Shown: positions 1 through 64,000 of the stretch, piece by piece
Position numbering within the stretch: the stretch's first letter is position 1
How the letters are laid out: each line of letters starts with the position of its first letter
Assembly: GCA_017883285.1 (NCBI GenBank)
Contig: JADGNV010000122.1
Span: 26,152 to 90,151 of the forward strand
DNA length: 64,000 bases
Origin: Candidatus Aminicenantota bacterium
Lineage (GTDB): Bacteria; Acidobacteriota; Aminicenantia; Aminicenantales; UBA4085
Direction of reading: 5' to 3'
Made by a program: the position numbers and the translations under genes
The notes under the pieces: generated by a model
Told to the model about the DNA's origin: nothing
Database searches by the model: none
The model's input: the letters and a program-made list of their open reading frames with translations, nothing else

Positions 1-36
1 GTCATGGTGTTTGATATCCCGTAAGGAGGACATCTC

Positions 37-1092
37 ATGAAAAAACAAATCGCCGCTCTCGGCGTTCTTCTCGCGCTTCTGGCGGCCCTCGCGCCGGCCC
101 TGGGGGCCGGGCAGGCCGTGAACTCGCTCAAGGCCGTCGCGTTCCAGAAGACCGGCAGGGGGCTCGACGTGACGATCGCCGTCGAAGGCGAATTTCTCTA
201 TCAAGTCCAGGCCCTCTCGAACCCGACCCGCCTGGCGATCGACCTCTCGTCCCTCTCGAAGATCGACGCCCAGCCGCTAACCGAGGTCAACCAGGCCGGC
301 CTGAGCAGCATCCGCACCGGACAGTTCACGCCGCTCATCGCCCGGGTCGTCATCGATTTCAGCGGGGCCATGCCCGGCTACGAGATCGCCAGGACCGATA
401 CGGGGCTCGTCATCCGCTTCGGCGGAGATGCGAAGCCCGCCGAAAAGCCGGTCGTCATTGCGCCGCCCGTCCGGGAACAGCCCGTGCAGATCGTGAAGCC
501 GATCGAAACGCCCGCCGAGACCGAGCCCGGCGAAACCCGCAAGGGGTTTATGAACACGATGATCGGGTTCAATATCGGAACCTATCAGATCCCTTCGGAC
601 CGGTTCAAGGAGATCTACGGCGGGGACGCGACCCCGACGTTCGGGCTGAGCCTGTCCCGGACGTTCGCTCAGTATAAGGACTTTTCCCTCGACGTCGAGT
701 GGGGGATCCGGTTCTATTCCAAGACCGGGGCCGCGACGCTCTCGCAGGAGCCGGCGACATTCAAGATGACGCCGATCTCCCTCGCGGCGCGGCTCAACTA
801 CCAGGCGAAGTTCTTCCAGATGTTCGTGGGCTACGGGCTCGACTGGTACAGCTACGCGGAGACGAGCACGATCGCGGATACGACGGGGAACGCGAACGGC
901 AACCACTTCATCGCCGGGATCTATCTGATTCCGCCGGTGCTCGACGGGATGATCCGGGTGAAGGCGTACTACAAGTTCACGAGAGTGACGGCGAGCTCGA
1001 ACGGGATCGACGTCGACCTCGGAGGGAACGAGTACGGCGTAGGTCTGAGCTTCGGGTTCAACGTCTTCCAGAAGGCCGTGTTCCTGTTCTGA
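37..1092 (+). CDS. AMIN-domain secreted protein with C-terminal outer-membrane beta-barrel-like domain
   Basis: Signal peptide, AMIN-like N-terminus (VTIAVEGEFLYQVQALSNPTRLAIDL), RBS aaggagg; C-terminal half resembles the ORF at 18273-18857. Confidence 0.75.
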   Translation: MKKQIAALGVLLALLAALAPALGAGQAVNSLKAVAFQKTGRGLDVTIAVEGEFLYQVQALSNPTRLAIDLSSLSKIDAQPLTEVNQAGLSSIRTGQFTPLIARVVIDFSGAMPGYEIARTDTGLVIRFGGDAKPAEKPVVIAPPVREQPVQIVKPIETPAETEPGETRKGFMNTMIGFNIGTYQIPSDRFKEIYGGDATPTFGLSLSRTFAQYKDFSLDVEWGIRFYSKTGAATLSQEPATFKMTPISLAARLNYQAKFFQMFVGYGLDWYSYAETSTIADTTGNANGNHFIAGIYLIPPVLDGMIRVKAYYKFTRVTASSNGIDVDLGGNEYGVGLSFGFNVFQKAVFLF

Positions 1093-1119
1093 CGCCCCGG
1101 AAACACATTTGGGACCAGC

Positions 1120-1161
1120 CGCGGAGGAGGCCTCCTCGGGGCCTCCTCCGCGTTTGTTTTT
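1120..1161 (+). terminator. Rho-independent terminator after the AMIN gene
   Basis: Stem CGCGGAGGAGGCC/GGCCTCCTCCGCG followed by TTTGTTTTT. Confidence 0.85.
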
Positions 1162-1169
1162 CATCGGCC

Positions 1170-2621
1170 ATGACCCAAGACGAAAATCGGAGCGGGACGA
1201 TCGGACGCGCGGACGCCGCCTTCGTCAATCCCGCCTTCGCCTATCCGATCATCAAGGACAGGGGCGTCTTCTATACCAAGAAATGGCCTCCCCTGTCCCT
1301 GGCCTACGGCGCCGCCCTCATGGAAGAGAGCGGTCGCCGGGCGATGATCGTCGACGCCCACGCCGAGCGGTTGGGGCCGGAGCGCGTCGCGGACCGGGTC
1401 CGGGGCGTCCCTTCGATCTTCATCTCGACGAGCCCCCTCGACCGCTGGCAGTGCCCGGTGAACAACATCGCCAACGTCTACGAGGTCATCTCCGCCGTCC
1501 GCGCCGCGTCGCCGGGAAGCCGCATTTTCCTGACGGGCCCGCACGGGACGACCCTTCCCGAAAAAATCCTGGCCGAGACCCCGGCCGACGTCGTGATCCT
1601 GGGCGAGCCCGAGATCACGGTTCGGGAGCTGGCCGCGGGTCGCGCGCCGGAGGAGCTCGAAGGCGTGGCCTTCCGCGACGGCGGCCGGGCCGTCGTCCGG
1701 CCCAAGACGAAGTTCATGAACCTGAACGAGCTGCCCCTGCCCGCGTTTCACCTCCTGCCGATGGACCGGTATTTCTTTGATTTCCTCGGGAAAAAGTTCG
1801 CCGTCCTGGAGGGCACGCGCGGCTGCCCCTACCGCTGCTCGTTCTGCTACAAGGACATGTACGGCCCCTTCCGGTCGAAGACGAGCGCCAAGCTCATCGT
1901 CGAGCTCGATCTCGCCGTCGAAAAATTCGGCGTGCGGAACCTCTACTTCGCCGACCTGTCCTTCACCCTGAACAAGAAGCTCGTGGCCGACCTGTGTGGG
2001 GCGATCGTCGAGCGGGGCACCAAGCTCCGCTGGGCCTGCCAGACGCGCCTCGACCTCATCGACGAAGAGATCCTGACGAAGATGGCCGAGGCCGGCTGCC
2101 GACTGATCGAGGTCGGCGTCGAATCCGGCACGGAGACGATCGTCCGCCGAACGAACAAGTACATCCCGCCCCGGACCATCACCGAAGGCCTGCGGATGAT
2201 CCGCCGCCTGGGAATGGAGAGCGCGGCCTTCATGATGTTCGGCCTGCCGAACGAGACCGAGGAGGACATGCGGCGGAGCATCCGCTTCGTCAAGAAGATC
2301 GCCCCGACGTATGTCGCCTTCAACATCACCGTCCCCTACACCGAGACGTGCAACGCCGAGCTTTTCGAACCGTCGGCCGAGAGGGCGGTGTTCTTCCCGG
2401 CCCGGTGGAAGGCCCATACCGAGAAATTCCTGGACGCCATGCTCCGCCGGGGGATGATGTCCTTCTACCTCCGCCCGCGAACGGTCCTGACGCTCGTCCG
2501 GAACCCCCGGGCCTTCCTCCACAAAGTCGGCCTGTTCTTCGCCGCCGTGCGCGCCCGCAAGTTTGATGAGCGGCGCACGCCCCCGCCCCCCAGGTCAGTT
2601 GACTCCGGCCGCCGTTCATAA
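1170..2621 (+). CDS. B12-binding-domain radical SAM protein
   Basis: CPYRCSFC (CxxxCxxC) motif after an N-terminal cobalamin-binding-like domain; ATG at 1170 in frame with ORF 699-2621. Confidence 0.85.
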   Translation: MTQDENRSGTIGRADAAFVNPAFAYPIIKDRGVFYTKKWPPLSLAYGAALMEESGRRAMIVDAHAERLGPERVADRVRGVPSIFISTSPLDRWQCPVNNIANVYEVISAVRAASPGSRIFLTGPHGTTLPEKILAETPADVVILGEPEITVRELAAGRAPEELEGVAFRDGGRAVVRPKTKFMNLNELPLPAFHLLPMDRYFFDFLGKKFAVLEGTRGCPYRCSFCYKDMYGPFRSKTSAKLIVELDLAVEKFGVRNLYFADLSFTLNKKLVADLCGAIVERGTKLRWACQTRLDLIDEEILTKMAEAGCRLIEVGVESGTETIVRRTNKYIPPRTITEGLRMIRRLGMESAAFMMFGLPNETEEDMRRSIRFVKKIAPTYVAFNITVPYTETCNAELFEPSAERAVFFPARWKAHTEKFLDAMLRRGMMSFYLRPRTVLTLVRNPRAFLHKVGLFFAAVRARKFDERRTPPPPRSVDSGRRS

Positions 2622-2627
2622 TAAGAT
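2599..2627 (+). promoter_or_regulatory. sigma70-type promoter TTGACT-N17-TAAGAT
   Basis: Direct match at the 3' end of the radical SAM gene, upstream of the membrane glycosyltransferase. Confidence 0.55.
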
Positions 2628-2670
2628 TTTTTCCCGAACCGGGGACCGACATCCCGGAAAGAGGACGCTC

Positions 2671-4824
2671 ATTCCCGACGCCAAGCCGCTCCTGCGAAAT
2701 GGGGCCATCTATTTTCTGCTGTTCGCCTTGTTTTTCGGACCGCGCCTCGTCAACCTGTCTGCAGACCCGCCCAACAATCTCAGCCTGGACAGCGGCAGCG
2801 AATACGGCGACCCCGGCAACTACGCCTTCAACGCCCGCAGCAAGGTCACGCTCGGAGATTGGAAAGTCGGGGAGCTCGGGGCGGCGGCCTTCTCCCCGAT
2901 CCCCCATGCCCTGACCTACCTTGTCTTCCTCATCTTCGGGACCGGGATCGGACAGATGAACCTCGTCCCGCTCCTATTCGCCATGCTGCTCTGGCTGGCC
3001 CTCTTCCGGCTGGCATCGGACTTCTTCCCCGAATACCGGCTTTTGTTTTTCCTTCTCCTCACCGCGAACTATGCCTTCGGGAGCTACGCCCGGATCAACG
3101 ACCAGGTCATGCCGATGGCCTTTTTCGCGGTGGTCGCTTTGATCTTCTTCCTCAAAGCCTGGGACAGGCCGGGGTATTTTTTCCTGACGGCGATCTTCTT
3201 CGGATTCTCCTTCCTTTCGAAAAACGTCAAGATTCTCTATTTCGCCGCGGCCGTCATCCCGCTGGCCTTCGTCCTCATCACGATCCAGAGGGGCGAGATC
3301 AAACGGGTCCGGCTTCATCTCGTCCGCCTCGGATATGCGCTGGCCGGAATCCTGGCCGTCTTCATTCCCTGGTATTTTCTGATTTACCTCCGTTATCCGG
3401 AAGTCTTCCAAAGCATCGCCGCGATAAATACCGGGGCGGCCGCTCCCGGAGTGATCGGCGCCTTGGTGAAAAATTGGCTGGTCCGGCCGCCGTTCACGTT
3501 CTTCCCCGCGAACCGGGCCCTCGCCGTCCCGCTCTTCCTCTATTTCCTCGGCCTGCTGGGGACCCTGACCGCCCGGCGATGGAAAGCGCGCTGCTCGCCC
3601 CTGGAAATCGTCGCCGCGCTCTGGTTCGTGGTCGGCGTGGGCATTAACTCGCTCATCGGCTACCGGCCCGTGCGGCACTACATCGACTTGACGATCCCCC
3701 TGCTCATCCTGGTCAGCCTGTTTCTCGGAAGATTCCTCCGCGGTTTCGAATGGTCGTTCGCGAAAAGCCGGAGCGCCGAGCTGTTCGCCGGGCTCTTCGC
3801 CTTGATCTGGGTTGCGCTGTCCTCCATGCGCAACGGCCCGCTGCCCTGGGGATGGATCGACCGGGACCCCGTCACGGTCCTCGAGCTCTCCCTTGTCCTG
3901 GCGCTCGGCCTGGCCGTCATCCTCGGCTTGGCCCTCCGCTATACCGGCGACAAGCCCCGGACCGTCCCGCGCGCTTGGGCAGCGCCCCTCGTCGTCATCC
4001 TGATCGGGATTTACGTTTATCAAAATGTGGTCGAGTACGTGACCTGGCGCCGGACGCTGAGCTACGAACTCCGGACCATCGGCCGGGATTTGGGCCAGGC
4101 GTTCCCCCAGGGCGTGTTCTCGGGACTGCTTGCGCCGAGCCTTTCGCTCGAAAACCGGAACCCGGCCCATACGATGTACCCCCACTACGCCAATGACGAC
4201 CCCGGCTTTCTCGAGCGCGAGCGGGTGACGCATCTCTTCCTGGGGACCTACAACAATGAACAGCAGCATTACGACAATCTGTTTCCGGACGTCATGAAGA
4301 GGGCCCGGCTCCTCGTCCTCTACCGGATGTGGCGGAGCTGGTGGACGCTCTTCGACATAGCCAAGGACCTGCCGCCGGAGGACCCGGCCGTCCACGAGGC
4401 CGAGACGATGGAGCGGAGCGCCGGAACGCCCCTCTTCGACCCGCCGGCGGGAGGCCGGTTCGCGGTCCGCATCGATTCGCCCGATTGGGAGACCATCGGC
4501 CGCGACCGAATCGCCCTGCCGGTCCGCGGGGCCGTCCGCGGTCGACTCTTCGTCCGGCCGGCGGGAAACGGCCCCCTGGGCCTGCGCCTCTACGTCCGGC
4601 TGGCCTTGAGAGGCCGAACCGTTTTCAAGAAATTGTTCGTCGTGCAGGAATCGGGGAGCTCCCAGGACTACATCGGGCTCCCCTTTCAGGCCTGGATCGA
4701 AACAGCCGGGCGCTATCTCCTCGAAGTTCGGGCCGTGGGAACGGGATCGTTCTTTTTCGACAAGATCGAAATCCGGCCGAAATCGCAGAGCTCACCCGCC
4801 GGGACCGCGGATTCGAAACGGTAG
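2671..4824 (+). CDS. Multi-pass membrane glycosyltransferase (GT39/ArnT-like)
   Basis: Many TM segments, N-terminal acidic periplasmic loop typical of GT-C enzymes; start ambiguous (ATG 2563 or ATT 2671 behind GAGG). Confidence 0.65.
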   Translation: MPDAKPLLRNGAIYFLLFALFFGPRLVNLSADPPNNLSLDSGSEYGDPGNYAFNARSKVTLGDWKVGELGAAAFSPIPHALTYLVFLIFGTGIGQMNLVPLLFAMLLWLALFRLASDFFPEYRLLFFLLLTANYAFGSYARINDQVMPMAFFAVVALIFFLKAWDRPGYFFLTAIFFGFSFLSKNVKILYFAAAVIPLAFVLITIQRGEIKRVRLHLVRLGYALAGILAVFIPWYFLIYLRYPEVFQSIAAINTGAAAPGVIGALVKNWLVRPPFTFFPANRALAVPLFLYFLGLLGTLTARRWKARCSPLEIVAALWFVVGVGINSLIGYRPVRHYIDLTIPLLILVSLFLGRFLRGFEWSFAKSRSAELFAGLFALIWVALSSMRNGPLPWGWIDRDPVTVLELSLVLALGLAVILGLALRYTGDKPRTVPRAWAAPLVVILIGIYVYQNVVEYVTWRRTLSYELRTIGRDLGQAFPQGVFSGLLAPSLSLENRNPAHTMYPHYANDDPGFLERERVTHLFLGTYNNEQQHYDNLFPDVMKRARLLVLYRMWRSWWTLFDIAKDLPPEDPAVHEAETMERSAGTPLFDPPAGGRFAVRIDSPDWETIGRDRIALPVRGAVRGRLFVRPAGNGPLGLRLYVRLALRGRTVFKKLFVVQESGSSQDYIGLPFQAWIETAGRYLLEVRAVGTGSFFFDKIEIRPKSQSSPAGTADSKR

Positions 4825-4837
4825 CGATCGGACCGCG

Positions 4838-5713
4838 TCAACCCTTCAGCAGCGCCTTGGCCACCGAGAACGTGTGGTAGGCCTCGGGGACCGATCCGAC
4901 TCCCACGATCACGGACTCGATCTTCTTGTCGACGACGTACGCGAACGCCTCTTCGGGCGACAGCCGCCCCCCTGCCAGCACCTTCTTGGCGATGATCTGG
5001 TAGCCGGACTCCGCCACGAGCTTCTCGCACTCCGCCTGGGTCGGCTTCATCATGAACCCCTTGGAATTCATGGGGGCCATGATCGGGAGCTTAAGCTTCC
5101 ACTCGATCAGGTGCGGCAGGAGCGTGCCGAAGTTGTGCGTGGCGAGGACGGTGTCGAGGCCGTAGGAGTCCTTGATCATGTCCTGGAAAATCGAAAGGAG
5201 ATCGGGATTCTGAGACGCAAGGGCCAGGTCGGTCACCTGGCCGTGGAGGATCACGCCGCCGAGGTTCAGCTTCTCGAAGCTCGCCAGCTCGAAATGGATG
5301 AGCTCCAGGAGGAGGTCCATGACGTCCTTGGAGAGGACGCTCTTGATCTTGGTCAGCGCCCGGAGCCCGAGCCGCATCTTCTGATACATGCTGAAACCCT
5401 TGGCCTTGGACAGGACCGCGCCGAGCACGCCCCGCTCCGAGGCCTCCATGGCATACTCGTAGGCGTTCGGAATGACCGGCATGACCTTGAGCTCCCCGAC
5501 CTTGGGAAATTTCTTCAGGGCGGCCATGATGTTGTCGCAGTTCGAGCAGACGAACGTCCGGACGCCCAGCGTGTGGGCCGCTTCGAGGACGGCCACGATG
5601 TTGTCTTCCTTGGCGAAGTGTTCCTGGAAATGGAGGGCCTGGGTCCGCGAAGTATAGCTGACGCCTTCGAAGGCGTTCGAACCGAGGATGAGCTTGTCGA
5701 GTTGCATGGTCAT
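4838..5713 (-). CDS. Aldo/keto reductase-like TIM-barrel protein
   Basis: Sequence pattern LILGSNAFEGVSYTSR...VIVGVGSVPEAYHTF. Confidence 0.45.
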   Translation of the reverse strand: MTMQLDKLILGSNAFEGVSYTSRTQALHFQEHFAKEDNIVAVLEAAHTLGVRTFVCSNCDNIMAALKKFPKVGELKVMPVIPNAYEYAMEASERGVLGAVLSKAKGFSMYQKMRLGLRALTKIKSVLSKDVMDLLLELIHFELASFEKLNLGGVILHGQVTDLALASQNPDLLSIFQDMIKDSYGLDTVLATHNFGTLLPHLIEWKLKLPIMAPMNSKGFMMKPTQAECEKLVAESGYQIIAKKVLAGGRLSPEEAFAYVVDKKIESVIVGVGSVPEAYHTFSVAKALLKG

Positions 5714-6768
5714 TTCACCTCGTCGAGAGTGACCGCCGCCTTCCGTTCGGCCGACCGGTAGATCGCCTCGATCATCCGCTGGACGGCGAACCCGTCGGCC
5801 CAGGTCACGGCCGGGGCCGTCCCGGCCCGGCAGGCCCGGACAAAGTCCTGGTCCTCCTCGTAGAGCCCCTCGGCCCCGAGCTCAAAGCGCGATGTGGAGG
5901 GCATATCGATCTTGTGAATCGTCGTGAAGTCCTTGGGGTATCCCTTGGCAGCCTTGTAGAGGTAGAGCTTGACGTAGTCGTTGTTCAGCTCGAGGGTGCC
6001 GTTGTCGCCCTCGACGATGAGCTCCATATAGGGCAGGCGATAGCCTGGCAGGCTCCAAGAGACATCGAACGTGCCGGTCATTCCGTCGGGATATTCGAAC
6101 AGGGCGGTCGCCGTGTCCTCGACGATCGAATAGGGAAAGCCGATCCGGGCGACGACGCTCGCCGGAAGGCCGAAATAGGCATAGAGGAGATAGAGCAGAT
6201 GCGAGCCGACATTGATGACGACTCCCCCGCCGGACTGGGCCTTGTCGTAGTACCAGCCTTTTTTCCGGGAGAAGACCTCGGTCGTGTAGAAGGAGGAGCG
6301 ATAGCGGAAGGGCCGGCCGACCACACCGTCGGCCAGCAGGGCTTTGGCCTTCTTGCAGAGGGCCATCTGGGAAAGCAGGTAGCCCGTGGCGTTGACGACC
6401 TTCTTCTCCGCGGCCAGGGCGACCATCCGCCGGGCCGCCTCGAGGGTGTGGGCTAGGGGCTTTTCGGCGAAGACGTGCAGGCCGTATTTCAAGCACTGTT
6501 CGGCGACGGGCAGGTTCGCGGCGGCCGGGGTGCAGATCAGGGCCGCATCGGGCTTGACCTCCGTCAGCATTTTGTCCACATCGGAATAGAACGGCGCCTT
6601 CAGGCCCGCCTGCCGGACGTAGGTGGCCAGCTGCTTATTGATGTCCGCCACCGCGGCCAGCCGCGACTCGGGGATCATGTTCACCAGGGCGGTGTGGATG
6701 ATCCCCATCTTCCCCAAGCCGATGACGGCAACCTTGAGCTTGTCTTGGAGCTTATCCTGTGTTTCCAA
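5710..6768 (-). CDS. Gfo/Idh/MocA family oxidoreductase
   Basis: Rossmann VAVIGLGKMGIIH, EKPLAHT motif. Confidence 0.9.
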   Translation of the reverse strand: METQDKLQDKLKVAVIGLGKMGIIHTALVNMIPESRLAAVADINKQLATYVRQAGLKAPFYSDVDKMLTEVKPDAALICTPAAANLPVAEQCLKYGLHVFAEKPLAHTLEAARRMVALAAEKKVVNATGYLLSQMALCKKAKALLADGVVGRPFRYRSSFYTTEVFSRKKGWYYDKAQSGGGVVINVGSHLLYLLYAYFGLPASVVARIGFPYSIVEDTATALFEYPDGMTGTFDVSWSLPGYRLPYMELIVEGDNGTLELNNDYVKLYLYKAAKGYPKDFTTIHKIDMPSTSRFELGAEGLYEEDQDFVRACRAGTAPAVTWADGFAVQRMIEAIYRSAERKAAVTLDEVK

Positions 6769-6802
6769 CGTTCAATCTCCTTGGGCGCAGCGGCGCCGCT
6801 CG

Positions 6803-7771
6803 TCATTCCCCTTTGTAATACAGGGGGACGCACCAGTGGTTCTTGGCCGCCCAGTCGGAGTTGGGCAGCTCGCCGTCCCGGCCCATGATCCGATGGCAGG
6901 GCTGGTCGTAGACCTTTCCGGTCGATTTCTCGATCGGGTCGAAGACGATGTATTTGTAATAGCCCGAGGCCATCCCGGCCGGGAACTTCACCCGGTTCGG
7001 GAATTTCGGGTCGAAGTGCTTCTCGGCGTAGGCTTTCTTCCAGGCCACGATATCGGCCATCCGGTCCACCTGGACGACGCCCAGGGCCGCGCCGAACTCG
7101 TTGATCCGCTGGTTCTGGCCGGGGACGACGTAGTCGGGCTTCCCGTAGTTGCGGCTCCGCTTGGCGTATTCCAGGAGTCCCACGTCCGCCGTGGCGAGGA
7201 TGCCGCCCTCGCCGGTGGTGATCGTCTTGGTCGCGTAGAACGAATAGACGCCCGCCGCGCCCCAGGTGCCGGGCTTGCGTCCGTTCCAGGAGGCGCCATG
7301 GGCGTGGGCGCAGTCCTCGAGGAGGACGATGTCCCGCTCTTTGCAGAACCGGGCGATCTCCTCGATCTCGAAGGCGATGTGGCCTCCGATATGGACGACC
7401 CACACGGCCGCCGGCCGGAACTTCTCGGCCTTGCGCTTGAGGTCGGCGAACGAGAGGCAAAGGTCCTCGCGGTTGCAGTCCACGAACTCGAGCCGGGCCC
7501 CGGCCTTGACAACGCTCAGGGGGGTGGCCATGAAGGTGTTCGAAGGGCAGAGCACGGTCCGGCCCTGGACCTTGAAGTATTCGAGAGCGGCCAGGGCGGC
7601 GCCGCTCCAGCTCGAGAAGGCGAGAGAGGGCAGGCCGTTCCAGGCCGCCCATTTCTCCTCGAAGAGCGTCGTGAAGCGGCCCTCGGTCCACTGCTGGGTG
7701 GAGAAGATTTCGTCCCAGTATTCGTGCGCTTTCTTTCGGTCGTCCAAATCGAAGCCGATCGTGAATTTCAT
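6803..7771 (-). CDS. DegT/DnrJ/EryC1/StrS family aminotransferase
   Basis: LEDCAHAHGASWNGRKPGTWGAAGVYSFYATKTITTGEGG, PLP-lysine motif. Confidence 0.92.
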   Translation of the reverse strand: MKFTIGFDLDDRKKAHEYWDEIFSTQQWTEGRFTTLFEEKWAAWNGLPSLAFSSWSGAALAALEYFKVQGRTVLCPSNTFMATPLSVVKAGARLEFVDCNREDLCLSFADLKRKAEKFRPAAVWVVHIGGHIAFEIEEIARFCKERDIVLLEDCAHAHGASWNGRKPGTWGAAGVYSFYATKTITTGEGGILATADVGLLEYAKRSRNYGKPDYVVPGQNQRINEFGAALGVVQVDRMADIVAWKKAYAEKHFDPKFPNRVKFPAGMASGYYKYIVFDPIEKSTGKVYDQPCHRIMGRDGELPNSDWAAKNHWCVPLYYKGE

Positions 7772-7802
7772 GCCGAGTTCTCCTTTGCCCGGGGCCGCCG
7801 CC

Positions 7803-8183
7803 CTATTTCCCGGTCACCAGGACCGCGATCCCGGCCGTGATCAGGAGCAGGGCCACGATCTTGGCCGGCGTGATCGCCTCCTTGAACAGGAGGGCGGCGA
7901 AGGCCATGGTCGCCACGAACAGCACGCCCTGGATGATGAGCGTCGTGGTGATGATCTCGGCTTTGCGGATGATGAACATGTAGATAAGATAGCCCGTCCC
8001 GCTGAAGAAAAGCGAGATGAGGACGTATTTCGAGGTGACGATTTCCTTGACGATGGCGAAGATCCCCCCGGAGAACTTGAAATCGACCGCGCCCTTCTTG
8101 AGGACCGTGCCGGCGAACCCATAGACCACGCCGCTCACGACGGCGAGTAGGAAATAGCCGAGGCTGTAATAATTGATTTTCAC
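7803..8183 (-). CDS. EamA/SMR-like small membrane transporter
   Basis: Four hydrophobic helices, GTG start at 8183 (VKINYYSLGYFLL). Confidence 0.65.
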   Translation of the reverse strand: MKINYYSLGYFLLAVVSGVVYGFAGTVLKKGAVDFKFSGGIFAIVKEIVTSKYVLISLFFSGTGYLIYMFIIRKAEIITTTLIIQGVLFVATMAFAALLFKEAITPAKIVALLLITAGIAVLVTGK

Positions 8184-8193
8184 GGCACCGTCC

Positions 8194-8970
8194 TCAGCGA
8201 AAGATGTTCCGGAGCAGGGTCCGGAAGAAGAGCACCGGCCAGGACAGCACATAGACGAAGTCCTTGATCCGGACCGCTCCCCCCGAAAGGCCGTAATTGC
8301 CGTAGATCCGGGAGACATCGTCCGCCCGCTTGTAGAACCGGCCGGGGACTTCGACCACCTGGAAGCCCTTTTTGGCCATGATATAGAGCTCCTCGAGGTC
8401 GTTGATCCGGCCGTCATGGAGCTTGGTCGATGTTTTGTAAATGCCCGACAGGACGTCCATCACCCGCCGGTTCCAGCCTTTGAATCCCGAGCTCGAATCC
8501 GTGATCCGGGTCCGGAACTTGTGGTAGAAGAGCAGGCTCACGACGAAGGAATAGAGCCGCCGGCCGTATTTGTGGAGGAACGGGTCGCCGTGAGAGGCGC
8601 TGCCGAGAACGCGAGAGGCGATGACGTAATCGGGGCCGGACGCCAGGGCGTCGATGATCCGGCCGATGTCCTGGGGCTCGTGCTGCCCGTCCGCGTCGCA
8701 GAGAACGAGGTAGGCGTAGCCGTGCTCGAGGGCGTACTGCCGGGCGGACTGGAGGGCGCGGGCGTAGCCGTAGTTCCGATCGTGCTTTAACAGAAGCGCG
8801 CGCTTGGCCAGGGCGATGTCCGATGTCCGGTCCGAGCTCCCGTCATCCACGATAAGGATATCGGTTCCAGGAAAATAGCGTTTGATCTGGTCCAGGACCG
8901 GTCCAAGCTTCTTTTCCTCGTCCTTGGCCGGAAGGGAAATCAAGACGCTTTTTTTCATTTCGCGATTCAT
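8194..8970 (-). CDS. Family 2 glycosyltransferase
   Basis: ILIVDDGSSDRT, DADGQHEPQDI motifs; ATG at 8970. Confidence 0.9.
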   Translation of the reverse strand: MNREMKKSVLISLPAKDEEKKLGPVLDQIKRYFPGTDILIVDDGSSDRTSDIALAKRALLLKHDRNYGYARALQSARQYALEHGYAYLVLCDADGQHEPQDIGRIIDALASGPDYVIASRVLGSASHGDPFLHKYGRRLYSFVVSLLFYHKFRTRITDSSSGFKGWNRRVMDVLSGIYKTSTKLHDGRINDLEELYIMAKKGFQVVEVPGRFYKRADDVSRIYGNYGLSGGAVRIKDFVYVLSWPVLFFRTLLRNIFR

Positions 8971-9108
8971 CGGATTAAAGCGTATACTATAAAGCCCTGT
9001 GTCCGAAAAGTCAAATGAGGAGCGGCCCCGCAACCGCCGCAAAACCGTTGAAATAGAGTGGTTTCCGTAAATTTTCTTTTGTAATATGTGATATATTAGC
9101 TTCCCAAA

Positions 9109-9930
9109 ATGAAGGAGCATCGAAACCGCAAACGAAGGGTCCTCGGCCAGCATTTCCTGGCGAGTCCCGGGGTCCTTCGTAAGATCGTCGAGGTCATAGA
9201 CCCCCGGGCGGACGAACTCGTGATCGAAATCGGTCCCGGGAAGGGAGTGCTGACGTTCCCCCTGGCCGAGAAAGCGGGAAAACTGGTGGCGGTTGAAAAG
9301 GACCCGGCGATGGTCCCTTTTCTCCAGGGAAAAGAGATCCCCAACCTGACCGTCATCGAGGGCGATATCCTCGATTGCGACTTCGGCCGGCTCCGGGCCG
9401 ACCACGGAGCCGAATTCGGCAAAGCTACGCTCGCCGGCAACCTTCCCTATTCGATCTCGACCCCGCTCCTCTTTAAAGTGCTCGAGGAGCGGGCCGCTTT
9501 CGACCGGTGCGTCTTCCTCGTCCAAAGAGAAGTCGCGGAGCGCATCTGCGCCGGCCCCGGCTCCAAGGCCTACGCGCCGCTTTCTATCCTCCTCCAACTC
9601 CATTTCGAGACGATTCTCCGTTTTGCCGTCCATCCCGGGTCCTTCTCGCCTCCGCCGAGAGTCGAATCCGCCCTGGTCTCCTTGGACCGGCGGCCCGTCC
9701 CCCTGTTCGCTTTCGCCGACCAGCGCCGGTTCGGGGAATTCGTCCGGGCGGCGTTCCGGCAGCGGAGAAAGACGCTGGCCAACAACCTCCTGGCCTCTGG
9801 ACGTTCAGAGCCGGCCATCGAAGAAGCTTGCCGGCGGGCGGAGCTCGATCAGCGGGCCCGGCCCGAGCAGGTGCCCATCGCCGGGTTCGCGGCCCTGTTC
9901 GCCGCTTTCCGCGGCGAGCCTGCGCCTTGA
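9109..9930 (+). CDS. rsmA: 16S rRNA (adenine1518/1519-N6)-dimethyltransferase
   Basis: RRVLGQHFLASPGVLRKIVE, VIEIGPGKGVLT, NLPYSISTPLL. Confidence 0.95.
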   Translation: MKEHRNRKRRVLGQHFLASPGVLRKIVEVIDPRADELVIEIGPGKGVLTFPLAEKAGKLVAVEKDPAMVPFLQGKEIPNLTVIEGDILDCDFGRLRADHGAEFGKATLAGNLPYSISTPLLFKVLEERAAFDRCVFLVQREVAERICAGPGSKAYAPLSILLQLHFETILRFAVHPGSFSPPPRVESALVSLDRRPVPLFAFADQRRFGEFVRAAFRQRRKTLANNLLASGRSEPAIEEACRRAELDQRARPEQVPIAGFAALFAAFRGEPAP

Positions 9931-9961
9931 CAGGGGCCTTCCGCCTTTGAAGAATAAGCAC

Positions 9962-11122
9962 ATGAGCGAGCCCACGTCCGGCCGGTCCGCGACGGGAGAC
10001 CTTTCGCCGCGGGCCTTGGAGCGCGCCATCCGGATCCTGGGCGGCGAAATCCGGGAAGGGAGGCCCGATCCGGAAGGCCTGTCCGCCCTGGCCGAGATCA
10101 TCTTCCCCGGCGAAGATGTTTCGGATCCGCGTTTCGTTTGTTGGATGTATGAGCAGAACCCCTCGGGGAGGGCCCTCGAATACGTCACGCTGAACAAAGG
10201 TCTCGTTTCGGGACACATCGCCGCTCTCCCGCTGCGATATCAGTTGGGCTCCCGGACGGCGCTCGGCAGCGTGGCGGTCAACGCCATCACCCACCCCGAC
10301 TACCGGGGCAAGGGCGTTTTCATCATCCTCACCGATCTCCTCAACAAGCGCTCCGCCTCCGTCGGGATCGAGTTCTCGTTCGGTTTCGCCAACCTGAATT
10401 CGGAAAAAGCCTGTCTCCGGCACCTGTCCTACCGGGAGCTCGGCCGATTCCCGCTCTGGATCCTGCCGTTCCGCTTGCCGCCCATCATGGCTGCCCGGGA
10501 ATCCAAACGGGGGATCATTTGGCGCGCGGCTGCCCGCCTCGCCCAACCCGGCGCGCGCGCCTGGTCGGCCATCCTCCGGCCGCACCTTCACAAAGGCACC
10601 ACGGTCGAGCGCCTCACCAAAATCGGCCCCGAATTCGACGCCCTGTGGGAATCCGCGAAAGGCGCCTACGGCAACATCATCGTCCGGGACCGTGCTTTTC
10701 TGGATTGGAGGTTCGTCCGGCCGCCCACGCGCCGCTATGAGATCCTCGCCGCGCGCAAGGACGGCCGCCTCCTCGGATACCTCGTTTCGACGACGACGAC
10801 CGTCCAAGGGCTGAAATGGGCGATGATCATGGACATGTTCGTCGCCGATTCGCGGGAGGGGCGCTCCGCAGCCTCCGCCTTAGCGAAAGAGCATGTCCGC
10901 CGCTCCCGGGCCGCGGGCGCTGACCTCGCTGCGGGCCTGATGTTCAAGCACGCCCCGGCCGCCGCCGGCCTTCGGCACAACGGCTTCCTCGTTTGCCCTC
11001 CCGGCCTTCTGCCCCGCGAATTCCCCATCCTGCTCCATTGGAACATGCCGGGCCCGGAGCCGGCCGGATTCTACGACATCAAGTCCTGGTTCATCACCAT
11101 GGCCGATTACGACGCGGCTTGA
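9962..11122 (+). CDS. GNAT-family N-acetyltransferase
   Basis: SVAVNAITHPDYRGKGVFIILTDLL motif; ATG at 9962. Confidence 0.75.
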   Translation: MSEPTSGRSATGDLSPRALERAIRILGGEIREGRPDPEGLSALAEIIFPGEDVSDPRFVCWMYEQNPSGRALEYVTLNKGLVSGHIAALPLRYQLGSRTALGSVAVNAITHPDYRGKGVFIILTDLLNKRSASVGIEFSFGFANLNSEKACLRHLSYRELGRFPLWILPFRLPPIMAARESKRGIIWRAAARLAQPGARAWSAILRPHLHKGTTVERLTKIGPEFDALWESAKGAYGNIIVRDRAFLDWRFVRPPTRRYEILAARKDGRLLGYLVSTTTTVQGLKWAMIMDMFVADSREGRSAASALAKEHVRRSRAAGADLAAGLMFKHAPAAAGLRHNGFLVCPPGLLPREFPILLHWNMPGPEPAGFYDIKSWFITMADYDAA

Positions 11123-11199
11123 TCCCGTGAACATGTTTTTTGCTGAACTTTTACGCTTAGGTTATAACGTTAATACGTGGCCTCAACGAAAGTTTATAT

Positions 11200-11227
11200 T
11201 TGACATCTTCGGAAATATCCGTAAAAT
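11200..11227 (+). promoter_or_regulatory. Promoter TTGACA-N16-TAAAAT
   Basis: Direct match upstream of ORF 11271. Confidence 0.75.
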
Positions 11228-11270
11228 GGGGGCTTATTTTTTGAATTGATTCAAGGAAAGGTGATCGGAT

Positions 11271-12908
11271 ATGAAAAAGAAATGGCTGTTCCTGGTCCTG
11301 TCGGCATCCGTATCCATAATGCTGGCCGCCGGAGCGCAGAATTCGAAAAAAACGCAGGCGGGCCCGAAGGCCGCGCCGCAGAAAAAGACGGCGGCGGCCC
11401 GGGTCAAGGCTGCCGGAACGCCCGTTCAAATCCAGATGCTCGACGGACTGCCGGCGGGCTGGGCATCCCTGAAGAACGTCTCGAATAACGCGACCGACAG
11501 CGAAGTCGCGGTCGGGGCCGTCGACGCCAAGGGCAACGCCTATTGCGTCTGGACGGAATGGTTCGGCGGGGTAGGCGCGCCGCGGAATATGACGTTCGCC
11601 ACGAACAAGTCGGGGACGTGGTCCACGCCCTTCGGCTGGGAGCTCGACTATCCCGACATCGACGACGTCGGATTCCCCGCCCTGGCCGTCACGACCGACG
11701 GCAACACCTCCGTCGTGGCCTATCATGACGGCGACTTGTCGCTAAACCTGATGGCCATCAAGGAACGGGAACTGGTGAACGGGACCTGGAGCGCGGTGAA
11801 GAACATCTCGGGCGCGGACGAGGCCTCATCCTACGTCACGCTCTCCACGAATCCGGTGGACAACACCATCTTCGCCGTCTGGATGGCCGACTTCGACCCC
11901 ATGAAATTGAAGTACAAATTCCGGGACCCGAGCTCGGGGCAGTGGAGCGGCGGGATGTTGGTCAACAGCGGGACGGTCGGGGGGCAATATCTCCCGAACC
12001 TCTATATCGACAAGAACGGCACGGCCCACCTCGTCTACATTGTCCGTAACGGCAACGCCTCGGTCTGGTACACAAAGAACACCAACCCGAGAGACAATTC
12101 CGGCTGGACGACGCCCCTCCAGGTTGCGGCCGACTCCGGCCTCGCCTGGACCTACCCCAAGGTGACGGCCGATTGGGACGGCGACGCTTATGTCTCCTGG
12201 CAGGGAGTCGATAAGGGCGTGAACTCGATCATGCTGCGCACCATGATCGACGGCTCATGGGGGACCGCCCAGAATTTATCGAACCTCCCCGATCTCTCCG
12301 AGACGGCCTATGTCGCCGTCAACGGGGCGACGAACGAAATGTTCGTCGTCTGGCAGACGGCCTTCGGGTATTCGACGGGGAACATCAACTGGGACATCTG
12401 CATGAAGACCTACGAAATCAACAAGACGACGGGCCAAAAGGAATGGTCGGACATCTACCGGCTGACACGATACCCCGGCCACGCGGGCGAACCGCAGATC
12501 AAGATCACGAAGGAGGGGGACCTGCACCTGTTCTTCTTCGACAACACCGTCGGGGACGGGGCGGCGGACATCTTCTATTCCTATAAAATGGCCCCCCGGC
12601 TCTACGCCGTCGGGGCGCCGACGGTGACGTCGCAGCTCAATAAGGTGCTTTTCGCCGCGGAGAAATGGAACACCGTCGCCTTCACCAAGAACCCGGACAA
12701 CGACGACACGAAGATCCAGGAATATCGCCTCTACCGGAAAAAGGTCGGCGAAAACGATGCCGCATTCGCCGTAATCGCGACGCTCAACATCTCGACGTTC
12801 CAGTATGTGGACAAGAAGTTGCCGGCCGGCCAACGCTACGCCTATCTGGTGAGCGTCGTGAACAAGGACGGGCTGGAACTCAAGTCGGGCGTCACGATCG
12901 AACCGTGA
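11271..12908 (+). CDS. Secreted beta-propeller protein with C-terminal FnIII-like domain (paralogue 1)
   Basis: Signal peptide; repeated SW/W-type blades; extensive similarity to ORF 16622-18202. Confidence 0.7.
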   Translation: MKKKWLFLVLSASVSIMLAAGAQNSKKTQAGPKAAPQKKTAAARVKAAGTPVQIQMLDGLPAGWASLKNVSNNATDSEVAVGAVDAKGNAYCVWTEWFGGVGAPRNMTFATNKSGTWSTPFGWELDYPDIDDVGFPALAVTTDGNTSVVAYHDGDLSLNLMAIKERELVNGTWSAVKNISGADEASSYVTLSTNPVDNTIFAVWMADFDPMKLKYKFRDPSSGQWSGGMLVNSGTVGGQYLPNLYIDKNGTAHLVYIVRNGNASVWYTKNTNPRDNSGWTTPLQVAADSGLAWTYPKVTADWDGDAYVSWQGVDKGVNSIMLRTMIDGSWGTAQNLSNLPDLSETAYVAVNGATNEMFVVWQTAFGYSTGNINWDICMKTYEINKTTGQKEWSDIYRLTRYPGHAGEPQIKITKEGDLHLFFFDNTVGDGAADIFYSYKMAPRLYAVGAPTVTSQLNKVLFAAEKWNTVAFTKNPDNDDTKIQEYRLYRKKVGENDAAFAVIATLNISTFQYVDKKLPAGQRYAYLVSVVNKDGLELKSGVTIEP

Positions 12909-12932
12909 CCGCTCTCTCAAGGAGGAACCGCT

Positions 12933-13676
12933 ATGGCCCCTGAAAAGCGCGATCCTCCCCAGGACGGCAACGTCCGGCGTTATTTTCAGAAAATCTACGC
13001 CAACTACCAATCGTCGGTGGAAAAAGCGCCGGTCGTGGACGTCCATCAGCGGATCAAACGGGCGATCGAGCCCCGGCTCGCCGGGATCGTCGTCGACATC
13101 GGTTCGGGCGGGGACACACGACACCGGAACCCGGCCATCACGCTCCTCGTCTCGGTCGACAACGTGTTGGAATTCCTCCGACACGCCAAAGACCCGGCCG
13201 CTTTCAACGCCGCGGGAGACGTCCGGGCGCTTCCCTTCAAAAAGGGCTCCGTGGACCGGATCGTCATCCAGTTCGTCGTCCATCACCTCACGGACGATCA
13301 CTTGGCTGGGACTCTCCGGAACGTGAGAGCGGCCGTCGCCGAATCCGCCCGGATCCTCAAGCCGGGCGGACGGATCTTTATCGTCGATTCGATGACTTGG
13401 CGGCCCCTCGACCTCATCCAGCGGGCTCTTTATCCCCTGTCCCGGGCGATCCTCCGCGGGTTCGGCCGGCCGATGGTCTTCATCCTGTCGGCCCCTTCTC
13501 TTGTCCGCATTTGCGCCGAATCCGGCCTGGCCGCGGAAAGGCCCGTCACCGTCGACTGGGGAGCGATGACCGACCTGAGCCAGGCCTTGTTCCCCAAGGT
13601 CCGGTTTCCCCTTCGATATACCCCCGCGAAGCTGACCATCCTCGAGGCCGTGAAACGGGGGGAAGGAAAGGGCTGA
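12933..13676 (+). CDS. Class I SAM-dependent methyltransferase
   Basis: VVDIGSGGD, ILKPGGRIFIVDSM. Confidence 0.85.
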   Translation: MAPEKRDPPQDGNVRRYFQKIYANYQSSVEKAPVVDVHQRIKRAIEPRLAGIVVDIGSGGDTRHRNPAITLLVSVDNVLEFLRHAKDPAAFNAAGDVRALPFKKGSVDRIVIQFVVHHLTDDHLAGTLRNVRAAVAESARILKPGGRIFIVDSMTWRPLDLIQRALYPLSRAILRGFGRPMVFILSAPSLVRICAESGLAAERPVTVDWGAMTDLSQALFPKVRFPLRYTPAKLTILEAVKRGEGKG

Positions 13677-15748
13677 TGAGAAGCTCCCGGACCGCCGACG
13701 TTTCCACCCCGGCGGTCGTCGCGGCCCTGTCTTTGGTCTTTATCTCCTACGAAGTCGCCCGGGTCCTCCGCGTCTCCATCACCTTCGACGAGGCAGCCAC
13801 CTTCCTGGTCTATATCAAGGGCGGTTTCCTGGCCCTGTTCAACTTCAACGAAGCCAACAACCATTTCCTGAACACCGTCCTGGCGAAGATCTTCACCATG
13901 ATCGGCGGGAACCATGACTTCGTCCTCCGGCTTCCGAACCTCCTGGGCTATGCCATATATCTCGCCTTCGCCTGGCTCCTCCTCAAAAGATTCGTCCGGG
14001 GGACGGCGGCCGTCCTCGGATTCGTTCTTCTCAACACGAACCCCTATGTCCTCGATTTCTTCTCGCTTTGCCGGGGCTACGGATTGTCCCTCGCTTTCCT
14101 GATGGCCTCTCTCTATTTCTTCACCCTCTTCCTCTCCCGCTCGAGCGAACAGGGATCGGAGGCCGATCGACTCCGCTCCTTGACCCGGGGTTTAGGGATG
14201 GCCGGCGTGGCCGTCCTATGCAATTTCGCGCTGCTCGACGTCTATTGCAGCCTGCTGGTCGTGGCCGCCCTTGTCCTCATCCTTGGCCGCGGGAAGGGCA
14301 GGGACGGACTTCAGATCGATCCGGCCGGCCCGAGCCGGTTTCCGGGCAGAAAGGCGGTCGTGGGATTGATTTTTCTTGCCGCCGTTTTCAATATGCTCGT
14401 CATATCCCAGGATCTGGAGCTGTCCGATTCGCTCTTCGAACCGGTCAAGATCAGGATCCCCGGCCTGGCCCTGGCAGACGCCGGCCGGATCGTCGTCAAC
14501 GGCCTGGACGAGAAAAAGGCCGAAATCCCGTCGCTGTTTAAGAACGACGAGTGGACGATCGGCGGCAAGACCGAATTCGTGGCGGGACTCCATTTCGAGA
14601 TCCCGGCGGACGCTCTCCATGCCGTTCAAGGCCTCGAGATCCATATCGGCAGCCGGACGTTCCCCATCACCAGCCAGGATTTGCGGGCCCGGTTGAACGG
14701 CCGGAAAAACCTCATTTTTAACGGCGACGAGATGATCTCCTTGAAGAGGTCTGTCCTCCCCCTTTTCAAGCCGGCCATCAATTGGAAGGGAGACGCGAAC
14801 CACCTTCGGCTAATCGCTCTCCGGTTTATGCTTCTCGCAGCGGTCTTCGCCCTGGCCGTCCTCTTCGTTTACGGAGCCGGCCGATTCTGCGTTCGACTGA
14901 AGATCCTGGGCCGGGAAGCCTACTGGAGGCTCGCCCTCCCGACCTTGGTCCTGGGCGGGCTCGTCGCCTATCCGCTTTTTCTGCTCAAGGAGGAAGGAAG
15001 TCTCTATTGGGGCGGAAACCAGGGGCTCATCCACGACACGTGGACGACCCTTGTCGACAGCTCTTTTTACGGAACGCTCTATTCGTCGCGACAGAACCTT
15101 TGGGTCGGTCTCGTCGGCATGGTCGCGACGGTCCTCTTCGCCTGGGCGATGGCCGCTCACGCTCGGAAAAAAACGCTGGCGACACACCTGCCGGAAGCGT
15201 TGATCCCGGCCGTCATCGTTTTGGCCGTCCTAGCCATGATCCTTCAGAACATTCTCTTCAATACCCTCTTCCTGATCGGAAGAACGGCTCTGTTCTTCAT
15301 CCCGCTGTCCGCGCTCTTCCTCGTCATTTCGCTGTCCTCTTTTGGGAAATTGAGCCGGACGGCCAAAGGCGTCTCTCTGTCGCTTTTGGTTGTTATCACT
15401 CTCTTTTCGGCCTATCACTTTTTCCGGACGGCAAACACGGCCATCACCGTGGAATGGCGGTTCAATGCGGATACCAAGCAGGTGATTTCGGACTTGGAGC
15501 ATCTGAAAAACGAACGCACTCCTCGCCCCAAAACGATCCGATTGGGGGTCGATTGGATCTTTTTCCCACCCTTCGTGTATTACCAAAAACAGGCCGATCT
15601 GGCCTGGCTGGATGTTCGCTCGTACGCGAAGAGGGAAAAGAACGACGTGTACTATCTGGAACGGGCGTTCAACCCCGACCTGATGGTCCTGATCAAAAGC
15701 TATCCCGCGACCGGAAATATCCTGGTCCGGCCCAAGAACGACGAATGA
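13676..15748 (+). CDS. Polytopic membrane glycosyltransferase-like protein (GT-C fold)
   Basis: Multiple TM helices, ITFDEAATF acidic loop; ATGA overlap with the upstream gene. Confidence 0.55.
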   Translation: MRSSRTADVSTPAVVAALSLVFISYEVARVLRVSITFDEAATFLVYIKGGFLALFNFNEANNHFLNTVLAKIFTMIGGNHDFVLRLPNLLGYAIYLAFAWLLLKRFVRGTAAVLGFVLLNTNPYVLDFFSLCRGYGLSLAFLMASLYFFTLFLSRSSEQGSEADRLRSLTRGLGMAGVAVLCNFALLDVYCSLLVVAALVLILGRGKGRDGLQIDPAGPSRFPGRKAVVGLIFLAAVFNMLVISQDLELSDSLFEPVKIRIPGLALADAGRIVVNGLDEKKAEIPSLFKNDEWTIGGKTEFVAGLHFEIPADALHAVQGLEIHIGSRTFPITSQDLRARLNGRKNLIFNGDEMISLKRSVLPLFKPAINWKGDANHLRLIALRFMLLAAVFALAVLFVYGAGRFCVRLKILGREAYWRLALPTLVLGGLVAYPLFLLKEEGSLYWGGNQGLIHDTWTTLVDSSFYGTLYSSRQNLWVGLVGMVATVLFAWAMAAHARKKTLATHLPEALIPAVIVLAVLAMILQNILFNTLFLIGRTALFFIPLSALFLVISLSSFGKLSRTAKGVSLSLLVVITLFSAYHFFRTANTAITVEWRFNADTKQVISDLEHLKNERTPRPKTIRLGVDWIFFPPFVYYQKQADLAWLDVRSYAKREKNDVYYLERAFNPDLMVLIKSYPATGNILVRPKNDE

Positions 15749-15782
15749 TCCCTTCGAGCCTCTTTTTCAATATGAAGAATGC

Positions 15783-15788
15783 TATAAT
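15783..15788 (+). promoter_or_regulatory. Extended -10 TGCTATAAT
   Basis: TGc-TATAAT 7 nt before ATG 15796. Confidence 0.55.
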
Positions 15789-15795
15789 TTAAACC

Positions 15796-16482
15796 ATGAA
15801 ATTATCCGTTGTCATTCCCGTCTATAACGAGAAGAATACAATTGCGGACATTATCGGGTTTGTCAAAGCCGTAGAAGATTTGGATAAGGAAATTATTGTC
15901 GTCGACGATGGCAGCAAAGATGGAACCGTAAAAATCCTGAAAGATCTTGAAAAAGTTCATCCCGATGTGAAGTTTTATTATAAAGAAAAAAACGTAGGCA
16001 AAGGCGATACTTTGCGCATCGGTTTCAGCCATACGACCGGTGATTATGTCATCGTCCAGGATGCCGATTTGGAATACGATCCCCAGGACTACAAAAAGCT
16101 TCTCCGGGCTTTAACTGAAGAAAAGGCTGACGTCGTTTACGGATCCAGATTTTCCGGAACTCGCAAAGATATGTCAACGGTTCAATATTTCGGAAATAAA
16201 CTCTTAACGATAATTACGAATCTGCTTTTTGGGATCATGCTGACCGATATGGAGACGTGCTATAAACTTATACCGGGGGATTTTGTCAGAAAGCTTCAGA
16301 TAAAATCGCCGAGGTTCGATTTTGAACCCGAAATCACGGCAAAAATACTAAAATCAGGTTTAAAATTGAAAGAAGTGCCCATTCACTACAAAGGCCGCAA
16401 ATATTCCGAAGGCAAGAAAATAACCTGGAAAGATGGTTTTGCCGCTTTATGGACCTTGTTTAAGTTTAGATTTTTCGACTGA
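15796..16482 (+). CDS. Family 2 glycosyltransferase, dolichol-phosphate-mannose-synthase-like
   Basis: LSVVIPVYNEKNTI, VDDGSKDGT, QDADLEYDP; AT-rich relative to its neighbours. Confidence 0.92.
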   Translation: MKLSVVIPVYNEKNTIADIIGFVKAVEDLDKEIIVVDDGSKDGTVKILKDLEKVHPDVKFYYKEKNVGKGDTLRIGFSHTTGDYVIVQDADLEYDPQDYKKLLRALTEEKADVVYGSRFSGTRKDMSTVQYFGNKLLTIITNLLFGIMLTDMETCYKLIPGDFVRKLQIKSPRFDFEPEITAKILKSGLKLKEVPIHYKGRKYSEGKKITWKDGFAALWTLFKFRFFD

Positions 16483-16566
16483 TTCAAAACGGCCACCGAC
16501 CGGAGCGTAGCGACGCGGGATGGTCATTATACTTCTTTGTCGCCGGACTCGAGTCCCCCGGCCTTG

Positions 16567-16595
16567 TTGACAAGGAGACTTGGTCGGGGTAAAAT
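16567..16595 (+). promoter_or_regulatory. Promoter TTGACA-N17-TAAAAT
   Basis: Direct match upstream of paralogue 2. Confidence 0.75.
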
Positions 16596-16621
16596 CTTTC
16601 TTTAAAATGGAGGAGTATGCT

Positions 16622-18202
16622 ATGAAGAGAACATCTTTTTTGTTTATAATCTGCGTGTTGGCCTTGGCCTTGATCTCCTCAGGGTCCGCGGGCCCTCAGA
16701 AGAAATCAACGGTGGCGGCCAAGGCCGTTGTCGTTAAAGCCCCGGATGTCCCGGGAACCCCGGTCGGCCTGCCCTCCGGCTGGTCCACGCCGGAAAACGT
16801 GTCGAACAATTCGGCTTACAGCGAAGGTCCGTATGCCGCGCTGGACGCCAAGGGCAACGTCTATATCAGCTGGGTCGACTGGTACGGCGGCGTCGGCGGC
16901 GGCCGGGAAATGATGTTCAACACCAACAAGCCCGGCCAATGGAATGCGGTCCGGTCCAACCAGTTGATATACACCGCCATCGACGATTCCGGGTTCCCCC
17001 AGGTCGCCGTCACCCAGGACGGCAACAATGCCATCTACGCCTGGATGGATGGCGATTTCTCGGCCGGACACATGAGCGTTTTCGGGGAGGAGCTGGTCAA
17101 TAGCACATGGAGTGGGGCTGGAGTGATCACGACACAAGTTCCGGGACCGGCCACGTACCCGACCATCGCCGCCTCTCCCGTCGATAGCACATTCTGTTTC
17201 GTCTGGCAACAGGATGTGGGTAACGGCTTCAACCTCGCCTATCAATACCGGGACGGCGCCTCGGGCCGGATGAGCTCGCCCGGATTGATGACGACCGGCC
17301 AGGTCCTTCAATATCTTCCGAATATTTTTGTCGACGCCACGGGAACGATCCATTGTGCCTATATTGTCCGCGTAGGCGAGGCCGCCATCTGGTATACAAA
17401 GAACGCCAACCCGAAAAGCCTCACGGGCTGGACAACGCCCATCGCCCTTTCGGGCGGAACGGGCCTCGACTGGTCGTATCCGATGGTGGCGGCCGCCGCC
17501 GACGGCGACGCCTATGTCGTCTGGCAGGAAGACCACAATGGGAACGAAGAGATCTATCTCAGGTACCAGGTAAACGGCGTCTGGCAATCGACGATCACCC
17601 TCTCCCAGACCGCGGCCCCCTCGGAACATCCCTCGATCGCCGTCAACCCGGTATCCAAGGAGGTCTTTGTCTCGTGGGCGGAGCTCACGGGAAGCGGGCT
17701 TGGCAATATCTATATAAAGACCTATGAGCTCAACAAAGCCACGGGCAACCTGGCCTGGTCCGACAACATCCAGGTGACGTCGTCCGGGCGGGCCCTGAAG
17801 TCGGCCATCCGAGTGACCAAGGAAGGCGATATCCACCTCATCTATGCCAACGATGGTGAGATCTGGCATACCCAAAAGCTCGCCCCGCGGCTGAGCGGCA
17901 TCCAGCCGCCCACGGTCGCATCCAAGATCAACCGGGTCCTGTTCGCCTCGGAAAAAACCCTGACCATCGATTTCGCCAAGAACCCCGAGAACGACGACGC
18001 CACCCTCCAGGAATACCGTCTTTATTACAAGAAGGCCGAGGACCCCGACACCGCGTACATTATCCTCTCGACCTTCGCCCCGACGGCCACGCTCGAATAC
18101 GTCATGAAGAAGATCCCCGTCAGCCAGAAATACAATTTCCTGGCCAGCGTCGTGAACAAGGACGGCCTCGAGCTCAAGACCACCTCGGTGCTTTCGGACT
18201 GA
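16622..18202 (+). CDS. Secreted beta-propeller protein with C-terminal FnIII-like domain (paralogue 2)
   Basis: Signal peptide MKRTSFLFIICVLALALIS; similar along its length to ORF 11271-12908. Confidence 0.7.
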   Translation: MKRTSFLFIICVLALALISSGSAGPQKKSTVAAKAVVVKAPDVPGTPVGLPSGWSTPENVSNNSAYSEGPYAALDAKGNVYISWVDWYGGVGGGREMMFNTNKPGQWNAVRSNQLIYTAIDDSGFPQVAVTQDGNNAIYAWMDGDFSAGHMSVFGEELVNSTWSGAGVITTQVPGPATYPTIAASPVDSTFCFVWQQDVGNGFNLAYQYRDGASGRMSSPGLMTTGQVLQYLPNIFVDATGTIHCAYIVRVGEAAIWYTKNANPKSLTGWTTPIALSGGTGLDWSYPMVAAAADGDAYVVWQEDHNGNEEIYLRYQVNGVWQSTITLSQTAAPSEHPSIAVNPVSKEVFVSWAELTGSGLGNIYIKTYELNKATGNLAWSDNIQVTSSGRALKSAIRVTKEGDIHLIYANDGEIWHTQKLAPRLSGIQPPTVASKINRVLFASEKTLTIDFAKNPENDDATLQEYRLYYKKAEDPDTAYIILSTFAPTATLEYVMKKIPVSQKYNFLASVVNKDGLELKTTSVLSD

Positions 18203-18221
18203 CCGGACTCCGCGGGACGGG

Positions 18222-18264
18222 CGCAGGGCGGGGTTTCGTGCCCCGCCCGAGAAGGGGAGGCAGG
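18222..18264. repeat. 43-bp direct repeat, copy 1 (hairpin GGGCGGGG/CCCCGCCC)
   Basis: cgcagggcggggtttcgtgccccgcccgagaaggggaggcagg; 1 mismatch to 18987-19029. Confidence 0.9.
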
Positions 18265-18272
18265 ACAGCCGA

Positions 18273-18857
18273 TCAGAAAACGATGGCGATCCCGCCGCCG
18301 TATTCGAATCCGCCGAGCCGAATCGTCTGGCCGCTCTCCGTGGCGTTGACCCATGTGTATTTGAGCATGCCGTTGAGGCGGAGGGGGAAGCTCTTGCCGA
18401 ATTCGATATAGATCCCGCCGAGGACGTGCGTCCCCGTGGCCACGTTCAAAGTCGTTCCGATGGGGTTGGATTCGTAATAGAAATAGAAATCGGCCCCGCC
18501 GCCCAAGTACGGAATGATATAGTTCGTCGGGAGCTCGTAGCGCAGGCCGAGCGAGAGGGGGATCATCAGGAAGTTCGTCACCTCCTGCGTGTAGGTCAGC
18601 GCCCCGGTCTTGGAGAAGGCCTTGATCTGGGCGTAGAAGTCGATCCCGGCGGCGATCGACGAGGAGAGGAGGATGCCCCGGATGGTGTTCGATCCCTGGG
18701 GATAGACCGCCTTAAAGAGGGTGTCGGTGACGGTGTAAGGCCCGAGGAAAAACTCGAACGTCCCCTGTTTTCGGCCGTTCTCGACGGCGAACGTCGAAAG
18801 GGACGTGGCGAGAATCAGGGCCGCCACCGCCGCCGTGCGTCGCGCGTGCGTTCTCAT
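18273..18857 (-). CDS. Outer-membrane beta-barrel protein
   Basis: Signal peptide, alternating beta pattern, similar to the C-terminus of ORF 37-1092. Confidence 0.7.
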   Translation of the reverse strand: MRTHARRTAAVAALILATSLSTFAVENGRKQGTFEFFLGPYTVTDTLFKAVYPQGSNTIRGILLSSSIAAGIDFYAQIKAFSKTGALTYTQEVTNFLMIPLSLGLRYELPTNYIIPYLGGGADFYFYYESNPIGTTLNVATGTHVLGGIYIEFGKSFPLRLNGMLKYTWVNATESGQTIRLGGFEYGGGIAIVF

Positions 18858-18902
18858 GTCGCTCCCCGAAAGTTATAACATCCGGCCCGCGGCGCTGTCA
18901 AA

Positions 18903-18956
18903 TGACGAGCGGCGCTATGCCCCGGGTCAAGGCCCGGGGCATAGCGCCGCTCGTCA
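18903..18956. repeat. Perfect 24-bp inverted repeat with 6-nt loop
   Basis: TGACGAGCGGCGCTATGCCCCGGG-TCAAGG-CCCGGGGCATAGCGCCGCTCGTCA. Confidence 0.97.
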
Positions 18957-18962
18957 AGGGTT

Positions 18963-18985
18963 CCAAGGGGGAGTCGCCCCCTTGG
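18963..18985. repeat. Perfect 9-bp hairpin CCAAGGGGG-agtcg-CCCCCTTGG
   Basis: Read directly. Confidence 0.95.
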
Positions 18986-18986
18986 T

Positions 18987-19029
18987 CGCAGGGCGGGGTT
19001 TCATGCCCCGCCCGAGAAGGGGAGGCAGG
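18987..19029. repeat. 43-bp direct repeat, copy 2
   Basis: See 18222-18264. Confidence 0.9.
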
Positions 19030-19107
19030 GCGGCCGGCTCTTCCCGGCGCCCGTTGGAAGGGGTCTTCCCCTCCAAATTGACCGCCCCTGACGCGCGCCG
19101 ATTGTGA

Positions 19108-19113
19108 TATAAT
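19108..19113 (+). promoter_or_regulatory. Extended -10 TGaTATAAT 8 nt upstream of the ftsK ATG
   Basis: Read directly; -35 is poor. Confidence 0.5.
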
Positions 19114-19121
19114 TTTGCGCG

Positions 19122-21479
19122 ATGGCTACGACTAAAAGGAAGCCCCCGCCCGCCGCGGTCAGGAAAGCGCCGGCCCGGAGCCGGATCATCGCCTCCGAGA
19201 TCGCCGGCGTCCTGCTGATGTTCCTCGCCGCCTACCTGCTCGTGAGCCTCGTCGGGTTCGACGCCCGCGACCCGTCGCTCTTCAGCGCCGTCGCGCCCGG
19301 CGCCGGGATCCACAACTACGGCGGCCGCCTCGGCGCCTGGCTTTCCGACATGACCCTCCAGACGTTCGGCTTTCCGGCTTTCCTCCTGCCGTTCATGATC
19401 GGCTTCCTCGGCCTGCGCGCGGTCCTGACCGGCGAGCGGAAGCGCATCCTCCGCAAGGCGGGGACGTTCGCCCTGCTGCTCGCCATCCTCTGCCCGCTGC
19501 TCATCCTGTTCTTCCAGAGCGCCTCCTGGCGGGGGACGAAGATCCCGGCCGGCGGCCTCTTCGGCGACCTCCTGAACTCGCTGCTCAACGGCGTCCTGAA
19601 CAGCACCGGGACACTGATCTTCCTCCTCGCCGCCGCGGCGCTCTTCGTCGCCTTCGCCACCGCGTTCTCCTTCCGGAAGCTCTTCGTAGCCCTGGGCCGG
19701 ATGTTCGTCTTCGCCTTCAAGGAGGTCCGGATCAAGATCTGGGAACGGCCCAAGCCCGAACCCGCGCCCCGGGAGTCCCGGCCGAAAAAGGCGCCCGCCG
19801 CCCCCGTCCCGGCGGCCGCCGCAGGACGGGGCGAAGAGGACGAGGAGGAATCGCCGCGGTCCCCGGCCCGCAAGGAGCCGGCCGGCATCCCCGGCCGGCC
19901 GCGGCCCTCCGAGCTGAAGCGGAGCACGATCAAGCCGCCCGAGATCAAGCTCCTGCGGGGCGAGGAGGAGCCGCTCCTCTTCCCGGTCACGGAAGGCTAC
20001 AATTTCCCGCCGCTCAGCCTGCTCGATCTCGGCAAGCCCGCCGAAAAAATCGACAAGGCCGAGCTCGCCGAGAACAAGGTCCGCATCGAGGAGAAGCTCC
20101 GCGAATTCGACGTCGACGGCGAGGTCAAGGAATACCACCCCGGGCCGGTCATCACGACCTACGAGTACTATCCCAGTCCCGGGGTCAAGATCAGCCAAGT
20201 GGCGAACCTGGCCGAGGACCTGTCCCTGGCCCTGAGCGTGGAGTCGGTCCGGATCCAGCGCATCCCGGGCAAGTCCTCGCTCGGCGTCGAGATCCCGAAC
20301 AAGAAGCGCGAAATCATCAAGCTCCGCGACATCCTCGAGTCCGAGGTTTTCCAGAAGTCGCCCTCCAAGCTGACCTTCGCCCTGGGGAAGACCGTCCACG
20401 ACGAGGTCTACGTGACCGACCTGGCCATCATGCCCCATCTCCTCATCGCGGGGGCCACGGGGACGGGGAAGAGCGTCTGCCTGAACGCCCTGATCGCGAG
20501 CATCCTCTACAAGGCCTCGCCCCGGGAGGTCAAGCTCATCCTCATCGACCCCAAGCGCCTCGAGTTCACCCTCTACGAGGGCATCCCCCATCTGCTCAGC
20601 CCGATCATCAACGACTCGAAAAAGGCCGGCGTCGTCCTCATGGACGCCGTCAAGAAGATGGAGAACCGCTACCATCTCCTCAGCCAGCGCAAGGTCCGGA
20701 ACATCGACCAGTACAACCACCTCGTCGCCCAGGACCTCGCCGACAAAAAGAGCAAGCTGACCGACGAGGAGCGGGCCGCCCTCAAGCCGCTGCCCTACAT
20801 CGTCATCATCATCGACGAGCTGGCCGAGCTGATGATGGTCAGCGCCCAGGACGTGGACTACGCCATCGCCCGGCTGGCCCAGCTCGCGCGCGCGGTCGGC
20901 ATCCATCTCGTCCTGGCCACCCAGCGGCCGTCGATCGACGTCATCACCGGCACGATCAAGAACAACTTCTCCAGCCGGATCGCCTTCCGCGTCCCGTCCA
21001 AAATCGACTCCCGGGTCATCCTCGACACGGGCGGCGCCGACAAGCTGCTCGGCATGGGCGACATGCTCTTCATGCCGCCGAACTACCCGCGCCTGCTCCG
21101 CCTCCATTGCTCCTACGTCTCCATCCCGGAGATCCGGCGCCTGGTCAAGTTCGTCAAGGAGCAGGGCGCGCCCGAATACGACGAGCGGCTGGTCAACGTC
21201 ATCAAGAGCCCGGGCGGCAACCTGCCTTGGGAGGACGACGGGGAGAAGGACGAGAACTATGACAAGGCGGTGGAGCTCATCCTCCACACCGGCCAGGCTT
21301 CGGCCTCCTACCTTCAGCGCAAGCTCAAGCTGGGCTACGCGCGCGCCTCTCGGATCATCGACCAGATGGAGCAGGAGGGCATCCTCGCCGCGTCGGAAGG
21401 AAGCAAGCCCCGGGAGATCCTGATCGACGTCAAGCAGTACATGGACGAGCAGAGGAAGAAAGCGCGCGAGGGCGAGTAG
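19122..21479 (+). CDS. ftsK: DNA translocase FtsK/SpoIIIE
   Basis: N-terminal TM helices; HLLIAGATGTGKSVCLNALIASILY; C-terminal gamma winged helix. Confidence 0.95.
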   Translation: MATTKRKPPPAAVRKAPARSRIIASEIAGVLLMFLAAYLLVSLVGFDARDPSLFSAVAPGAGIHNYGGRLGAWLSDMTLQTFGFPAFLLPFMIGFLGLRAVLTGERKRILRKAGTFALLLAILCPLLILFFQSASWRGTKIPAGGLFGDLLNSLLNGVLNSTGTLIFLLAAAALFVAFATAFSFRKLFVALGRMFVFAFKEVRIKIWERPKPEPAPRESRPKKAPAAPVPAAAAGRGEEDEEESPRSPARKEPAGIPGRPRPSELKRSTIKPPEIKLLRGEEEPLLFPVTEGYNFPPLSLLDLGKPAEKIDKAELAENKVRIEEKLREFDVDGEVKEYHPGPVITTYEYYPSPGVKISQVANLAEDLSLALSVESVRIQRIPGKSSLGVEIPNKKREIIKLRDILESEVFQKSPSKLTFALGKTVHDEVYVTDLAIMPHLLIAGATGTGKSVCLNALIASILYKASPREVKLILIDPKRLEFTLYEGIPHLLSPIINDSKKAGVVLMDAVKKMENRYHLLSQRKVRNIDQYNHLVAQDLADKKSKLTDEERAALKPLPYIVIIIDELAELMMVSAQDVDYAIARLAQLARAVGIHLVLATQRPSIDVITGTIKNNFSSRIAFRVPSKIDSRVILDTGGADKLLGMGDMLFMPPNYPRLLRLHCSYVSIPEIRRLVKFVKEQGAPEYDERLVNVIKSPGGNLPWEDDGEKDENYDKAVELILHTGQASASYLQRKLKLGYARASRIIDQMEQEGILAASEGSKPREILIDVKQYMDEQRKKAREGE

Positions 21480-21495
21480 GGGACGTCGGCCGCTC

Positions 21496-22020
21496 ATGGG
21501 GGACACCACAGACCGGACGGGCGGGACGGTCCCGGCGGGCGACGAGCTCGACCGGATCCTGGCCAAGCTTCGGCCCCTCGTCGGCTATAAAGTCAAGAAG
21601 GCCCTGGGGGCCGCGACCCCCGATTGGGAGGACATCGTCAACGAAGTCCTCATGCAGGCCAGCGAAAAGATCGCCTCCGGGGCATTCCGGGGGGAATCCT
21701 CGATCGGGACGTTCGTCTACACCATCACCAGCCGCCGGATCGTCGACCACATCCGCCGCAAGAGCCGGGTCCTGCGCGACGCGCCGGAGGCCGCCCTTCT
21801 CCCCGATCCGCACGAGCAGGTCGAGCGGAACGAGCAGGTCGGGCTCCTGCTCGAGGCGATCCGGAAGCTCAAGCCGCGCCACCGCGAGGCGTTGGAGCTG
21901 TTCTATCTCAAGGAGCTGTCCCGGGAGGAAGTCGCCCGCCGAATGGGGACCTCGCCGGCCAAGATCAGCGAGTGGGCGAACTACGCCAAGAAAGCCCTCC
22001 GGAGGATTATGGCCGGATGA
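21496..22020 (+). CDS. ECF-type RNA polymerase sigma factor
   Basis: Region 2 FVYTITSRRIVDHIRRK and region 4 LKPRHREALELFYLKELSREEVARRM. Confidence 0.88.
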   Translation: MGDTTDRTGGTVPAGDELDRILAKLRPLVGYKVKKALGAATPDWEDIVNEVLMQASEKIASGAFRGESSIGTFVYTITSRRIVDHIRRKSRVLRDAPEAALLPDPHEQVERNEQVGLLLEAIRKLKPRHREALELFYLKELSREEVARRMGTSPAKISEWANYAKKALRRIMAG

Positions 22021-22089
22021 TCATTCCAACTCGCGGCGGCGGCGCCGACTAAACGGATGAAATCATCGGGGGAGATTCGAGGTTTAGCC

Positions 22090-22722
22090 ATGACGAATTG
22101 CTGGGAAGAACGACGGATTGACCGCTATATCCTGGGTCGGTTCTCCGAGGCCGAGACCCGGGAATTCGAAGAGCACTATTTCAACTGCCCCGCCTGTTTC
22201 GAGAGGATGCGCGAGCGCGAAGCGACGATCGAGGCGGTCGTCCGGAAGAAGGACGACCTGCTGGCTCCGGACAGCGCCGCGCCATCGCTCGGCGGCCGAA
22301 TTCGGGCGGCCTTCGCCCTCCGTCCGTGGGCGGCGGCCGCCGCGGCGGCGGGACTCGTCCTCGTGATCGCCGCGGGCCTTCTCGTTCTCGGCCGGGGTCC
22401 CCAGGCCGGGCCGGCGGCGGCCGGCGACGAAATCGTCCGGGGGACGGCCATCGTCGCTCTGGAGCCCGCGGGCGGCCTTAAGTCTGCCCCGGCCGCGCTG
22501 GCCTGGAAGCCGGCGGCGTCCGGACGGGAATACCAGGCCGAGATTTCGGGGCCGGACATGAGCTGGACCGGCCCGGCGACCGAGACGGGAGTCGTCCTGC
22601 CCGAGGACGTGCGGGCCAAGCTCCGACCAGGCGTCGCTTACGTGTGGCAGGTCAAGGCCTACGCCCCGGACGGGACGCTGATGGAGAAATCGAACAAGAT
22701 CGCCTTTAAAATAGCGAACTGA
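22090..22722 (+). CDS. Anti-sigma factor-like zinc-finger membrane protein
   Basis: N-terminal RYILGRFSEAETREFEEHYFNCPACFERM, single TM, directly after the sigma factor. Confidence 0.75.
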   Translation: MTNCWEERRIDRYILGRFSEAETREFEEHYFNCPACFERMREREATIEAVVRKKDDLLAPDSAAPSLGGRIRAAFALRPWAAAAAAAGLVLVIAAGLLVLGRGPQAGPAAAGDEIVRGTAIVALEPAGGLKSAPAALAWKPAASGREYQAEISGPDMSWTGPATETGVVLPEDVRAKLRPGVAYVWQVKAYAPDGTLMEKSNKIAFKIAN

Positions 22723-22806
22723 AGAGCTGCCTCAACGTCGTTGCGAGGAGCCCCGCTCTTGCGGGGCGACGAAGCAATCCCCTCAGAACAAGCGTAAGTT
22801 TCTTGC

Positions 22807-22893
22807 GGCGCGGCTTTTGCCCTCATCGCTCTCGCGGCTCACCCATCTTCGAAGGGTCCCCGCCGCTTCGAGCGACAAGGGCACCGCCGCGCC
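22807..22893. repeat. Dispersed ~87-nt imperfect hairpin, copy A
   Basis: Paired segments GGCGCGGC/GCCGCGCC, GCCCT/AGGGC, TCGCTC/GAGCGA, GCGGC/GCCGC, ACCC/GGGT. Confidence 0.92.
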
Positions 22894-22931
22894 GGCCCTC
22901 GCTCAATATCGTGCGGCTGCTCTTTTATCCA

Positions 22932-23173
22932 GGCGAGGGGGAAGAGAGCGAGCGGACCGGAGGAGATCTCGCCGCTGCGTTTCGGCTTTTTGGGGAACCC
23001 CGCGCAGCGGGGCGGCGTGAAGACCCGAGCCTGAATCAGCCGCGGGGAGGAACCGATAGAAGGCGAGATCTGAAATACGGAGGGACGATAAGGCGGCGAG
23101 ATACGCGCCGCCCATAAAGCCGAAACCCACAGGGCGTTAAGATCTCCGGGGGAGCGAGCCTCTTCCCCGAGCC
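22932..23173 (+). ncRNA. Candidate structured RNA core A (possible pseudoknot)
   Basis: Outer stem GGC-GA-GGGG-AAGAG/CTCTT-CCCC-GA-GCC; inner AGATCTCGCC/GGCGAGATCT, CCGCTGCG/CGCAGCGG, TTTCGGCTTT/AAAGCCGAAA; strand not proven. Confidence 0.5.
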
Positions 23174-23216
23174 CCCCGCCCGGGAGCCCCCTTCCATTAT
23201 CAATTTTGGGCGGATT

Positions 23217-23247
23217 GAGCCGCGAGAGCGACTGGGGCGGGAGCCGC
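23217..23247. repeat. Inverted half-copy of the dispersed hairpin
   Basis: GAGCCGCGAGAGCGACTGGGGCGGGAGCCGC is the reverse complement of the left arm in copy B. Confidence 0.88.
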
Positions 23248-23263
23248 ACCGCCCGTGACCTCA

Positions 23264-23947
23264 TCAATCCTCGACGAGCGTGTACTCTTCCTCGTGGTAG
23301 ATCCGGCCGCCGGTTTCCTCTTCGAAAGCCAGGCAGCACATCAGCCGTCCGCAGAGGCCGGAAATCTTGGTCGGGTTGATGACGATCTGCTGCTTGCGCG
23401 CCTTCTGGATGGTCACGGGCTCGAACGTCTTCATGAACGAGGCGCAGCAGAGCGGCCGGCCGCAGACGCCCAGCCCGCCGATGATCTTCGCCTCGTCGCG
23501 GACGCCGACCTGGCGCATCTCGATCCGCATCTTGAGCTCCTTGGCCAGGTCCTTGACCAGCAGGCGGAAGTCGATCCGGCCGTCGGCCGTATATAAGAAG
23601 ACGCCCTTCTTCTCGTTGAAGAAATAGCGGACCGCGGTCAGCTTCATGGCCAGGCCGTGGGCCTTGATCCGCTCCTGGCAGAGCACGACGGCCCGGGCCT
23701 CCTTGTCGCACAGCCAGTTGAACTTGCTCTTGTCGTCCTCGGTCGCCAGGCGGAGGATCTTGGGCGCGTTCTGCGCGTCCCGGCCGTGGCGGCAGACCTC
23801 GCTCGACACGTCGACGACCGTCGCCAGGTCGCCGCCGAACTCGGACTCGATGAGGCAGACGTCGTTCATCTGGACGTCGACCCCGTTCCTCACGGCGCGG
23901 ACCGTCTTGCCCGTCCGCGCGGAAATCAGACAAACGAAATCGGACAT
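23264..23947 (-). CDS. PSP1-domain RicT/YaaT-like protein
   Basis: GGLGVCGRPLCCASFMK, ISGLCGRLMCCLAFE cysteine motifs. Confidence 0.9.
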   Translation of the reverse strand: MSDFVCLISARTGKTVRAVRNGVDVQMNDVCLIESEFGGDLATVVDVSSEVCRHGRDAQNAPKILRLATEDDKSKFNWLCDKEARAVVLCQERIKAHGLAMKLTAVRYFFNEKKGVFLYTADGRIDFRLLVKDLAKELKMRIEMRQVGVRDEAKIIGGLGVCGRPLCCASFMKTFEPVTIQKARKQQIVINPTKISGLCGRLMCCLAFEEETGGRIYHEEEYTLVED

Positions 23948-23951
23948 GGGT

Positions 23952-24950
23952 TCATCCTTGGACTTGGGAATAGAGGGACGTGATGAGCAGCCCGGTGTTC
24001 AGGTTCCGGCCGAGGTCGGCGAAAGCCGTGTCGATCGCGTCGAGGAAGCGCATCGCCCGGCCGAAGCCGGGCCCGCCGCCGATCTCGCGCATCCGGGGCT
24101 CGTAGTCCGGGTTGAGGAGCAGGCGCGGATCGCCGCCGTCACGGAGGAGGACCAGGTCCCGGCAGAAGGAGGCGAACAGCTCGAGCGTGCCCTCGAGGTC
24201 GTCCTTGACCTCGGCCTTCTTCTGGAAAGCGAACCGCCGCAGGAAGCGCGACGCCTCCTCGCCCGAGACCATCGCCCGGAACAGGTCCCAGGTCTCCTCG
24301 CGGCGGCCCTGAATCTCGTCCCAATCCAGGTTCAGGGCCTGCTCCAGGTTGCCGTGGACGAGGAGGGCCAGGATGCGGGCCTTCTCCTCCTCGAACCCCC
24401 GGTCGCGGAGGGCCTGCTCGATCTCCTCCGTGGCCACCGGCTGGAAGGCCAGGGTCTGGCAGCGCGATTGGATGGTGGACAGAATACGGGACGGATTGTC
24501 GGTGACAAGGACAAAATGCGACCAGAGGGGCGGCTCCTCAAGGACTTTGAGCAGGCAATTGCCAGATTCGTCGTTCATCCGCTCGGCCTCGTCGATGAGA
24601 AAGACCCTCTTCCGCCCGACGATCGGCTTCATATAGGCGATCGCCCTCACTTCCTGCATCTGCTCGATCTTGATCACTTCGGTTGCGGCCTCGATCTCGA
24701 TGAAATCGGGGAAGGCGCGGGCCGGGTTCTCGAGGCCGCGGTTGACCGCCTCGCAGTTGGCGCAGGCGTCGCAGGCGTCGTCCGAAAGCGTCAGGCAGTT
24801 CAGAGCCTTGGCCAAGACGCGGGCGGTCTTGCGCTTTCCGATGCCCCGCGGGCCGCAGAAGAGGAGGGAGTTGGGCACGCGGTTCCGGGCCAGGGAGAGC
24901 TGGAGGATCTTCTTGACCCGCCCGTTGCCGGGGATATCGCTGAAGGGCAT
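23952..24950 (-). CDS. holB: DNA polymerase III delta-prime subunit
   Basis: AAA+ clamp-loader pattern, SLLFCGPRGIGKRKTARVLAKALNC, Zn cysteines CDACANC. Confidence 0.88.
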   Translation of the reverse strand: MPFSDIPGNGRVKKILQLSLARNRVPNSLLFCGPRGIGKRKTARVLAKALNCLTLSDDACDACANCEAVNRGLENPARAFPDFIEIEAATEVIKIEQMQEVRAIAYMKPIVGRKRVFLIDEAERMNDESGNCLLKVLEEPPLWSHFVLVTDNPSRILSTIQSRCQTLAFQPVATEEIEQALRDRGFEEEKARILALLVHGNLEQALNLDWDEIQGRREETWDLFRAMVSGEEASRFLRRFAFQKKAEVKDDLEGTLELFASFCRDLVLLRDGGDPRLLLNPDYEPRMREIGGGPGFGRAMRFLDAIDTAFADLGRNLNTGLLITSLYSQVQG

Positions 24951-24954
24951 GGGA

Positions 24955-27471
24955 TCAGTCCAGGACCTCTTTCAAATAGCGCCCCGTGTGCGAGGCCGGC
25001 GCGGCGGCCACGGCCTCGGGCGTTCCGGCGGCCACGATGCGCCCCCCGTCCTCGCCGCCCTCGGGGCCCAAGTCAATAATATAGTCGCAATACTTGATGA
25101 CTTCAAGGTTGTGCTCGATGATGACCGCCGTGTTGCCGAGCTTGACCAGCTCCGTCAGGAGCTCGAGAAGCTTCCGGACGTCGTCGAAATGGAGGCCCGT
25201 CGTGGGCTCGTCGAGGAGGTAGAGCGTCCGGCCCGTGGCCCGGCGGCCGAGCTCCTTGGTCAGCTTGATCCGCTGGGCCTCGCCGCCCGAGAGCGTCGGG
25301 GCGGGCTGGCCGAGGCGGATGTAGCCCAGGCCGACCTTCCGAAGCGTGGCCAGCTTGCGCTTGAGCTGGGGGTGGGCCTTCAGGTCGTTGGTGGCCTCGT
25401 CCACGGTCATGGCCAGGAAATCGGCGATCGACTTGCCCTTGTAGCGGACGGCGAGCGTCTCCTTGTTGTATCGCATCCCGCCGCACCGGTCGCAGGTTAC
25501 GAAGACGTCGGGCAGGAAGTGCATCTCGACCCGGGTCACGCCCGCGCCCTGGCACTGCTCGCACCGGCCGCCGGCAATGTTGAAGCTGAAGCGGCTCGCG
25601 GTGTAGCCCCGGACCTGGGCCTCCTGCGTCCGGGCGAAGAGCGTCCGCAGGTCCTGGAAGAGGCCCGTGTACGTGGCCGGGTTGGAGCGCGGGGTCCGGC
25701 CGATCGCCTTCTGGTCGACGCTGACGACCTTGTCGAGGGCCTCCGCCCCGCGGATGGCCTCGTGCGCGCCGACGCGGAACTTCGCGTCATAGAGCCGGTT
25801 CTGGAGGCTGCGGAAGAGAATGTCGTAGACGAGCGTACTCTTGCCCGACCCCGAGACGCCGGTGACCGCCGTCATGCAGCCGAGCGGCACGCGGACGTCG
25901 ATCTCCTTGAGGTTGTGCTCCCGGGCCTTGAGGATCGTCAGCCAGGCCTGCGGCCGGCGCCGGCCGGCGGGCAGGTCGATCCGCATTTCGCGCCGGAGGT
26001 ATTTGGCCGTCAGCGAGTCGGGCGACTCGAGGATGCGGGCCGGCGGGCCTTCGGCCACGACGTAGCCGCCGTGCTCGCCCGCCCCGGGGCCGAGGTCCAG
26101 GACGAAGTCCGCCGCCCGGATGGTCTGCTCGTCGTGCTCGACGACCAGGACCGTGTTGCCGTCGTCGCGGATCTTGCGGAGGAGGCCGATGAGCCGCTCG
26201 TTGTCGCGCTGATGGAGTCCGATCGTCGGCTCGTCGAGGACGTAGAGGATGCCGCGCAGCCGCGCCCCGACCTGGGCGGCCAGCCGGACGCGCTGGGCCT
26301 CGCCGCCCGAGAGCGACCCGGTCGTCCGGTTGAGATGGAGGTAGGCCAGGCCGAGCTCGGCCATGACCGCCAGGCGGGTCAGGAGCTCCTTCCGGATTTT
26401 CGAGGCGACGAGCTCCTGGGCGGCGGTGTAGCGGAAGGCGGCAAGCTCGGTCTGGAGCCGGCTCACCGGGAGCGAGCTCAGATCGAAGATGTTCCGGTCA
26501 CCGATCCGGACCGAGAGGACCTCGGGCTTGAGGCGGCTGCCCCGGCAGGCCGGGCAGACGTCCTCGGTCAGGACGACGTCGCCGTCCTCGTCGGTCGCGG
26601 TTGCGTGGCCCAGGCCGTTGCAGCGCGGGCAGGCCCCGTAAGGGGTGTTGAACGAGAAGTTCCGCGGTTCCAGCTCGGGGATGTTGATGTCGCAGAAGGG
26701 GCAGAGGAGCCGGAGCGAGTAGTAGGTCTCGGCGCCGCCGGACCGGAGGACGAGGGCCTCGCCGTCGGCGAGGGCCAGGGCCTTGTCCACGGCCTCCCGG
26801 AGGCGCTTTTCGGCGTGGGGCGAGACGCGGACCTCGTCGACGAGGACCTCGGCCGTGTGCTTTTTCGTCTTTTCGAGGACGATCGGGCCGTCGAGGTCGC
26901 GGAAGCGGCCGTCGACCCGGATCTGGATGAACCCCTTGCGGAGGAGCCGCTCGAAGAGCTTGTGGTATTCGCCCTTGCGGCCCTTGACGACCGGGGCGAG
27001 GACCTTCACTTTTTCGCCCGGGGCGGTCTCGGCGATGCGCCGGACGATCTGGTCGGGCGTCTGCTGGCTGACTTCGCGGCCGCAGCTCGGGCAGTGCGGG
27101 ACGCCGAGCCGGGCGAAGAGCAGGCGGAGAAGGTCGTAGATCTCGGTGACCGTGCCGACCGTGGAGCGCGGGTTCGAGGAGATCGTCTTCTGGTCGATGG
27201 AGATCGCCGGCGAGAGGCCGGCGATGGACTCGACCTCGGGCTTCTCCATCATCTCCATGTACTGGCGGGCGTAGGCCGACATGCATTCGATGTAGCGGCG
27301 CTGGCCCTCGGCGAAGAGCGTGTCGAAGGCGAACGACGACTTGCCCGAGCCGCTCGGGCCGGTGACGACGATCAGCCGGTTGCGCGGCAGGCGGACGTCG
27401 ATCCGCTTCAAGTTGTGCTGCGCCGCCTTCTTGACGACAATTTCGTTCAACATAACCCCATATTTTAACAC
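24955..27471 (-). CDS. uvrA: Excinuclease ABC subunit A (compact form)
   Basis: Two ABC modules, GPSGSGKSSFAFDTLFAEGQRRY, LSGGEAQRVRLA and LSGGEAQRIKLTKEL. Confidence 0.95.
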   Translation of the reverse strand: MLKYGVMLNEIVVKKAAQHNLKRIDVRLPRNRLIVVTGPSGSGKSSFAFDTLFAEGQRRYIECMSAYARQYMEMMEKPEVESIAGLSPAISIDQKTISSNPRSTVGTVTEIYDLLRLLFARLGVPHCPSCGREVSQQTPDQIVRRIAETAPGEKVKVLAPVVKGRKGEYHKLFERLLRKGFIQIRVDGRFRDLDGPIVLEKTKKHTAEVLVDEVRVSPHAEKRLREAVDKALALADGEALVLRSGGAETYYSLRLLCPFCDINIPELEPRNFSFNTPYGACPRCNGLGHATATDEDGDVVLTEDVCPACRGSRLKPEVLSVRIGDRNIFDLSSLPVSRLQTELAAFRYTAAQELVASKIRKELLTRLAVMAELGLAYLHLNRTTGSLSGGEAQRVRLAAQVGARLRGILYVLDEPTIGLHQRDNERLIGLLRKIRDDGNTVLVVEHDEQTIRAADFVLDLGPGAGEHGGYVVAEGPPARILESPDSLTAKYLRREMRIDLPAGRRRPQAWLTILKAREHNLKEIDVRVPLGCMTAVTGVSGSGKSTLVYDILFRSLQNRLYDAKFRVGAHEAIRGAEALDKVVSVDQKAIGRTPRSNPATYTGLFQDLRTLFARTQEAQVRGYTASRFSFNIAGGRCEQCQGAGVTRVEMHFLPDVFVTCDRCGGMRYNKETLAVRYKGKSIADFLAMTVDEATNDLKAHPQLKRKLATLRKVGLGYIRLGQPAPTLSGGEAQRIKLTKELGRRATGRTLYLLDEPTTGLHFDDVRKLLELLTELVKLGNTAVIIEHNLEVIKYCDYIIDLGPEGGEDGGRIVAAGTPEAVAAAPASHTGRYLKEVLD

Positions 27472-27522
27472 AAGTTCAGCCCTTGGTGAACCGTCGCCGA
27501 ATCTGTTAGAATGGGGCCGATC

Positions 27523-29868
27523 ATGGGCCGGCAGGAAAATCTACTCAAAGCGCTCGACCTCCTCCAGGACGCCGCCCTGAAAACCGACTCGCTTCGGACG
27601 ATCAAGCACCTCCCCGCGCAGGAGGGGCGCTACGTCGACTATCCCGCCGACGTCCATCCCTCTCTGGTGAAGGCCCTCCGCGAAAAAGGCTACGAGCGCC
27701 TCTACACCCACCAGCACTCGTGCTGGGAGGCCGTCCGCCAGGGCCAAAACGCAGTCGTGGTGACGCCCACCGCCTCCGGCAAGACCCTCTGCTACAATCT
27801 CCCCGTCCTCGACGCCATGCTCAAGGACACCTCGGCCCGGGCCCTCTACCTCTTCCCGACCAAGGCCCTGGCCAACGACCAGCGGGTCGAGCTCGACGAG
27901 ACGATCAAGCTCCTGCCCGAGGAGATCCGGATCTTCACCTACGACGGCGATACCCCGCAAGACGCGCGCAAAGCCATCCGGGCGCGCGGCCATATCGTCC
28001 TCACCAACCCCGATATGCTCCACGCCGGGATCCTGCCCCACCACACGAAGTGGATCAAGCTCTTCGAGAACCTGCGCTACATCGTCCTCGATGAGCTCCA
28101 CAACTACCGCGGGATCTTCGGCAGCCACCTGGCCAATGTCCTCCGCCGCCTGAAGCGCATCGCCGCCTTCTACGGGGCCCACCCCCAATTCATCCTCTGC
28201 ACGGCGACAATCGCCAACCCCTCGGAGATGGCCGAGAAGATGATCGAGGCGCCCGTAACCCTCGTCGACGACAACGGGGCCCCGCGCGGCGATAAGTACA
28301 TCGTCTTCACCACGCCGCCGATCGTGAACAAGTTCCTCGGCATCCGCCGCTCCTACGTCAACGAATCACGGCGCATCGCCGCGCTCTTCCTCAAGCACAA
28401 CCTCCAGACCATCGTCTTCGCCCAGAGCCGCCTGATCACCGAGGTCCTGCTGACCTACCTCAAGGAGGACATCGAAAAGACGATCAAGGACGAGGGTCTC
28501 ATCCGCGGCTACCGGGGCGGCTACCTGCCCATCCGGCGCCGCGAGATCGAGAAGGGCCTGCGCGAGGGCAAGATCCTGGGCGTCGTCTCGACGAACGCCC
28601 TCGAACTCGGGATCGACATCGGCACCCTCGACGTCGCCGTCCTGGCCGGCTACCCCGGCTCGATCGCCAGCACCTGGCAGCGCGCCGGCCGGGCCGGCCG
28701 CAAGACCGGCACCTCGGCCGCGGTCCTCGTCGGCTCGAGCGCGCCCCTCGACCAGTTCATCGTCAACCACCCCGACTACTTCTTCTCCCAGTCGCCCGAG
28801 AAGGCGCTCATCAACCCCGACAACCTAACCATCCTCATCAACCACATCGAGTGCGCGGCCTTCGAGCTGCCCTTCCAGGACGGCGAGACGTTCGGCCGGG
28901 CGGACATCGGCGAGATCCTAAAATATTTGGAGGAGGAGAAGATCCTCCACCATTCCAAGGAAAAGTGGTACTGGACCTCGGAGGCCTACCCGGCCGACGG
29001 CGTCAGCCTGCGGAGCATCAGCTCGGACAACTTCGTAGTCGTCGACCAGACCGGACCGGCCAAGGTCATCGCCGAGGTCGACTTCACCGCGGCCCTGACG
29101 ACACTCCATCCCAAGGCCATCTACCTCTGCGAGGGCGAGCAGTATTACGTCGAGAGCCTCGACTACGAGCAGCGCAAGGCCTACGTCAAGAAGACCGACA
29201 TCGACTATTACACCGACGCCATCGACTATACCAAGATCAAGATCCTCGACACGTTCGACACGAAGCGGCTCGACCGCTACGACGCCCGCCACGGCGAGGT
29301 CCACGTGGCGACCCAGGTCGTGGGCTTCAAGAAGATCAAGTTCCACACCATGGAGAACGTCGGCGCCGGCGACCTGAGTCTGCCCACGAACGAGATGCAC
29401 ACCACGGCCTATTGGGTCACGGTCCCGGCGGCCCTCCTCCAGGACCTGCCCTTCACCCCGGAGCAGAAGATCAACGGTCTCTACGGCCTGTCCTACATCA
29501 TGCACGGCGTCGCCCCGCTCTTCCTCATGTGCGACATTCACGACATCGGAGTCTCGCTCGGCGACAACTCCACGGGCGAGTCCATCCCCCCGAAAGACCT
29601 CCTAGCCAAGATTCAGCCCCTCCAGGGTCCGGTCTACCTCGACGCCGACTTCGAGCCGAACATCTTCATCTACGACAACTACCCGGGCGGCATCGGCCTC
29701 AGCCCGTCGCTCTTCGACCTGGACAAAACGCTCCTCGCCACCTGCCTCAAGACGATCTCCGACTGCCCCTGCTCGGAGGGCTGCCCATCGTGCGTCGGCC
29801 CGACCAAGGAGAGCGGGGAGCAGGCCAAGGACGTCGCCCTTGAAATCCTGACCCGTCTTCTCGCTTAA
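27523..29868 (+). CDS. DEAD/DEAH-box helicase with DUF1998 cysteine cluster (YprA/MrfA-like)
   Basis: TPTASGKTLCYNLPVL, DELHNYRG, QRAGRAGR, C-terminal CPCSEGCPSCVGP. Confidence 0.9.
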   Translation: MGRQENLLKALDLLQDAALKTDSLRTIKHLPAQEGRYVDYPADVHPSLVKALREKGYERLYTHQHSCWEAVRQGQNAVVVTPTASGKTLCYNLPVLDAMLKDTSARALYLFPTKALANDQRVELDETIKLLPEEIRIFTYDGDTPQDARKAIRARGHIVLTNPDMLHAGILPHHTKWIKLFENLRYIVLDELHNYRGIFGSHLANVLRRLKRIAAFYGAHPQFILCTATIANPSEMAEKMIEAPVTLVDDNGAPRGDKYIVFTTPPIVNKFLGIRRSYVNESRRIAALFLKHNLQTIVFAQSRLITEVLLTYLKEDIEKTIKDEGLIRGYRGGYLPIRRREIEKGLREGKILGVVSTNALELGIDIGTLDVAVLAGYPGSIASTWQRAGRAGRKTGTSAAVLVGSSAPLDQFIVNHPDYFFSQSPEKALINPDNLTILINHIECAAFELPFQDGETFGRADIGEILKYLEEEKILHHSKEKWYWTSEAYPADGVSLRSISSDNFVVVDQTGPAKVIAEVDFTAALTTLHPKAIYLCEGEQYYVESLDYEQRKAYVKKTDIDYYTDAIDYTKIKILDTFDTKRLDRYDARHGEVHVATQVVGFKKIKFHTMENVGAGDLSLPTNEMHTTAYWVTVPAALLQDLPFTPEQKINGLYGLSYIMHGVAPLFLMCDIHDIGVSLGDNSTGESIPPKDLLAKIQPLQGPVYLDADFEPNIFIYDNYPGGIGLSPSLFDLDKTLLATCLKTISDCPCSEGCPSCVGPTKESGEQAKDVALEILTRLLA

Positions 29869-29928
29869 ATCTCAGAGGACTACAAGTTCTTCACCGTCGA
29901 GACGAACATCGACATCAAGCGGCCGTGA
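29869..29928 (+). pseudogene. Orphan C-terminal coding remnant (ISEDYKFFTVETNIDIKRP*)
   Basis: In-frame translation immediately after the helicase stop; no start codon. Confidence 0.4.
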
Positions 29929-29988
29929 ACGCGAAAGGGAGCTGATTAGCGCGGCCGCTCTTTTCCCCAGGCTCGGAGGGGCGGTTCG

Positions 29989-30074
29989 GCGCGGCTCCCG
30001 CCCCAGTCGCTCTCGCGGCTCACCCCCAAACCGTGGGCCCCCGCCGCTTCGAGCGACCGGGGCTCGCGCCGCGC
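29989..30074. repeat. Dispersed ~87-nt imperfect hairpin, copy B
   Basis: GCGCGGC...GCCCC.GTCGCTC...GCGGC / GCCGC..GAGCGAC.GGGGC..GCCGCGC. Confidence 0.92.
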
Positions 30075-30197
30075 TCACGCCAGGAGACTGGGCCGAAGAT
30101 CGGTTTTCGAACCGTGCCCTCCTCGCCCAGCTAAAAGATTAGCCGAAGTCCCTTATGTTATTTGATTAGGGCCGCGCGGCTGTACATTAAATTAATC

Positions 30198-30360
30198 GGG
30201 GGCGCGAGGGCGGTGGGGCGGAGAAAGGCATACCGAGGCGCAGCGGGCATGGACCGCGATCCGTCGAAGGCGGATCGCGAGAGCAAGCCGAGGGAACGAG
30301 CCGATTTTCCTCGCCGGGGAAAATCGGCGTACTTTCGGAGCCCCCCGCCCGGGAGCCCCC
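30198..30360 (+). ncRNA. Candidate structured RNA core B
   Basis: GGGGGC(gcga)GGGCGG(t)GGGGC(gga)GAAAG ... CTTTC(gga)GCCCC CCGCCC(ggga)GCCCCC; internal hairpins 30255-30279 and 30300-30328. Confidence 0.6.
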
Positions 30361-30450
30361 TTCCTTTATCGAATGAGGGTGACGAGGCGGGAGCCGCGCC
30401 GCTTCGTTTGAATTCCTCCGCCCCCCTATGCTAAGATTTAACGTACTAAC

Positions 30451-31122
30451 ATGAACATTTTCAAGCTGATCACCGACGCGAGCCTGGTCGTCCAGCTCAT
30501 CCTCCTGATTCTCCTGTTTTTCTCCGTGTTCTCTTGGACGATCATTATTTTCAAGAGGAAGGCCCTGAAGTCGGCCGCGGCCCAGTCCCAGAAGTTCCTG
30601 GTCGTTTTCAAGAAAAGCCGGAACCTGACCGACGTCTTCGATGCGGCCAAGACTTTCCCGGCGAGCCCTCAAGCGTCCATTTTCCTCGCCGGCTACAAGG
30701 AAATGGCCTATTTGGCCAAGAAAGAGACCCCTCCGGCCGCGCTGAGCGGCGGCGCGAGCCTCGACAACCTGAGCCGGGCCCTGACCAAGGCCTCGAACGC
30801 CGAAGTGGCGAAGATGGAGAAGATGATGTCCTTCCTGGCCACGACCGGGAGCGTTTCGCCGTTCATCGGCCTGTTCGGGACGGTCTGGGGCATCATGGAC
30901 GCCTTCTTCAAGATCAACATGACGAAATCGGCCTCCCTGCTTTCGGTCTCAGGGGGGATCGCCGAGGCCCTCATCGCCACGGCCGTCGGCCTGTTCGCCG
31001 CCATCCCGGCGGTTATCGCCTACAACACCTTCCTCCATCGGATCAAAGATTTCATCACCGACATGGAGGACTTCTCCCTCGAGCTCTTGAGCATCGCCGA
31101 GAGGCTCTATGGTACTCCCTAA
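30451..31122 (+). CDS. tolQ: TolQ/ExbB/MotA-family proton channel
   Basis: Three TM, GLFGTVWGIMDAF; tol-pal gene order. Confidence 0.9.
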   Translation: MNIFKLITDASLVVQLILLILLFFSVFSWTIIIFKRKALKSAAAQSQKFLVVFKKSRNLTDVFDAAKTFPASPQASIFLAGYKEMAYLAKKETPPAALSGGASLDNLSRALTKASNAEVAKMEKMMSFLATTGSVSPFIGLFGTVWGIMDAFFKINMTKSASLLSVSGGIAEALIATAVGLFAAIPAVIAYNTFLHRIKDFITDMEDFSLELLSIAERLYGTP

Positions 31123-31567
31123 GCTGTCCTCGATCCGGTCCAAGCGGGACATCGGGACGTCGCTGTCCGAGATCAACGTCACGCCCTTCGTCGACGTCAT
31201 GCTCGTCCTGCTCGTCATCTTCATGGTCACCACCCCTATGATGCAGTCGGGCATGGCCGTGAACCTCCCTCAGGCCGAGACCGACACCGCCCCGGCCGAA
31301 ACCGGCATGAAGCTCACGGTCACGGCGGACAAGTTCATCAACATCGATGAAGGAAAAGGCACGATATCGGTCATCAATATCAACCTCCTCGAGAACCGGA
31401 TCCGTTCCTATTACCAGGGAAAGACAAAAAAAGTCATTTACATCAACGGCGACGAACTCGTCCCCTACGGTTTCGTCGTCGGCATCATGGACATCGCCAA
31501 AAAGTGCGGCGTCGAGACCGTCGGCCTGGGGACCGCCCCGCCCGACGACAAGCCCAAAAACAAATGA
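31109..31567 (+). CDS. tolR: TolR/ExbD biopolymer transport protein
   Basis: [21 protein letters not shown]. Confidence 0.92.
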
Positions 31568-32394
31568 CCTTTCGGCTGGGGATGGACGAGCGGCCTTTCA
31601 AGCGGGCCATGATCTTCTCCGCCGTGGTCCATTCCGTCCTCCTGGTCCTCATCATCGTCAATCCCAGCCTGCCGACGTCGCGCAAGTCCGGCCCGGTCTA
31701 CTACATCAACTTCGGCGGGATGCCGGGCGGCGGGAGCGGAGGCGGCGGACGGGGCGGCGTCACGACGGCGCCGGCCTTGGTAGAGACGAACATCGCCCCG
31801 ACCGAGGTCAAGCCCCAAACCCTCCGCGACCTGGCCGCGCTCCAAAAGGCCCAACCCGAAACGCCCGGGTCCACGCTCCGCTACCCGGTCGACAAGCCCA
31901 ATCGCGAGGTAAAGCCCAAGCCCGCGAAGAAAACCGAGATCAGCAAGGTCGATCCCTCAGCGAAGGGGGCTGCCGCCAAGACGAACGCGGCGGCCGGGCC
32001 GCCGGGGGCCGGAGCGGGCCTGTCGATCGGCGGCGGAAAACCGGGGTTCGGCGAGGGAGGAGGGTCGGGCCTGGGCGGCCTGGCCGACCAGATCGGTCAA
32101 TCCGATTTTCCGTTCAACTGGTACCTCCAGGCCATCCGCGACAAGATCTCGTCCAACTGGTTCCAGTCGCTCGTCGACCCCGGCGTGAGCGGGACGTTCC
32201 AGGTGGCGGTCTATTTCCGGATCTTCAAGGACGGGTCGATCTCGACCGTCGACATCAAGGAATCGAGCGGCCTCAAGACGCTCGACCAGTCCGCGGTCCG
32301 GGCGATCATGCGCTCGGCCGCCTTCCCACCCCTGCCGGACGGCTACGACGAGAGCTATCTCGGCATCATCCTGATTTTCGAGCACAGCAAATGA
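31564..32394 (+). CDS. TolA/TonB-like energy transducer
   Basis: N-terminal TM, Pro/Lys-rich linker, TonB-C-like domain; ATG 31564. Confidence 0.8.
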
Positions 32395-33704
32395 AAACAT
32401 CCCAGATCATCGCGACCGTCATCCTGGGCGCGGCGGCCGCTCTGGCCTCGGCCGCGGCCCCCGCCCCCCAGAAGGACGTCACCATGACGATCCGGGAGGG
32501 CATGCCGGCCATCAACCTCGCCCTGCCCAAGTTCACCGCCCCGGCCTCGGCCCAGGCGGCGGCCGACGAAATCCGCCAGATCCTCTCGGCCGACATAAAA
32601 TACAGCCGGATCTTCTCCCTTCTTCCCGAGAGCTACTACAGCTACATCCGGGCGCTCGACCCGTCCGCCATCCTCTTCAAGGAATGGGAGTCCATCAACG
32701 CCAACGTCCTCCTCGTAGGCGACGTGTCCGAGGCGGCGAACGGCGACGTCGTCTTCGAATGGAAGCTCTATGACGTCAAGCCCGGCCAGCCGATGAAAGG
32801 CAAGCGCTACCAGGCCAAGCGGAACGACCTCCGCTTCATGGTCCACAAGATCGCCGACGACCTGGCGGCCATCTACGGCAACAAGCCCGTGTTCGCGACC
32901 AAGGTCGCGTTCCTCTCCAATCGGGACGGCAACGACGAGCTCTACCTGATGGATTACGACGGTGCGGGGCAGACGCGCCTGACGTTCAACGCCGTCACCG
33001 ACTATTCGCCATCCCTCTCGCCCGACGGCAGGATGATCGCCTACACGTCTTACCAGGACCTGGCCGCCGGGCTGTACATCCTCCAGGTCTATGAGGGGCG
33101 ACGGATCCCGGTGTCGCTCAAGGGGGGCAACTTCTCCCCGGCCTGGTCGGTCGACGGCCGGAAGCTGGCCTTCAGCTCGTCGATGGACGGCAACCAGGAG
33201 ATCTATGTCGCCGAGACCGATGAAGACGCCCTAAAGCGCGGCTCCTTTCGGATCAAGCGCCTGACGTTCAATCAGGGCATCGACACCTCGCCGACCTGGT
33301 CGCCGACGGGACGTCAGCTCGCCTTCGTCTCCGACCGGGGCGGCACGCCCCAGATCTACACCATGGACGCCGAAGGCTCGAACGTCCAGCGGGTGAGCTT
33401 CGGCGGCTCGACCTGGCACGACGCGCCCGCCTGGTCGCCGGCGGGGGACCGGATCGTCTACGTCGCCCGCGTGGACGAGATCTTCGACCTCTATGTCCTG
33501 GACCTCATGTCGAAGCGGATCTCGAAGCTCACCGAGAGCAACGCCCGGAACGAATCGCCCTCCTGGTCGCCCGACGGCCGGCACATCCTCTTCACCTCGA
33601 ACATGAAGGGCGAGCTCCAGATCTTCACCATCGACTACGACGGCGCCAACCTCCGCCAGCTCACGACCAAGGGGCAGAACAAGTTCCCCGCCTGGGCGAA
33701 TTAG
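32391..33704 (+). CDS. tolB: Tol-Pal system beta-propeller TolB
   Basis: Signal peptide plus repeated [22 protein letters not shown] blades; ATG 32391. Confidence 0.93.
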
Positions 33705-33824
33705 GTCTGGTCAAGGGACGAGCCTTCGCGGCGGGTCATGTCGCCGACCGACCCCATCGGCCTCGCTCCTCGAATGAGAAATTCATCTCCCCCGAGCGTC
33801 CAATCCCCCGGAGGTGATGAGAGG

Positions 33825-33849
33825 AAAAAAGCCGCGGTCGGACCGCGGC
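33825..33849 (-). terminator. Minus-strand terminator-like hairpin
   Basis: GCCGCGGTC-G-GACCGCGGC preceded on + by AAAAAA (TTTTTT on the - transcript). Confidence 0.5.
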
Positions 33850-33912
33850 CGCGACATGCGCCGGAGGGCGGGAAAAATGCGAATTCACCCGAGAAAACGA
33901 GCGCGCTCCCGA

Positions 33913-33941
33913 TTGACACGTTTCCCCTTTCGATGTATAAG
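33913..33941 (+). promoter_or_regulatory. Promoter TTGACA-N17-TATAAG for pal
   Basis: Direct match. Confidence 0.85.
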
Positions 33942-33998
33942 AGGGGCGACAATGCCATTGTTGTCCGCTGAGTTTCAGACCAAGAAAGAGGAGGAGTC

Positions 33999-34553
33999 AT
34001 GAAAAAGGTCATCGTCCTGTCGCTCGTCTGTCTCCTAGCCTTCGCCTTCACCATAGCCTGCAAGCCGAAGGTCAAGGATATCCCCCCGCCCCCACCGCCG
34101 CAGGCCAAGGAACAGCCCAAGGTCGAACGCGTCACCCCCGCCGCCCCCGTCCAGAAGCCGCAGCTCAGCGAAGAAGAGATCTTCCTGGCGAAGGCCCTCG
34201 ACCAGATCAACAAAGAAAAGCCCCTCCGCATCATCAACTTCGACTACGACAAATTCTCCATCCGCGAAGACGCCAAGTCCATCCTCGAAGCGAACGCCGC
34301 CTGGATGAAGAACTTCCGCACGGCCAAGATTTTGATCGAAGGCCACTGCGACGAGCGCGGCACCGAGGACTACAACCTCGCCCTGGGCGAGAAGCGGGCC
34401 AAGGCCGCCTACGACTACCTCATCTCGCTCGGCGTCTCCGCCGACCGGATGAAGACCATCTCCTACGGCAAGAGCCAGCCGCTCGACATGGGCCACGACG
34501 AAGGCGCCTGGCAGAGGAACCGCCGCGACCAGTTCCTGGTCATCGAAAAATAA
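33999..34553 (+). CDS. pal: Peptidoglycan-associated lipoprotein Pal
   Basis: Lipobox-like FTIAC, OmpA-like ILIEGHCDERGTEDYNLALGEKRAKAAYDYL. Confidence 0.95.
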   Translation: MKKVIVLSLVCLLAFAFTIACKPKVKDIPPPPPPQAKEQPKVERVTPAAPVQKPQLSEEEIFLAKALDQINKEKPLRIINFDYDKFSIREDAKSILEANAAWMKNFRTAKILIEGHCDERGTEDYNLALGEKRAKAAYDYLISLGVSADRMKTISYGKSQPLDMGHDEGAWQRNRRDQFLVIEK

Positions 34554-34565
34554 TCGCCGGTCCCG

Positions 34566-35435
34566 ATGAAGAAGGCCCTCGGGGTTTGGCTGATCGTCGT
34601 CCTGGCGCTCCTCGCGGCCGGGCAGGACAAGAGCAAGAAGGCCTATGAGCTCATGTACGACGACATCCAGCAGCTCAAGTTGCAGGTCCAGCGCCTCGAG
34701 AAGAAGGCCGACGCCGCCGCGGACGACCTCAAAGCCGTCCGCGAGGTCCTCCGCGACCTGACGGCCCAGTTCAAGTCCTTCCAGGCCGGGCAGGCGCGGA
34801 GCGACGAGAACCTCAAGAGCCTCCCTGCCCAGCTGCAGGTCTTCCTCGAAAAGTTCGGCCAGCTCGAATCGCAGATCCAGAAGATCTCCGAGGACCTCAT
34901 CGACCTCAAGTCGAGGCCGCCCGGCGAGGCCCCCCCCGATACGGCCAAACCGGGCGAAAAGACCCCGGCCGACAAGAAGCCGGCCCCGAGCAAGAAGGAA
35001 CCCGCCCCCAAGGAGAAACCCGCCTCGGGGGGGGCTCCCCTTCAAACCAACCTCTCCCCTCAGGACGTCTATAAGACCGCATACGCGGACTATCAGAAAG
35101 GCACCTACGACCTGGCCATCGACGGGTTCCAGACGTTCATTGAGCAGTTCCCCGCCAACCCCCTGGCCGACGACGCCCTGTACATGATCGGGGAATGCTA
35201 CTACAGCCAGAAAAAGTTCGCCCGGGCGATTGAGCAGCTCGACGAGCTCATCATCAATTACCCCGACAGCAATAAACTCGCCGCGACCTATCTCAAGAAG
35301 GGCTATTGCCTGGCCGAGCTCAAGCGCAAGGACGAGGCGATCGCCGTCCTGCGGTTCCTGGTGTCCAAATACTCATTCGGCGAGGAAGCGAAAAGCGCCC
35401 AACAGAAGATCAAGGAGCTCCTGGAGGAAAAATGA
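34566..35435 (+). CDS. Tol-Pal system protein CpoB/YbgF
   Basis: Coiled coil plus TPR repeats, directly after pal. Confidence 0.85.
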   Translation: MKKALGVWLIVVLALLAAGQDKSKKAYELMYDDIQQLKLQVQRLEKKADAAADDLKAVREVLRDLTAQFKSFQAGQARSDENLKSLPAQLQVFLEKFGQLESQIQKISEDLIDLKSRPPGEAPPDTAKPGEKTPADKKPAPSKKEPAPKEKPASGGAPLQTNLSPQDVYKTAYADYQKGTYDLAIDGFQTFIEQFPANPLADDALYMIGECYYSQKKFARAIEQLDELIINYPDSNKLAATYLKKGYCLAELKRKDEAIAVLRFLVSKYSFGEEAKSAQQKIKELLEEK

Positions 35436-35917
35436 GAGACGTCAACAGCCTGAACAGGGTCATCCTGCTGGGACGGCTCGGGCAGAAGCCCGAGCTGCGG
35501 GCGCTTCCGCAGACGGACAACAGCCTCGCCCGGTTTTCCCTGGCCACGAACGAAAAGGTGTTCAACCGCAACACCAACGAATCGAGCGACCGCACGGAAT
35601 GGCACAAGATCGTCGTCTGGGGCAAGCTCGCCGAATTCTGCGACAAGTACCTCGACAAGGGCCGCCAGATCCTCATCGAGGGCAAGCTCCGCACCCGGAG
35701 CTGGCAGGACAAGGACGGCAACAAGCGCTCGACCACCGAGGTCGAGGCCCAGAACATCATCCTCGTCGGCAGCGGCCCGCGTCGCGAGGGCGAGGGCGAT
35801 TCCGGCGGCGGCGGCCGGCCGCAACCCCGCGACACCGGCCCGATCGCGGAGTTCCCGGCCGAAGGCGACGCCGCCGGCTCCGGCGAGGGCGAGGGTGAGG
35901 ATGAAGTCCCCTTCTGA
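35432..35917 (+). CDS. ssb: Single-stranded DNA-binding protein
   Basis: SLNRVILLGRLGQKPELR, EWHKIVVWGKLAEFC, acidic tail DEVPF. Confidence 0.95.
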   Translation: MRDVNSLNRVILLGRLGQKPELRALPQTDNSLARFSLATNEKVFNRNTNESSDRTEWHKIVVWGKLAEFCDKYLDKGRQILIEGKLRTRSWQDKDGNKRSTTEVEAQNIILVGSGPRREGEGDSGGGGRPQPRDTGPIAEFPAEGDAAGSGEGEGEDEVPF

Positions 35918-36278
35918 CGACGAGAAGGACTTCCGCGCCCGCATCCTCGAAGACATCCGCCCCTGGGGCAAGTTCCGCGTCTATCCCCACGAGAACGCGG
36001 GGGGCCTGAAGATCATCACCGTCAACCCCGGCGCGTCGCTGTCCCTCCAATACCACCGCAAGCGCGCGGAATTCTGGATTGCGCTGGACGAAGGCCTGGA
36101 AATCACGGTCGGCGAGCGCACATGGCGGCCGCGCCGGAACGAGGAGATCTACATCCCCCGCGAAGCGGCGCACCGCCTCCGCTGCACGGGCCCCGAACCC
36201 GCCCGGGTGATGGAGATCTGGCTTGGCGATTCAGCCGAGGACGACATCGTCCGCCTGGCCGACGACTACGGCCGATGA
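35895..36278 (+). CDS. Cupin protein similar to type II mannose-6-phosphate isomerase
   Basis: RPWGKFRVY...LSLQYHRKRAEFWIAL...IYIPREAAHRL. Confidence 0.85.
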   Translation: MRMKSPSDDEKDFRARILEDIRPWGKFRVYPHENAGGLKIITVNPGASLSLQYHRKRAEFWIALDEGLEITVGERTWRPRRNEEIYIPREAAHRLRCTGPEPARVMEIWLGDSAEDDIVRLADDYGR

Positions 36279-36296
36279 AGGGGACCGTTCCCCGGA

Positions 36297-38054
36297 TCAG
36301 TGACCCATGAGAAACGCCCCGGGATGCTTCGCCATGAGCGTTTCGATCAAATACTCCTCGACCTCCTGCGCCGACCGCATGTCCAGGACCCGGGCCACGG
36401 CCTTCCGGACCGTCCGCAGGTCCACGGCCCGGAGGGCGTTCTTGACCCGCGGAATGTAGATCGGGTTCATGCTGAATTTCCGGAGGCCCAGGCCGAGGAG
36501 GACCATGGCCGACAGGGGGTCGGCCGCCATCTCGCCGCAGACCGCGACGTCTTTGCCCGCCTTGAGGGCGGCCTCGATGACCGTCTTAAGCAGGCGGAGC
36601 ACCGCGGGGTGGAGGGGCTTGTAGAGATAGGAGACGAATTCGTTCGACCGGTCTACCGCCAGGTAGTATTGGATGAGGTCGTTCGTTCCGATGCTGAAAT
36701 AATCCACATCTTTGATGAGGACGTTGGCCAGGGCCGCGGCCGCCGGCACCTCGATCATGATCCCCAGCGGGATGGACGGATCAAAGGGGATGTTCTCCGC
36801 GGCAAGCTCGGCCTGGGCCTCGCGCAAGAGGATCTTCACCTCGCCGATCTCCTCGACCTCGGTGATCATCGGAATCAGGATCCGGACGTTCTTGAGGACG
36901 CTCGCCCGGAGGATGGCTCGTAGCTGCGTCCGAAACAGCTCCCGGTTCTGGAGGGAGAAGCGGATCGCCCGCAGGCCGAGGGCGGGATTCGGCTCCTTCT
37001 GAATCGAGAGCTGCGGAAGCGTCTTCTCGCCCCCGATGTCGATCGTCCGGATGTAGACCGGCCGCGGATGCACCCCCCGGGCGAGCCGGGCGTAGATCTC
37101 GTAGTGGTCCTGTTCGCTCGGGAGCGTCGGCCGCTGGAGGTAGATGAATTCCGAGCGGAAGAGCCCGATCCCCTCGGCCCCATACGACAGGGCGTGGGCG
37201 ATCTCCTCGGGCAGCTCGATGTTGGCCAGCGGGGTGAAGCGCACGCCGTCGAGCGTCTCGGCCTTCCAGGAGGCGGCCTTTTTCAGCTCGCGGCGGTAGG
37301 CCTCGTATTTTGCCTTCTTGCCCAGGAACTCCTTCTGGAGCGTCGGCGGCGGGTTGATGATGACCTCGCCGTCCGTCCCGTCCACGATGAGGAGGTCGCC
37401 GGCCTTGACCGTCTCGGTGATCGCGTGGAGGCCGACGACGGTCGGGATGTTGAGCGAGCGGGCCAGGATGGCCGTGTGCGAGGTCTGGCCGCCCATGTCC
37501 AGGGCGACGGCCAAGATGTTGCCCTGGCTGAGGCGGAGCGCGGCCTCGGAGGGCAGGAGGTCGTGGGCGACCAGGATCTTCTCCCGGACGTCGTCCGCCG
37601 CCTCGTCCGCCGTGGGCGCGAGGTTCCGGTGGACCTTGGCCAGCACGTCCGCGACGTCGGCCTGGCGCTGCTTGAAATACTCGTCGTCCAGGCCGTCGAA
37701 GATCTTCCGGTAGTGCTCGTAGACGTCCGCCAGGGCGCTCTCCGCCCGGACGTTCTCCTCGCGGATCAGCTTGTCGAAGCCGCCCGAGAGGGCGAGGTCG
37801 TCGAGGATGAGGAGGTGGGCGTCGAAGATAAAGGCGTGCTCCTCGCCGACCTTCCGGCGGACCGTGTCCTTGATCTCGACGAGATCGGCCCGCGTCGCGG
37901 CGATCGCCTCATTGAGGCGCCGGAGCTCGTCCTCGACCCGGTGGGGCGGGATATACTCCTTGCGCGATGGAAACAGGACCCGGCCGGCGAGGACCGCCCG
38001 GCCCAGGGCGATGCCCGGCGAAACGCCGACGCCACGCAGGCGGGTGAAGTCCAT
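36297..38054 (-). CDS. ptsI: PTS phosphoenolpyruvate-protein phosphotransferase (EI)
   Basis: GGQTSHTAILARSLNIPTVVG, PEP-binding FFSIGTNDLIQYYLAVDR. Confidence 0.96.
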   Translation of the reverse strand: MDFTRLRGVGVSPGIALGRAVLAGRVLFPSRKEYIPPHRVEDELRRLNEAIAATRADLVEIKDTVRRKVGEEHAFIFDAHLLILDDLALSGGFDKLIREENVRAESALADVYEHYRKIFDGLDDEYFKQRQADVADVLAKVHRNLAPTADEAADDVREKILVAHDLLPSEAALRLSQGNILAVALDMGGQTSHTAILARSLNIPTVVGLHAITETVKAGDLLIVDGTDGEVIINPPPTLQKEFLGKKAKYEAYRRELKKAASWKAETLDGVRFTPLANIELPEEIAHALSYGAEGIGLFRSEFIYLQRPTLPSEQDHYEIYARLARGVHPRPVYIRTIDIGGEKTLPQLSIQKEPNPALGLRAIRFSLQNRELFRTQLRAILRASVLKNVRILIPMITEVEEIGEVKILLREAQAELAAENIPFDPSIPLGIMIEVPAAAALANVLIKDVDYFSIGTNDLIQYYLAVDRSNEFVSYLYKPLHPAVLRLLKTVIEAALKAGKDVAVCGEMAADPLSAMVLLGLGLRKFSMNPIYIPRVKNALRAVDLRTVRKAVARVLDMRSAQEVEEYLIETLMAKHPGAFLMGH

Positions 38055-38060
38055 GAACGT

Positions 38061-38330
38061 CTATTCTTTCTCGCCGAACCGCCCGTCGATCAGCTCGAAC
38101 AGGGCGGCCCAGGCCTCCGTCTCGTCCGGGCCGTCGATCCGGAGGACGATATCCGAACCCTGGGTCGCGGCCAGGGTCAGGATGCCGAGGATGCTCTTGC
38201 CGTCGATCTCGCTCCCGTCCTTGACGATGTGGACGTCCGCCCCGAAGCGGTTGGCCATGTTGACGAACTTGACGGCCGCCCGGGCGTGGAGGCCGAGTTT
38301 GTTCTTGATGGTGATGGCCCGTTCGAGCAT
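38061..38330 (-). CDS. ptsH: HPr phosphocarrier
   Basis: GLHARAA (His15) and DGKSILGIL (Ser46) motifs. Confidence 0.96.
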   Translation of the reverse strand: MLERAITIKNKLGLHARAAVKFVNMANRFGADVHIVKDGSEIDGKSILGILTLAATQGSDIVLRIDGPDETEAWAALFELIDGRFGEKE

Positions 38331-38339
38331 GCGGTCCGC

Positions 38340-38750
38340 CTAGGAGGAGGGTTTCGAGCCGAGGAGGGCGCTGGCAAGGTGGATGTTCTTCCTGCCCTGT
38401 TCGACGACCTTCTTGGCCACGTCCTTCAGGGTGTTCGAACGCTGGAGCGAAACGAACTTGATGAGCATCGGCAGGTTGACCCCGGTGATGATCTCCACAT
38501 GGCCGTCCTTCTGGAAGGTGAAGCTCAGGTTGGAGGGCGTGCCGCCGAACATGTCGGTGAAGATGACCACGCCGCTCTTCTGGTCGACCCGCTTCAGGCT
38601 CTGGCTGATCTTGCGCTTGGACTCCTCGACGTCGTCGTACCAGCCGAGGGAGATAGTCTCGATGTTGGGCGCTTCGCCGAGGATGATCGTCAGAGCGTTG
38701 AGGAGCTCCTCGCCGAGCTTGCCATGCGAAACGATGATCCCTCCGATCAT
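38340..38750 (-). CDS. PTS EIIA, mannose family
   Basis: MIGGIIVSHGKLGEELLNA; FTDMFGGTPSNL. Confidence 0.9.
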   Translation of the reverse strand: MIGGIIVSHGKLGEELLNALTIILGEAPNIETISLGWYDDVEESKRKISQSLKRVDQKSGVVIFTDMFGGTPSNLSFTFQKDGHVEIITGVNLPMLIKFVSLQRSNTLKDVAKKVVEQGRKNIHLASALLGSKPSS

Positions 38751-39604
38751 TTGTACACGTCCCTGTGGAAAATCTTTATACCATATTTCAGGCCGCGAAG
38801 GTAATCCCGGAGGGCGTCGGCCACGACGACCGACCGGTGCCGGCCGCCGGTGCAGCCGATCGCGATCACGAGCTGGCTCTTGCCTTCGGCCGCGAAACGC
38901 GGCATCAGGAAGGCGATGAACCGATAGAGTTCAGCCAGGAAGGCCTGCGTCTCCGGGGCCCCGAGGACGAACTCCCGCACGCTCCGGGCCTTTCCGCTCT
39001 TCGTCCGGAGGCCGTCGACGTAGAACGGGTTCGGGAGGAACCGGGTGTCGAAGATGAGGTCGGCGTCGACCGGGACGCCGTACTTGTAGCCGAAGCTGAC
39101 GACGATCACATGGAGCCGGGGCAGGGCCGTGGTCACGAAGCGCTGGGCGAACAGATCCTTGAGCTGGGAGATGTTCGTCCCCGAGGTGTCGATGACCTCG
39201 TCGGCCATTTTCTTGATGGGCGCCAGGCGCTGGCGCTCGAGCCGCACGCCGTGGAGGACGGACTTCCCCCCGAGCGGATGGGGCCGCCGGGTCTCGCTGA
39301 ACCGCTTGACGAGCGTCTCGTCGGAGGCGTCGAGGAAGATGAGCTTCGGCGAGATCGTCTTGCGGATGCTGTCCCAGACCTTCGGGAAGTTGACGATGAA
39401 GTCGCGCTCGCGGATGTCCACGACCAAGGCGACCTTGTCGATCTCGACCTCGCGGCGCCGCCAGAGGTCGACCAGGATGGGAATCATCTGGACCGGGAGG
39501 TTGTCGACGCAGTAGTAGCCGAGGTCCTCGAGGAAGCGGCTGACCACCGTTTTCCCCGACCCGGACAGCCCGGTGATGATCAGGAACCGGTCTTCGCGCG
39601 TCAT
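38747..39604 (-). CDS. rapZ: RapZ-like RNase adapter / nucleotide-binding protein
   Basis: ITGLSGSGKTVVSRFLEDLGYYCVDNLP; C-terminal IAIGCTGGRHRSV. Confidence 0.95.
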   Translation of the reverse strand: MTREDRFLIITGLSGSGKTVVSRFLEDLGYYCVDNLPVQMIPILVDLWRRREVEIDKVALVVDIRERDFIVNFPKVWDSIRKTISPKLIFLDASDETLVKRFSETRRPHPLGGKSVLHGVRLERQRLAPIKKMADEVIDTSGTNISQLKDLFAQRFVTTALPRLHVIVVSFGYKYGVPVDADLIFDTRFLPNPFYVDGLRTKSGKARSVREFVLGAPETQAFLAELYRFIAFLMPRFAAEGKSQLVIAIGCTGGRHRSVVVADALRDYLRGLKYGIKIFHRDVYK

Positions 39605-40149
39605 CGGCCATCCGCGATCGCCCGGTCGAGCCGCCCGGCGATCTCCCGCGAGGCCAGGTAGCCGCGCTTCCGGCAGAGGTGGACCTTGCAGGCGACCTCG
39701 ATCAGGGTGGCGATGTTCCGGCCGGGCGCGACGGGGATGTTGAGCTGGGGAATGCGCTTGTTCAGGATGACGCTGTCCTCGGGGAATCGGAGGCCGAGCC
39801 GGTCGAATTCCTTTCTCCGGTGCCATTTCTTCAGGCGGATGACGAGGTCGATCGGGGACTGGAGGCGGATGGACTTCGGTCCGAAGATCTCCCGGATGTT
39901 GATGATCCCCAGGCCGCGGAGCTCCATGAAGTAGCGGCTCAGGGACGGGGCCTTGCCGATCACCCGGCCGCCCGCCAACGTGCGGACGTGGACCACGTCG
40001 TCCGAGATGAATCGGTGGCCGCGGGCGATGAGCTCCAGGGCGCTCTCGCTCTTGCCGATGCCGCTGTCGCCGACGATGAGGACGCCCAGGCCGTACATGT
40101 GGAGGAGCCCGCCCGAGATCACGGCCTGGCGCGGAGGGGCCGCCTTCAT
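39601..40149 (-). CDS. hprK: HPr kinase/phosphorylase, C-terminal kinase domain only
   Basis: LIVGDSGIGKSESALELIARGHRFISDDV, ELRGLGIINIREIFG. Confidence 0.88.
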   Translation of the reverse strand: MKAAPPRQAVISGGLLHMYGLGVLIVGDSGIGKSESALELIARGHRFISDDVVHVRTLAGGRVIGKAPSLSRYFMELRGLGIINIREIFGPKSIRLQSPIDLVIRLKKWHRRKEFDRLGLRFPEDSVILNKRIPQLNIPVAPGRNIATLIEVACKVHLCRKRGYLASREIAGRLDRAIADGR

Positions 40150-40219
40150 GGGAGCCGCTCCTCTTCCTCGCGGACGACGGCCAGGAGGCCGTGGAGCTTG
40201 CGCGGCGGGGCGGGGAACA

Positions 40220-40744
40220 TCATTCGGGCTGGACGAGGCCGTAGTTGCCGTCCTTCCGGCGGAACAGCACGGCCCACTTCTCCGTCGCCTCCGTCCGGAA
40301 GACGAAGACTTCCTTCTTCTTGATCTCGAGCTGGATCATGGCCTCCTCGACCGACATCGGTTTGGAGCCGAAGTAGTCGGCCCGGAGGATTTTCGGCCCG
40401 GTCTCGCCGGGTTCGGCCGGCAGGGCGAGCTTCTTGCGCTCGCGCCCCCCGCGCCGCTTCTTCTCGCGGAATTTCTCCTTTTCCTTCTTGACCTTCTTTT
40501 CGAGGGCATCGAAGGCCAGGGCCAGGGAAGCGAGCATGTCGGCGCTTTCCTCGATCACGACCAGGCCCGCGCCCTTGGTCTTGACGTGGATCTCGGCCTT
40601 CTGGCGGTTCTTCTCGTGGGACAGGATGACATCCACGTCGGTCGCCGGGCCGAGCAGCCGCTCCAGGCCGCCGAGCCGCTCCTCGCAGTACTCCCGGACC
40701 TCGGGAGTGAGGTGGGCCTGACGGGCCGTGTAGTGCGTTCTCAT
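40220..40744 (-). CDS. hpf: Long-form ribosome hibernation promoting factor
   Basis: S30AE N-terminus plus C-terminal ILRADYFGSKPMSVEEAMIQLE...YGLVQP. Confidence 0.93.
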   Translation of the reverse strand: MRTHYTARQAHLTPEVREYCEERLGGLERLLGPATDVDVILSHEKNRQKAEIHVKTKGAGLVVIEESADMLASLALAFDALEKKVKKEKEKFREKKRRGGRERKKLALPAEPGETGPKILRADYFGSKPMSVEEAMIQLEIKKKEVFVFRTEATEKWAVLFRRKDGNYGLVQPE

Positions 40745-42231
40745 GCGGTCCCCTCCATGACGGATTTCCGTTTGCGAATATGCGACGGCAGGATCTTCAG
40801 CTGCTTGCGATACTTGGCCACGGTCCGCCGGGCGATCTTGAAGTTCTCCCGGGCAAGGATCTCCTCGATCTCGATGTCGCTCAGCGGGTTCGCCTTGTCC
40901 TCGGACTCGACGAGCTTCTTCAGGCGCTCCTTGATCCGAAGCGAGGAGACGTCCTCGCCGAAGTCGCCGTGGAGGGCCTTGTGGAAGAAGTATTTCAGAG
41001 AATAGACGCCGCGGGGCGTGAGCATGTACTTGTTGGCCACGACCCGACCCACGGTCGATTCGTGGACACCGACGGCCTGGGCGATTTCCATGAGGGTCAG
41101 GGGCTTGATGAAGTCGATCCCCTTCTCGAGGTACTCGCCCTGCTTGTCGACGATGTACTTCGCGACCTTGTAGATCGTCTGGTCGCGCTGGTCGAGGCTC
41201 CGCAGGAACCAGAGGGCCTTCTTCAACTTGTCCTTGAGGTAGCGGTAGGCCTCGGGGTTTTCCTTGAAGGCCTTGGCCAGGAGCGTCTTGTAATAGGCGT
41301 TGATCCGCAGCCGGGGCAGGCCCTCGTCGTTGAGCGAGATCTTGAGGTCGGAGCCTTCCTTCGTGACGATGATGTCGGGCACGACGTAGGTCGTCCGGTC
41401 CTCGCCGTACTTCCGGCCGGGCGCGGGATCGAGCCGCTTGATGATCTCGATGTGGATCCGGATCGAGGCCGGCGCCACGTTGAGCGCCCGGGCCAGCTGG
41501 GCATAATCCGATTTCTCCAGGAGTGGGAGGTGTTCCTGGATGATCGCCCGGGCGATCTCGTCCTTGACCTGAAGCTGGTCCATCTGGACGAGCAGGCATT
41601 CCTTGAGATCGAGGCTCCCGCAGCCGACCGGGTCGAAAATCCTGATTTTGGCCCGGACCGCCTCCACCGCCTCGAGCGGCGCCCCGCAAACCTCCGCGAT
41701 CTCCTCGGGCGGCGAGGCCAGGTATCCGTCCTTGTTGATGTTCCCGATGATCCGCTCGGCGATGTCCCGCTCGAAGGGCTCAAAGAAGGTCAGGTTGGCC
41801 TGCCAGGACAGGTGGTCCCCCAGGGACGCGGCCTGGGCCAGGGTGTTTTCGAGAGAGGGAACCTCGCGCCGCTCCTGGGGGAACGCCCGGAAGCCGTCGT
41901 CAATGTATTCCTGGAAATAGGATTCGAAGTCCCGGTCCTCGGGGTTCTCGCCCCCGTCCTCCATGTCGGACGGGCCCGCTTCCGCGGGCTCGGCCTTGGC
42001 CGCTTCGGCCGCGGGTTCGACCGCGCCCGCCTCGGGCTCGATTTCGGATTCGGGCTTCTTTTCGGCCGTCTCCTCCTCGACTTCGAGGAGGGGGTTCCCG
42101 GACAGCTCCTCGTCGATGACCTCGATGAGCTCCAGGCTCGTCAGGGGAAGGAGCTTAATGGCCTGCTGCAGGGCGGGGGCGAGGATGAGCCTCTGGACCT
42201 GCCGCTGGTCGAGGCGCTGTTTCATGATCAT
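40741..42231 (-). CDS. rpoN: RNA polymerase sigma-54 factor
   Basis: RpoN box ARRTVAKYRKQLKI, glutamine-rich activation region. Confidence 0.95.
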   Translation of the reverse strand: MIMKQRLDQRQVQRLILAPALQQAIKLLPLTSLELIEVIDEELSGNPLLEVEEETAEKKPESEIEPEAGAVEPAAEAAKAEPAEAGPSDMEDGGENPEDRDFESYFQEYIDDGFRAFPQERREVPSLENTLAQAASLGDHLSWQANLTFFEPFERDIAERIIGNINKDGYLASPPEEIAEVCGAPLEAVEAVRAKIRIFDPVGCGSLDLKECLLVQMDQLQVKDEIARAIIQEHLPLLEKSDYAQLARALNVAPASIRIHIEIIKRLDPAPGRKYGEDRTTYVVPDIIVTKEGSDLKISLNDEGLPRLRINAYYKTLLAKAFKENPEAYRYLKDKLKKALWFLRSLDQRDQTIYKVAKYIVDKQGEYLEKGIDFIKPLTLMEIAQAVGVHESTVGRVVANKYMLTPRGVYSLKYFFHKALHGDFGEDVSSLRIKERLKKLVESEDKANPLSDIEIEEILARENFKIARRTVAKYRKQLKILPSHIRKRKSVMEGTA

Positions 42232-42265
42232 GGGAATGGTCGGAGTCCTCTTCTCCCGGACGGCT

Positions 42266-42991
42266 TCACAGGCGGAAATCCGCACCGAGATAGCTCCGCC
42301 GCACGTCTTCGGAGGCGACGAGGTCCCGGGGCGCGCCCTGGTCGAGGATCTTGCCCTTGTCGATGATATACGCCCGGTCGACGATGCGCAGGGTCTCGCG
42401 GACGCTGTGGTCGGTGATGAGGACGCCGAGGCCGCGGGCTTTCAGGCCGCGGATGATCTTCTGCAGGTCCTGGACGGCGAGCGGGTCGATGCCGGTGAAC
42501 GGCTCGTCGAGGAGGATGAACTCCGGGCCGGAGATCATGGCCCGGGCAATCTCGAGCCGCCGCCGCTCCCCTCCCGAGAGGGTGTAAGCCTTGGCCCGGG
42601 CGAGCCGGGCCAGGCCGAACTCGTCGAGCGTATCGGCGACCGCCGCCGGCCCGCCTCCCGCGCCGGCAGGGAGGGTCTCCAGGATGGCCATGAGGTTGTC
42701 CTCGACGCTCAGCTTCCGGAAGGCCGACGGGTCCTGCGGAAGGAGGCAGATACCCTTCTGGGCCCGGAGGTACATGGGGTAATCGGTAATGTCCTCGTCG
42801 TCGAGGAAGATGCGGCCCGAGTCCCGGGCGATGAGCCCCAGGATCAGAGAGAACGTGGTCGTCTTGCCGGCGCCGTTCGGCCCCAGCAACCCCACAATCT
42901 CGCCCCTCCGGATCTCAACGGAGACATCATCCACGACCTTCTTCCGGTGGTAGCTTTTGGCGAGGTGGACGGCCTTCAGGCACGATCTCAT
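42266..42991 (-). CDS. lptB: LPS export ABC transporter ATP-binding protein
   Basis: GLLGPNGAGKTTTFSLILG, TLSGGERRRLEIARAM. Confidence 0.95.
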   Translation of the reverse strand: MRSCLKAVHLAKSYHRKKVVDDVSVEIRRGEIVGLLGPNGAGKTTTFSLILGLIARDSGRIFLDDEDITDYPMYLRAQKGICLLPQDPSAFRKLSVEDNLMAILETLPAGAGGGPAAVADTLDEFGLARLARAKAYTLSGGERRRLEIARAMISGPEFILLDEPFTGIDPLAVQDLQKIIRGLKARGLGVLITDHSVRETLRIVDRAYIIDKGKILDQGAPRDLVASEDVRRSYLGADFRL

Positions 42992-42994
42992 GGC

Positions 42995-44965
42995 TCACTT
43001 GATGACGGAAGTCACGGGCCGATTTTGATCCCGGCTTTCCACGAGGATACTACCATCGGCCAGACGGAATGTCAATTTGTCCCCCTGGATGGTCCCCTTG
43101 TCCTTGTCCTTCAGGACGGGCCGTCCGGTGAGGGCGATCGTGTCTTTTCCGACGTCGTAGTCGGCAATTTCGCCCGTCGCCTCCCGGGGCGGGAAGACGA
43201 TCGCGACTTTACCCGACGCTCGCATCGACCGGGGCTCCCCGCCGGCCTCGCCGGAGTCCACGGTGATCGACCGGCAGGTCAGGTCGGCCGCCCCGGTCTT
43301 CAAGGAAACCCCGTTCTCGTAGAGGATCTGGTTGGCCTTGGCGTCGTAGCTCATCTTGTCCGCTCCGATCTCGACCCGCCGCTCCGCTCTGCCGTCCTTG
43401 GGCTGATGGGGAAACGACGACCGCACCCGGCCCTGGCAGGCGACGTCGCCCGACTCCTCGCCGACCCCGATCTCCTGGGCGGACAAGACCCGCTTGCCCT
43501 GCCAGGCCCGGGCCGATCCCGTCTCGTTCCATAACAAGAAACGCTTGTGCTCGCTCGAATATCTCACGGTCTGGGCGTCGATGAAAACCGGCTCGCCCGG
43601 GGCGAAAAACCCCCGGCGGGCGCCGGCTTGGGGAGCGGGATGGTAGATCATCCGCACGCCGCCCTTGACCTCGAAGTCGTCCATCTTGATCAGGACCGTG
43701 ACCTCGTCGCCCGAAAGCTCGCCCGTCCCCGCCTTGATCCGCGCTCTTTCCGGGCCTTCGCCCGTGACCTTGAGGATGTTGGTCTCGGCCTGGAGGAACA
43801 TCGACGGCCCCTCGATCAGCCGGACGACCGTCCGGCCCTTGTCGAGGCTGGCCACACGGGCGTATCCCGACGCGGCCATGTCGCGGAACGTCCCGTTCTT
43901 GTTGAAGTTGACCTCGACCGACTCCCCGCCGACCTCGGTCGAGGTCCCGGATTCGTAGAAGAATTTGAAGGCGCAGCGGCCCCGGCCCTCGACCGTCCGG
44001 ATGACGGGATCGTCCTGGTAGGCCCGGAACCGGATCTCGTCGGCCTCGATCTCCTGGCGAATGCTCATGTCGAACAGGAAGTCGCGTCTGATCGTCATAT
44101 CCTCGGGCAGGGCCGCGGCTCCGGACTTGCCGACCGCGGGCTTCGCCCGGGGGCCGACCTCCCCATCCACGGAGATCTTAACACCGCCGTCGAACCAGAG
44201 AAGGGCGATGTCGTCGACCTTCTCGAACTGGTCAAAGCCCATCCGGCCGGCGGCCCCGCGGCTCCGGCCGTGGCCGAAATCGACCCCCCCTTCGACGATC
44301 CCCTGCCGCCGCGGAGGGCTGTATTTGAGCCGGGCCCGGGTCCCGCCGAGGACGAGGGGCACGGTCGACTCGCGGGGGAGGACGTTGAGCCGCAGATCGC
44401 CCTCGAGGACGAGGTCCTCGTCGCGCAGAGAATACGATCCGCTCCGCGAGGATCCGGAGAAGCGGGGAGCGGTGATCGTGATTCCGTTCGAGGTCCGGAC
44501 GACGTCGTCCTTTTTTTCGTAGACGAAGTCCGACGCTTCGACCGTGATCTCCCCGTTCCGGATGCGGACGTGGCCTTTGAGGACGAAGCGCGACCAGTCC
44601 TTGGCATAGGTGACCGAATCGCCGAAGAACCGGATCTCGCGGCCGCCCCGCTTCCCGTGGTCGACGATGGCCACGTGGCCTTCCAGGCGGCCGGTCTTGT
44701 CGTCGACCTCGACGTTCCGGTCGGCCCGGGCCTCCATCCGGCCCACGGCGAAGTTGAACCGGACGATGCTGACGTTCTCCCTGACGTTCGCCGTCTCCGG
44801 CGCGCCGGTCTTCTGTTCGGGCACGAGGCGGTCGGACGGCCGGATGTGGCGGGCGAGGTAGACGACGATGATCAGGACGAGGCCGGCGAACAGGACGGCG
44901 ACGAGCGGCCGGAGCGCGTTGGCCGCGCGGAATTTGGCGCCGCCCCGCCGGTCGGCCAGGCTCAT
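42995..44965 (-). CDS. LptC/LptA (OstA)-like LPS transport protein
   Basis: N-terminal TM, repeated OstA-like beta segments, next to lptB; ATG 44965. Confidence 0.8.
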   Translation of the reverse strand: MSLADRRGGAKFRAANALRPLVAVLFAGLVLIIVVYLARHIRPSDRLVPEQKTGAPETANVRENVSIVRFNFAVGRMEARADRNVEVDDKTGRLEGHVAIVDHGKRGGREIRFFGDSVTYAKDWSRFVLKGHVRIRNGEITVEASDFVYEKKDDVVRTSNGITITAPRFSGSSRSGSYSLRDEDLVLEGDLRLNVLPRESTVPLVLGGTRARLKYSPPRRQGIVEGGVDFGHGRSRGAAGRMGFDQFEKVDDIALLWFDGGVKISVDGEVGPRAKPAVGKSGAAALPEDMTIRRDFLFDMSIRQEIEADEIRFRAYQDDPVIRTVEGRGRCAFKFFYESGTSTEVGGESVEVNFNKNGTFRDMAASGYARVASLDKGRTVVRLIEGPSMFLQAETNILKVTGEGPERARIKAGTGELSGDEVTVLIKMDDFEVKGGVRMIYHPAPQAGARRGFFAPGEPVFIDAQTVRYSSEHKRFLLWNETGSARAWQGKRVLSAQEIGVGEESGDVACQGRVRSSFPHQPKDGRAERRVEIGADKMSYDAKANQILYENGVSLKTGAADLTCRSITVDSGEAGGEPRSMRASGKVAIVFPPREATGEIADYDVGKDTIALTGRPVLKDKDKGTIQGDKLTFRLADGSILVESRDQNRPVTSVIK

Positions 44966-46653
44966 CGCCGCACGCCCTCCAGGGAGAGATACATCCGCTC
45001 CTCGCCGAGGTAGGTCGAGGTCTGGAGCGAGTAGGCCGCATCGAGCCGGTCCCCTTTCCGGATCTCCCGCGCCCAGGCGGCCTGGCCCCAGCCGATCGCC
45101 TCGAACGTCCGGCCGTCCCGGCGGAGGAGCATCTTCGTGTGCTTGCCTTGAAGGCTCTGCGGCGGCGCGATCACCTCGGCGCCCCGCGTCAGGAAGATCG
45201 GCCGGGGGTTCCCGACGCCGAACGGATCGAGCTGGGCGTGGCATTCGAGGAAGGCAGTGGTGATTTCGGAGAAGACGAGGTCGGCGTCGATCTTGATCTT
45301 CCGCTTGAGCTGCTCGTCCGGGATCCGGCTGGCGGCCGCCGCGTTCAGCGCCCGCTTGAGGTCCGGAAGGTCCTCGCAGCGGAGCGTGCAGCCGACGGCG
45401 TAGGGATGCCCGCCGTAGGACAGGAAGAATTGCCGGCATTCGTCCAGGCATTCGATGAGCGACACGTCGGAGATGCTCCGCCCCGAGCCGAAGGCCTTGC
45501 CGTCGGCGGTGGCGAAGAGGAGGACCGGCCGGCAGAACGCGTCCTTGAGACGCGAGGCCACGATCCCGATGATGCCCCGGTGCCAATCGTCGCTGCCGAG
45601 GATGAGGAGCTTGTACTTCTCGGCCAAGGCGCCGGCCTTGACCCGCTCGGCCGCCTGCTCGAAGATCCGCGCCTCCATCGCCTGCCGCGCGGCATTGAGC
45701 TCGTCGAGGCGCTTGGCCAAGGCCCTCGTCTCGTCGGGCGCGGTGGCGAAAAAGAGGCGGACGGCGAGCTCGGTATGGCCCATCCGGCCGGCGGCGTTGA
45801 TCCGGGGGCCGATCCGGAACCCGACGTCGCCTTCCGTGATCCGCTTCCCCTGGAGGCCGCAGACCTCGATGAGGCTTTTCAGGCCGGGGTTCGCCACGTC
45901 GTCGAGCTCCCGCAGCCCGAACTTGACGAAGATCCGGTTTTCACCCTTGAGCTCGGCAATGTCGGCGATGGTGCCGATGGACACGAGCTTGAGATAGTGC
46001 CGGAGAAGGGAGGCCCGGCCGTTCCGGGCGAGCAGGGCCTGGACGAGCTTGAGAACGACCCCCACACCGGCCAGGTTCCGCTCAGGGTAATTGGCCCCGG
46101 GGGCCACCGGGTCGAGGACGGCCAGGGCGTCGGGAAGCTCGGGCCCGGGCAGGTGATGATCGGTGATGATGACGTCGATCCCGAGGTCCTTGGCCCGGCG
46201 GACGAACCCGACCGCCTTGATGCCGCAGTCGACGCTGATGACGAGTTTGGCGCCCCGCTCCGCGACGACGCCGATGTGCTCGTCCTTGATGCCGTACCCC
46301 TCTTTGAGGCGCTCGGGGATGAAATAGTCGACCTGGCCCCCCATCGAGGAGAGCGCCCGGTGGAGCATCACCATCGACAGGATGCCGTCCACATCGTAGT
46401 CGCCGAAGATCAGGATCTTCTCCCCGCGCTCCACCGCCCGGACGATCCGGTCCACGGCCGCGGCCATGCCGGTCATGAGGAACGGGTCGTGGAGGTCGGC
46501 GAGCGACCCGCGCAGGAACCGCTCGGCGCCCGCCGGATCGAGGATGTTCCGATTGGCGAGCACCTGGGCGATGGGCAGGGGGAGGCCCAGCGCGGCGGCC
46601 AGGCCGGCGGCCTCGGGCCGCGGCTCGAGCAGGTGCCAAGCGTATTCTTCCAT
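44962..46653 (-). CDS. recJ: Single-stranded-DNA-specific exonuclease RecJ
   Basis: IFGDYDVDGILSMVML, ITDHHLPG, GHPYAVG. Confidence 0.95.
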   Translation of the reverse strand: MEEYAWHLLEPRPEAAGLAAALGLPLPIAQVLANRNILDPAGAERFLRGSLADLHDPFLMTGMAAAVDRIVRAVERGEKILIFGDYDVDGILSMVMLHRALSSMGGQVDYFIPERLKEGYGIKDEHIGVVAERGAKLVISVDCGIKAVGFVRRAKDLGIDVIITDHHLPGPELPDALAVLDPVAPGANYPERNLAGVGVVLKLVQALLARNGRASLLRHYLKLVSIGTIADIAELKGENRIFVKFGLRELDDVANPGLKSLIEVCGLQGKRITEGDVGFRIGPRINAAGRMGHTELAVRLFFATAPDETRALAKRLDELNAARQAMEARIFEQAAERVKAGALAEKYKLLILGSDDWHRGIIGIVASRLKDAFCRPVLLFATADGKAFGSGRSISDVSLIECLDECRQFFLSYGGHPYAVGCTLRCEDLPDLKRALNAAAASRIPDEQLKRKIKIDADLVFSEITTAFLECHAQLDPFGVGNPRPIFLTRGAEVIAPPQSLQGKHTKMLLRRDGRTFEAIGWGQAAWAREIRKGDRLDAAYSLQTSTYLGEERMYLSLEGVRR

Positions 46654-46724
46654 GACGGTCCCAAATTTATCACATTCGCCCTGAAAAAAATACGGACTCT
46701 CCGCCGCGGGGGTGTCCCTGTTCG

Positions 46725-46753
46725 TTGACAGGCGGGGAAGGGGAAAATATAAT
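46725..46753 (+). promoter_or_regulatory. Consensus promoter TTGACA-N17-TATAAT
   Basis: Exact consensus hexamers, ends 6 nt before the ftsY ATG. Confidence 0.93.
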
Positions 46754-46759
46754 CGATTC

Positions 46760-47656
46760 ATGGTGATAGCATCCTTGCGCGAAAAACTGAGTCGGACGCG
46801 GCAGGTGTTCCGGCAGAGATTCGAGGATATTCTGAAGAGCGGCCGAAGCCGCGAGGAGATCCTCGAAGAGCTGACCGAGACCCTGATCCTCGCCGACGTC
46901 GGGGTCCCGACGGCCGAAAAGATCATGGAAGCCGTCGGCCGAATCGTCCGGAAAAGCGACGGCTTCGACGCGGTCCGCGAGGCGCTGAAAGGCGAGATCC
47001 TGGCCATCCTCGGCCGCCACCCCGGCCGCCTGAACCTCGACCCGAAGACCGGGGTGCTGATGATGGTCGGCGTGAACGGCGGCGGCAAGACGACCTCGCT
47101 GGCCAAGCTCGCCCGCCGGCTCCAGGGCGAAGGCCGGAACTGCCTCCTCGTGGCGGGCGACACGTTCCGGGCCGCCGCCCAGGAGCAACTCGCGGTCTGG
47201 GGCCGGAAGCTCGGGATGCCGGTGATCAAGGGCCCGTACGGGGCCGATCCCGCGGCCGTGGCCTTCGATGCGGCCCGTTCCCTCAAGACGCAGGGCTTCG
47301 ACACCATGCTCGTCGACACCGCCGGCCGCATCCACACGAACTCCAACCTGATGAACGAGCTCGAGAAGGTGAAGCGGGTCATCGCCCGGGAGATCCCCGG
47401 CGCGCCGCAGGAAATTCTCCTCGTCCTCGACGCGAGCATCGGCCAGAACTCGCTCCCCCAGGCCCGGGAGTTCCTGAAATTCGCCGGCCTGACCGGCGTC
47501 TTCCTGAGCAAGCTCGACGGGACGGCCAAGGGCGGTTCCGTCGTCACCATCGCCGACGAACTCGGCCTGCCCATCAAGTTCGTCGGCACGGGCGAGGGCG
47601 AGGACGACCTCCTCGAGTTCTCCGCCTCCTCGTTCGTGGACGCGCTGTTCGCATGA
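46760..47656 (+). CDS. ftsY: Signal recognition particle receptor FtsY
   Basis: GVNGGGKTTSLAKLA, VDTAGRIHTNSNLMNEL, SKLDGTAKGG. Confidence 0.96.
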   Translation: MVIASLREKLSRTRQVFRQRFEDILKSGRSREEILEELTETLILADVGVPTAEKIMEAVGRIVRKSDGFDAVREALKGEILAILGRHPGRLNLDPKTGVLMMVGVNGGGKTTSLAKLARRLQGEGRNCLLVAGDTFRAAAQEQLAVWGRKLGMPVIKGPYGADPAAVAFDAARSLKTQGFDTMLVDTAGRIHTNSNLMNELEKVKRVIAREIPGAPQEILLVLDASIGQNSLPQAREFLKFAGLTGVFLSKLDGTAKGGSVVTIADELGLPIKFVGTGEGEDDLLEFSASSFVDALFA

Positions 47657-48753
47657 TCGACCGGACCGACGCCGCCTACATGGAAATGGCCTATGGCCTC
47701 GCCGAAAAGGCCGTCGGCCGGGCCAGCCCGAACCCGTGCGTCGGGGCGGTGATCGTCCGCGGCGGGAGGATTGTCGGCCACGGCCACCACGAGGCGGCGG
47801 GGGAGCCGCACGCCGAGATCGTCGCCCTGCGGCGCGCCGGCGCCCGGGCGAAGGGGGCCACGCTCTACGTGACGCTCGAGCCCTGCGTCCACTGGGGCCG
47901 GACCCCGCCCTGCGCGGACGCCGTTCTTACGGCCGGCTTCCGGCGGATCGTGATCTCGGCCCTCGACCCCAATCCCCTCGTCTTCGGGAAGGGCGTCCGC
48001 CGCCTCCGCCGCGCCGGCCTGGACGTCTCGGTCGGCCTCCTCGCCGAACGCAACCGCCGCCTGAACGAGGCCCCATCCAAATATGTCACCCGCGGGATTC
48101 CCTTCGTCACGCTGAAGGCGGCTTTGAGCCTCGACGGGAGGATGGCCACCCGGTCGCGGGACGCGCGCTGGATCTCCTCGGCCGCGGCCCGGGACTATAT
48201 CCATCTCCTCCGGGCCGAGCACGACGCCCTGCTCGTGGGCATCGGCACGGTCCTGGCGGACGATCCCCGGCTCACCGTCCGCCATGCGCTCTGGCCGCGC
48301 AAGGCGCTGACCCGCGTCGTCCTCGACGCGAACCTCCGCCTTCCGCTCCGGGCGCGTCTTCTCTCGACCCTCGACCGGGGGCCGGTGCTGGTGTTCGCCC
48401 GCGCGGGCGCCCGGGGCGGCAAACGGGACGCCCTGCTACGGAAAGGCGTGGAGATCATCACCATCCCGGGGCATGGTCCGGATCTCGATCTGGCCCGGGT
48501 CCTCGCCCGCCTGGGGGAGCGCGGAATCGCGAGCGTCCTGGTCGAGGGCGGCGGGCGGGTCGCCACGTCGCTCCTCGAAGCGCGTCTCGCGGACAAGGCG
48601 TTTTTCACCCTCTCGCCGCTCCTCATCGGCGGCCGGGAGGCCGTCTCGGTGTTCGGAGGCGAGGGCGCGGCCAAGGTCAAGGACGCCTTCGCCCTGAGGT
48701 CGGTTTCCGCGTTCCGGATCGGGCCGGACACCGTCCTGGAAGGATATTTCTGA
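47653..48753 (+). CDS. ribD: Bifunctional riboflavin deaminase/reductase
   Basis: PNPCVGAVIV, HAEIVAL, EPCVHWGRTPPC. Confidence 0.96.
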   Translation: MIDRTDAAYMEMAYGLAEKAVGRASPNPCVGAVIVRGGRIVGHGHHEAAGEPHAEIVALRRAGARAKGATLYVTLEPCVHWGRTPPCADAVLTAGFRRIVISALDPNPLVFGKGVRRLRRAGLDVSVGLLAERNRRLNEAPSKYVTRGIPFVTLKAALSLDGRMATRSRDARWISSAAARDYIHLLRAEHDALLVGIGTVLADDPRLTVRHALWPRKALTRVVLDANLRLPLRARLLSTLDRGPVLVFARAGARGGKRDALLRKGVEIITIPGHGPDLDLARVLARLGERGIASVLVEGGGRVATSLLEARLADKAFFTLSPLLIGGREAVSVFGGEGAAKVKDAFALRSVSAFRIGPDTVLEGYF

Positions 48754-49349
48754 TGTTCACAGGCATCATCACCCACAAGGGGCTGTTCCGGGGATACCGC
48801 AAGGGGCGGGCCGAGCTGGCGCTCGAAGCGCCCGGCCTCGTCGGGCGCGTGGCGATCGGAGACAGCGTCGCCGTCGACGGCGTCTGCCTGACCGTCATCC
48901 GCCGGGACGCCCGCCTGGTCTTCTTCAATCTCTCCCGGGAGACCCTCGACTGTTCGACCCTGGGCACGCTCCGGGCGGGCAGCGCCGTGAACCTGGAGCT
49001 TCCCCTGACCCTGGCCGCGCCCCTCGGCGGGCATCTCGTCTCGGGGCACGTCGACTTCAGGGCGAAGCTCCTCAAGTCGACGCCCCGGAAGCCGGGCCGG
49101 CGCCTGGAATTCTCCCTCGCCCGCGAATTCCGGCCCTATTTCATCTCGAAAGGCTCGGCGGCCGTGAACGGCGTCAGCCTGACCGTGGCCGCCCTCGGCC
49201 CATCGTCCTTCGAAGTGGAGGTCATCCCGGTCACCCTCGAGAAGACGAACCTCGGCCGGCTCAAGCCCGGGGGCGCGGCGAACGTCGAGTGTGACATGGT
49301 CGGGAAATACGTGTATAATTGGATAACTTCAAGAAACAACGAGGATTAG
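48753..49349 (+). CDS. ribE: Riboflavin synthase alpha chain
   Basis: [10 protein letters not shown], duplicated lumazine-binding domains, SGHVDF. Confidence 0.95.
49291..49319 (+). promoter_or_regulatory. Internal promoter GTGACA-N17-TATAAT before ribBA
   Basis: 11/12 consensus positions, inside the ribE 3' end. Confidence 0.7.
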
Positions 49350-49363
49350 AAGGATAAGCCTGC

Positions 49364-50581
49364 ATGGAAACGAAGCGCGCGACAGCCCCGGCGGAAGACG
49401 CGATCCGGGCCGTCCGGAACGGACAGTTGATCATCATCGTCGACGACGAGGACCGCGAAAACGAGGGCGACTTCATGGTCGCCGCCGAGAAGACGACCCC
49501 CGAGATCATCAATTTCATGGCCAAATACGGGCGGGGGCTCATCTGCCTGCCGCTCACCGGGAAGCGCCTCGAAGAGCTCCAGCTCCCGCTCATGGTCTCC
49601 GACAACACGGCCCGGTTCCAGACCGCGTTCACGGTCTCGATCGATGCCAAGGACGGGATCTCGACCGGCATTTCCGCTTATGACCGGGCCCGGACGGTCC
49701 TCGCCGCCATCGACCCCAAGACAAGTCCCGCGGACCTCGCCCGGCCGGGCCACATCTTTCCCCTGCAGGCCAAGGAGGGCGGCGTGCTCGCCCGGGTGGG
49801 CCAGACCGAGGCGGCCGTGGACCTGGCGCGCCTCGCGGGCCTCGAGGCCGCGGGCGTGATCTGCGAGATCATGAACGAGGATGGGACCATGGCCCGCATG
49901 CCCGAGCTCGAGAAGATCGGCCGGGAGCACGGCATTCCGATCCTGACCATCGAAGAGCTGATCAAATACCGGATGCACAACGAGTGCTTCGTCCGAAAGA
50001 TCGAGGAGGCCGACCTCCCGACGCGCTTCGGCCATTTCCGGATCGCGATCTTCGAGGACGTCATCCACCACGAGGACCACGTCGCCCTGATCAAGGGGGA
50101 GATCCGCGGGGACGAGCCGACCCTCGTCCGGGCCCACTCCCAATGCCTGACCGGCGACACATTCGGGTCGTGCCGCTGCGACTGCGGCGAACAGCTCCAC
50201 CGGGCGCTCGAGATGGTCGAGCAGGCGGGGACGGGGGTGGTCCTTTACATCCAAAACCACGAGGGACGGGGCATCGGCCTGACGAACAAGATCCGGGCCT
50301 ACGCCATCCAGGAGCAGGGCGTCGACACGGTCGAGGCCAACCTCCGGCTCGGCTTCAAGCCCGACCAGCGGGATTACGGGATCGGGGCGCAGATCCTCGT
50401 CTCGCTCGGGATCAAGAAGATCCGGCTCCTGACCAACAATCCCCGGAAGTTCATCGGCCTCACGGGCTACGGCCTCGAGATCGTCGAACGGGTGGCGATC
50501 GAAGTCCCGCCCAACACGGCCAACTTCCAATACCTGAAGACGAAGAAAGAGAAGATGGGGCATATCCTCGAGATGGTTTGA
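49364..50581 (+). CDS. ribBA: Bifunctional DHBP synthase / GTP cyclohydrolase II
   Basis: [38 protein letters not shown]. Confidence 0.97.
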
Positions 50582-50586
50582 CGCAC

Positions 50587-51177
50587 GTGGTCAAATTCTT
50601 ACGGCGCACTTCGCGGGACGACGCCGCGGCGCTCGATGAGCAGGCGATGGATCTCATCGCGGGCCTCGCGCCCGCCGCGGGGCCCGCGCCCGGCGTCGAA
50701 GCCATCGCCCGGGCCGTCCTGCGAAAGCTGAACATTCTCCAGAGCCGCGACAAGAAAATGAAGATGCTCCGGAGCATCGGGCGGCTCGATTCCGCCTGGG
50801 CCTGCGCCGTCCTCTTCGAGCTCCTCTCCGACCCCAGCGAAGACGCCCGGGACGCCGCGGTCCGCGAGCTCGCGCACCGCGACGACTGCCCCTGCGGGAA
50901 GCTCTACGAGCGCCTCAAGCGGCCGCCCTGGTACGTCAAGAGCTCCATCCTCCGCATCCTCTGCCTTCGCAAGGACGCAGCGGCGGTGGACGCCATCAAG
51001 GGCGTCATCGAGGACCCGAACGTCGAAGTGCGGCGCTGGGCCGCCCTGGCCCTGGGCCGGATCGGGGGGGAAGAAGCGCGTGCGCTTCTCCTCCGGTTGG
51101 CGAAGGACAAGAACGCCTACGTGAAACAGGCGGCGACGGACGCGCTCGACAAGCTCTGCGAGTTCAAATTCAGTTAG
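50587..51177 (+). CDS. HEAT-repeat protein
   Basis: Tandem helical repeats EDPNVEVRRWAALALGRIGGEEA; GTG start. Confidence 0.75.
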   Translation: MVKFLRRTSRDDAAALDEQAMDLIAGLAPAAGPAPGVEAIARAVLRKLNILQSRDKKMKMLRSIGRLDSAWACAVLFELLSDPSEDARDAAVRELAHRDDCPCGKLYERLKRPPWYVKSSILRILCLRKDAAAVDAIKGVIEDPNVEVRRWAALALGRIGGEEARALLLRLAKDKNAYVKQAATDALDKLCEFKFS

Positions 51178-51617
51178 GCCCGCGAATCGAGGATGAACGT
51201 CACCGGGCCGTCGTTCAGGATGTGGACGTCCATATGGGCCTGGAAGACGCCGGTCGCGACCCGGGCGCCCGCTTCGGTGAGACGGCGAACGAAGTCCTCA
51301 AACAGCTCGGCCGCGCGGTCCGGGGCCTCGGCCGTGTCGAAGCTCGGCCGGCGCCCTTTCTTGACCGAAGCGGCCAAGGTGAACTGGGACACGGCCAGGA
51401 CACCCCCCGCGACGTCGGCCAGCGACAGGTTCATTTTCCCTTCGGAATCCGGAAAGATCCGCAGCTCGAGGGCTTTCCGGGCTAGCGCCTCGGCGTCGGC
51501 CGGCGTGTCGCCTTTCTCGATTCCGATCAGGAGGCAAATCCCGCGCCCGATCTCCCCGACGGTCCGGCCGCCTGTCTCCACGGACGCCTTTTTAACGCGC
51601 TGCAATACGATCTTCAT
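51174..51617 (-). CDS. dtd: D-aminoacyl-tRNA deacylase
   Basis: MKIVLQRVKKASVE, VSQFTLAA. Confidence 0.94.
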   Translation of the reverse strand: MKIVLQRVKKASVETGGRTVGEIGRGICLLIGIEKGDTPADAEALARKALELRIFPDSEGKMNLSLADVAGGVLAVSQFTLAASVKKGRRPSFDTAEAPDRAAELFEDFVRRLTEAGARVATGVFQAHMDVHILNDGPVTFILDSRA

Positions 51618-51643
51618 GTTCTTCCTTCTAATTCATATTGATT

Positions 51644-51730
51644 GGCGCGGCTCCCGCCCCAATCGCTCTCGCGGCTCACCCATCTTCGAAGGGTCCCCGC
51701 CGCTTCGAGCGACCGGGGCTCGCGCCGCGC
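51644..51730. repeat. Dispersed ~87-nt imperfect hairpin, copy C
   Basis: Same paired blocks as copies A, B and D. Confidence 0.92.
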
Positions 51731-51776
51731 TGCCCTACTCAAACTAGAACACTATGCATCGGTTAATCCTTTAGCC

Positions 51777-51925
51777 GGGCGAGGGGCATGCCGCTCAAAA
51801 ACCGGTCTTCGGACGGAGCGGGCAGGGTTCGCCGCCCGACAGGGCGGCGAGAGCGACGGACGAAGAAGAGCGGAATTTCCTCGCCGGGGAAATTCCGCGC
51901 GTTTTTGAGCGGCTGCCCCGAGCCC
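51777..51925 (+). ncRNA. Candidate structured RNA core C
   Basis: GGGC-GA-GGGGCA-(t)-GCCGCTCAAAAAC ... GTTTTTGAGCGGC-TGCCCC-GA-GCCC; internal hairpins 51829-51850 and 51870-51898. Confidence 0.65.
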
Positions 51926-51932
51926 CCCCCGT

Positions 51933-51961
51933 TTGACTTTGCGGGCGCGATAATCTATCAT
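51933..51961 (+). promoter_or_regulatory. Promoter TTGACT-N17-TATCAT for rpsT
   Basis: Direct match downstream of core C. Confidence 0.6.
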
Positions 51962-51986
51962 ATCACGGCGTTAGAGGAGAATATTT

Positions 51987-52265
51987 ATGGCTCATCATCA
52001 ATCCGCGATCCGGCAGGAACACCGCAGCGTGCGCAGAAACGCGATCAACAAGAAGAACAAGTCCGCCCTCCGCTCCCAGGTCAAGAAGCTGAAGGAAATC
52101 ATCGAGGCCAAGGACAAGGACGGCGCCAAGAAGCTGCTCCCCGAGGTGTTTTCGTCCATAGACCGGACCGTCAAGAAGGGCACGATCCACAAGAACAAGG
52201 GGTCGCGCGCCAAGTCCCGGCTCAGCCGCCAGATCGAACAGATCGCCCCCGCCCCGGCGAAATAA
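51987..52265 (+). CDS. rpsT: 30S ribosomal protein S20
   Basis: HHQSAIRQEHRSVRRNAINKKNKSALRS; GTIHKNKGSRAKSRLS. Confidence 0.95.
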   Translation: MAHHQSAIRQEHRSVRRNAINKKNKSALRSQVKKLKEIIEAKDKDGAKKLLPEVFSSIDRTVKKGTIHKNKGSRAKSRLSRQIEQIAPAPAK

Positions 52266-53325
52266 TCCCCCCCGCTTTTCGCAGTCGGCAGTATTCCGCG
52301 ACGAAGGATTCGATGAGAATCCGTCCGGAGACGTCCGTCGTCTTGATCTTCAAATCGGCGCTTCGCAGCTCCGCGATCAGCTGGCTGAGGTCGCGGGACG
52401 ACAGGCTGTCGACCGCGGCGAAGAATTCACGGAATGTCTCCTGGAAAAAATTGTAATTTTGGTGGATCGTGGGCTTGGCGATCTTGAAGATCTCCCTCCG
52501 GTCCTGGTTCTCGCGGAGCAACGCTTTGGCCAGGAGCAGGTTTTTCAGGACCGCGGCGACGGAACCCAGCACCATCGGGGCTTCCGCCCCTTCAGCGAAA
52601 TCTGCGGCGATCACTTCGAGCGCTGTTGCTAGATCGCCCTTCTCCAACGCGTTCGAAAGCGCCCAGAACTTGAATTCCTTGGCGCCGACCGTGACGGCCT
52701 CGACGTCGGCCATATCGATCGCCTTCTTGTCCCCGACATAAGTCGCCAGCTTCTCGATCTCGTTCGCCAGTCCCGCCCGGTCGCCGCCCGCGGATTCGAG
52801 GAGACGCTTTACCACGTCCGTGCCGGCCCGTTTTCCGAGGACGGCCAGTCTTTCGTCCAGCCATGCGCCGAGATTCTTGCCCGTGAGGGCCTCCGTCTCC
52901 TTGATGAGGACGGCGGATCCCGGCAGGGCGGAGAAGGTCTTATAGAGAGCCGAGGTCTTGCGGACCTTGCCCGCGGCAATGACGATCACGAGGGTCCGGT
53001 CCGTCGGCGCGGCGAAGTATTCGCCGAGCATCCGGGCCTCGACCTTGGTCAGGTCTTCGTGCTCTGCGCTGTCGATCTCGACGACGAGGAGCCGCCAGGG
53101 AGAAAAGATAAATGGCATCGTCCGGGCGACGTCGAGGATGTCCCGCCACGGGGTTTCGTCAAGGTCGAACCGCTCGAGGGTGACGCCGGGAGAGTCAGGA
53201 GGCGAGAGGGCGACGCGGAGCTCGCGCAGGAACTCGCGGGCCAGGGAGCCGTCCTCCCCGAAGAGGAGGAACCCGGCGGGCAGGCTCTCCTCCCGGATCT
53301 CGCGGCCGAGCAAGAGGCTGCGCAC
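52222..53325 (-). CDS. holA: DNA polymerase III delta subunit
   Basis: HolA-like domain order, FIFSPWRLLVVEI, LANEIEKLATYVGD. Confidence 0.9.
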   Translation of the reverse strand: MRSLLLGREIREESLPAGFLLFGEDGSLAREFLRELRVALSPPDSPGVTLERFDLDETPWRDILDVARTMPFIFSPWRLLVVEIDSAEHEDLTKVEARMLGEYFAAPTDRTLVIVIAAGKVRKTSALYKTFSALPGSAVLIKETEALTGKNLGAWLDERLAVLGKRAGTDVVKRLLESAGGDRAGLANEIEKLATYVGDKKAIDMADVEAVTVGAKEFKFWALSNALEKGDLATALEVIAADFAEGAEAPMVLGSVAAVLKNLLLAKALLRENQDRREIFKIAKPTIHQNYNFFQETFREFFAAVDSLSSRDLSQLIAELRSADLKIKTTDVSGRILIESFVAEYCRLRKAGGIISPGRGRSVRSGG

Positions 53326-53327
53326 GC

Positions 53328-53852
53328 CTAGAAGCCCTCGAGGATCGTGATGACCAGTTGCCGGGCGAACTTGCCGGCGATCTTTTTGATCGCCTCGGTC
53401 TGCACGGAATCGAAATCCTTCCCCTGCGGGACCTCATAGTCTTCCGTATAGGCGAACGAAGGGTTGGCGTAGATGACCGCCTGGGACTTGGAATCCTTGA
53501 GCTCGATCTTGACCACGACCGTGATCGTATAGCGGTCGGCCGTTCCCTTCCCGGGCGTGAACGCCGTAGGGGAGGCGGTGAAGGCCGTGATCTCGCCCGT
53601 GAGGACGGCGTCAGCCGCCGCGGTCGTCGTGATTTCGACCTTGCCGCGGGCCACGAACTCGTCGATGACCCCCGCGGTGAGGTTCTTGTCGAGCTCGAAG
53701 CGCGTCGTCAGGTTCTTGAACAGGGGGATGGCGATCTTCTTGACGTAGGCCGGGAGGACGTCCCGGAGATTACCCGTCCCGCGCAGCCGATAGCCGCAGG
53801 CGGCGAGGGCGAGGACCGCGAGGACGAGGCCGAAGTATTTCACCGATCTCAT
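53328..53852 (-). CDS. LptE-like LPS assembly lipoprotein
   Basis: Lipobox LALAACGYRLRGTGNL; ATG 53852; next to leuS/holA. Confidence 0.85.
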   Translation of the reverse strand: MRSVKYFGLVLAVLALAACGYRLRGTGNLRDVLPAYVKKIAIPLFKNLTTRFELDKNLTAGVIDEFVARGKVEITTTAAADAVLTGEITAFTASPTAFTPGKGTADRYTITVVVKIELKDSKSQAVIYANPSFAYTEDYEVPQGKDFDSVQTEAIKKIAGKFARQLVITILEGF

Positions 53853-56344
53853 CGCACCTCCTCTTGCCCCATGACGATATTCACGATCTTGTTCTTGATG
53901 CAGACCACTTTGCGGACGGCCTTTTCCCCGATGAGGGCCTGGATGCGGGGCAAGGCCAGCGCCTGGGCCTTCATCTCGTCCACGGCGATGTCGAGCGCGG
54001 CCTCGAACTTGTCCCGGATCTTGCCGTTGATCTCGACGACGATCGTCGCCTTCTCCTCCTGGGCGAGGGCGGGATCGAATGCCGGCCAGGGGGCTCGGCA
54101 GACCAGCCCCGTCTCCCCCATCCGGCTCCACATCTCTTCGCAGACGTGGGGGGTGAACGGCGCGAGCAGGAGGACGAGGTTCCGCTGGGTCTCCCGGAGC
54201 AGGGCCCGGCCCGCCGCGGACATTTTGAGGGCGTCCCGCTCCCGCCGGAGGGCGTTCGTAAGCTCCATGATCGAGCTGATGGCCGTGTTGAGGTGGAACC
54301 TCTTCCCGATGTCCTCGCCGACCTTCCGGACGGTCTGGTGCATCTTCTTCTGGAGGCGGGCGAAGCTCTCTGCGACAACCAGGCCGGCGGGTGTTCCCCA
54401 CTCCTCCTCGACGGCCTGCCAGACGCGGCCGAGGAACCGGTAGCTGCCTTCGATGCCGTCCTCGTTCCAGGCGAACTCCTTCTCGGGCGGGGCGGCGAAG
54501 AGGATAAAGAGGCGCAGGGCGTCCGCGCCGTAGGACTTGATCATCTCGTCCGGGTCGACGGCGTTGCCCTTCGACTTGGACATGGCCGAGCCGTCCTTGG
54601 TGACCATGCCCTGGGCCAGGTAGTGCGGAAACGGCTCGTCGAGCCCGGTCAGTCCGAGGTCGCGGAGGAGCTTGGTGAAGAAGCGGGCGTAGATGAGGTG
54701 CAGGATGGCGTGCTCGACGCCGCCGATGTACAGGTCGACCGGCAGCCAGTAGTCGGCCGCGTCGCGCGCGAAGGGCAGAGCGTCGTTCCCGGGCGACGTG
54801 TAGCGGAAGAAATACCAGGACGAATCGACGAACGTGTCCATGGTGTCGGTCTCGCGCCGCGCCGGGCCGCCGCATTTCGGGCAGGCGACGTTGACGAAGG
54901 CCGGGATCTTTTCGAGCGGCGAGCCGGCCTCCCCGGTGAACTCGGCCTCATAGGGGATGCGCACCGGCAGGTCCTCGTACGGCACCGGCACGATCCCGCA
55001 TTTCGGGCAGTGGATCATGGGAATGGGCGTGCCCCAGTAGCGCTGGCGGGAGATGCCCCAGTCGCGGAGGCGGAACGTGACCGCCTTCTCGCCGAAGCCG
55101 TTGGCCCGGGCGTGGGCGGCCATTTTGTCCATGGCCTCTTCCGAGGTCAGGCCGGTGAACGGACCGGAATGGACCAGGACGCCGAGGTCTTCGAAGAGCG
55201 CCGGGCCGTCACCCTTGTCGGGTGCGGGGGCGGCGCCCTCCGCCGGGACGATCACCTCGGGGATGGGCAGGCCGTACTTGCGGGCGAATTCGTGGTCGCG
55301 GGCGTCGTGGGCCGGGACGGCCATGATGGCCCCGGTCCCGTATTCCATGAGAACATAGTTGGCCAGAAAGATGGGGATCGGGCGGCCGGTGAAGGGATTG
55401 ATCGCAGTGGCGCCGGTGTCCACGCCTTCCTTCTCGGCCTCGCCGATTTCGCGCTTCAGGCGGGCGGCGGCCGCGGTTCGGACGATCCAGGCCCGGAGCT
55501 CGGCCTCGCGCCCGCCCCGGATGAGGTCCGGACTGAAGGGATGCTCGGGCGAGAGCACGAGGAACGTCGCCCCGTAGATCGTGTCGATGCGGGTGGTGAA
55601 GACCCGGACGGACCGGCCGAGCGCGGGGACGGGAAAATCGACATAGGCCCCTTCGCTCCGGCCGATCCAGTTCTTCTGCATGAGCAGGACGTGCTCGGGC
55701 CATTTCGCGAGCTGGCTGTGGCCGGCCAGAAGCTCCTCGGCGTAATCGGTGATCTTGAGGAACCATTGCTCCATCTTCTTCTGCTCGACGCTGTTCGAGC
55801 ACCGCCAGCATGCGCCGTCGGCCGCCTGCTCGTTGGCCAGGACGGTGCGGCAGGTCGGGCACCAGTTGACCCAGCTCTCACGGCGGTAGGCCAGCCCGCG
55901 CTCGTACATCTTCAGGAAGATCCACTGATTCCACTTGTAGTAGTCCGGCCGGCAGGAATTGACCTCCCGCGACCAGTCGTAGGCGAAGCCCATCCTCCGG
56001 AGCTGGGTCTTCATGTGGGCGATGTTGTCGAGCGTCCATTTCTGGGGATGGATGCCGAACTTGATGGCCGCGTTCTCGGCCGGCATCCCGAGGGCGTCCC
56101 AGCCGATGGGGTGGAGGACGTTGAGGCCCCGCATGGCCTGATAGCGGGCGATGACGTCGCCGATGGAATAGTTGCGGACGTGACCCATATGGATGCGGCC
56201 TGAGGGGTAGGGGTACATCTCCAGGCAGTAGAATTTCGGCCGGCCGGGTTCCTCGCGCACTTCGAACGTCTTCTGCGCGGCCCAGACCTTCTGCCACTTT
56301 TCCTCGATCTCCGCGAAATTGTACTCGGCGTGGTCTTGGCTCAT
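53849..56344 (-). CDS. leuS: Leucyl-tRNA synthetase
   Basis: MYPYPSGRIHMGHVRNYSIGDV (HIGH), MSKSKGNAVDPD (KMSKS). Confidence 0.98.
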   Translation of the reverse strand: MSQDHAEYNFAEIEEKWQKVWAAQKTFEVREEPGRPKFYCLEMYPYPSGRIHMGHVRNYSIGDVIARYQAMRGLNVLHPIGWDALGMPAENAAIKFGIHPQKWTLDNIAHMKTQLRRMGFAYDWSREVNSCRPDYYKWNQWIFLKMYERGLAYRRESWVNWCPTCRTVLANEQAADGACWRCSNSVEQKKMEQWFLKITDYAEELLAGHSQLAKWPEHVLLMQKNWIGRSEGAYVDFPVPALGRSVRVFTTRIDTIYGATFLVLSPEHPFSPDLIRGGREAELRAWIVRTAAAARLKREIGEAEKEGVDTGATAINPFTGRPIPIFLANYVLMEYGTGAIMAVPAHDARDHEFARKYGLPIPEVIVPAEGAAPAPDKGDGPALFEDLGVLVHSGPFTGLTSEEAMDKMAAHARANGFGEKAVTFRLRDWGISRQRYWGTPIPMIHCPKCGIVPVPYEDLPVRIPYEAEFTGEAGSPLEKIPAFVNVACPKCGGPARRETDTMDTFVDSSWYFFRYTSPGNDALPFARDAADYWLPVDLYIGGVEHAILHLIYARFFTKLLRDLGLTGLDEPFPHYLAQGMVTKDGSAMSKSKGNAVDPDEMIKSYGADALRLFILFAAPPEKEFAWNEDGIEGSYRFLGRVWQAVEEEWGTPAGLVVAESFARLQKKMHQTVRKVGEDIGKRFHLNTAISSIMELTNALRRERDALKMSAAGRALLRETQRNLVLLLAPFTPHVCEEMWSRMGETGLVCRAPWPAFDPALAQEEKATIVVEINGKIRDKFEAALDIAVDEMKAQALALPRIQALIGEKAVRKVVCIKNKIVNIVMGQEEVR

Positions 56345-56442
56345 GGGTCGACCGATCCTCGTTTTTCCGTGACCCTGGTTGGAGGCGGACGAACAGGCTT
56401 AAATCAGGCTCAATGATAGGGGGAACACGGGAAAAAGTCAAT

Positions 56443-56471
56443 TTGATGAGGGGCGGGAGGCGTAGTATAAT
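56443..56471 (+). promoter_or_regulatory. Promoter TTGATG-N17-TATAAT
   Basis: Ends 6 nt before ATG 56478. Confidence 0.7.
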
Positions 56472-56477
56472 AATTTC

Positions 56478-56681
56478 ATGAATCGCGGAGAAAGCTCTCG
56501 GGGAATCCTCCTTCTCAAGAAATCGGATGAGAACCGCGAGATCGAATTCGAATTGAATTATTTGCGCGCTTTGACTCCGCGCCAGCGTTTTATTCCCATG
56601 AATCGGAAGAGCCGGGAGATGCGGATTTTGCTCCGACAACATGGCCACGGAACAGCTCCTTCAATTTCTAAACGAAAATAG
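56478..56681 (+). CDS. Small putative partner protein of a nucleotidyltransferase (toxin-antitoxin-like)
   Basis: KSDENREIEFELNYLRALTPRQRF...RILLRQHGHGTAPSISKRK pattern; overlaps a nucleotidyltransferase-like start. Confidence 0.5.
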   Translation: MNRGESSRGILLLKKSDENREIEFELNYLRALTPRQRFIPMNRKSREMRILLRQHGHGTAPSISKRK

Positions 56682-56844
56682 GGCGATATTCGACTAGTAA
56701 AACAAGATCTCGGGCAGGATTGGAAAAGCACCCGTTTTTTTCCCGTCGCTCGAGGATATGATCCGGATGAAAAGAGCCGCCGGACGGTCGAAAGATCGCG
56801 AGGATCTGAAATTCCTAAAAAAATTGTTGAAAGCGAAGTCCTGA
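56641..56844 (+). pseudogene. Degenerate nucleotidyltransferase: N-terminus MATEQLLQFLNENRAIFD* and C-terminus KAPVFFPSLEDMIRMKRAAGRSKDREDLKFLKKLLKAKS*
   Basis: Translated by hand; the central NTase core is absent. Confidence 0.6.
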
Positions 56845-56943
56845 CCAGGCGACTTTGCAGGCTTGAACAGCATGGCTTACTCGGAGCGCGGATTCTGATT
56901 GTTAATCAGATTGAATCTTCCCTCAACACGGGCTGCTATTAAG

Positions 56944-57468
56944 CTATTTAATTTGGCCGGACTTAACCGCGTCGTAACGCTTTATGACGTCAACTGTTAA
57001 ATCGATCGTCGGGCTAAACCAGGCGACCCCTGCTCTCGGAAGTTCAAGAATGATATCCAATCCTTTTTCCTTGCCGATTTGTTCAATGAGGGGAGCAAGT
57101 TCGTCTGTAGCTTTCTTAAGAAGCCTTTTCTGGAGCTCATCCATATAGGAGTATGCATCCTCGGCTAATCGCTTGCGCTCGGTCTGCTTCTTATCCGAGT
57201 CTGAAGTCATCTGAGCGATAGTTTCCTCTGTCAATGTCAAACGCTGCAGATTGAGTTTGGTCTGAATCTGCCGGATGTCCTCGTCCAATTTAGCGATGCT
57301 CGCCTGATATTGCTTATCGCGATCCTGAATCTGGGCGATGACTCGTTTGCCTTCAACCGACTTCTCCAAGAGAGCTGGAGAATTGACGACGCCGATTTTG
57401 GCTTGGGCCAAGAGCGTCGCTCCGCCAATGAAAAGGAAAGTTACAAAGAGCAGCATCCCTTTACGCAT
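56944..57468 (-). CDS. OmpH/Skp-family periplasmic chaperone
   Basis: Signal peptide, KIGVVNSPALLEKSVEGKRVIAQIQ, coiled coil. Confidence 0.82.
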   Translation of the reverse strand: MRKGMLLFVTFLFIGGATLLAQAKIGVVNSPALLEKSVEGKRVIAQIQDRDKQYQASIAKLDEDIRQIQTKLNLQRLTLTEETIAQMTSDSDKKQTERKRLAEDAYSYMDELQKRLLKKATDELAPLIEQIGKEKGLDIILELPRAGVAWFSPTIDLTVDVIKRYDAVKSGQIK

Positions 57469-57533
57469 GATTTAATCTCCTTGTTAAGGTTTAGCCGGCA
57501 ATCAGAGTCGTTTAGAATCGATTACTTCATTGT

Positions 57534-58721
57534 CTAGTTCTTTTCGCTCGATGATCCCAATTTCAAGAAACATTTAACAAACCGAAGGCGAATTCCTGAA
57601 GCGTCTTTCTTTTCTGCAAGCGCATACAAATCGCCTTTGTAGAAAACGATCCCCTCGGCGGCAGGCGTAAGAAGGAGTTCGAGCTCACCCGAATCGAGAA
57701 CGACTTCCTGGGCGAGATTGCCGTCCAGCGAATAGGTTTGATAAACCGGATTATCGCCTTCGGCGGGAAAATAGAAAACCAGCATTTTCCTTTCGTCATT
57801 GATAATGAGATTGTAGTAATAAGGATTATTTTGGGAGAAGATAGGAAATCGGGAGCTAATAATGACCCCCTTATATAGGAATTTAGGCTTCCCGATATCT
57901 TCCATGGTCTTGTAGGCGTCTATGACCCTCTTTTCGAAAACGGCCCGCTCCGTCTTGAGCATGATGATGCGAAGCTGTTTCCCGGCTTTGTCATAGATCT
58001 CGATTTCCGGCCAATTGGAGAATCCGGCCAGGAAGCCTCCCTCCGGAGTCTTGCGGACAAAACCTCGTATTTCGGCATAGGGGTAATCGACAGACATCGT
58101 TTTATTCCCATCCGCTGTCATGGGAACGGCCTTCTTCCGAGGGCGGCTCTCGATGCTATCCATGACGATGGTCTCTTTCCCCGTTTCGAGATCAATAAGC
58201 CCTGCGACGTATCTTTTCGGAAGGTTGGTCCTCTCCATGGAACCGGCGATAGCCACCGTTCGCTCGTCCAACGCTTCGAAGCACTGGACGGGGTGACCTA
58301 TCGCCGTCGAACGGATCTCCTTTCCTTCCAGATCGAATACCCGGATTCGACCCGGCTCGGAGACAAAGAGGTATTTGTCCGCCAGGAGGGAAATCCATTC
58401 CGGCCGGTTCACGGTCGAGGACGATTCGGCTTTGCGCAATCCGGTTTTCCAGAGCATTTTCAGGAAACGACCGTTCTCATCGAAAACGAGAAAATTATAG
58501 GTGCGGGAGTCTGCTACGATCCATCGGCCGTCCGACATTCTTACGAGATTCTTGTAGGTCCCGCGGCCTTGGTATCCGGAAAAAACTTCCCCCCAATCCA
58601 CGCCGACCCCAAAATTGGGCGCGACGGTGAGCTTGACCATCGTTTTTTCGAGATCGGCGCGAAGGATCGGCCAAATCAACGCCAGCATCAAAACTCCAAT
58701 AGCTGACTTCTTATTTCTCAT
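57534..58721 (-). CDS. Secreted 6-bladed beta-propeller-like protein
   Basis: Signal peptide MRNKKSAIGVLMLALIWPILRA; blades such as YNFLVFDENGRFLKM. Confidence 0.6.
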   Translation of the reverse strand: MRNKKSAIGVLMLALIWPILRADLEKTMVKLTVAPNFGVGVDWGEVFSGYQGRGTYKNLVRMSDGRWIVADSRTYNFLVFDENGRFLKMLWKTGLRKAESSSTVNRPEWISLLADKYLFVSEPGRIRVFDLEGKEIRSTAIGHPVQCFEALDERTVAIAGSMERTNLPKRYVAGLIDLETGKETIVMDSIESRPRKKAVPMTADGNKTMSVDYPYAEIRGFVRKTPEGGFLAGFSNWPEIEIYDKAGKQLRIIMLKTERAVFEKRVIDAYKTMEDIGKPKFLYKGVIISSRFPIFSQNNPYYYNLIINDERKMLVFYFPAEGDNPVYQTYSLDGNLAQEVVLDSGELELLLTPAAEGIVFYKGDLYALAEKKDASGIRLRFVKCFLKLGSSSEKN

Positions 58722-59248
58722 CGATTTCCCCTTGTTTCGGTGGACCGGGCGATAATACCGTGCCGGTTCGTCTCGATTCTCTCGAATGATCCTGTCGCCT
58801 TGTCTTCGATGATAATGATCATTCGCCTCTCGATCCAATCGCGGAAAGGATCCGGAAGGTCATCTGAAACAAAAGAGGCTTTCAGGTCATGAGGATCTTG
58901 TGCATGCCTGAACGGCCGAAATAACAAAATGGACGCGAGAACAAGCGCTATGCCCAGCGAGATCGGCACAAGAACACGGAGGAATCGTTTCCTGTTAACT
59001 GTGGGGATAGCTTGATCCGCTTGATTCTCGGAGGACGGGAAGCGTATCGCCTCGGCTTGGAAACGATGGGCCCGCCTTCTTTCCGCGAAGGCCGCCCTGT
59101 ACATCTCTGCGAATCTTGCTTCGTCCTCAAGAAATTCACGGCAGGATACGCATGTCGCCAAATGACATTCGATGTCTTTTCGATTCTGTGCCGAGAGTGA
59201 TCCATCATGGAAATCGAAAATGATAGAATGGATGTCTTTACAATTCAT
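58718..59248 (-). CDS. Anti-sigma factor (zinc-finger HC2-like)
   Basis: DIECHLATCVSCREFLEDE plus one TM, downstream of the sigma factor. Confidence 0.8.
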   Translation of the reverse strand: MNCKDIHSIIFDFHDGSLSAQNRKDIECHLATCVSCREFLEDEARFAEMYRAAFAERRRAHRFQAEAIRFPSSENQADQAIPTVNRKRFLRVLVPISLGIALVLASILLFRPFRHAQDPHDLKASFVSDDLPDPFRDWIERRMIIIIEDKATGSFERIETNRHGIIARSTETRGNR

Positions 59249-59804
59249 CGATTTTCTCCACGGCCGGAAGCCCCGCGCGATCGGGCTCGGATCCGATGAT
59301 CGTCTTCAGGCGACGACGCGCATAGTGAAGCCGCGATTTTACGGTTCCTTCGGGAACGGCTGTCAGCGCGGCGATTTCAGCCACGCTTTGGATTTCTATA
59401 TATCGGAGAAACAGGACTTCCCGATATTTTGCCGGGAGCCTCATCACGGCAGCCATCAACGGATCTAGCGAATGAAACGCTTCGCTGATCTCCTCCGATT
59501 TCGACGTCCGCGTCTCTCGGCCTACCAAGGGAAGGATACGAAGAAATCGCCGTTTTTTTCTGTACGAGAGAAGAAAACGCCGGCGCAGGATCCCATAAAG
59601 CCACGTATAGGGGGCTGACCGTCCCTCGAATCGCGAAGCCGACCGAAGCGCTTCGGCGAACGTTTCCTGTACGAGGTCTTGGGCGTCGAAATGATCCCGG
59701 CAAAGAGCCAGTCCCGCGTTATAAAGCCGCTCACCATATTGGTCGGCGAGCATGCGAAAAGTATCCTGATCCCCTTTTTGTATGGACTCCCTTAAATCAT
59801 TCAA
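59238..59804 (-). CDS. ECF-type RNA polymerase sigma factor
   Basis: ARDLV-type region 2 (FDAQDLVQETFAEALR), region 4 LPAKYREVLFLRYIEIQSVAEIAALTAVPEGTVKSRLHYARRRLK. Confidence 0.92.
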   Translation of the reverse strand: MNDLRESIQKGDQDTFRMLADQYGERLYNAGLALCRDHFDAQDLVQETFAEALRSASRFEGRSAPYTWLYGILRRRFLLSYRKKRRFLRILPLVGRETRTSKSEEISEAFHSLDPLMAAVMRLPAKYREVLFLRYIEIQSVAEIAALTAVPEGTVKSRLHYARRRLKTIIGSEPDRAGLPAVEKIDEL

Positions 59805-60040
59805 TCGAGATCACCTACGATATTATGTATCCGGAACAGCAAGAACGTTCAATTCTTACGGAATTGAAATGCCGATGCAGGGATTTTCAGTCCCTCGCTC
59901 CACCCCCCTGAAGAAGCTACGGCAATCTCGAACACCTAAGACTAAAAGAACGCCACTTGTGCGAGAAAACAGCAAGCCTCCCACGTCTATATCTAACGGG
60001 GTCAAAAACGGTAGTCCGCTCCGAATGTTTTAATCGAAAT

Positions 60041-60128
60041 GGCGCGGCGCGAGCCCCGGTCGCTCGAAGCGGCGGGGACCCGCCCAAAGTGGGTGAGCCG
60101 CAAGAGCGACTGGGACGGAAGCCGCGCC
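60041..60128. repeat. Dispersed hairpin, copy D (inverse orientation)
   Basis: GGCGCGGC...GCCGCGCC with the same internal blocks. Confidence 0.9.
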
Positions 60129-60134
60129 CTCCTG

Positions 60135-60229
60135 CGTCATCCCGGACGCGGTGAGGGATCCCCCCGCCGTCCGAGCGGAGGACCCCGGGTTCCATCAGAG
60201 GAGATCCCTCGCAAAGCCTCGGGATGACG
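60135..60229. repeat. Inverted repeat CGTCATCCCG ... CGGGATGACG
   Basis: 10-bp perfect termini; nested GAGGGATC/GATCCCTC. Confidence 0.85.
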
Positions 60230-60237
60230 GCAAGTTG

Positions 60238-60330
60238 TCGTTGCGAGCGAAGCGAAGCAACCGCCTCAGGCCGAACGCGATTGCTTCGTCGTTACGCAAG
60301 AGCGTGCCTCCTCGCAATGACTTCTCCACC
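60238..60330. repeat. Inverted pair of CGTTGCGAGCGAAGCGAAGCAA-type repeats
   Basis: Left TCGTTGCGAGCGAAGCGAAGCAAC, right GATTGCTTCGTCG...CTCCTCGCAATGA; related unit at 22739-22785. Confidence 0.8.
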
Positions 60331-60359
60331 TTGAATTTCGGCCCCGATTCGGCTATAAT
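60331..60359 (+). promoter_or_regulatory. Promoter TTGAAT-N17-TATAAT upstream of the EF-G gene
   Basis: Direct match. Confidence 0.75.
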
Positions 60360-60467
60360 ACGACCTCACTTGCCGATCCCCTGATCGAATAGAGCCTCAA
60401 CGCCCCTCACCCCATCATCGGTTCCCGGCAAGGATTTTTGAGGATGATCGCAAAGGTGTAGACCGCC

Positions 60468-62558
<2,091 letters not shown>

Positions 62559-62575
62559 CCGAGGAGGATCGAACG

Positions 62576-63283
62576 ATGGTCAAAGCCGAGCTGATCAAGC
62601 GGAGCCCGCTGCGGGTCTTCGAGAAATCCATCCACGGCGGGCTGGGCCCGGGCAACATCGGGGTCCTCGCCTCGCCGAAGGGCGTGGGGAAGACGGCCTG
62701 TCTGGTCCACATCGCCACGGACAAGCTCTTCCAGGGCAAACCCGTCATTCACGTCTCGTATTCGAGCCGGGTGGACTACATCATCACCTGGTACGAGGAC
62801 ATCTTCAAGGAGATCGCCAAAAACCGGAGGCTCCGGGCGGCGGTGGACATCCATGACGAGATCATCAAGAACCGGGTCATCATGAACTTCAAGCAGGAGG
62901 GCGCACGCACCGAGCAGGTCCTCAAGAGCGTGGAGGCCATGGTCACCTTCGGCAAGTTCGCCGCCCAATCCGTCATCGTCGACGGATACGATTTCACTCA
63001 GGGGACGTGCGGGGACCTGGCGAAATTCAAGGAGTTCGCGGCGAAGCTCGGCCTCGAGGTCTGGTTCAGCGCCTCGCTCAAGGAGGCCGAGGCCGAGGCC
63101 GGCCTCTACGACGCGGCCGGAATCCCGGTCGTCCTGACCCCTCTCTGCGCATCGATCGACGTCCTCATCACCCTCCACGCCACGGGTGACCACGTCGAAC
63201 TCAAGGTCGTCAAGGACCACGGCCATCCGGCGGCCGGGCTCCTCCCGTTGAAACTCGACCCCAAGACGCTGTTGATTATATAA
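62576..63283 (+). CDS. Single-domain RecA/KaiC-superfamily ATPase-like protein
   Basis: Walker A ASPKGVGKTAC; SVIVDGYDF Walker-B-like. Confidence 0.55.
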   Translation: MVKAELIKRSPLRVFEKSIHGGLGPGNIGVLASPKGVGKTACLVHIATDKLFQGKPVIHVSYSSRVDYIITWYEDIFKEIAKNRRLRAAVDIHDEIIKNRVIMNFKQEGARTEQVLKSVEAMVTFGKFAAQSVIVDGYDFTQGTCGDLAKFKEFAAKLGLEVWFSASLKEAEAEAGLYDAAGIPVVLTPLCASIDVLITLHATGDHVELKVVKDHGHPAAGLLPLKLDPKTLLII

Positions 63284-63303
63284 TCGGGGGCCAAGGAGAC
63301 CCG

Positions 63304-64000
63304 CATCCGCCCCTTCATCGCCCTCGCGCTCGCCGCCGCCTTGGCCGCGTCCGGCGGACAAGACCGAGTTGTCTGCGACGACGCGGGAACGGTCTTCGCG
63401 CCCGCGGAAACGCCGCGGCGCATCGTTTCGCTCGCCCCGAACATCACCGAGATCTTGTTCGCCCTCGGCCTCGGGGACCGGGTCGTGGGCGTCACCCGCT
63501 ATTGCGATTATCCGCCGGACGCCCTCGAGCGGGAGAAGGTCGGCGGCCTCCTCGACCCCGACCTTGAAAAGATCCGGGCCCTCCGGCCCGACCTCGTCAT
63601 CGCCTTCCGCGGAAACCCCTGGAGCGCCGTCGACCGGCTCCGGGGCCTCGGATTGAAGGTCTTCGTCCTCGATATCGGGAGAACGCTCGAATCCGTCCCC
63701 CGGACGATCGGCCTCATCGGCCGGGTCACGCTCCGGGAGGAGGCGGCCGGGGCCCTCATCCGCTCGCTCGAGGCCAAGGCCCGGACGCTCGCCGGCCTCC
63801 TTGCCAGGGGGGCGGCCGGGAAGCCCAAGGTGTTCATCCAACTCCAAGGCTTGGGCCTCTCGACCTGCGGCGGAGAGAGCTACCTCAACGACCTCCTCGA
63901 GCGGGTCGGCGGGGCCAACATCGCCGGCCGCATGAAGCGGGACTGGCTGGAGTACAGCCGGGAGCAGCTGTTGCAAGACGACCCCGACGTCATCATCGTC
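63304..64000 (+). CDS. Periplasmic substrate-binding protein, BtuF/cobalamin-type (partial, runs off the window)
   Basis: RIVSLAPNITEILFALGLGDRVVGVTRYCDYPPDA; signal peptide follows an ATC codon with AAGGAG upstream. Confidence 0.85.

What the first reader, a model, noticed from the sequence alone, without database searches (positions are those of the whole stretch)
30198..30360. Second copy of the same RNA fold (core B): stems changed by compensatory substitutions, loop invariant
Seen directly: outer stem GGGGGC(gcga)GGGCGG(t)GGGGC(gga)GAAAG / CTTTC(gga)GCCCC-CCGCCC(ggga)GCCCCC, with G/A-rich internal loops and a bulged T as in core C. The distal hairpin is GCCGATTTTCC-TCGCCGG-GGAAAATCGGC, compared with GCGGAATTTCC-TCGCCGG-GGAAATTCCGC in core C. 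The loop is identical and both arms change together. Both copies also share AGCGGGCA, then a hairpin (CGCGATCCG/CGGATCGCG here, CGCCGCCC/GGGCGGCG there), then AGAGC. Stem changes with conserved loops and linkers indicate selection on RNA or ssDNA structure.
Basis: seen in the sequence. Interest (0 to 1): 0.85.

Follow-up and report, generated by a model that had tools for sequence, protein, structure and literature searches.

The report
Widespread mobile element with three-way fold
The stretch is one copy of a short, non-coding mobile DNA element whose strand folds into a three-armed shape with nearly fixed loops and freely changing stems; the same element sits in up to about 60 places per genome in many uncultured bacteria, is in no RNA family library, and what moves it is unknown.

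Summary
Core B (30198-30360) and core C (51777-51925) belong to one family, with dozens of copies in the window's genome, in 31 of 60 genomes of its order (Aminicenantes), and in MAGs labelled Omnitrophota, Auribacterota, Patescibacteria, WOR-3, Bipolaricaulota and others. The fold is a closing stem P1, a P2-P3 arm with a conserved internal loop (GAGCGGGCAYGG / GAGCGA), and a P4 hairpin capped by a conserved TCGCYGG loop. Over 79 distinct sequences 88% of pair cells are standard, against 61% shuffled, with 671 two-sided changes against 178. Copies are recent insertions: relatives lack copy C between dtd and rpsT, and two genomes of one genus differ by a 395-bp insertion carrying a copy. Copies lie mostly between genes, often just upstream of promoters, pointing at the downstream gene (46 of 63). 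No Rfam family matches, and no partner was found: RAYT, reverse transcriptase, TnpB and IS110 genes are each undetected in some copy-rich genomes. Best reading: a non-autonomous, MITE-like element recognised through its single-strand fold. Whether RNA or single-stranded DNA folds is unresolved.

The parts
30198..30360 (+). Core B, full element copy (P1 to P1')
   Evidence: own genome holds 9 full-length copies including this one and 5 long partial ones, 96-100% identical; R2 96.5 bits, E 8.6e-26
30198..30227 (+). P1 5' arm: GGGGGC, internal loop GCGA, GGGCGG, bulged T, GGGGC, GGA, GAAAG
   Evidence: sequence, fold
30242..30252 (+). Conserved internal-loop strand AGCGGGCATGG
   Evidence: near-invariant over 67 parsed members
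30255..30279 (+). P3 hairpin CGCGATCCG / CGGATCGCG
   Evidence: 93.7% of P3 cells paired over the family
30280..30284 (+). Conserved internal-loop strand AGAGC (family GAGAGCGA)
30300..30328 (+). P4 hairpin with conserved loop TCGCCGG (30311-30317)
   Evidence: 96.0% of P4 cells paired
30332..30360 (+). P1 3' arm CTTTC, GGA, GCCCC, CCGCCC, GGGA, GCCCCC
51777..51925 (+). Core C, diverged copy of the same family
   Evidence: R2 102.7 bits, E 1.3e-27; absent from the dtd-rpsT spacer of relatives
51933..51961 (+). Promoter-like TTGACT-N17-TATCAT of rpsT, starting 8 nt after the end of core C
   Evidence: sequence; TTGACT part kept in relatives that lack the element
29988..30074 (+). Module X: 87-nt palindrome upstream of core B, a separate repeat family
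30092..30127 (-). Module Y: inverted left half of another core type
51644..51730 (+). Module X upstream of core C
   Evidence: 88.5% identical to X
22807..23250 (.). Mosaic of modules X, Z, core B 3' tail and inverted X end, without a full core
60042..60128 (-). Solitary module X

Best explanation
A non-autonomous mobile element of about 150-165 nt, MITE-like in lifestyle. One strand folds into a three-way junction: closing stem P1, arm P2-P3 with a conserved internal loop, and P4 with a conserved heptaloop. The near-invariant loops are most likely the docking sites of a trans-acting protein that recognises the folded single strand; the stems need only pair, so their sequence drifts. Copies spread within genomes into spacers, commonly just upstream of promoters, and gather with other palindromic modules into mosaics. 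Shown: the fold by covariation, high copy number, insertion polymorphism, position bias. Inferred: recognition by a trans-acting protein, and that the fold serves mobility. Open: RNA or single-stranded DNA, and the partner.
For: Covariation. Near-identical copies with unrelated flanks. Insertion polymorphism: dtd-rpsT spacer without the element in relatives G001, G003, G005, G012, G025 and G009; a 395-bp insertion in G026 absent from G058; one spacer with type I in G026 and type II in G058. Type II copies: mean pairwise difference 3.9% in the core, 18.5% in P1, with paired changes and loss of pairing beyond about 15 bp. Order: 31 of 60 genomes, patchy. Other lineages. Orientation: 46 of 63 toward the downstream gene, tandem 22 to 8, binomial p 0.0003 and 0.016.
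Against: No transposase or other partner co-occurs, and no protein recurs beside the copies. No target-site duplication was identified. The position bias and conserved loops could also mean a host function. Low G-U content (57 G-U to 2187 Watson-Crick cells) is low for a purely RNA-level constraint (general knowledge).
Confidence: 0.6

Rival explanations
1. A host regulatory RNA or cis element, kept because it acts near promoters (insulator, sRNA gene, or transcript-end element).
For: 46 of 63 copies point to the downstream gene; sigma70-like promoter downstream on + in 47 of 175 copies, against 27, 20 and 14 in the three control regions (Fisher p 0.013 against the 27).
Against: Copies polymorphic between relatives; unrelated neighbouring genes; one copy lies in frame inside a glycosyltransferase-like ORF; copies such as C sit upstream of the promoter, so not in the 5' UTR.
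Confidence: 0.2
2. A REP/REPIN-type element moved by a RAYT (Y1, IS200-like) transposase.
For: High copy number, palindromes, strand-specific fold; PF01797 genes occur in 47 of 60 genomes.
Against: Y1 genes are found in 22 of 31 element-bearing and 25 of 29 element-free genomes (Fisher p 0.21). Of 20 stretches around such genes only one carries a copy within about 2 kb. G040 has near-identical copies and no detected Y1 gene, though it is 82% complete. No GTAG or CGTC end tag was seen.
Confidence: 0.1
3. Guide-type RNA of an RNA-guided system (TnpB/IscB omega RNA or IS110 bridge RNA).
For: Structured, multicopy RNA-like element; IS110 genes slightly commoner in element-bearing genomes (13 of 31 against 5 of 29, p 0.05).
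Against: PF07282 found in 1 of 60 genomes; no IS110 gene detected in copy-rich G026, G011, G001, G016; no Rfam hit to HEARO or any other family. IscB itself was not searched.
Confidence: 0.05
4. Retron-like or retrotransposed RNA (msr-msd, group II intron relic).
For: Closing stem P1 resembles retron a1/a2 (from memory).
Against: RVT_1 found in 11 of 60 genomes and undetected in most element-rich ones, including the window's; no Rfam match.
Confidence: 0.03

Closest known systems
Prokaryotic MITEs (review PMC10969869), including ERIC and Rickettsia palindromic elements
   Same: Short, non-coding, mostly intergenic, tens of copies, stable foldback structure, occasional in-frame insertion.
   Different: A branched fold with near-invariant loops conserved over several phyla; no parent IS or transposase found; no direct repeats seen.
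REP/BIME/REPIN with RAYT (PMC3733652, PMC3116915)
   Same: Mosaic palindromic modules, foldback structure, high copy number.
   Different: About 160 nt three-way junction instead of 20-40 bp palindromes; no GTAG/CGTC tag; often upstream of promoters, whereas REPs lie mostly downstream of genes (PMC3733652); no RAYT association.
Integron attC sites (from memory)
   Same: Variable stems with conserved structural features, recognised as a folded single strand.
   Different: Dispersed, no cassette array; no integrase was looked for.
Rfam P35 (RF01677) and CrfA (RF01527)
   Same: Weak local similarity at one copy (E 0.009 and 0.11).
   Different: Below gathering scores and not reproduced in other members; taken as chance.

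Membership tests
MITE | Short non-coding element in multiple dispersed copies, mostly intergenic | tested here: met
MITE | Insertion polymorphism between relatives | tested here: met
MITE | Terminal inverted repeats | tested here: inconclusive
   P1 arms are complementary and act as ends in type II, but many copies extend into further palindromic modules
MITE | Target-site duplication | tested here: inconclusive
   none evident at the two empty sites inspected; flanks too diverged or mosaic
MITE | Derivation from an identifiable IS or transposase | tested here: inconclusive
   no recurrent neighbouring protein; Y1, TnpB and IS110 searches give no partner; DDE families were not searched
REP/REPIN (RAYT) | 20-40 bp palindrome with unpaired GTAG or CGTC tag at one end | tested here: not met
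   element ends and fold differ; no tag seen
REP/REPIN (RAYT) | RAYT genes flanked by the repeat | tested here: not met
   1 of 20 RAYT stretches has a copy within about 2 kb
Known Rfam families | Score above gathering threshold | tested here: not met
   no match in the window; no match at the element in 12 relatives at E <= 5
TnpB omega RNA / IS110 bridge RNA | Cognate nuclease or recombinase in the genome | tested here: not met
   TnpB undetected in 59 of 60 genomes; IS110 undetected in several copy-rich genomes
IscB omega RNA (HEARO) | iscB gene or HEARO covariance match | tested here: inconclusive
   no HEARO match; iscB not searched
Retron msr-msd | Reverse transcriptase gene | tested here: not met
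   no RVT_1 in the window's genome and most element-rich genomes

The most novel reading that the evidence does not exclude
A previously undescribed, cross-phylum class of structured mobile nucleic acid, moved in trans by an unknown protein that reads the GAGCGGGCAYGG/GAGCGA internal loop and the TCGCYGG heptaloop of a folded single strand, with stem complementarity kept up during copying.
Probability: 0.3. Interest if true: 0.85.

Novelty: new variant of a known kind. Interest (0 to 1): 0.62.

Why it matters
A fold conserved over several uncultured phyla, with up to about 60 copies per genome and outside Rfam, points to an unidentified protein or process acting on folded single strands in bacteria that cannot easily be cultured. 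The covariance model gives a direct handle: it can be run on assembled genomes to find the autonomous partner, and the invariant loops name the bait for pull-down. If the element acts beside promoters, it would also bear on gene regulation in these lineages.

Tried and rejected
Rfam gathering and relaxed searches: nothing stable; the P35 and CrfA hits at one copy did not recur. RAYT, reverse transcriptase, TnpB and IS110 as partners: no required association. Recurrent neighbouring proteins in 91 loci: none above background. The 11 viral-contig pattern matches lack the fold by eye and are taken as chance. L185, two inverted copies in 4 kb, was opened as a possible autonomous element: the space between holds glycosyltransferase coding sequence instead. 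Replication-strand bias was attempted on a single-contig Omnitrophota genome; GC skew was irregular and the sequence partly masked, so inconclusive. My first pairing for P2 (invariant GGC with GCC) was wrong and was replaced. Literature searches gave no description of this family in the held library; preprints and most subscription papers are not in it.

Full report
The observation. Folding recovers them in core B (-96.2 kcal/mol, z -5.5) and core C (-100.4, z -8.8). The window is a contig stretch of a 3.09 Mb draft genome.

The copies. A DNA search of that genome with core B gives 51 matching places, among them 14 long copies at 96-100% identity and diverged or truncated ones. A first covariance model (R1) built from seven copies gives 49 matches at E <= 10 there, some of them antisense echoes of the palindromic P4. 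In the order, 31 of 60 genomes match, up to 53 per genome at that setting, and 65 and 56 in G026 and G058 when searched directly. Contig lengths of G040 and G026 agree with records titled Candidatus Aminicenantes, so the lineage is inferred to be Aminicenantes. R1, trained only on the window's genome, recovers 25 of 32 of the loci tried from other lineages at E 1.5e-9 or better, and R2 finds 2 to 35 matches in each of 21 such genomes. MAG labels can include contaminating contigs.

The fold. P1 closes the element and varies freely; the P2-P3 arm holds the conserved internal loop; P4 carries TCGCYGG. On 79 distinct aligned sequences, 88.3% of cells pair against 60.8% shuffled and 37 to 55% for slid partners; 671 cells change on both sides against 178. 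That alignment was fitted to R1, which already contains P1, P3 and P4, so it leans toward those stems. P4 was therefore also scored by position from a pattern, without a structural alignment: 84% against 49% shuffled. P2 in its present register was not in R1; its inner three pairs form in 57, 56 and 49 of 67 copies against 25, 32 and 30 expected. G-U without A-C at the inner P4 pairs (27 to 0) suggests that one strand folds, but over all helices the ratio is 57 to 47, with little wobble overall. RNA and ssDNA therefore stay open.

Mobility. Type II copies of G026 and G058 differ by 3.9% in the core and 18.5% in P1, with matched changes on both arms, and pairing ends at about 15 bp. The dtd-rpsT spacer of six relatives lacks copy C. 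A 395-bp stretch with a type II copy in G026 is missing from G058, and one spacer carries type I in one and type II in the other. Copies come with other repeats: X, Y and Z modules in the window genome, and a 256-bp repeat in G026 and G058.

Position. Of 63 copies with genes called on both sides, 46 point to the downstream gene; in tandem contexts 22 to 8. ORFs were called by a simple length rule. Promoter-like sites are commoner downstream on the + strand (47 of 175) than in the control regions (27, 20, 14).

Partner. RAYT, reverse transcriptase, TnpB and IS110 fail as required partners (contrasts). RAYT genes are not flanked by copies beyond chance. Draft genomes mean that single absences are weak; the pattern over 60 genomes is the evidence.

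Reading. The simplest account is a non-autonomous mobile element recognised by its fold. A host regulatory role is the main rival. The family is absent from Rfam 15 and was not found in the searched literature; the kind, a miniature structured mobile element, is known, while a branched fold kept over several phyla is not typical of it.

Noticed in passing
L273:1116-1371 (G026): A 256-bp palindromic repeat (ends GCCTGAAYTATTCA / TGAATARTTCAGGC) matching 43-44 places in each of G026 and G058; the number scored was capped.
   Followed up: partly
window 29988-30074, 51644-51730, 60042-60128, 22807-22892: Module X, an 87-nt palindrome at several spacers, also without the core.
   Followed up: partly
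L185:304-1593: One element copy lies in frame within a glycosyltransferase-like ORF, as described for Rickettsia palindromic elements; the P1 arms are complementary there too.
   Followed up: partly
L242 and L310: The same spacer carries different element types and modules in two close genomes, suggesting module exchange at one site.
   Followed up: no
L022:1398-1554: Copy with a core-C-like left half and a core-B-like right half whose inner P1 arms still pair with a bulge.
   Followed up: partly
contig ends C3, C14, C74, C199 of G000: Several contigs of the draft end inside element copies, so the copy number is probably an underestimate.
   Followed up: no

What the first reader, a model, noticed from the sequence alone, without database searches (positions are those of the whole stretch)
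51777..51925. Candidate undescribed structured RNA (core C) with a long GA-interrupted outer stem and a capped internal hairpin
Seen directly: 51777-51802 (GGGC-GA-GGGGCA-t-GCCGCTCAAAAAC) pairs over 23 bp with 51901-51925 (GTTTTTGAGCGGC-TGCCCC-GA-GCCC), leaving a symmetric GA/GA internal loop and one bulged T. Inside are T-CGCCGCCC-GACA-GGGCGGCG-A and an 11-bp hairpin GCGGAATTTCC-TCGCCGG-GGAAATTCCGC. No convincing ORF explains it. It lies between divergent dtd and rpsT and upstream of the probable rpsT promoter (51933-51961), so it is probably not the rpsT leader.
Basis: partly seen in the sequence, partly recalled or inferred. Interest (0 to 1): 0.85.

Follow-up and report, generated by a model that had tools for sequence, protein, structure and literature searches.

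The report
Mobile repeat with conserved folded core
The folded sequence between dtd and rpsT is one copy of a previously uncatalogued, high-copy mobile DNA repeat that carries no gene but keeps the same elaborate fold in at least six phyla of mostly uncultured bacteria, which makes the purpose of that fold a testable question.

Summary
The fold is real (z = -6.4) and matches no Rfam family. It is not a single-locus RNA. It is one of at least 20 copies in this genome of a dispersed element. Recognisable copies occur throughout Candidatus Aminicenantes and in Omnitrophota, WOR-3/Stahlbacteria, Patescibacteria/Wolfebacteria, one Actinomycetota bin and one Acidobacteriota bin. The core has a three-way junction with near-invariant GCGGGCANGG, GAGAGCGA and CTCGCYGGGG motifs. 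Its helices covary strongly: 236 two-sided changes against 75 in shuffles.

It is mobile DNA. The dtd–rpsT gap is 369 bp here but 52–83 bp, without the element, in 12 relatives. Elsewhere the same core lies in 200–243-bp elements with IS1-like inverted repeats and exact 9-bp target duplications, and in WOR-3 in a different chassis with 16–20-bp duplications. No gene is inside.

The window's copy shows no terminal repeat or duplication of its own. The mobilising enzyme was not found. Pairs are almost all Watson–Crick, with only a mild strand-specific G·U excess, so "structured RNA" is possible but not shown.

Verdict: a new variant of bacterial MITE, unusual in keeping one covarying core across phyla and across different transposon ends.

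The parts
51777..51802 (+). P1, 5' arm of the closing stem (GGGC-GA-GGGGCA-t-GCCGCTCAAAAAC)
   Evidence: fold; arms of relatives differ in sequence but stay complementary
51901..51925 (+). P1, 3' arm (GTTTTTGAGCGGC-TGCCCC-GA-GCCC)
   Evidence: fold
51806..51819 (+). P2, 5' side, with a GA facing the GA at 51855-51856
   Evidence: fold; pair counts
51820..51828 (+). conserved one-sided loop GGGCAGGGT, part of the near-invariant GCGGGCANGG motif
   Evidence: alignments
51829..51850 (+). P3 hairpin, variable sequence, always paired
   Evidence: 8-9 of 9 pairs with changes on both sides
51851..51866 (+). GAGCGA motif (of the conserved GAGAGCGA) and P2, 3' side
   Evidence: alignments and fold
51870..51898 (+). 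P4 hairpin with near-invariant tip CTCGCYGGGG
51801..51901 (+). core matched by covariance model R1 (98.8 bits; this copy is in the model's seed)
51644..51719 (+). repeat D1, a second palindromic repeat family beside the element, part of the same insertion relative to sister genomes
51720..51776 (.). spacer between D1 and the element; spacers of about 45-60 nt with different sequence in other copies (L002, L003)
30198..30360 (+). second copy in the window (subfamily 'core B'), core match 30227-30331
   Evidence: 68.9 bits
51933..51961 (+). probable rpsT promoter, host sequence conserved in relatives, just outside the insertion

Best explanation
The feature is one copy of a non-autonomous mobile repeat (MITE-like). 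A conserved core of about 100 nt folds as a three-way junction when the plus strand is single. Complementary arms close the core; they differ in sequence from lineage to lineage and in some lineages continue into transposon terminal inverted repeats. Transposases acting in trans on those ends insert the element into intergenic DNA in either orientation. In this genome a block of about 290 bp (repeat D1, spacer, this element) entered the dtd-rpsT gap just upstream of the rpsT -35 box. Shown: the fold and its covariation, dispersal, absence at the orthologous site in relatives, and exact target duplications around relatives of the core. Inferred: that this copy arrived by the same process, that a DDE transposase (IS1-like for the 9-bp class) moves it, and that selection on copies that propagate, rather than on each resident copy, keeps the fold.
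For: 24 matches in own genome, 18 of 60 relatives, 117 stretches in GTDB genomes from several phyla. Orthologous dtd-rpsT gap 52-83 bp without the element in 12 relatives against 369 bp here. 18 of 73 copies with GNAAGCATC-type ends have an exact 9-bp target duplication, 1 a repeat of another length between 5 and 13 bp. The right end agrees with an IS1A end at 16 of 24 positions, permutation p 7e-5. WOR-3 copies have other ends and 16- and 20-bp direct repeats. Covariation: 236 two-sided changes against 75 in shuffles. Intergenic, no fixed orientation to genes. Recent copies drift: most one-sided changes in stems break pairs, while lineages keep pairing.
Against: The window copy and its close family have no recognisable terminal repeats or target duplication. 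No autonomous partner with the same ends was found; IS1-like transposases in G256 carry different ends. PF03400 is not found over its cut-off by six-frame scan in 143 genomes of the class.
Confidence: 0.75

Rival explanations
1. The mobile element encodes a functional RNA: the core is transcribed and acts in trans, for example by recruiting or guiding a transposase, as a processing or self-cleaving RNA, or as a decoy. The fold is therefore selected as RNA.
For: Near-invariant loop motifs and GA/GA mismatches inside covarying helices across phyla. Mild plus-strand G-U over A-C excess within recent families, 75:45, p 0.008, without a matching mutational bias. The same core sits in different transposon ends.
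Against: G-U pairs are rare: 77 against 2419 Watson-Crick at fixed P3/P4 positions, which I judge low for a structural RNA. No promoter-like site precedes the core in the window. No expression data. No Rfam match.
Confidence: 0.2
2. The fold is a by-product of DNA palindrome dynamics: template switching at quasi-palindromes keeps inverted arms complementary, and copies spread passively with the transposon ends. The core does nothing.
For: Almost all pairs are Watson-Crick. Two-sided Watson-Crick changes occur even between recent copies, 32 to 45 cells. P1 arms share little sequence between lineages yet match over long stretches.
Against: Does not explain near-invariant unpaired motifs and a constant three-way architecture across phyla.
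Confidence: 0.15
3. A host regulatory RNA or cis-element acting on rpsT or dtd.
For: It sits next to the rpsT -35 box; two relatives have other palindromic repeats in the same gap.
Against: Absent at this site in 12 relatives that keep dtd, rpsT and the promoter; dispersed copies show no fixed orientation to genes.
Confidence: 0.05
4. A REP/BIME-type repeat moved by a Y1 (RAYT) transposase.
For: High copy number, palindromic, intergenic, mosaic with other repeats. Y1_Tnp genes are present in 14 of 16 host genomes examined.
Against: None of 30 Y1_Tnp loci carries the element within the fetched flank of about 1.5 kb. Exact 9-bp duplications are not expected of Y1 single-strand transposition (general knowledge).
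Confidence: 0.05

Closest known systems
Bacterial MITEs (e.g. QMITE2 of Coxiella, Correia/NEMIS; reviews PMC10969869, PMC2229807)
   Same: Small, gene-less, intergenic, many copies, inverted ends, target duplications, stable stem-loop potential of the whole element.
   Different: A conserved covarying three-way-junction core shared across several phyla and carried by at least two different kinds of transposon ends.
IS1 family insertion sequences
   Same: 9-bp target duplication (IS1 value from general knowledge) and ends agreeing at 16 of 24 positions with an IS1A end, in the GNAAGCATC class only.
   Different: No transposase inside; resident IS1-like elements in G256 have different ends; the window copy lacks these ends.
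ERIC / RU-1 and YPAL / RU-2 repeats (PMC2229807)
   Same: Long stem formed by 5'-3' end pairing; YPAL also makes direct repeats of variable length (3 to 26 bp).
   Different: Described there from enterobacteria; no branched, phylum-spanning covarying core is reported in the passages read.
REP / BIME (RAYT-linked) repeats
   Same: Palindromic, high copy, mosaic with other repeat families.
   Different: Much larger, branched; no link to Y1_Tnp genes found.
Transposon-linked RNAs (HEARO/omega RNA, IS110 bridge RNA)
   Same: Structured RNA carried on mobile elements is the analogy.
   Different: No match to any Rfam family at the element even at relaxed thresholds; nuclease or IS110 genes beside copies were not searched systematically.

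Membership tests
MITE | short (roughly 100-400 bp), no coding capacity | tested here: met
   TIR-bearing relatives are 200-243 bp; window copy 149 bp, no convincing ORF
MITE | terminal inverted repeats | tested here: inconclusive
   met for the GNAAGCATC class and WOR-3 copies; for the window copy only the P1 arms are seen
MITE | target site duplication | tested here: inconclusive
   exact 9 bp in 18 of 73 candidates, 16 and 20 bp in WOR-3; none for the window copy
MITE | dispersed insertions, absent at orthologous sites | tested here: met
   12 relatives lack it at dtd-rpsT; many dispersed copies
MITE | moved in trans by a transposase of an autonomous relative with the same ends | tested here: inconclusive
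   no autonomous element with these ends found; assemblies are fragmented
IS1 family (as full member) | IS1 transposase inside the element | tested here: not met
   elements are 200-243 bp and carry no gene
IS1-derived MITE | IS1-like ends and 9-bp duplication | tested here: met
   for the GNAAGCATC class only; not for the window copy
REP/BIME with RAYT | element flanking a Y1_Tnp gene | tested here: not met
   0 of 30 Y1_Tnp loci
Known Rfam RNA family | score above a family's gathering cut-off | tested here: not met
Functional structured RNA | covarying helices | tested here: met
   covariation alone does not tell RNA from folded DNA
Functional structured RNA | discrete transcript | not testable with these tools
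   no expression data

The most novel reading that the evidence does not exclude
The core is an independent folded unit, RNA or single-stranded DNA, that has been captured by unrelated transposon ends in several phyla because the fold itself promotes propagation, for example by recruiting a transposase or host factor through the GCGGGCANGG / GAGAGCGA / CTCGCYGGGG surface. That would be a class of mobile elements defined by a shared nucleic-acid structure rather than by a transposase.
Probability: 0.25. Interest if true: 0.85.

Novelty: new variant of a known kind. Interest (0 to 1): 0.6.

Why it matters
Gene-less bacterial repeats are usually treated as decayed transposon remnants. Here one elaborate, covarying fold persists across phyla and across different transposon ends, which suggests that the fold matters for spread. 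The covariance model, the list of host genomes and the exact target duplications make that testable. It also warns against annotating each such intergenic structure in these genomes as a separate RNA gene.

Tried and rejected
1) Rfam at gathering and relaxed thresholds on the window and on 14 further loci: nothing credible at the element. 2) Viral contigs: the core pattern is absent. 3) Y1/RAYT transposase as partner: genes present, but none near the element. 4) IS1 transposase by Pfam in six-frame scans: none over the cut-off in 143 genomes of the class or in 30 genomes reached directly, most of which carry the element. Searching with diverged IS1-like proteins then found intact copies in G256 and relics in G255 and G026, but with ends GGTGCTTCCT, not the element's ends. 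5) An autonomous version with a gene inside P3 or P4: none among the loci held; lone left halves were altered or truncated copies or chance matches. 6) Target duplication for the window copy: none found. 7) A lower substitution rate at motif positions was discarded as evidence because copies were found by those motifs. 8) A possible pairing of the P4 tip CUCGC with GCGGG or GCGAG was considered; both sides are too conserved to test.

Full report
OBSERVATION. The 169-nt stretch folds at -101.5 kcal/mol against -74.1 (sd 4.3) for dinucleotide shuffles, z -6.4. Flanking genes are dtd (minus) and rpsT (plus). The only promoter-like site in the region is at 51933-51961, downstream of the element. 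No Rfam family matches.

IT IS A REPEAT. BLASTN finds 24 places in the same genome and matches in 18 of 60 relatives. An alignment of 13 diverged copies shows the anatomy. A closing stem P1 has interchangeable sequence and usually a GA/GA mismatch (GGC-GA-GG...CC-GA-GCC). P2 carries a second GA/GA and the one-sided loop GCGGGCANGG. P3 is a hairpin of variable sequence, followed by GAGAGCGA. P4 is a hairpin with tip CTCGCYGGGG. A covariance model scores the window copy at 98.8 bits (it is in the seed) and a second copy in the window at 30227-30331 at 68.9 bits. A phylum scan finds it in 6 of 199 genomes, several with the maximum of 20 scored copies. An exact-pattern scan of 85,488 species genomes returned 117 stretches: mostly Candidatus Aminicenantes, also Omnitrophota, WOR-3/Stahlbacteria, a Patescibacteria genome, Wolfebacteria, one Actinomycetota bin, one Acidobacteriota bin and unclassified bins. 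Binning errors are possible for single bins, but the Actinomycetota bin holds about eight element copies on separate contigs. Fourteen further member loci gave no Rfam match at the element.

COVARIATION. On 52 loci, 89.8% of pair cells are standard pairs and 236 cells have changes on both sides, against 75.3 in shuffles; the covariation score is 0.334 against at most 0.058 when partners are slid. That alignment was fitted to the model, so it leans towards the structure; the MAFFT alignment of the 12 seed copies gives the same picture. P1 arms share little sequence between lineages yet are complementary over 16-37 positions in nearly all of the 19 copies compared.

IT IS MOBILE. In 12 relatives dtd begins 52-83 bp before rpsT and the gap holds no element; here the distance is 369 bp. 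Two relatives (G004, G020) carry a different palindromic repeat upstream of rpsT. In several Aminicenantes genomes and the Actinomycetota bin the core sits in 200-243-bp elements with ends of the type GNAAGCATCYYYATTTCCGTGAT. With ends fixed by the repeat, 18 of 73 candidates have an exact 9-bp duplication; one candidate has a repeat of another length between 5 and 13 bp. The right end agrees with one end of E. coli IS1A at 16 of 24 positions (permutation p 7e-5). WOR-3 copies instead end in GTCATTACC-type repeats with 20-bp and 16-bp direct repeats, a length not seen in controls. So the same core travels in at least two kinds of ends. Copies are intergenic with no fixed orientation to neighbouring genes.

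LIMITS. The window copy and other copies of its family lack those ends and show no duplication. Its membership rests on the shared core and on the empty sites. The enzyme is unidentified: IS1-like transposases occur in G256 (intact) and as relics in G255 and G026, but with other ends, and Y1 transposase genes are never near the element in the loci fetched.

RNA OR DNA. At fixed positions of P3 and P4 there are 2419 Watson-Crick, 77 G-U and 33 A-C pairs. Within recently expanded families one-sided changes are mostly pair-breaking; G-U exceeds A-C 75:45 (p 0.008) although the overall substitution spectrum shows no such bias, 186:204. So resident copies drift, with a weak plus-strand preference, while the lineages keep the fold. 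I read this as selection on the copies that propagate, through a single-stranded form (RNA or ssDNA), with palindrome repair by template switching as a partial alternative. Conservation of loop motifs within families cannot be used, because copies were found by those motifs.

COMPARISON. It works like, and in the TIR class meets the defining features of, bacterial MITEs (PMC10969869, PMC2229807). It differs by a conserved, covarying core shared across phyla and across transposon ends. I found no description of it in the literature searched; that library is partial.

Noticed in passing
window 22807-22882, 29988-30063, 51644-51719: D1, a second GC-rich palindromic repeat family, often 45-60 nt upstream of the element in the same orientation (L001, L002, L003).
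   Followed up: partly
window 18219-18271 and 18984-19036: D7, a third repeat family (GGTCGCAGG..CCCGAGAAGGGGAGGCAGG).
   Followed up: no
L213, L227-L231, L292 (G016): In several copies the tip of P4 is replaced at the same point by a structured module of about 150-180 nt (GACTGATTTG...) that resembles D7.
   Followed up: partly
L257 (G004) and L263 (G020), upstream of rpsT: A different palindromic repeat (GGAACCGACRGGACTGGTTCCCC) sits upstream of rpsT in two relatives; in G020 and in L288 it lies between AGCATCTC-type ends like those around this core.
   Followed up: partly
L080, L129, L190 (WOR-3): The same core in elements with GTCATTACC-type ends and unusually long direct repeats: 20 and 16 bp exact, and an imperfect one of about 17 bp.
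   Followed up: partly
L340/L344 (G256), relics in L345 (G255) and L346 (G026): Diverged IS1-like insertion sequence of about 1.2 kb with ends GGTGCTTCCT, in genomes rich in the TIR-bearing elements.
   Followed up: partly
L272, L284, L300 (G016): Short derivatives that keep both transposon ends but have lost the core.
   Followed up: no
L031 (G031): P3 is enlarged by an inserted palindrome GGGGTCAGACTTT...AAAGTCTGACCCC, seemingly another mobile repeat.
   Followed up: no
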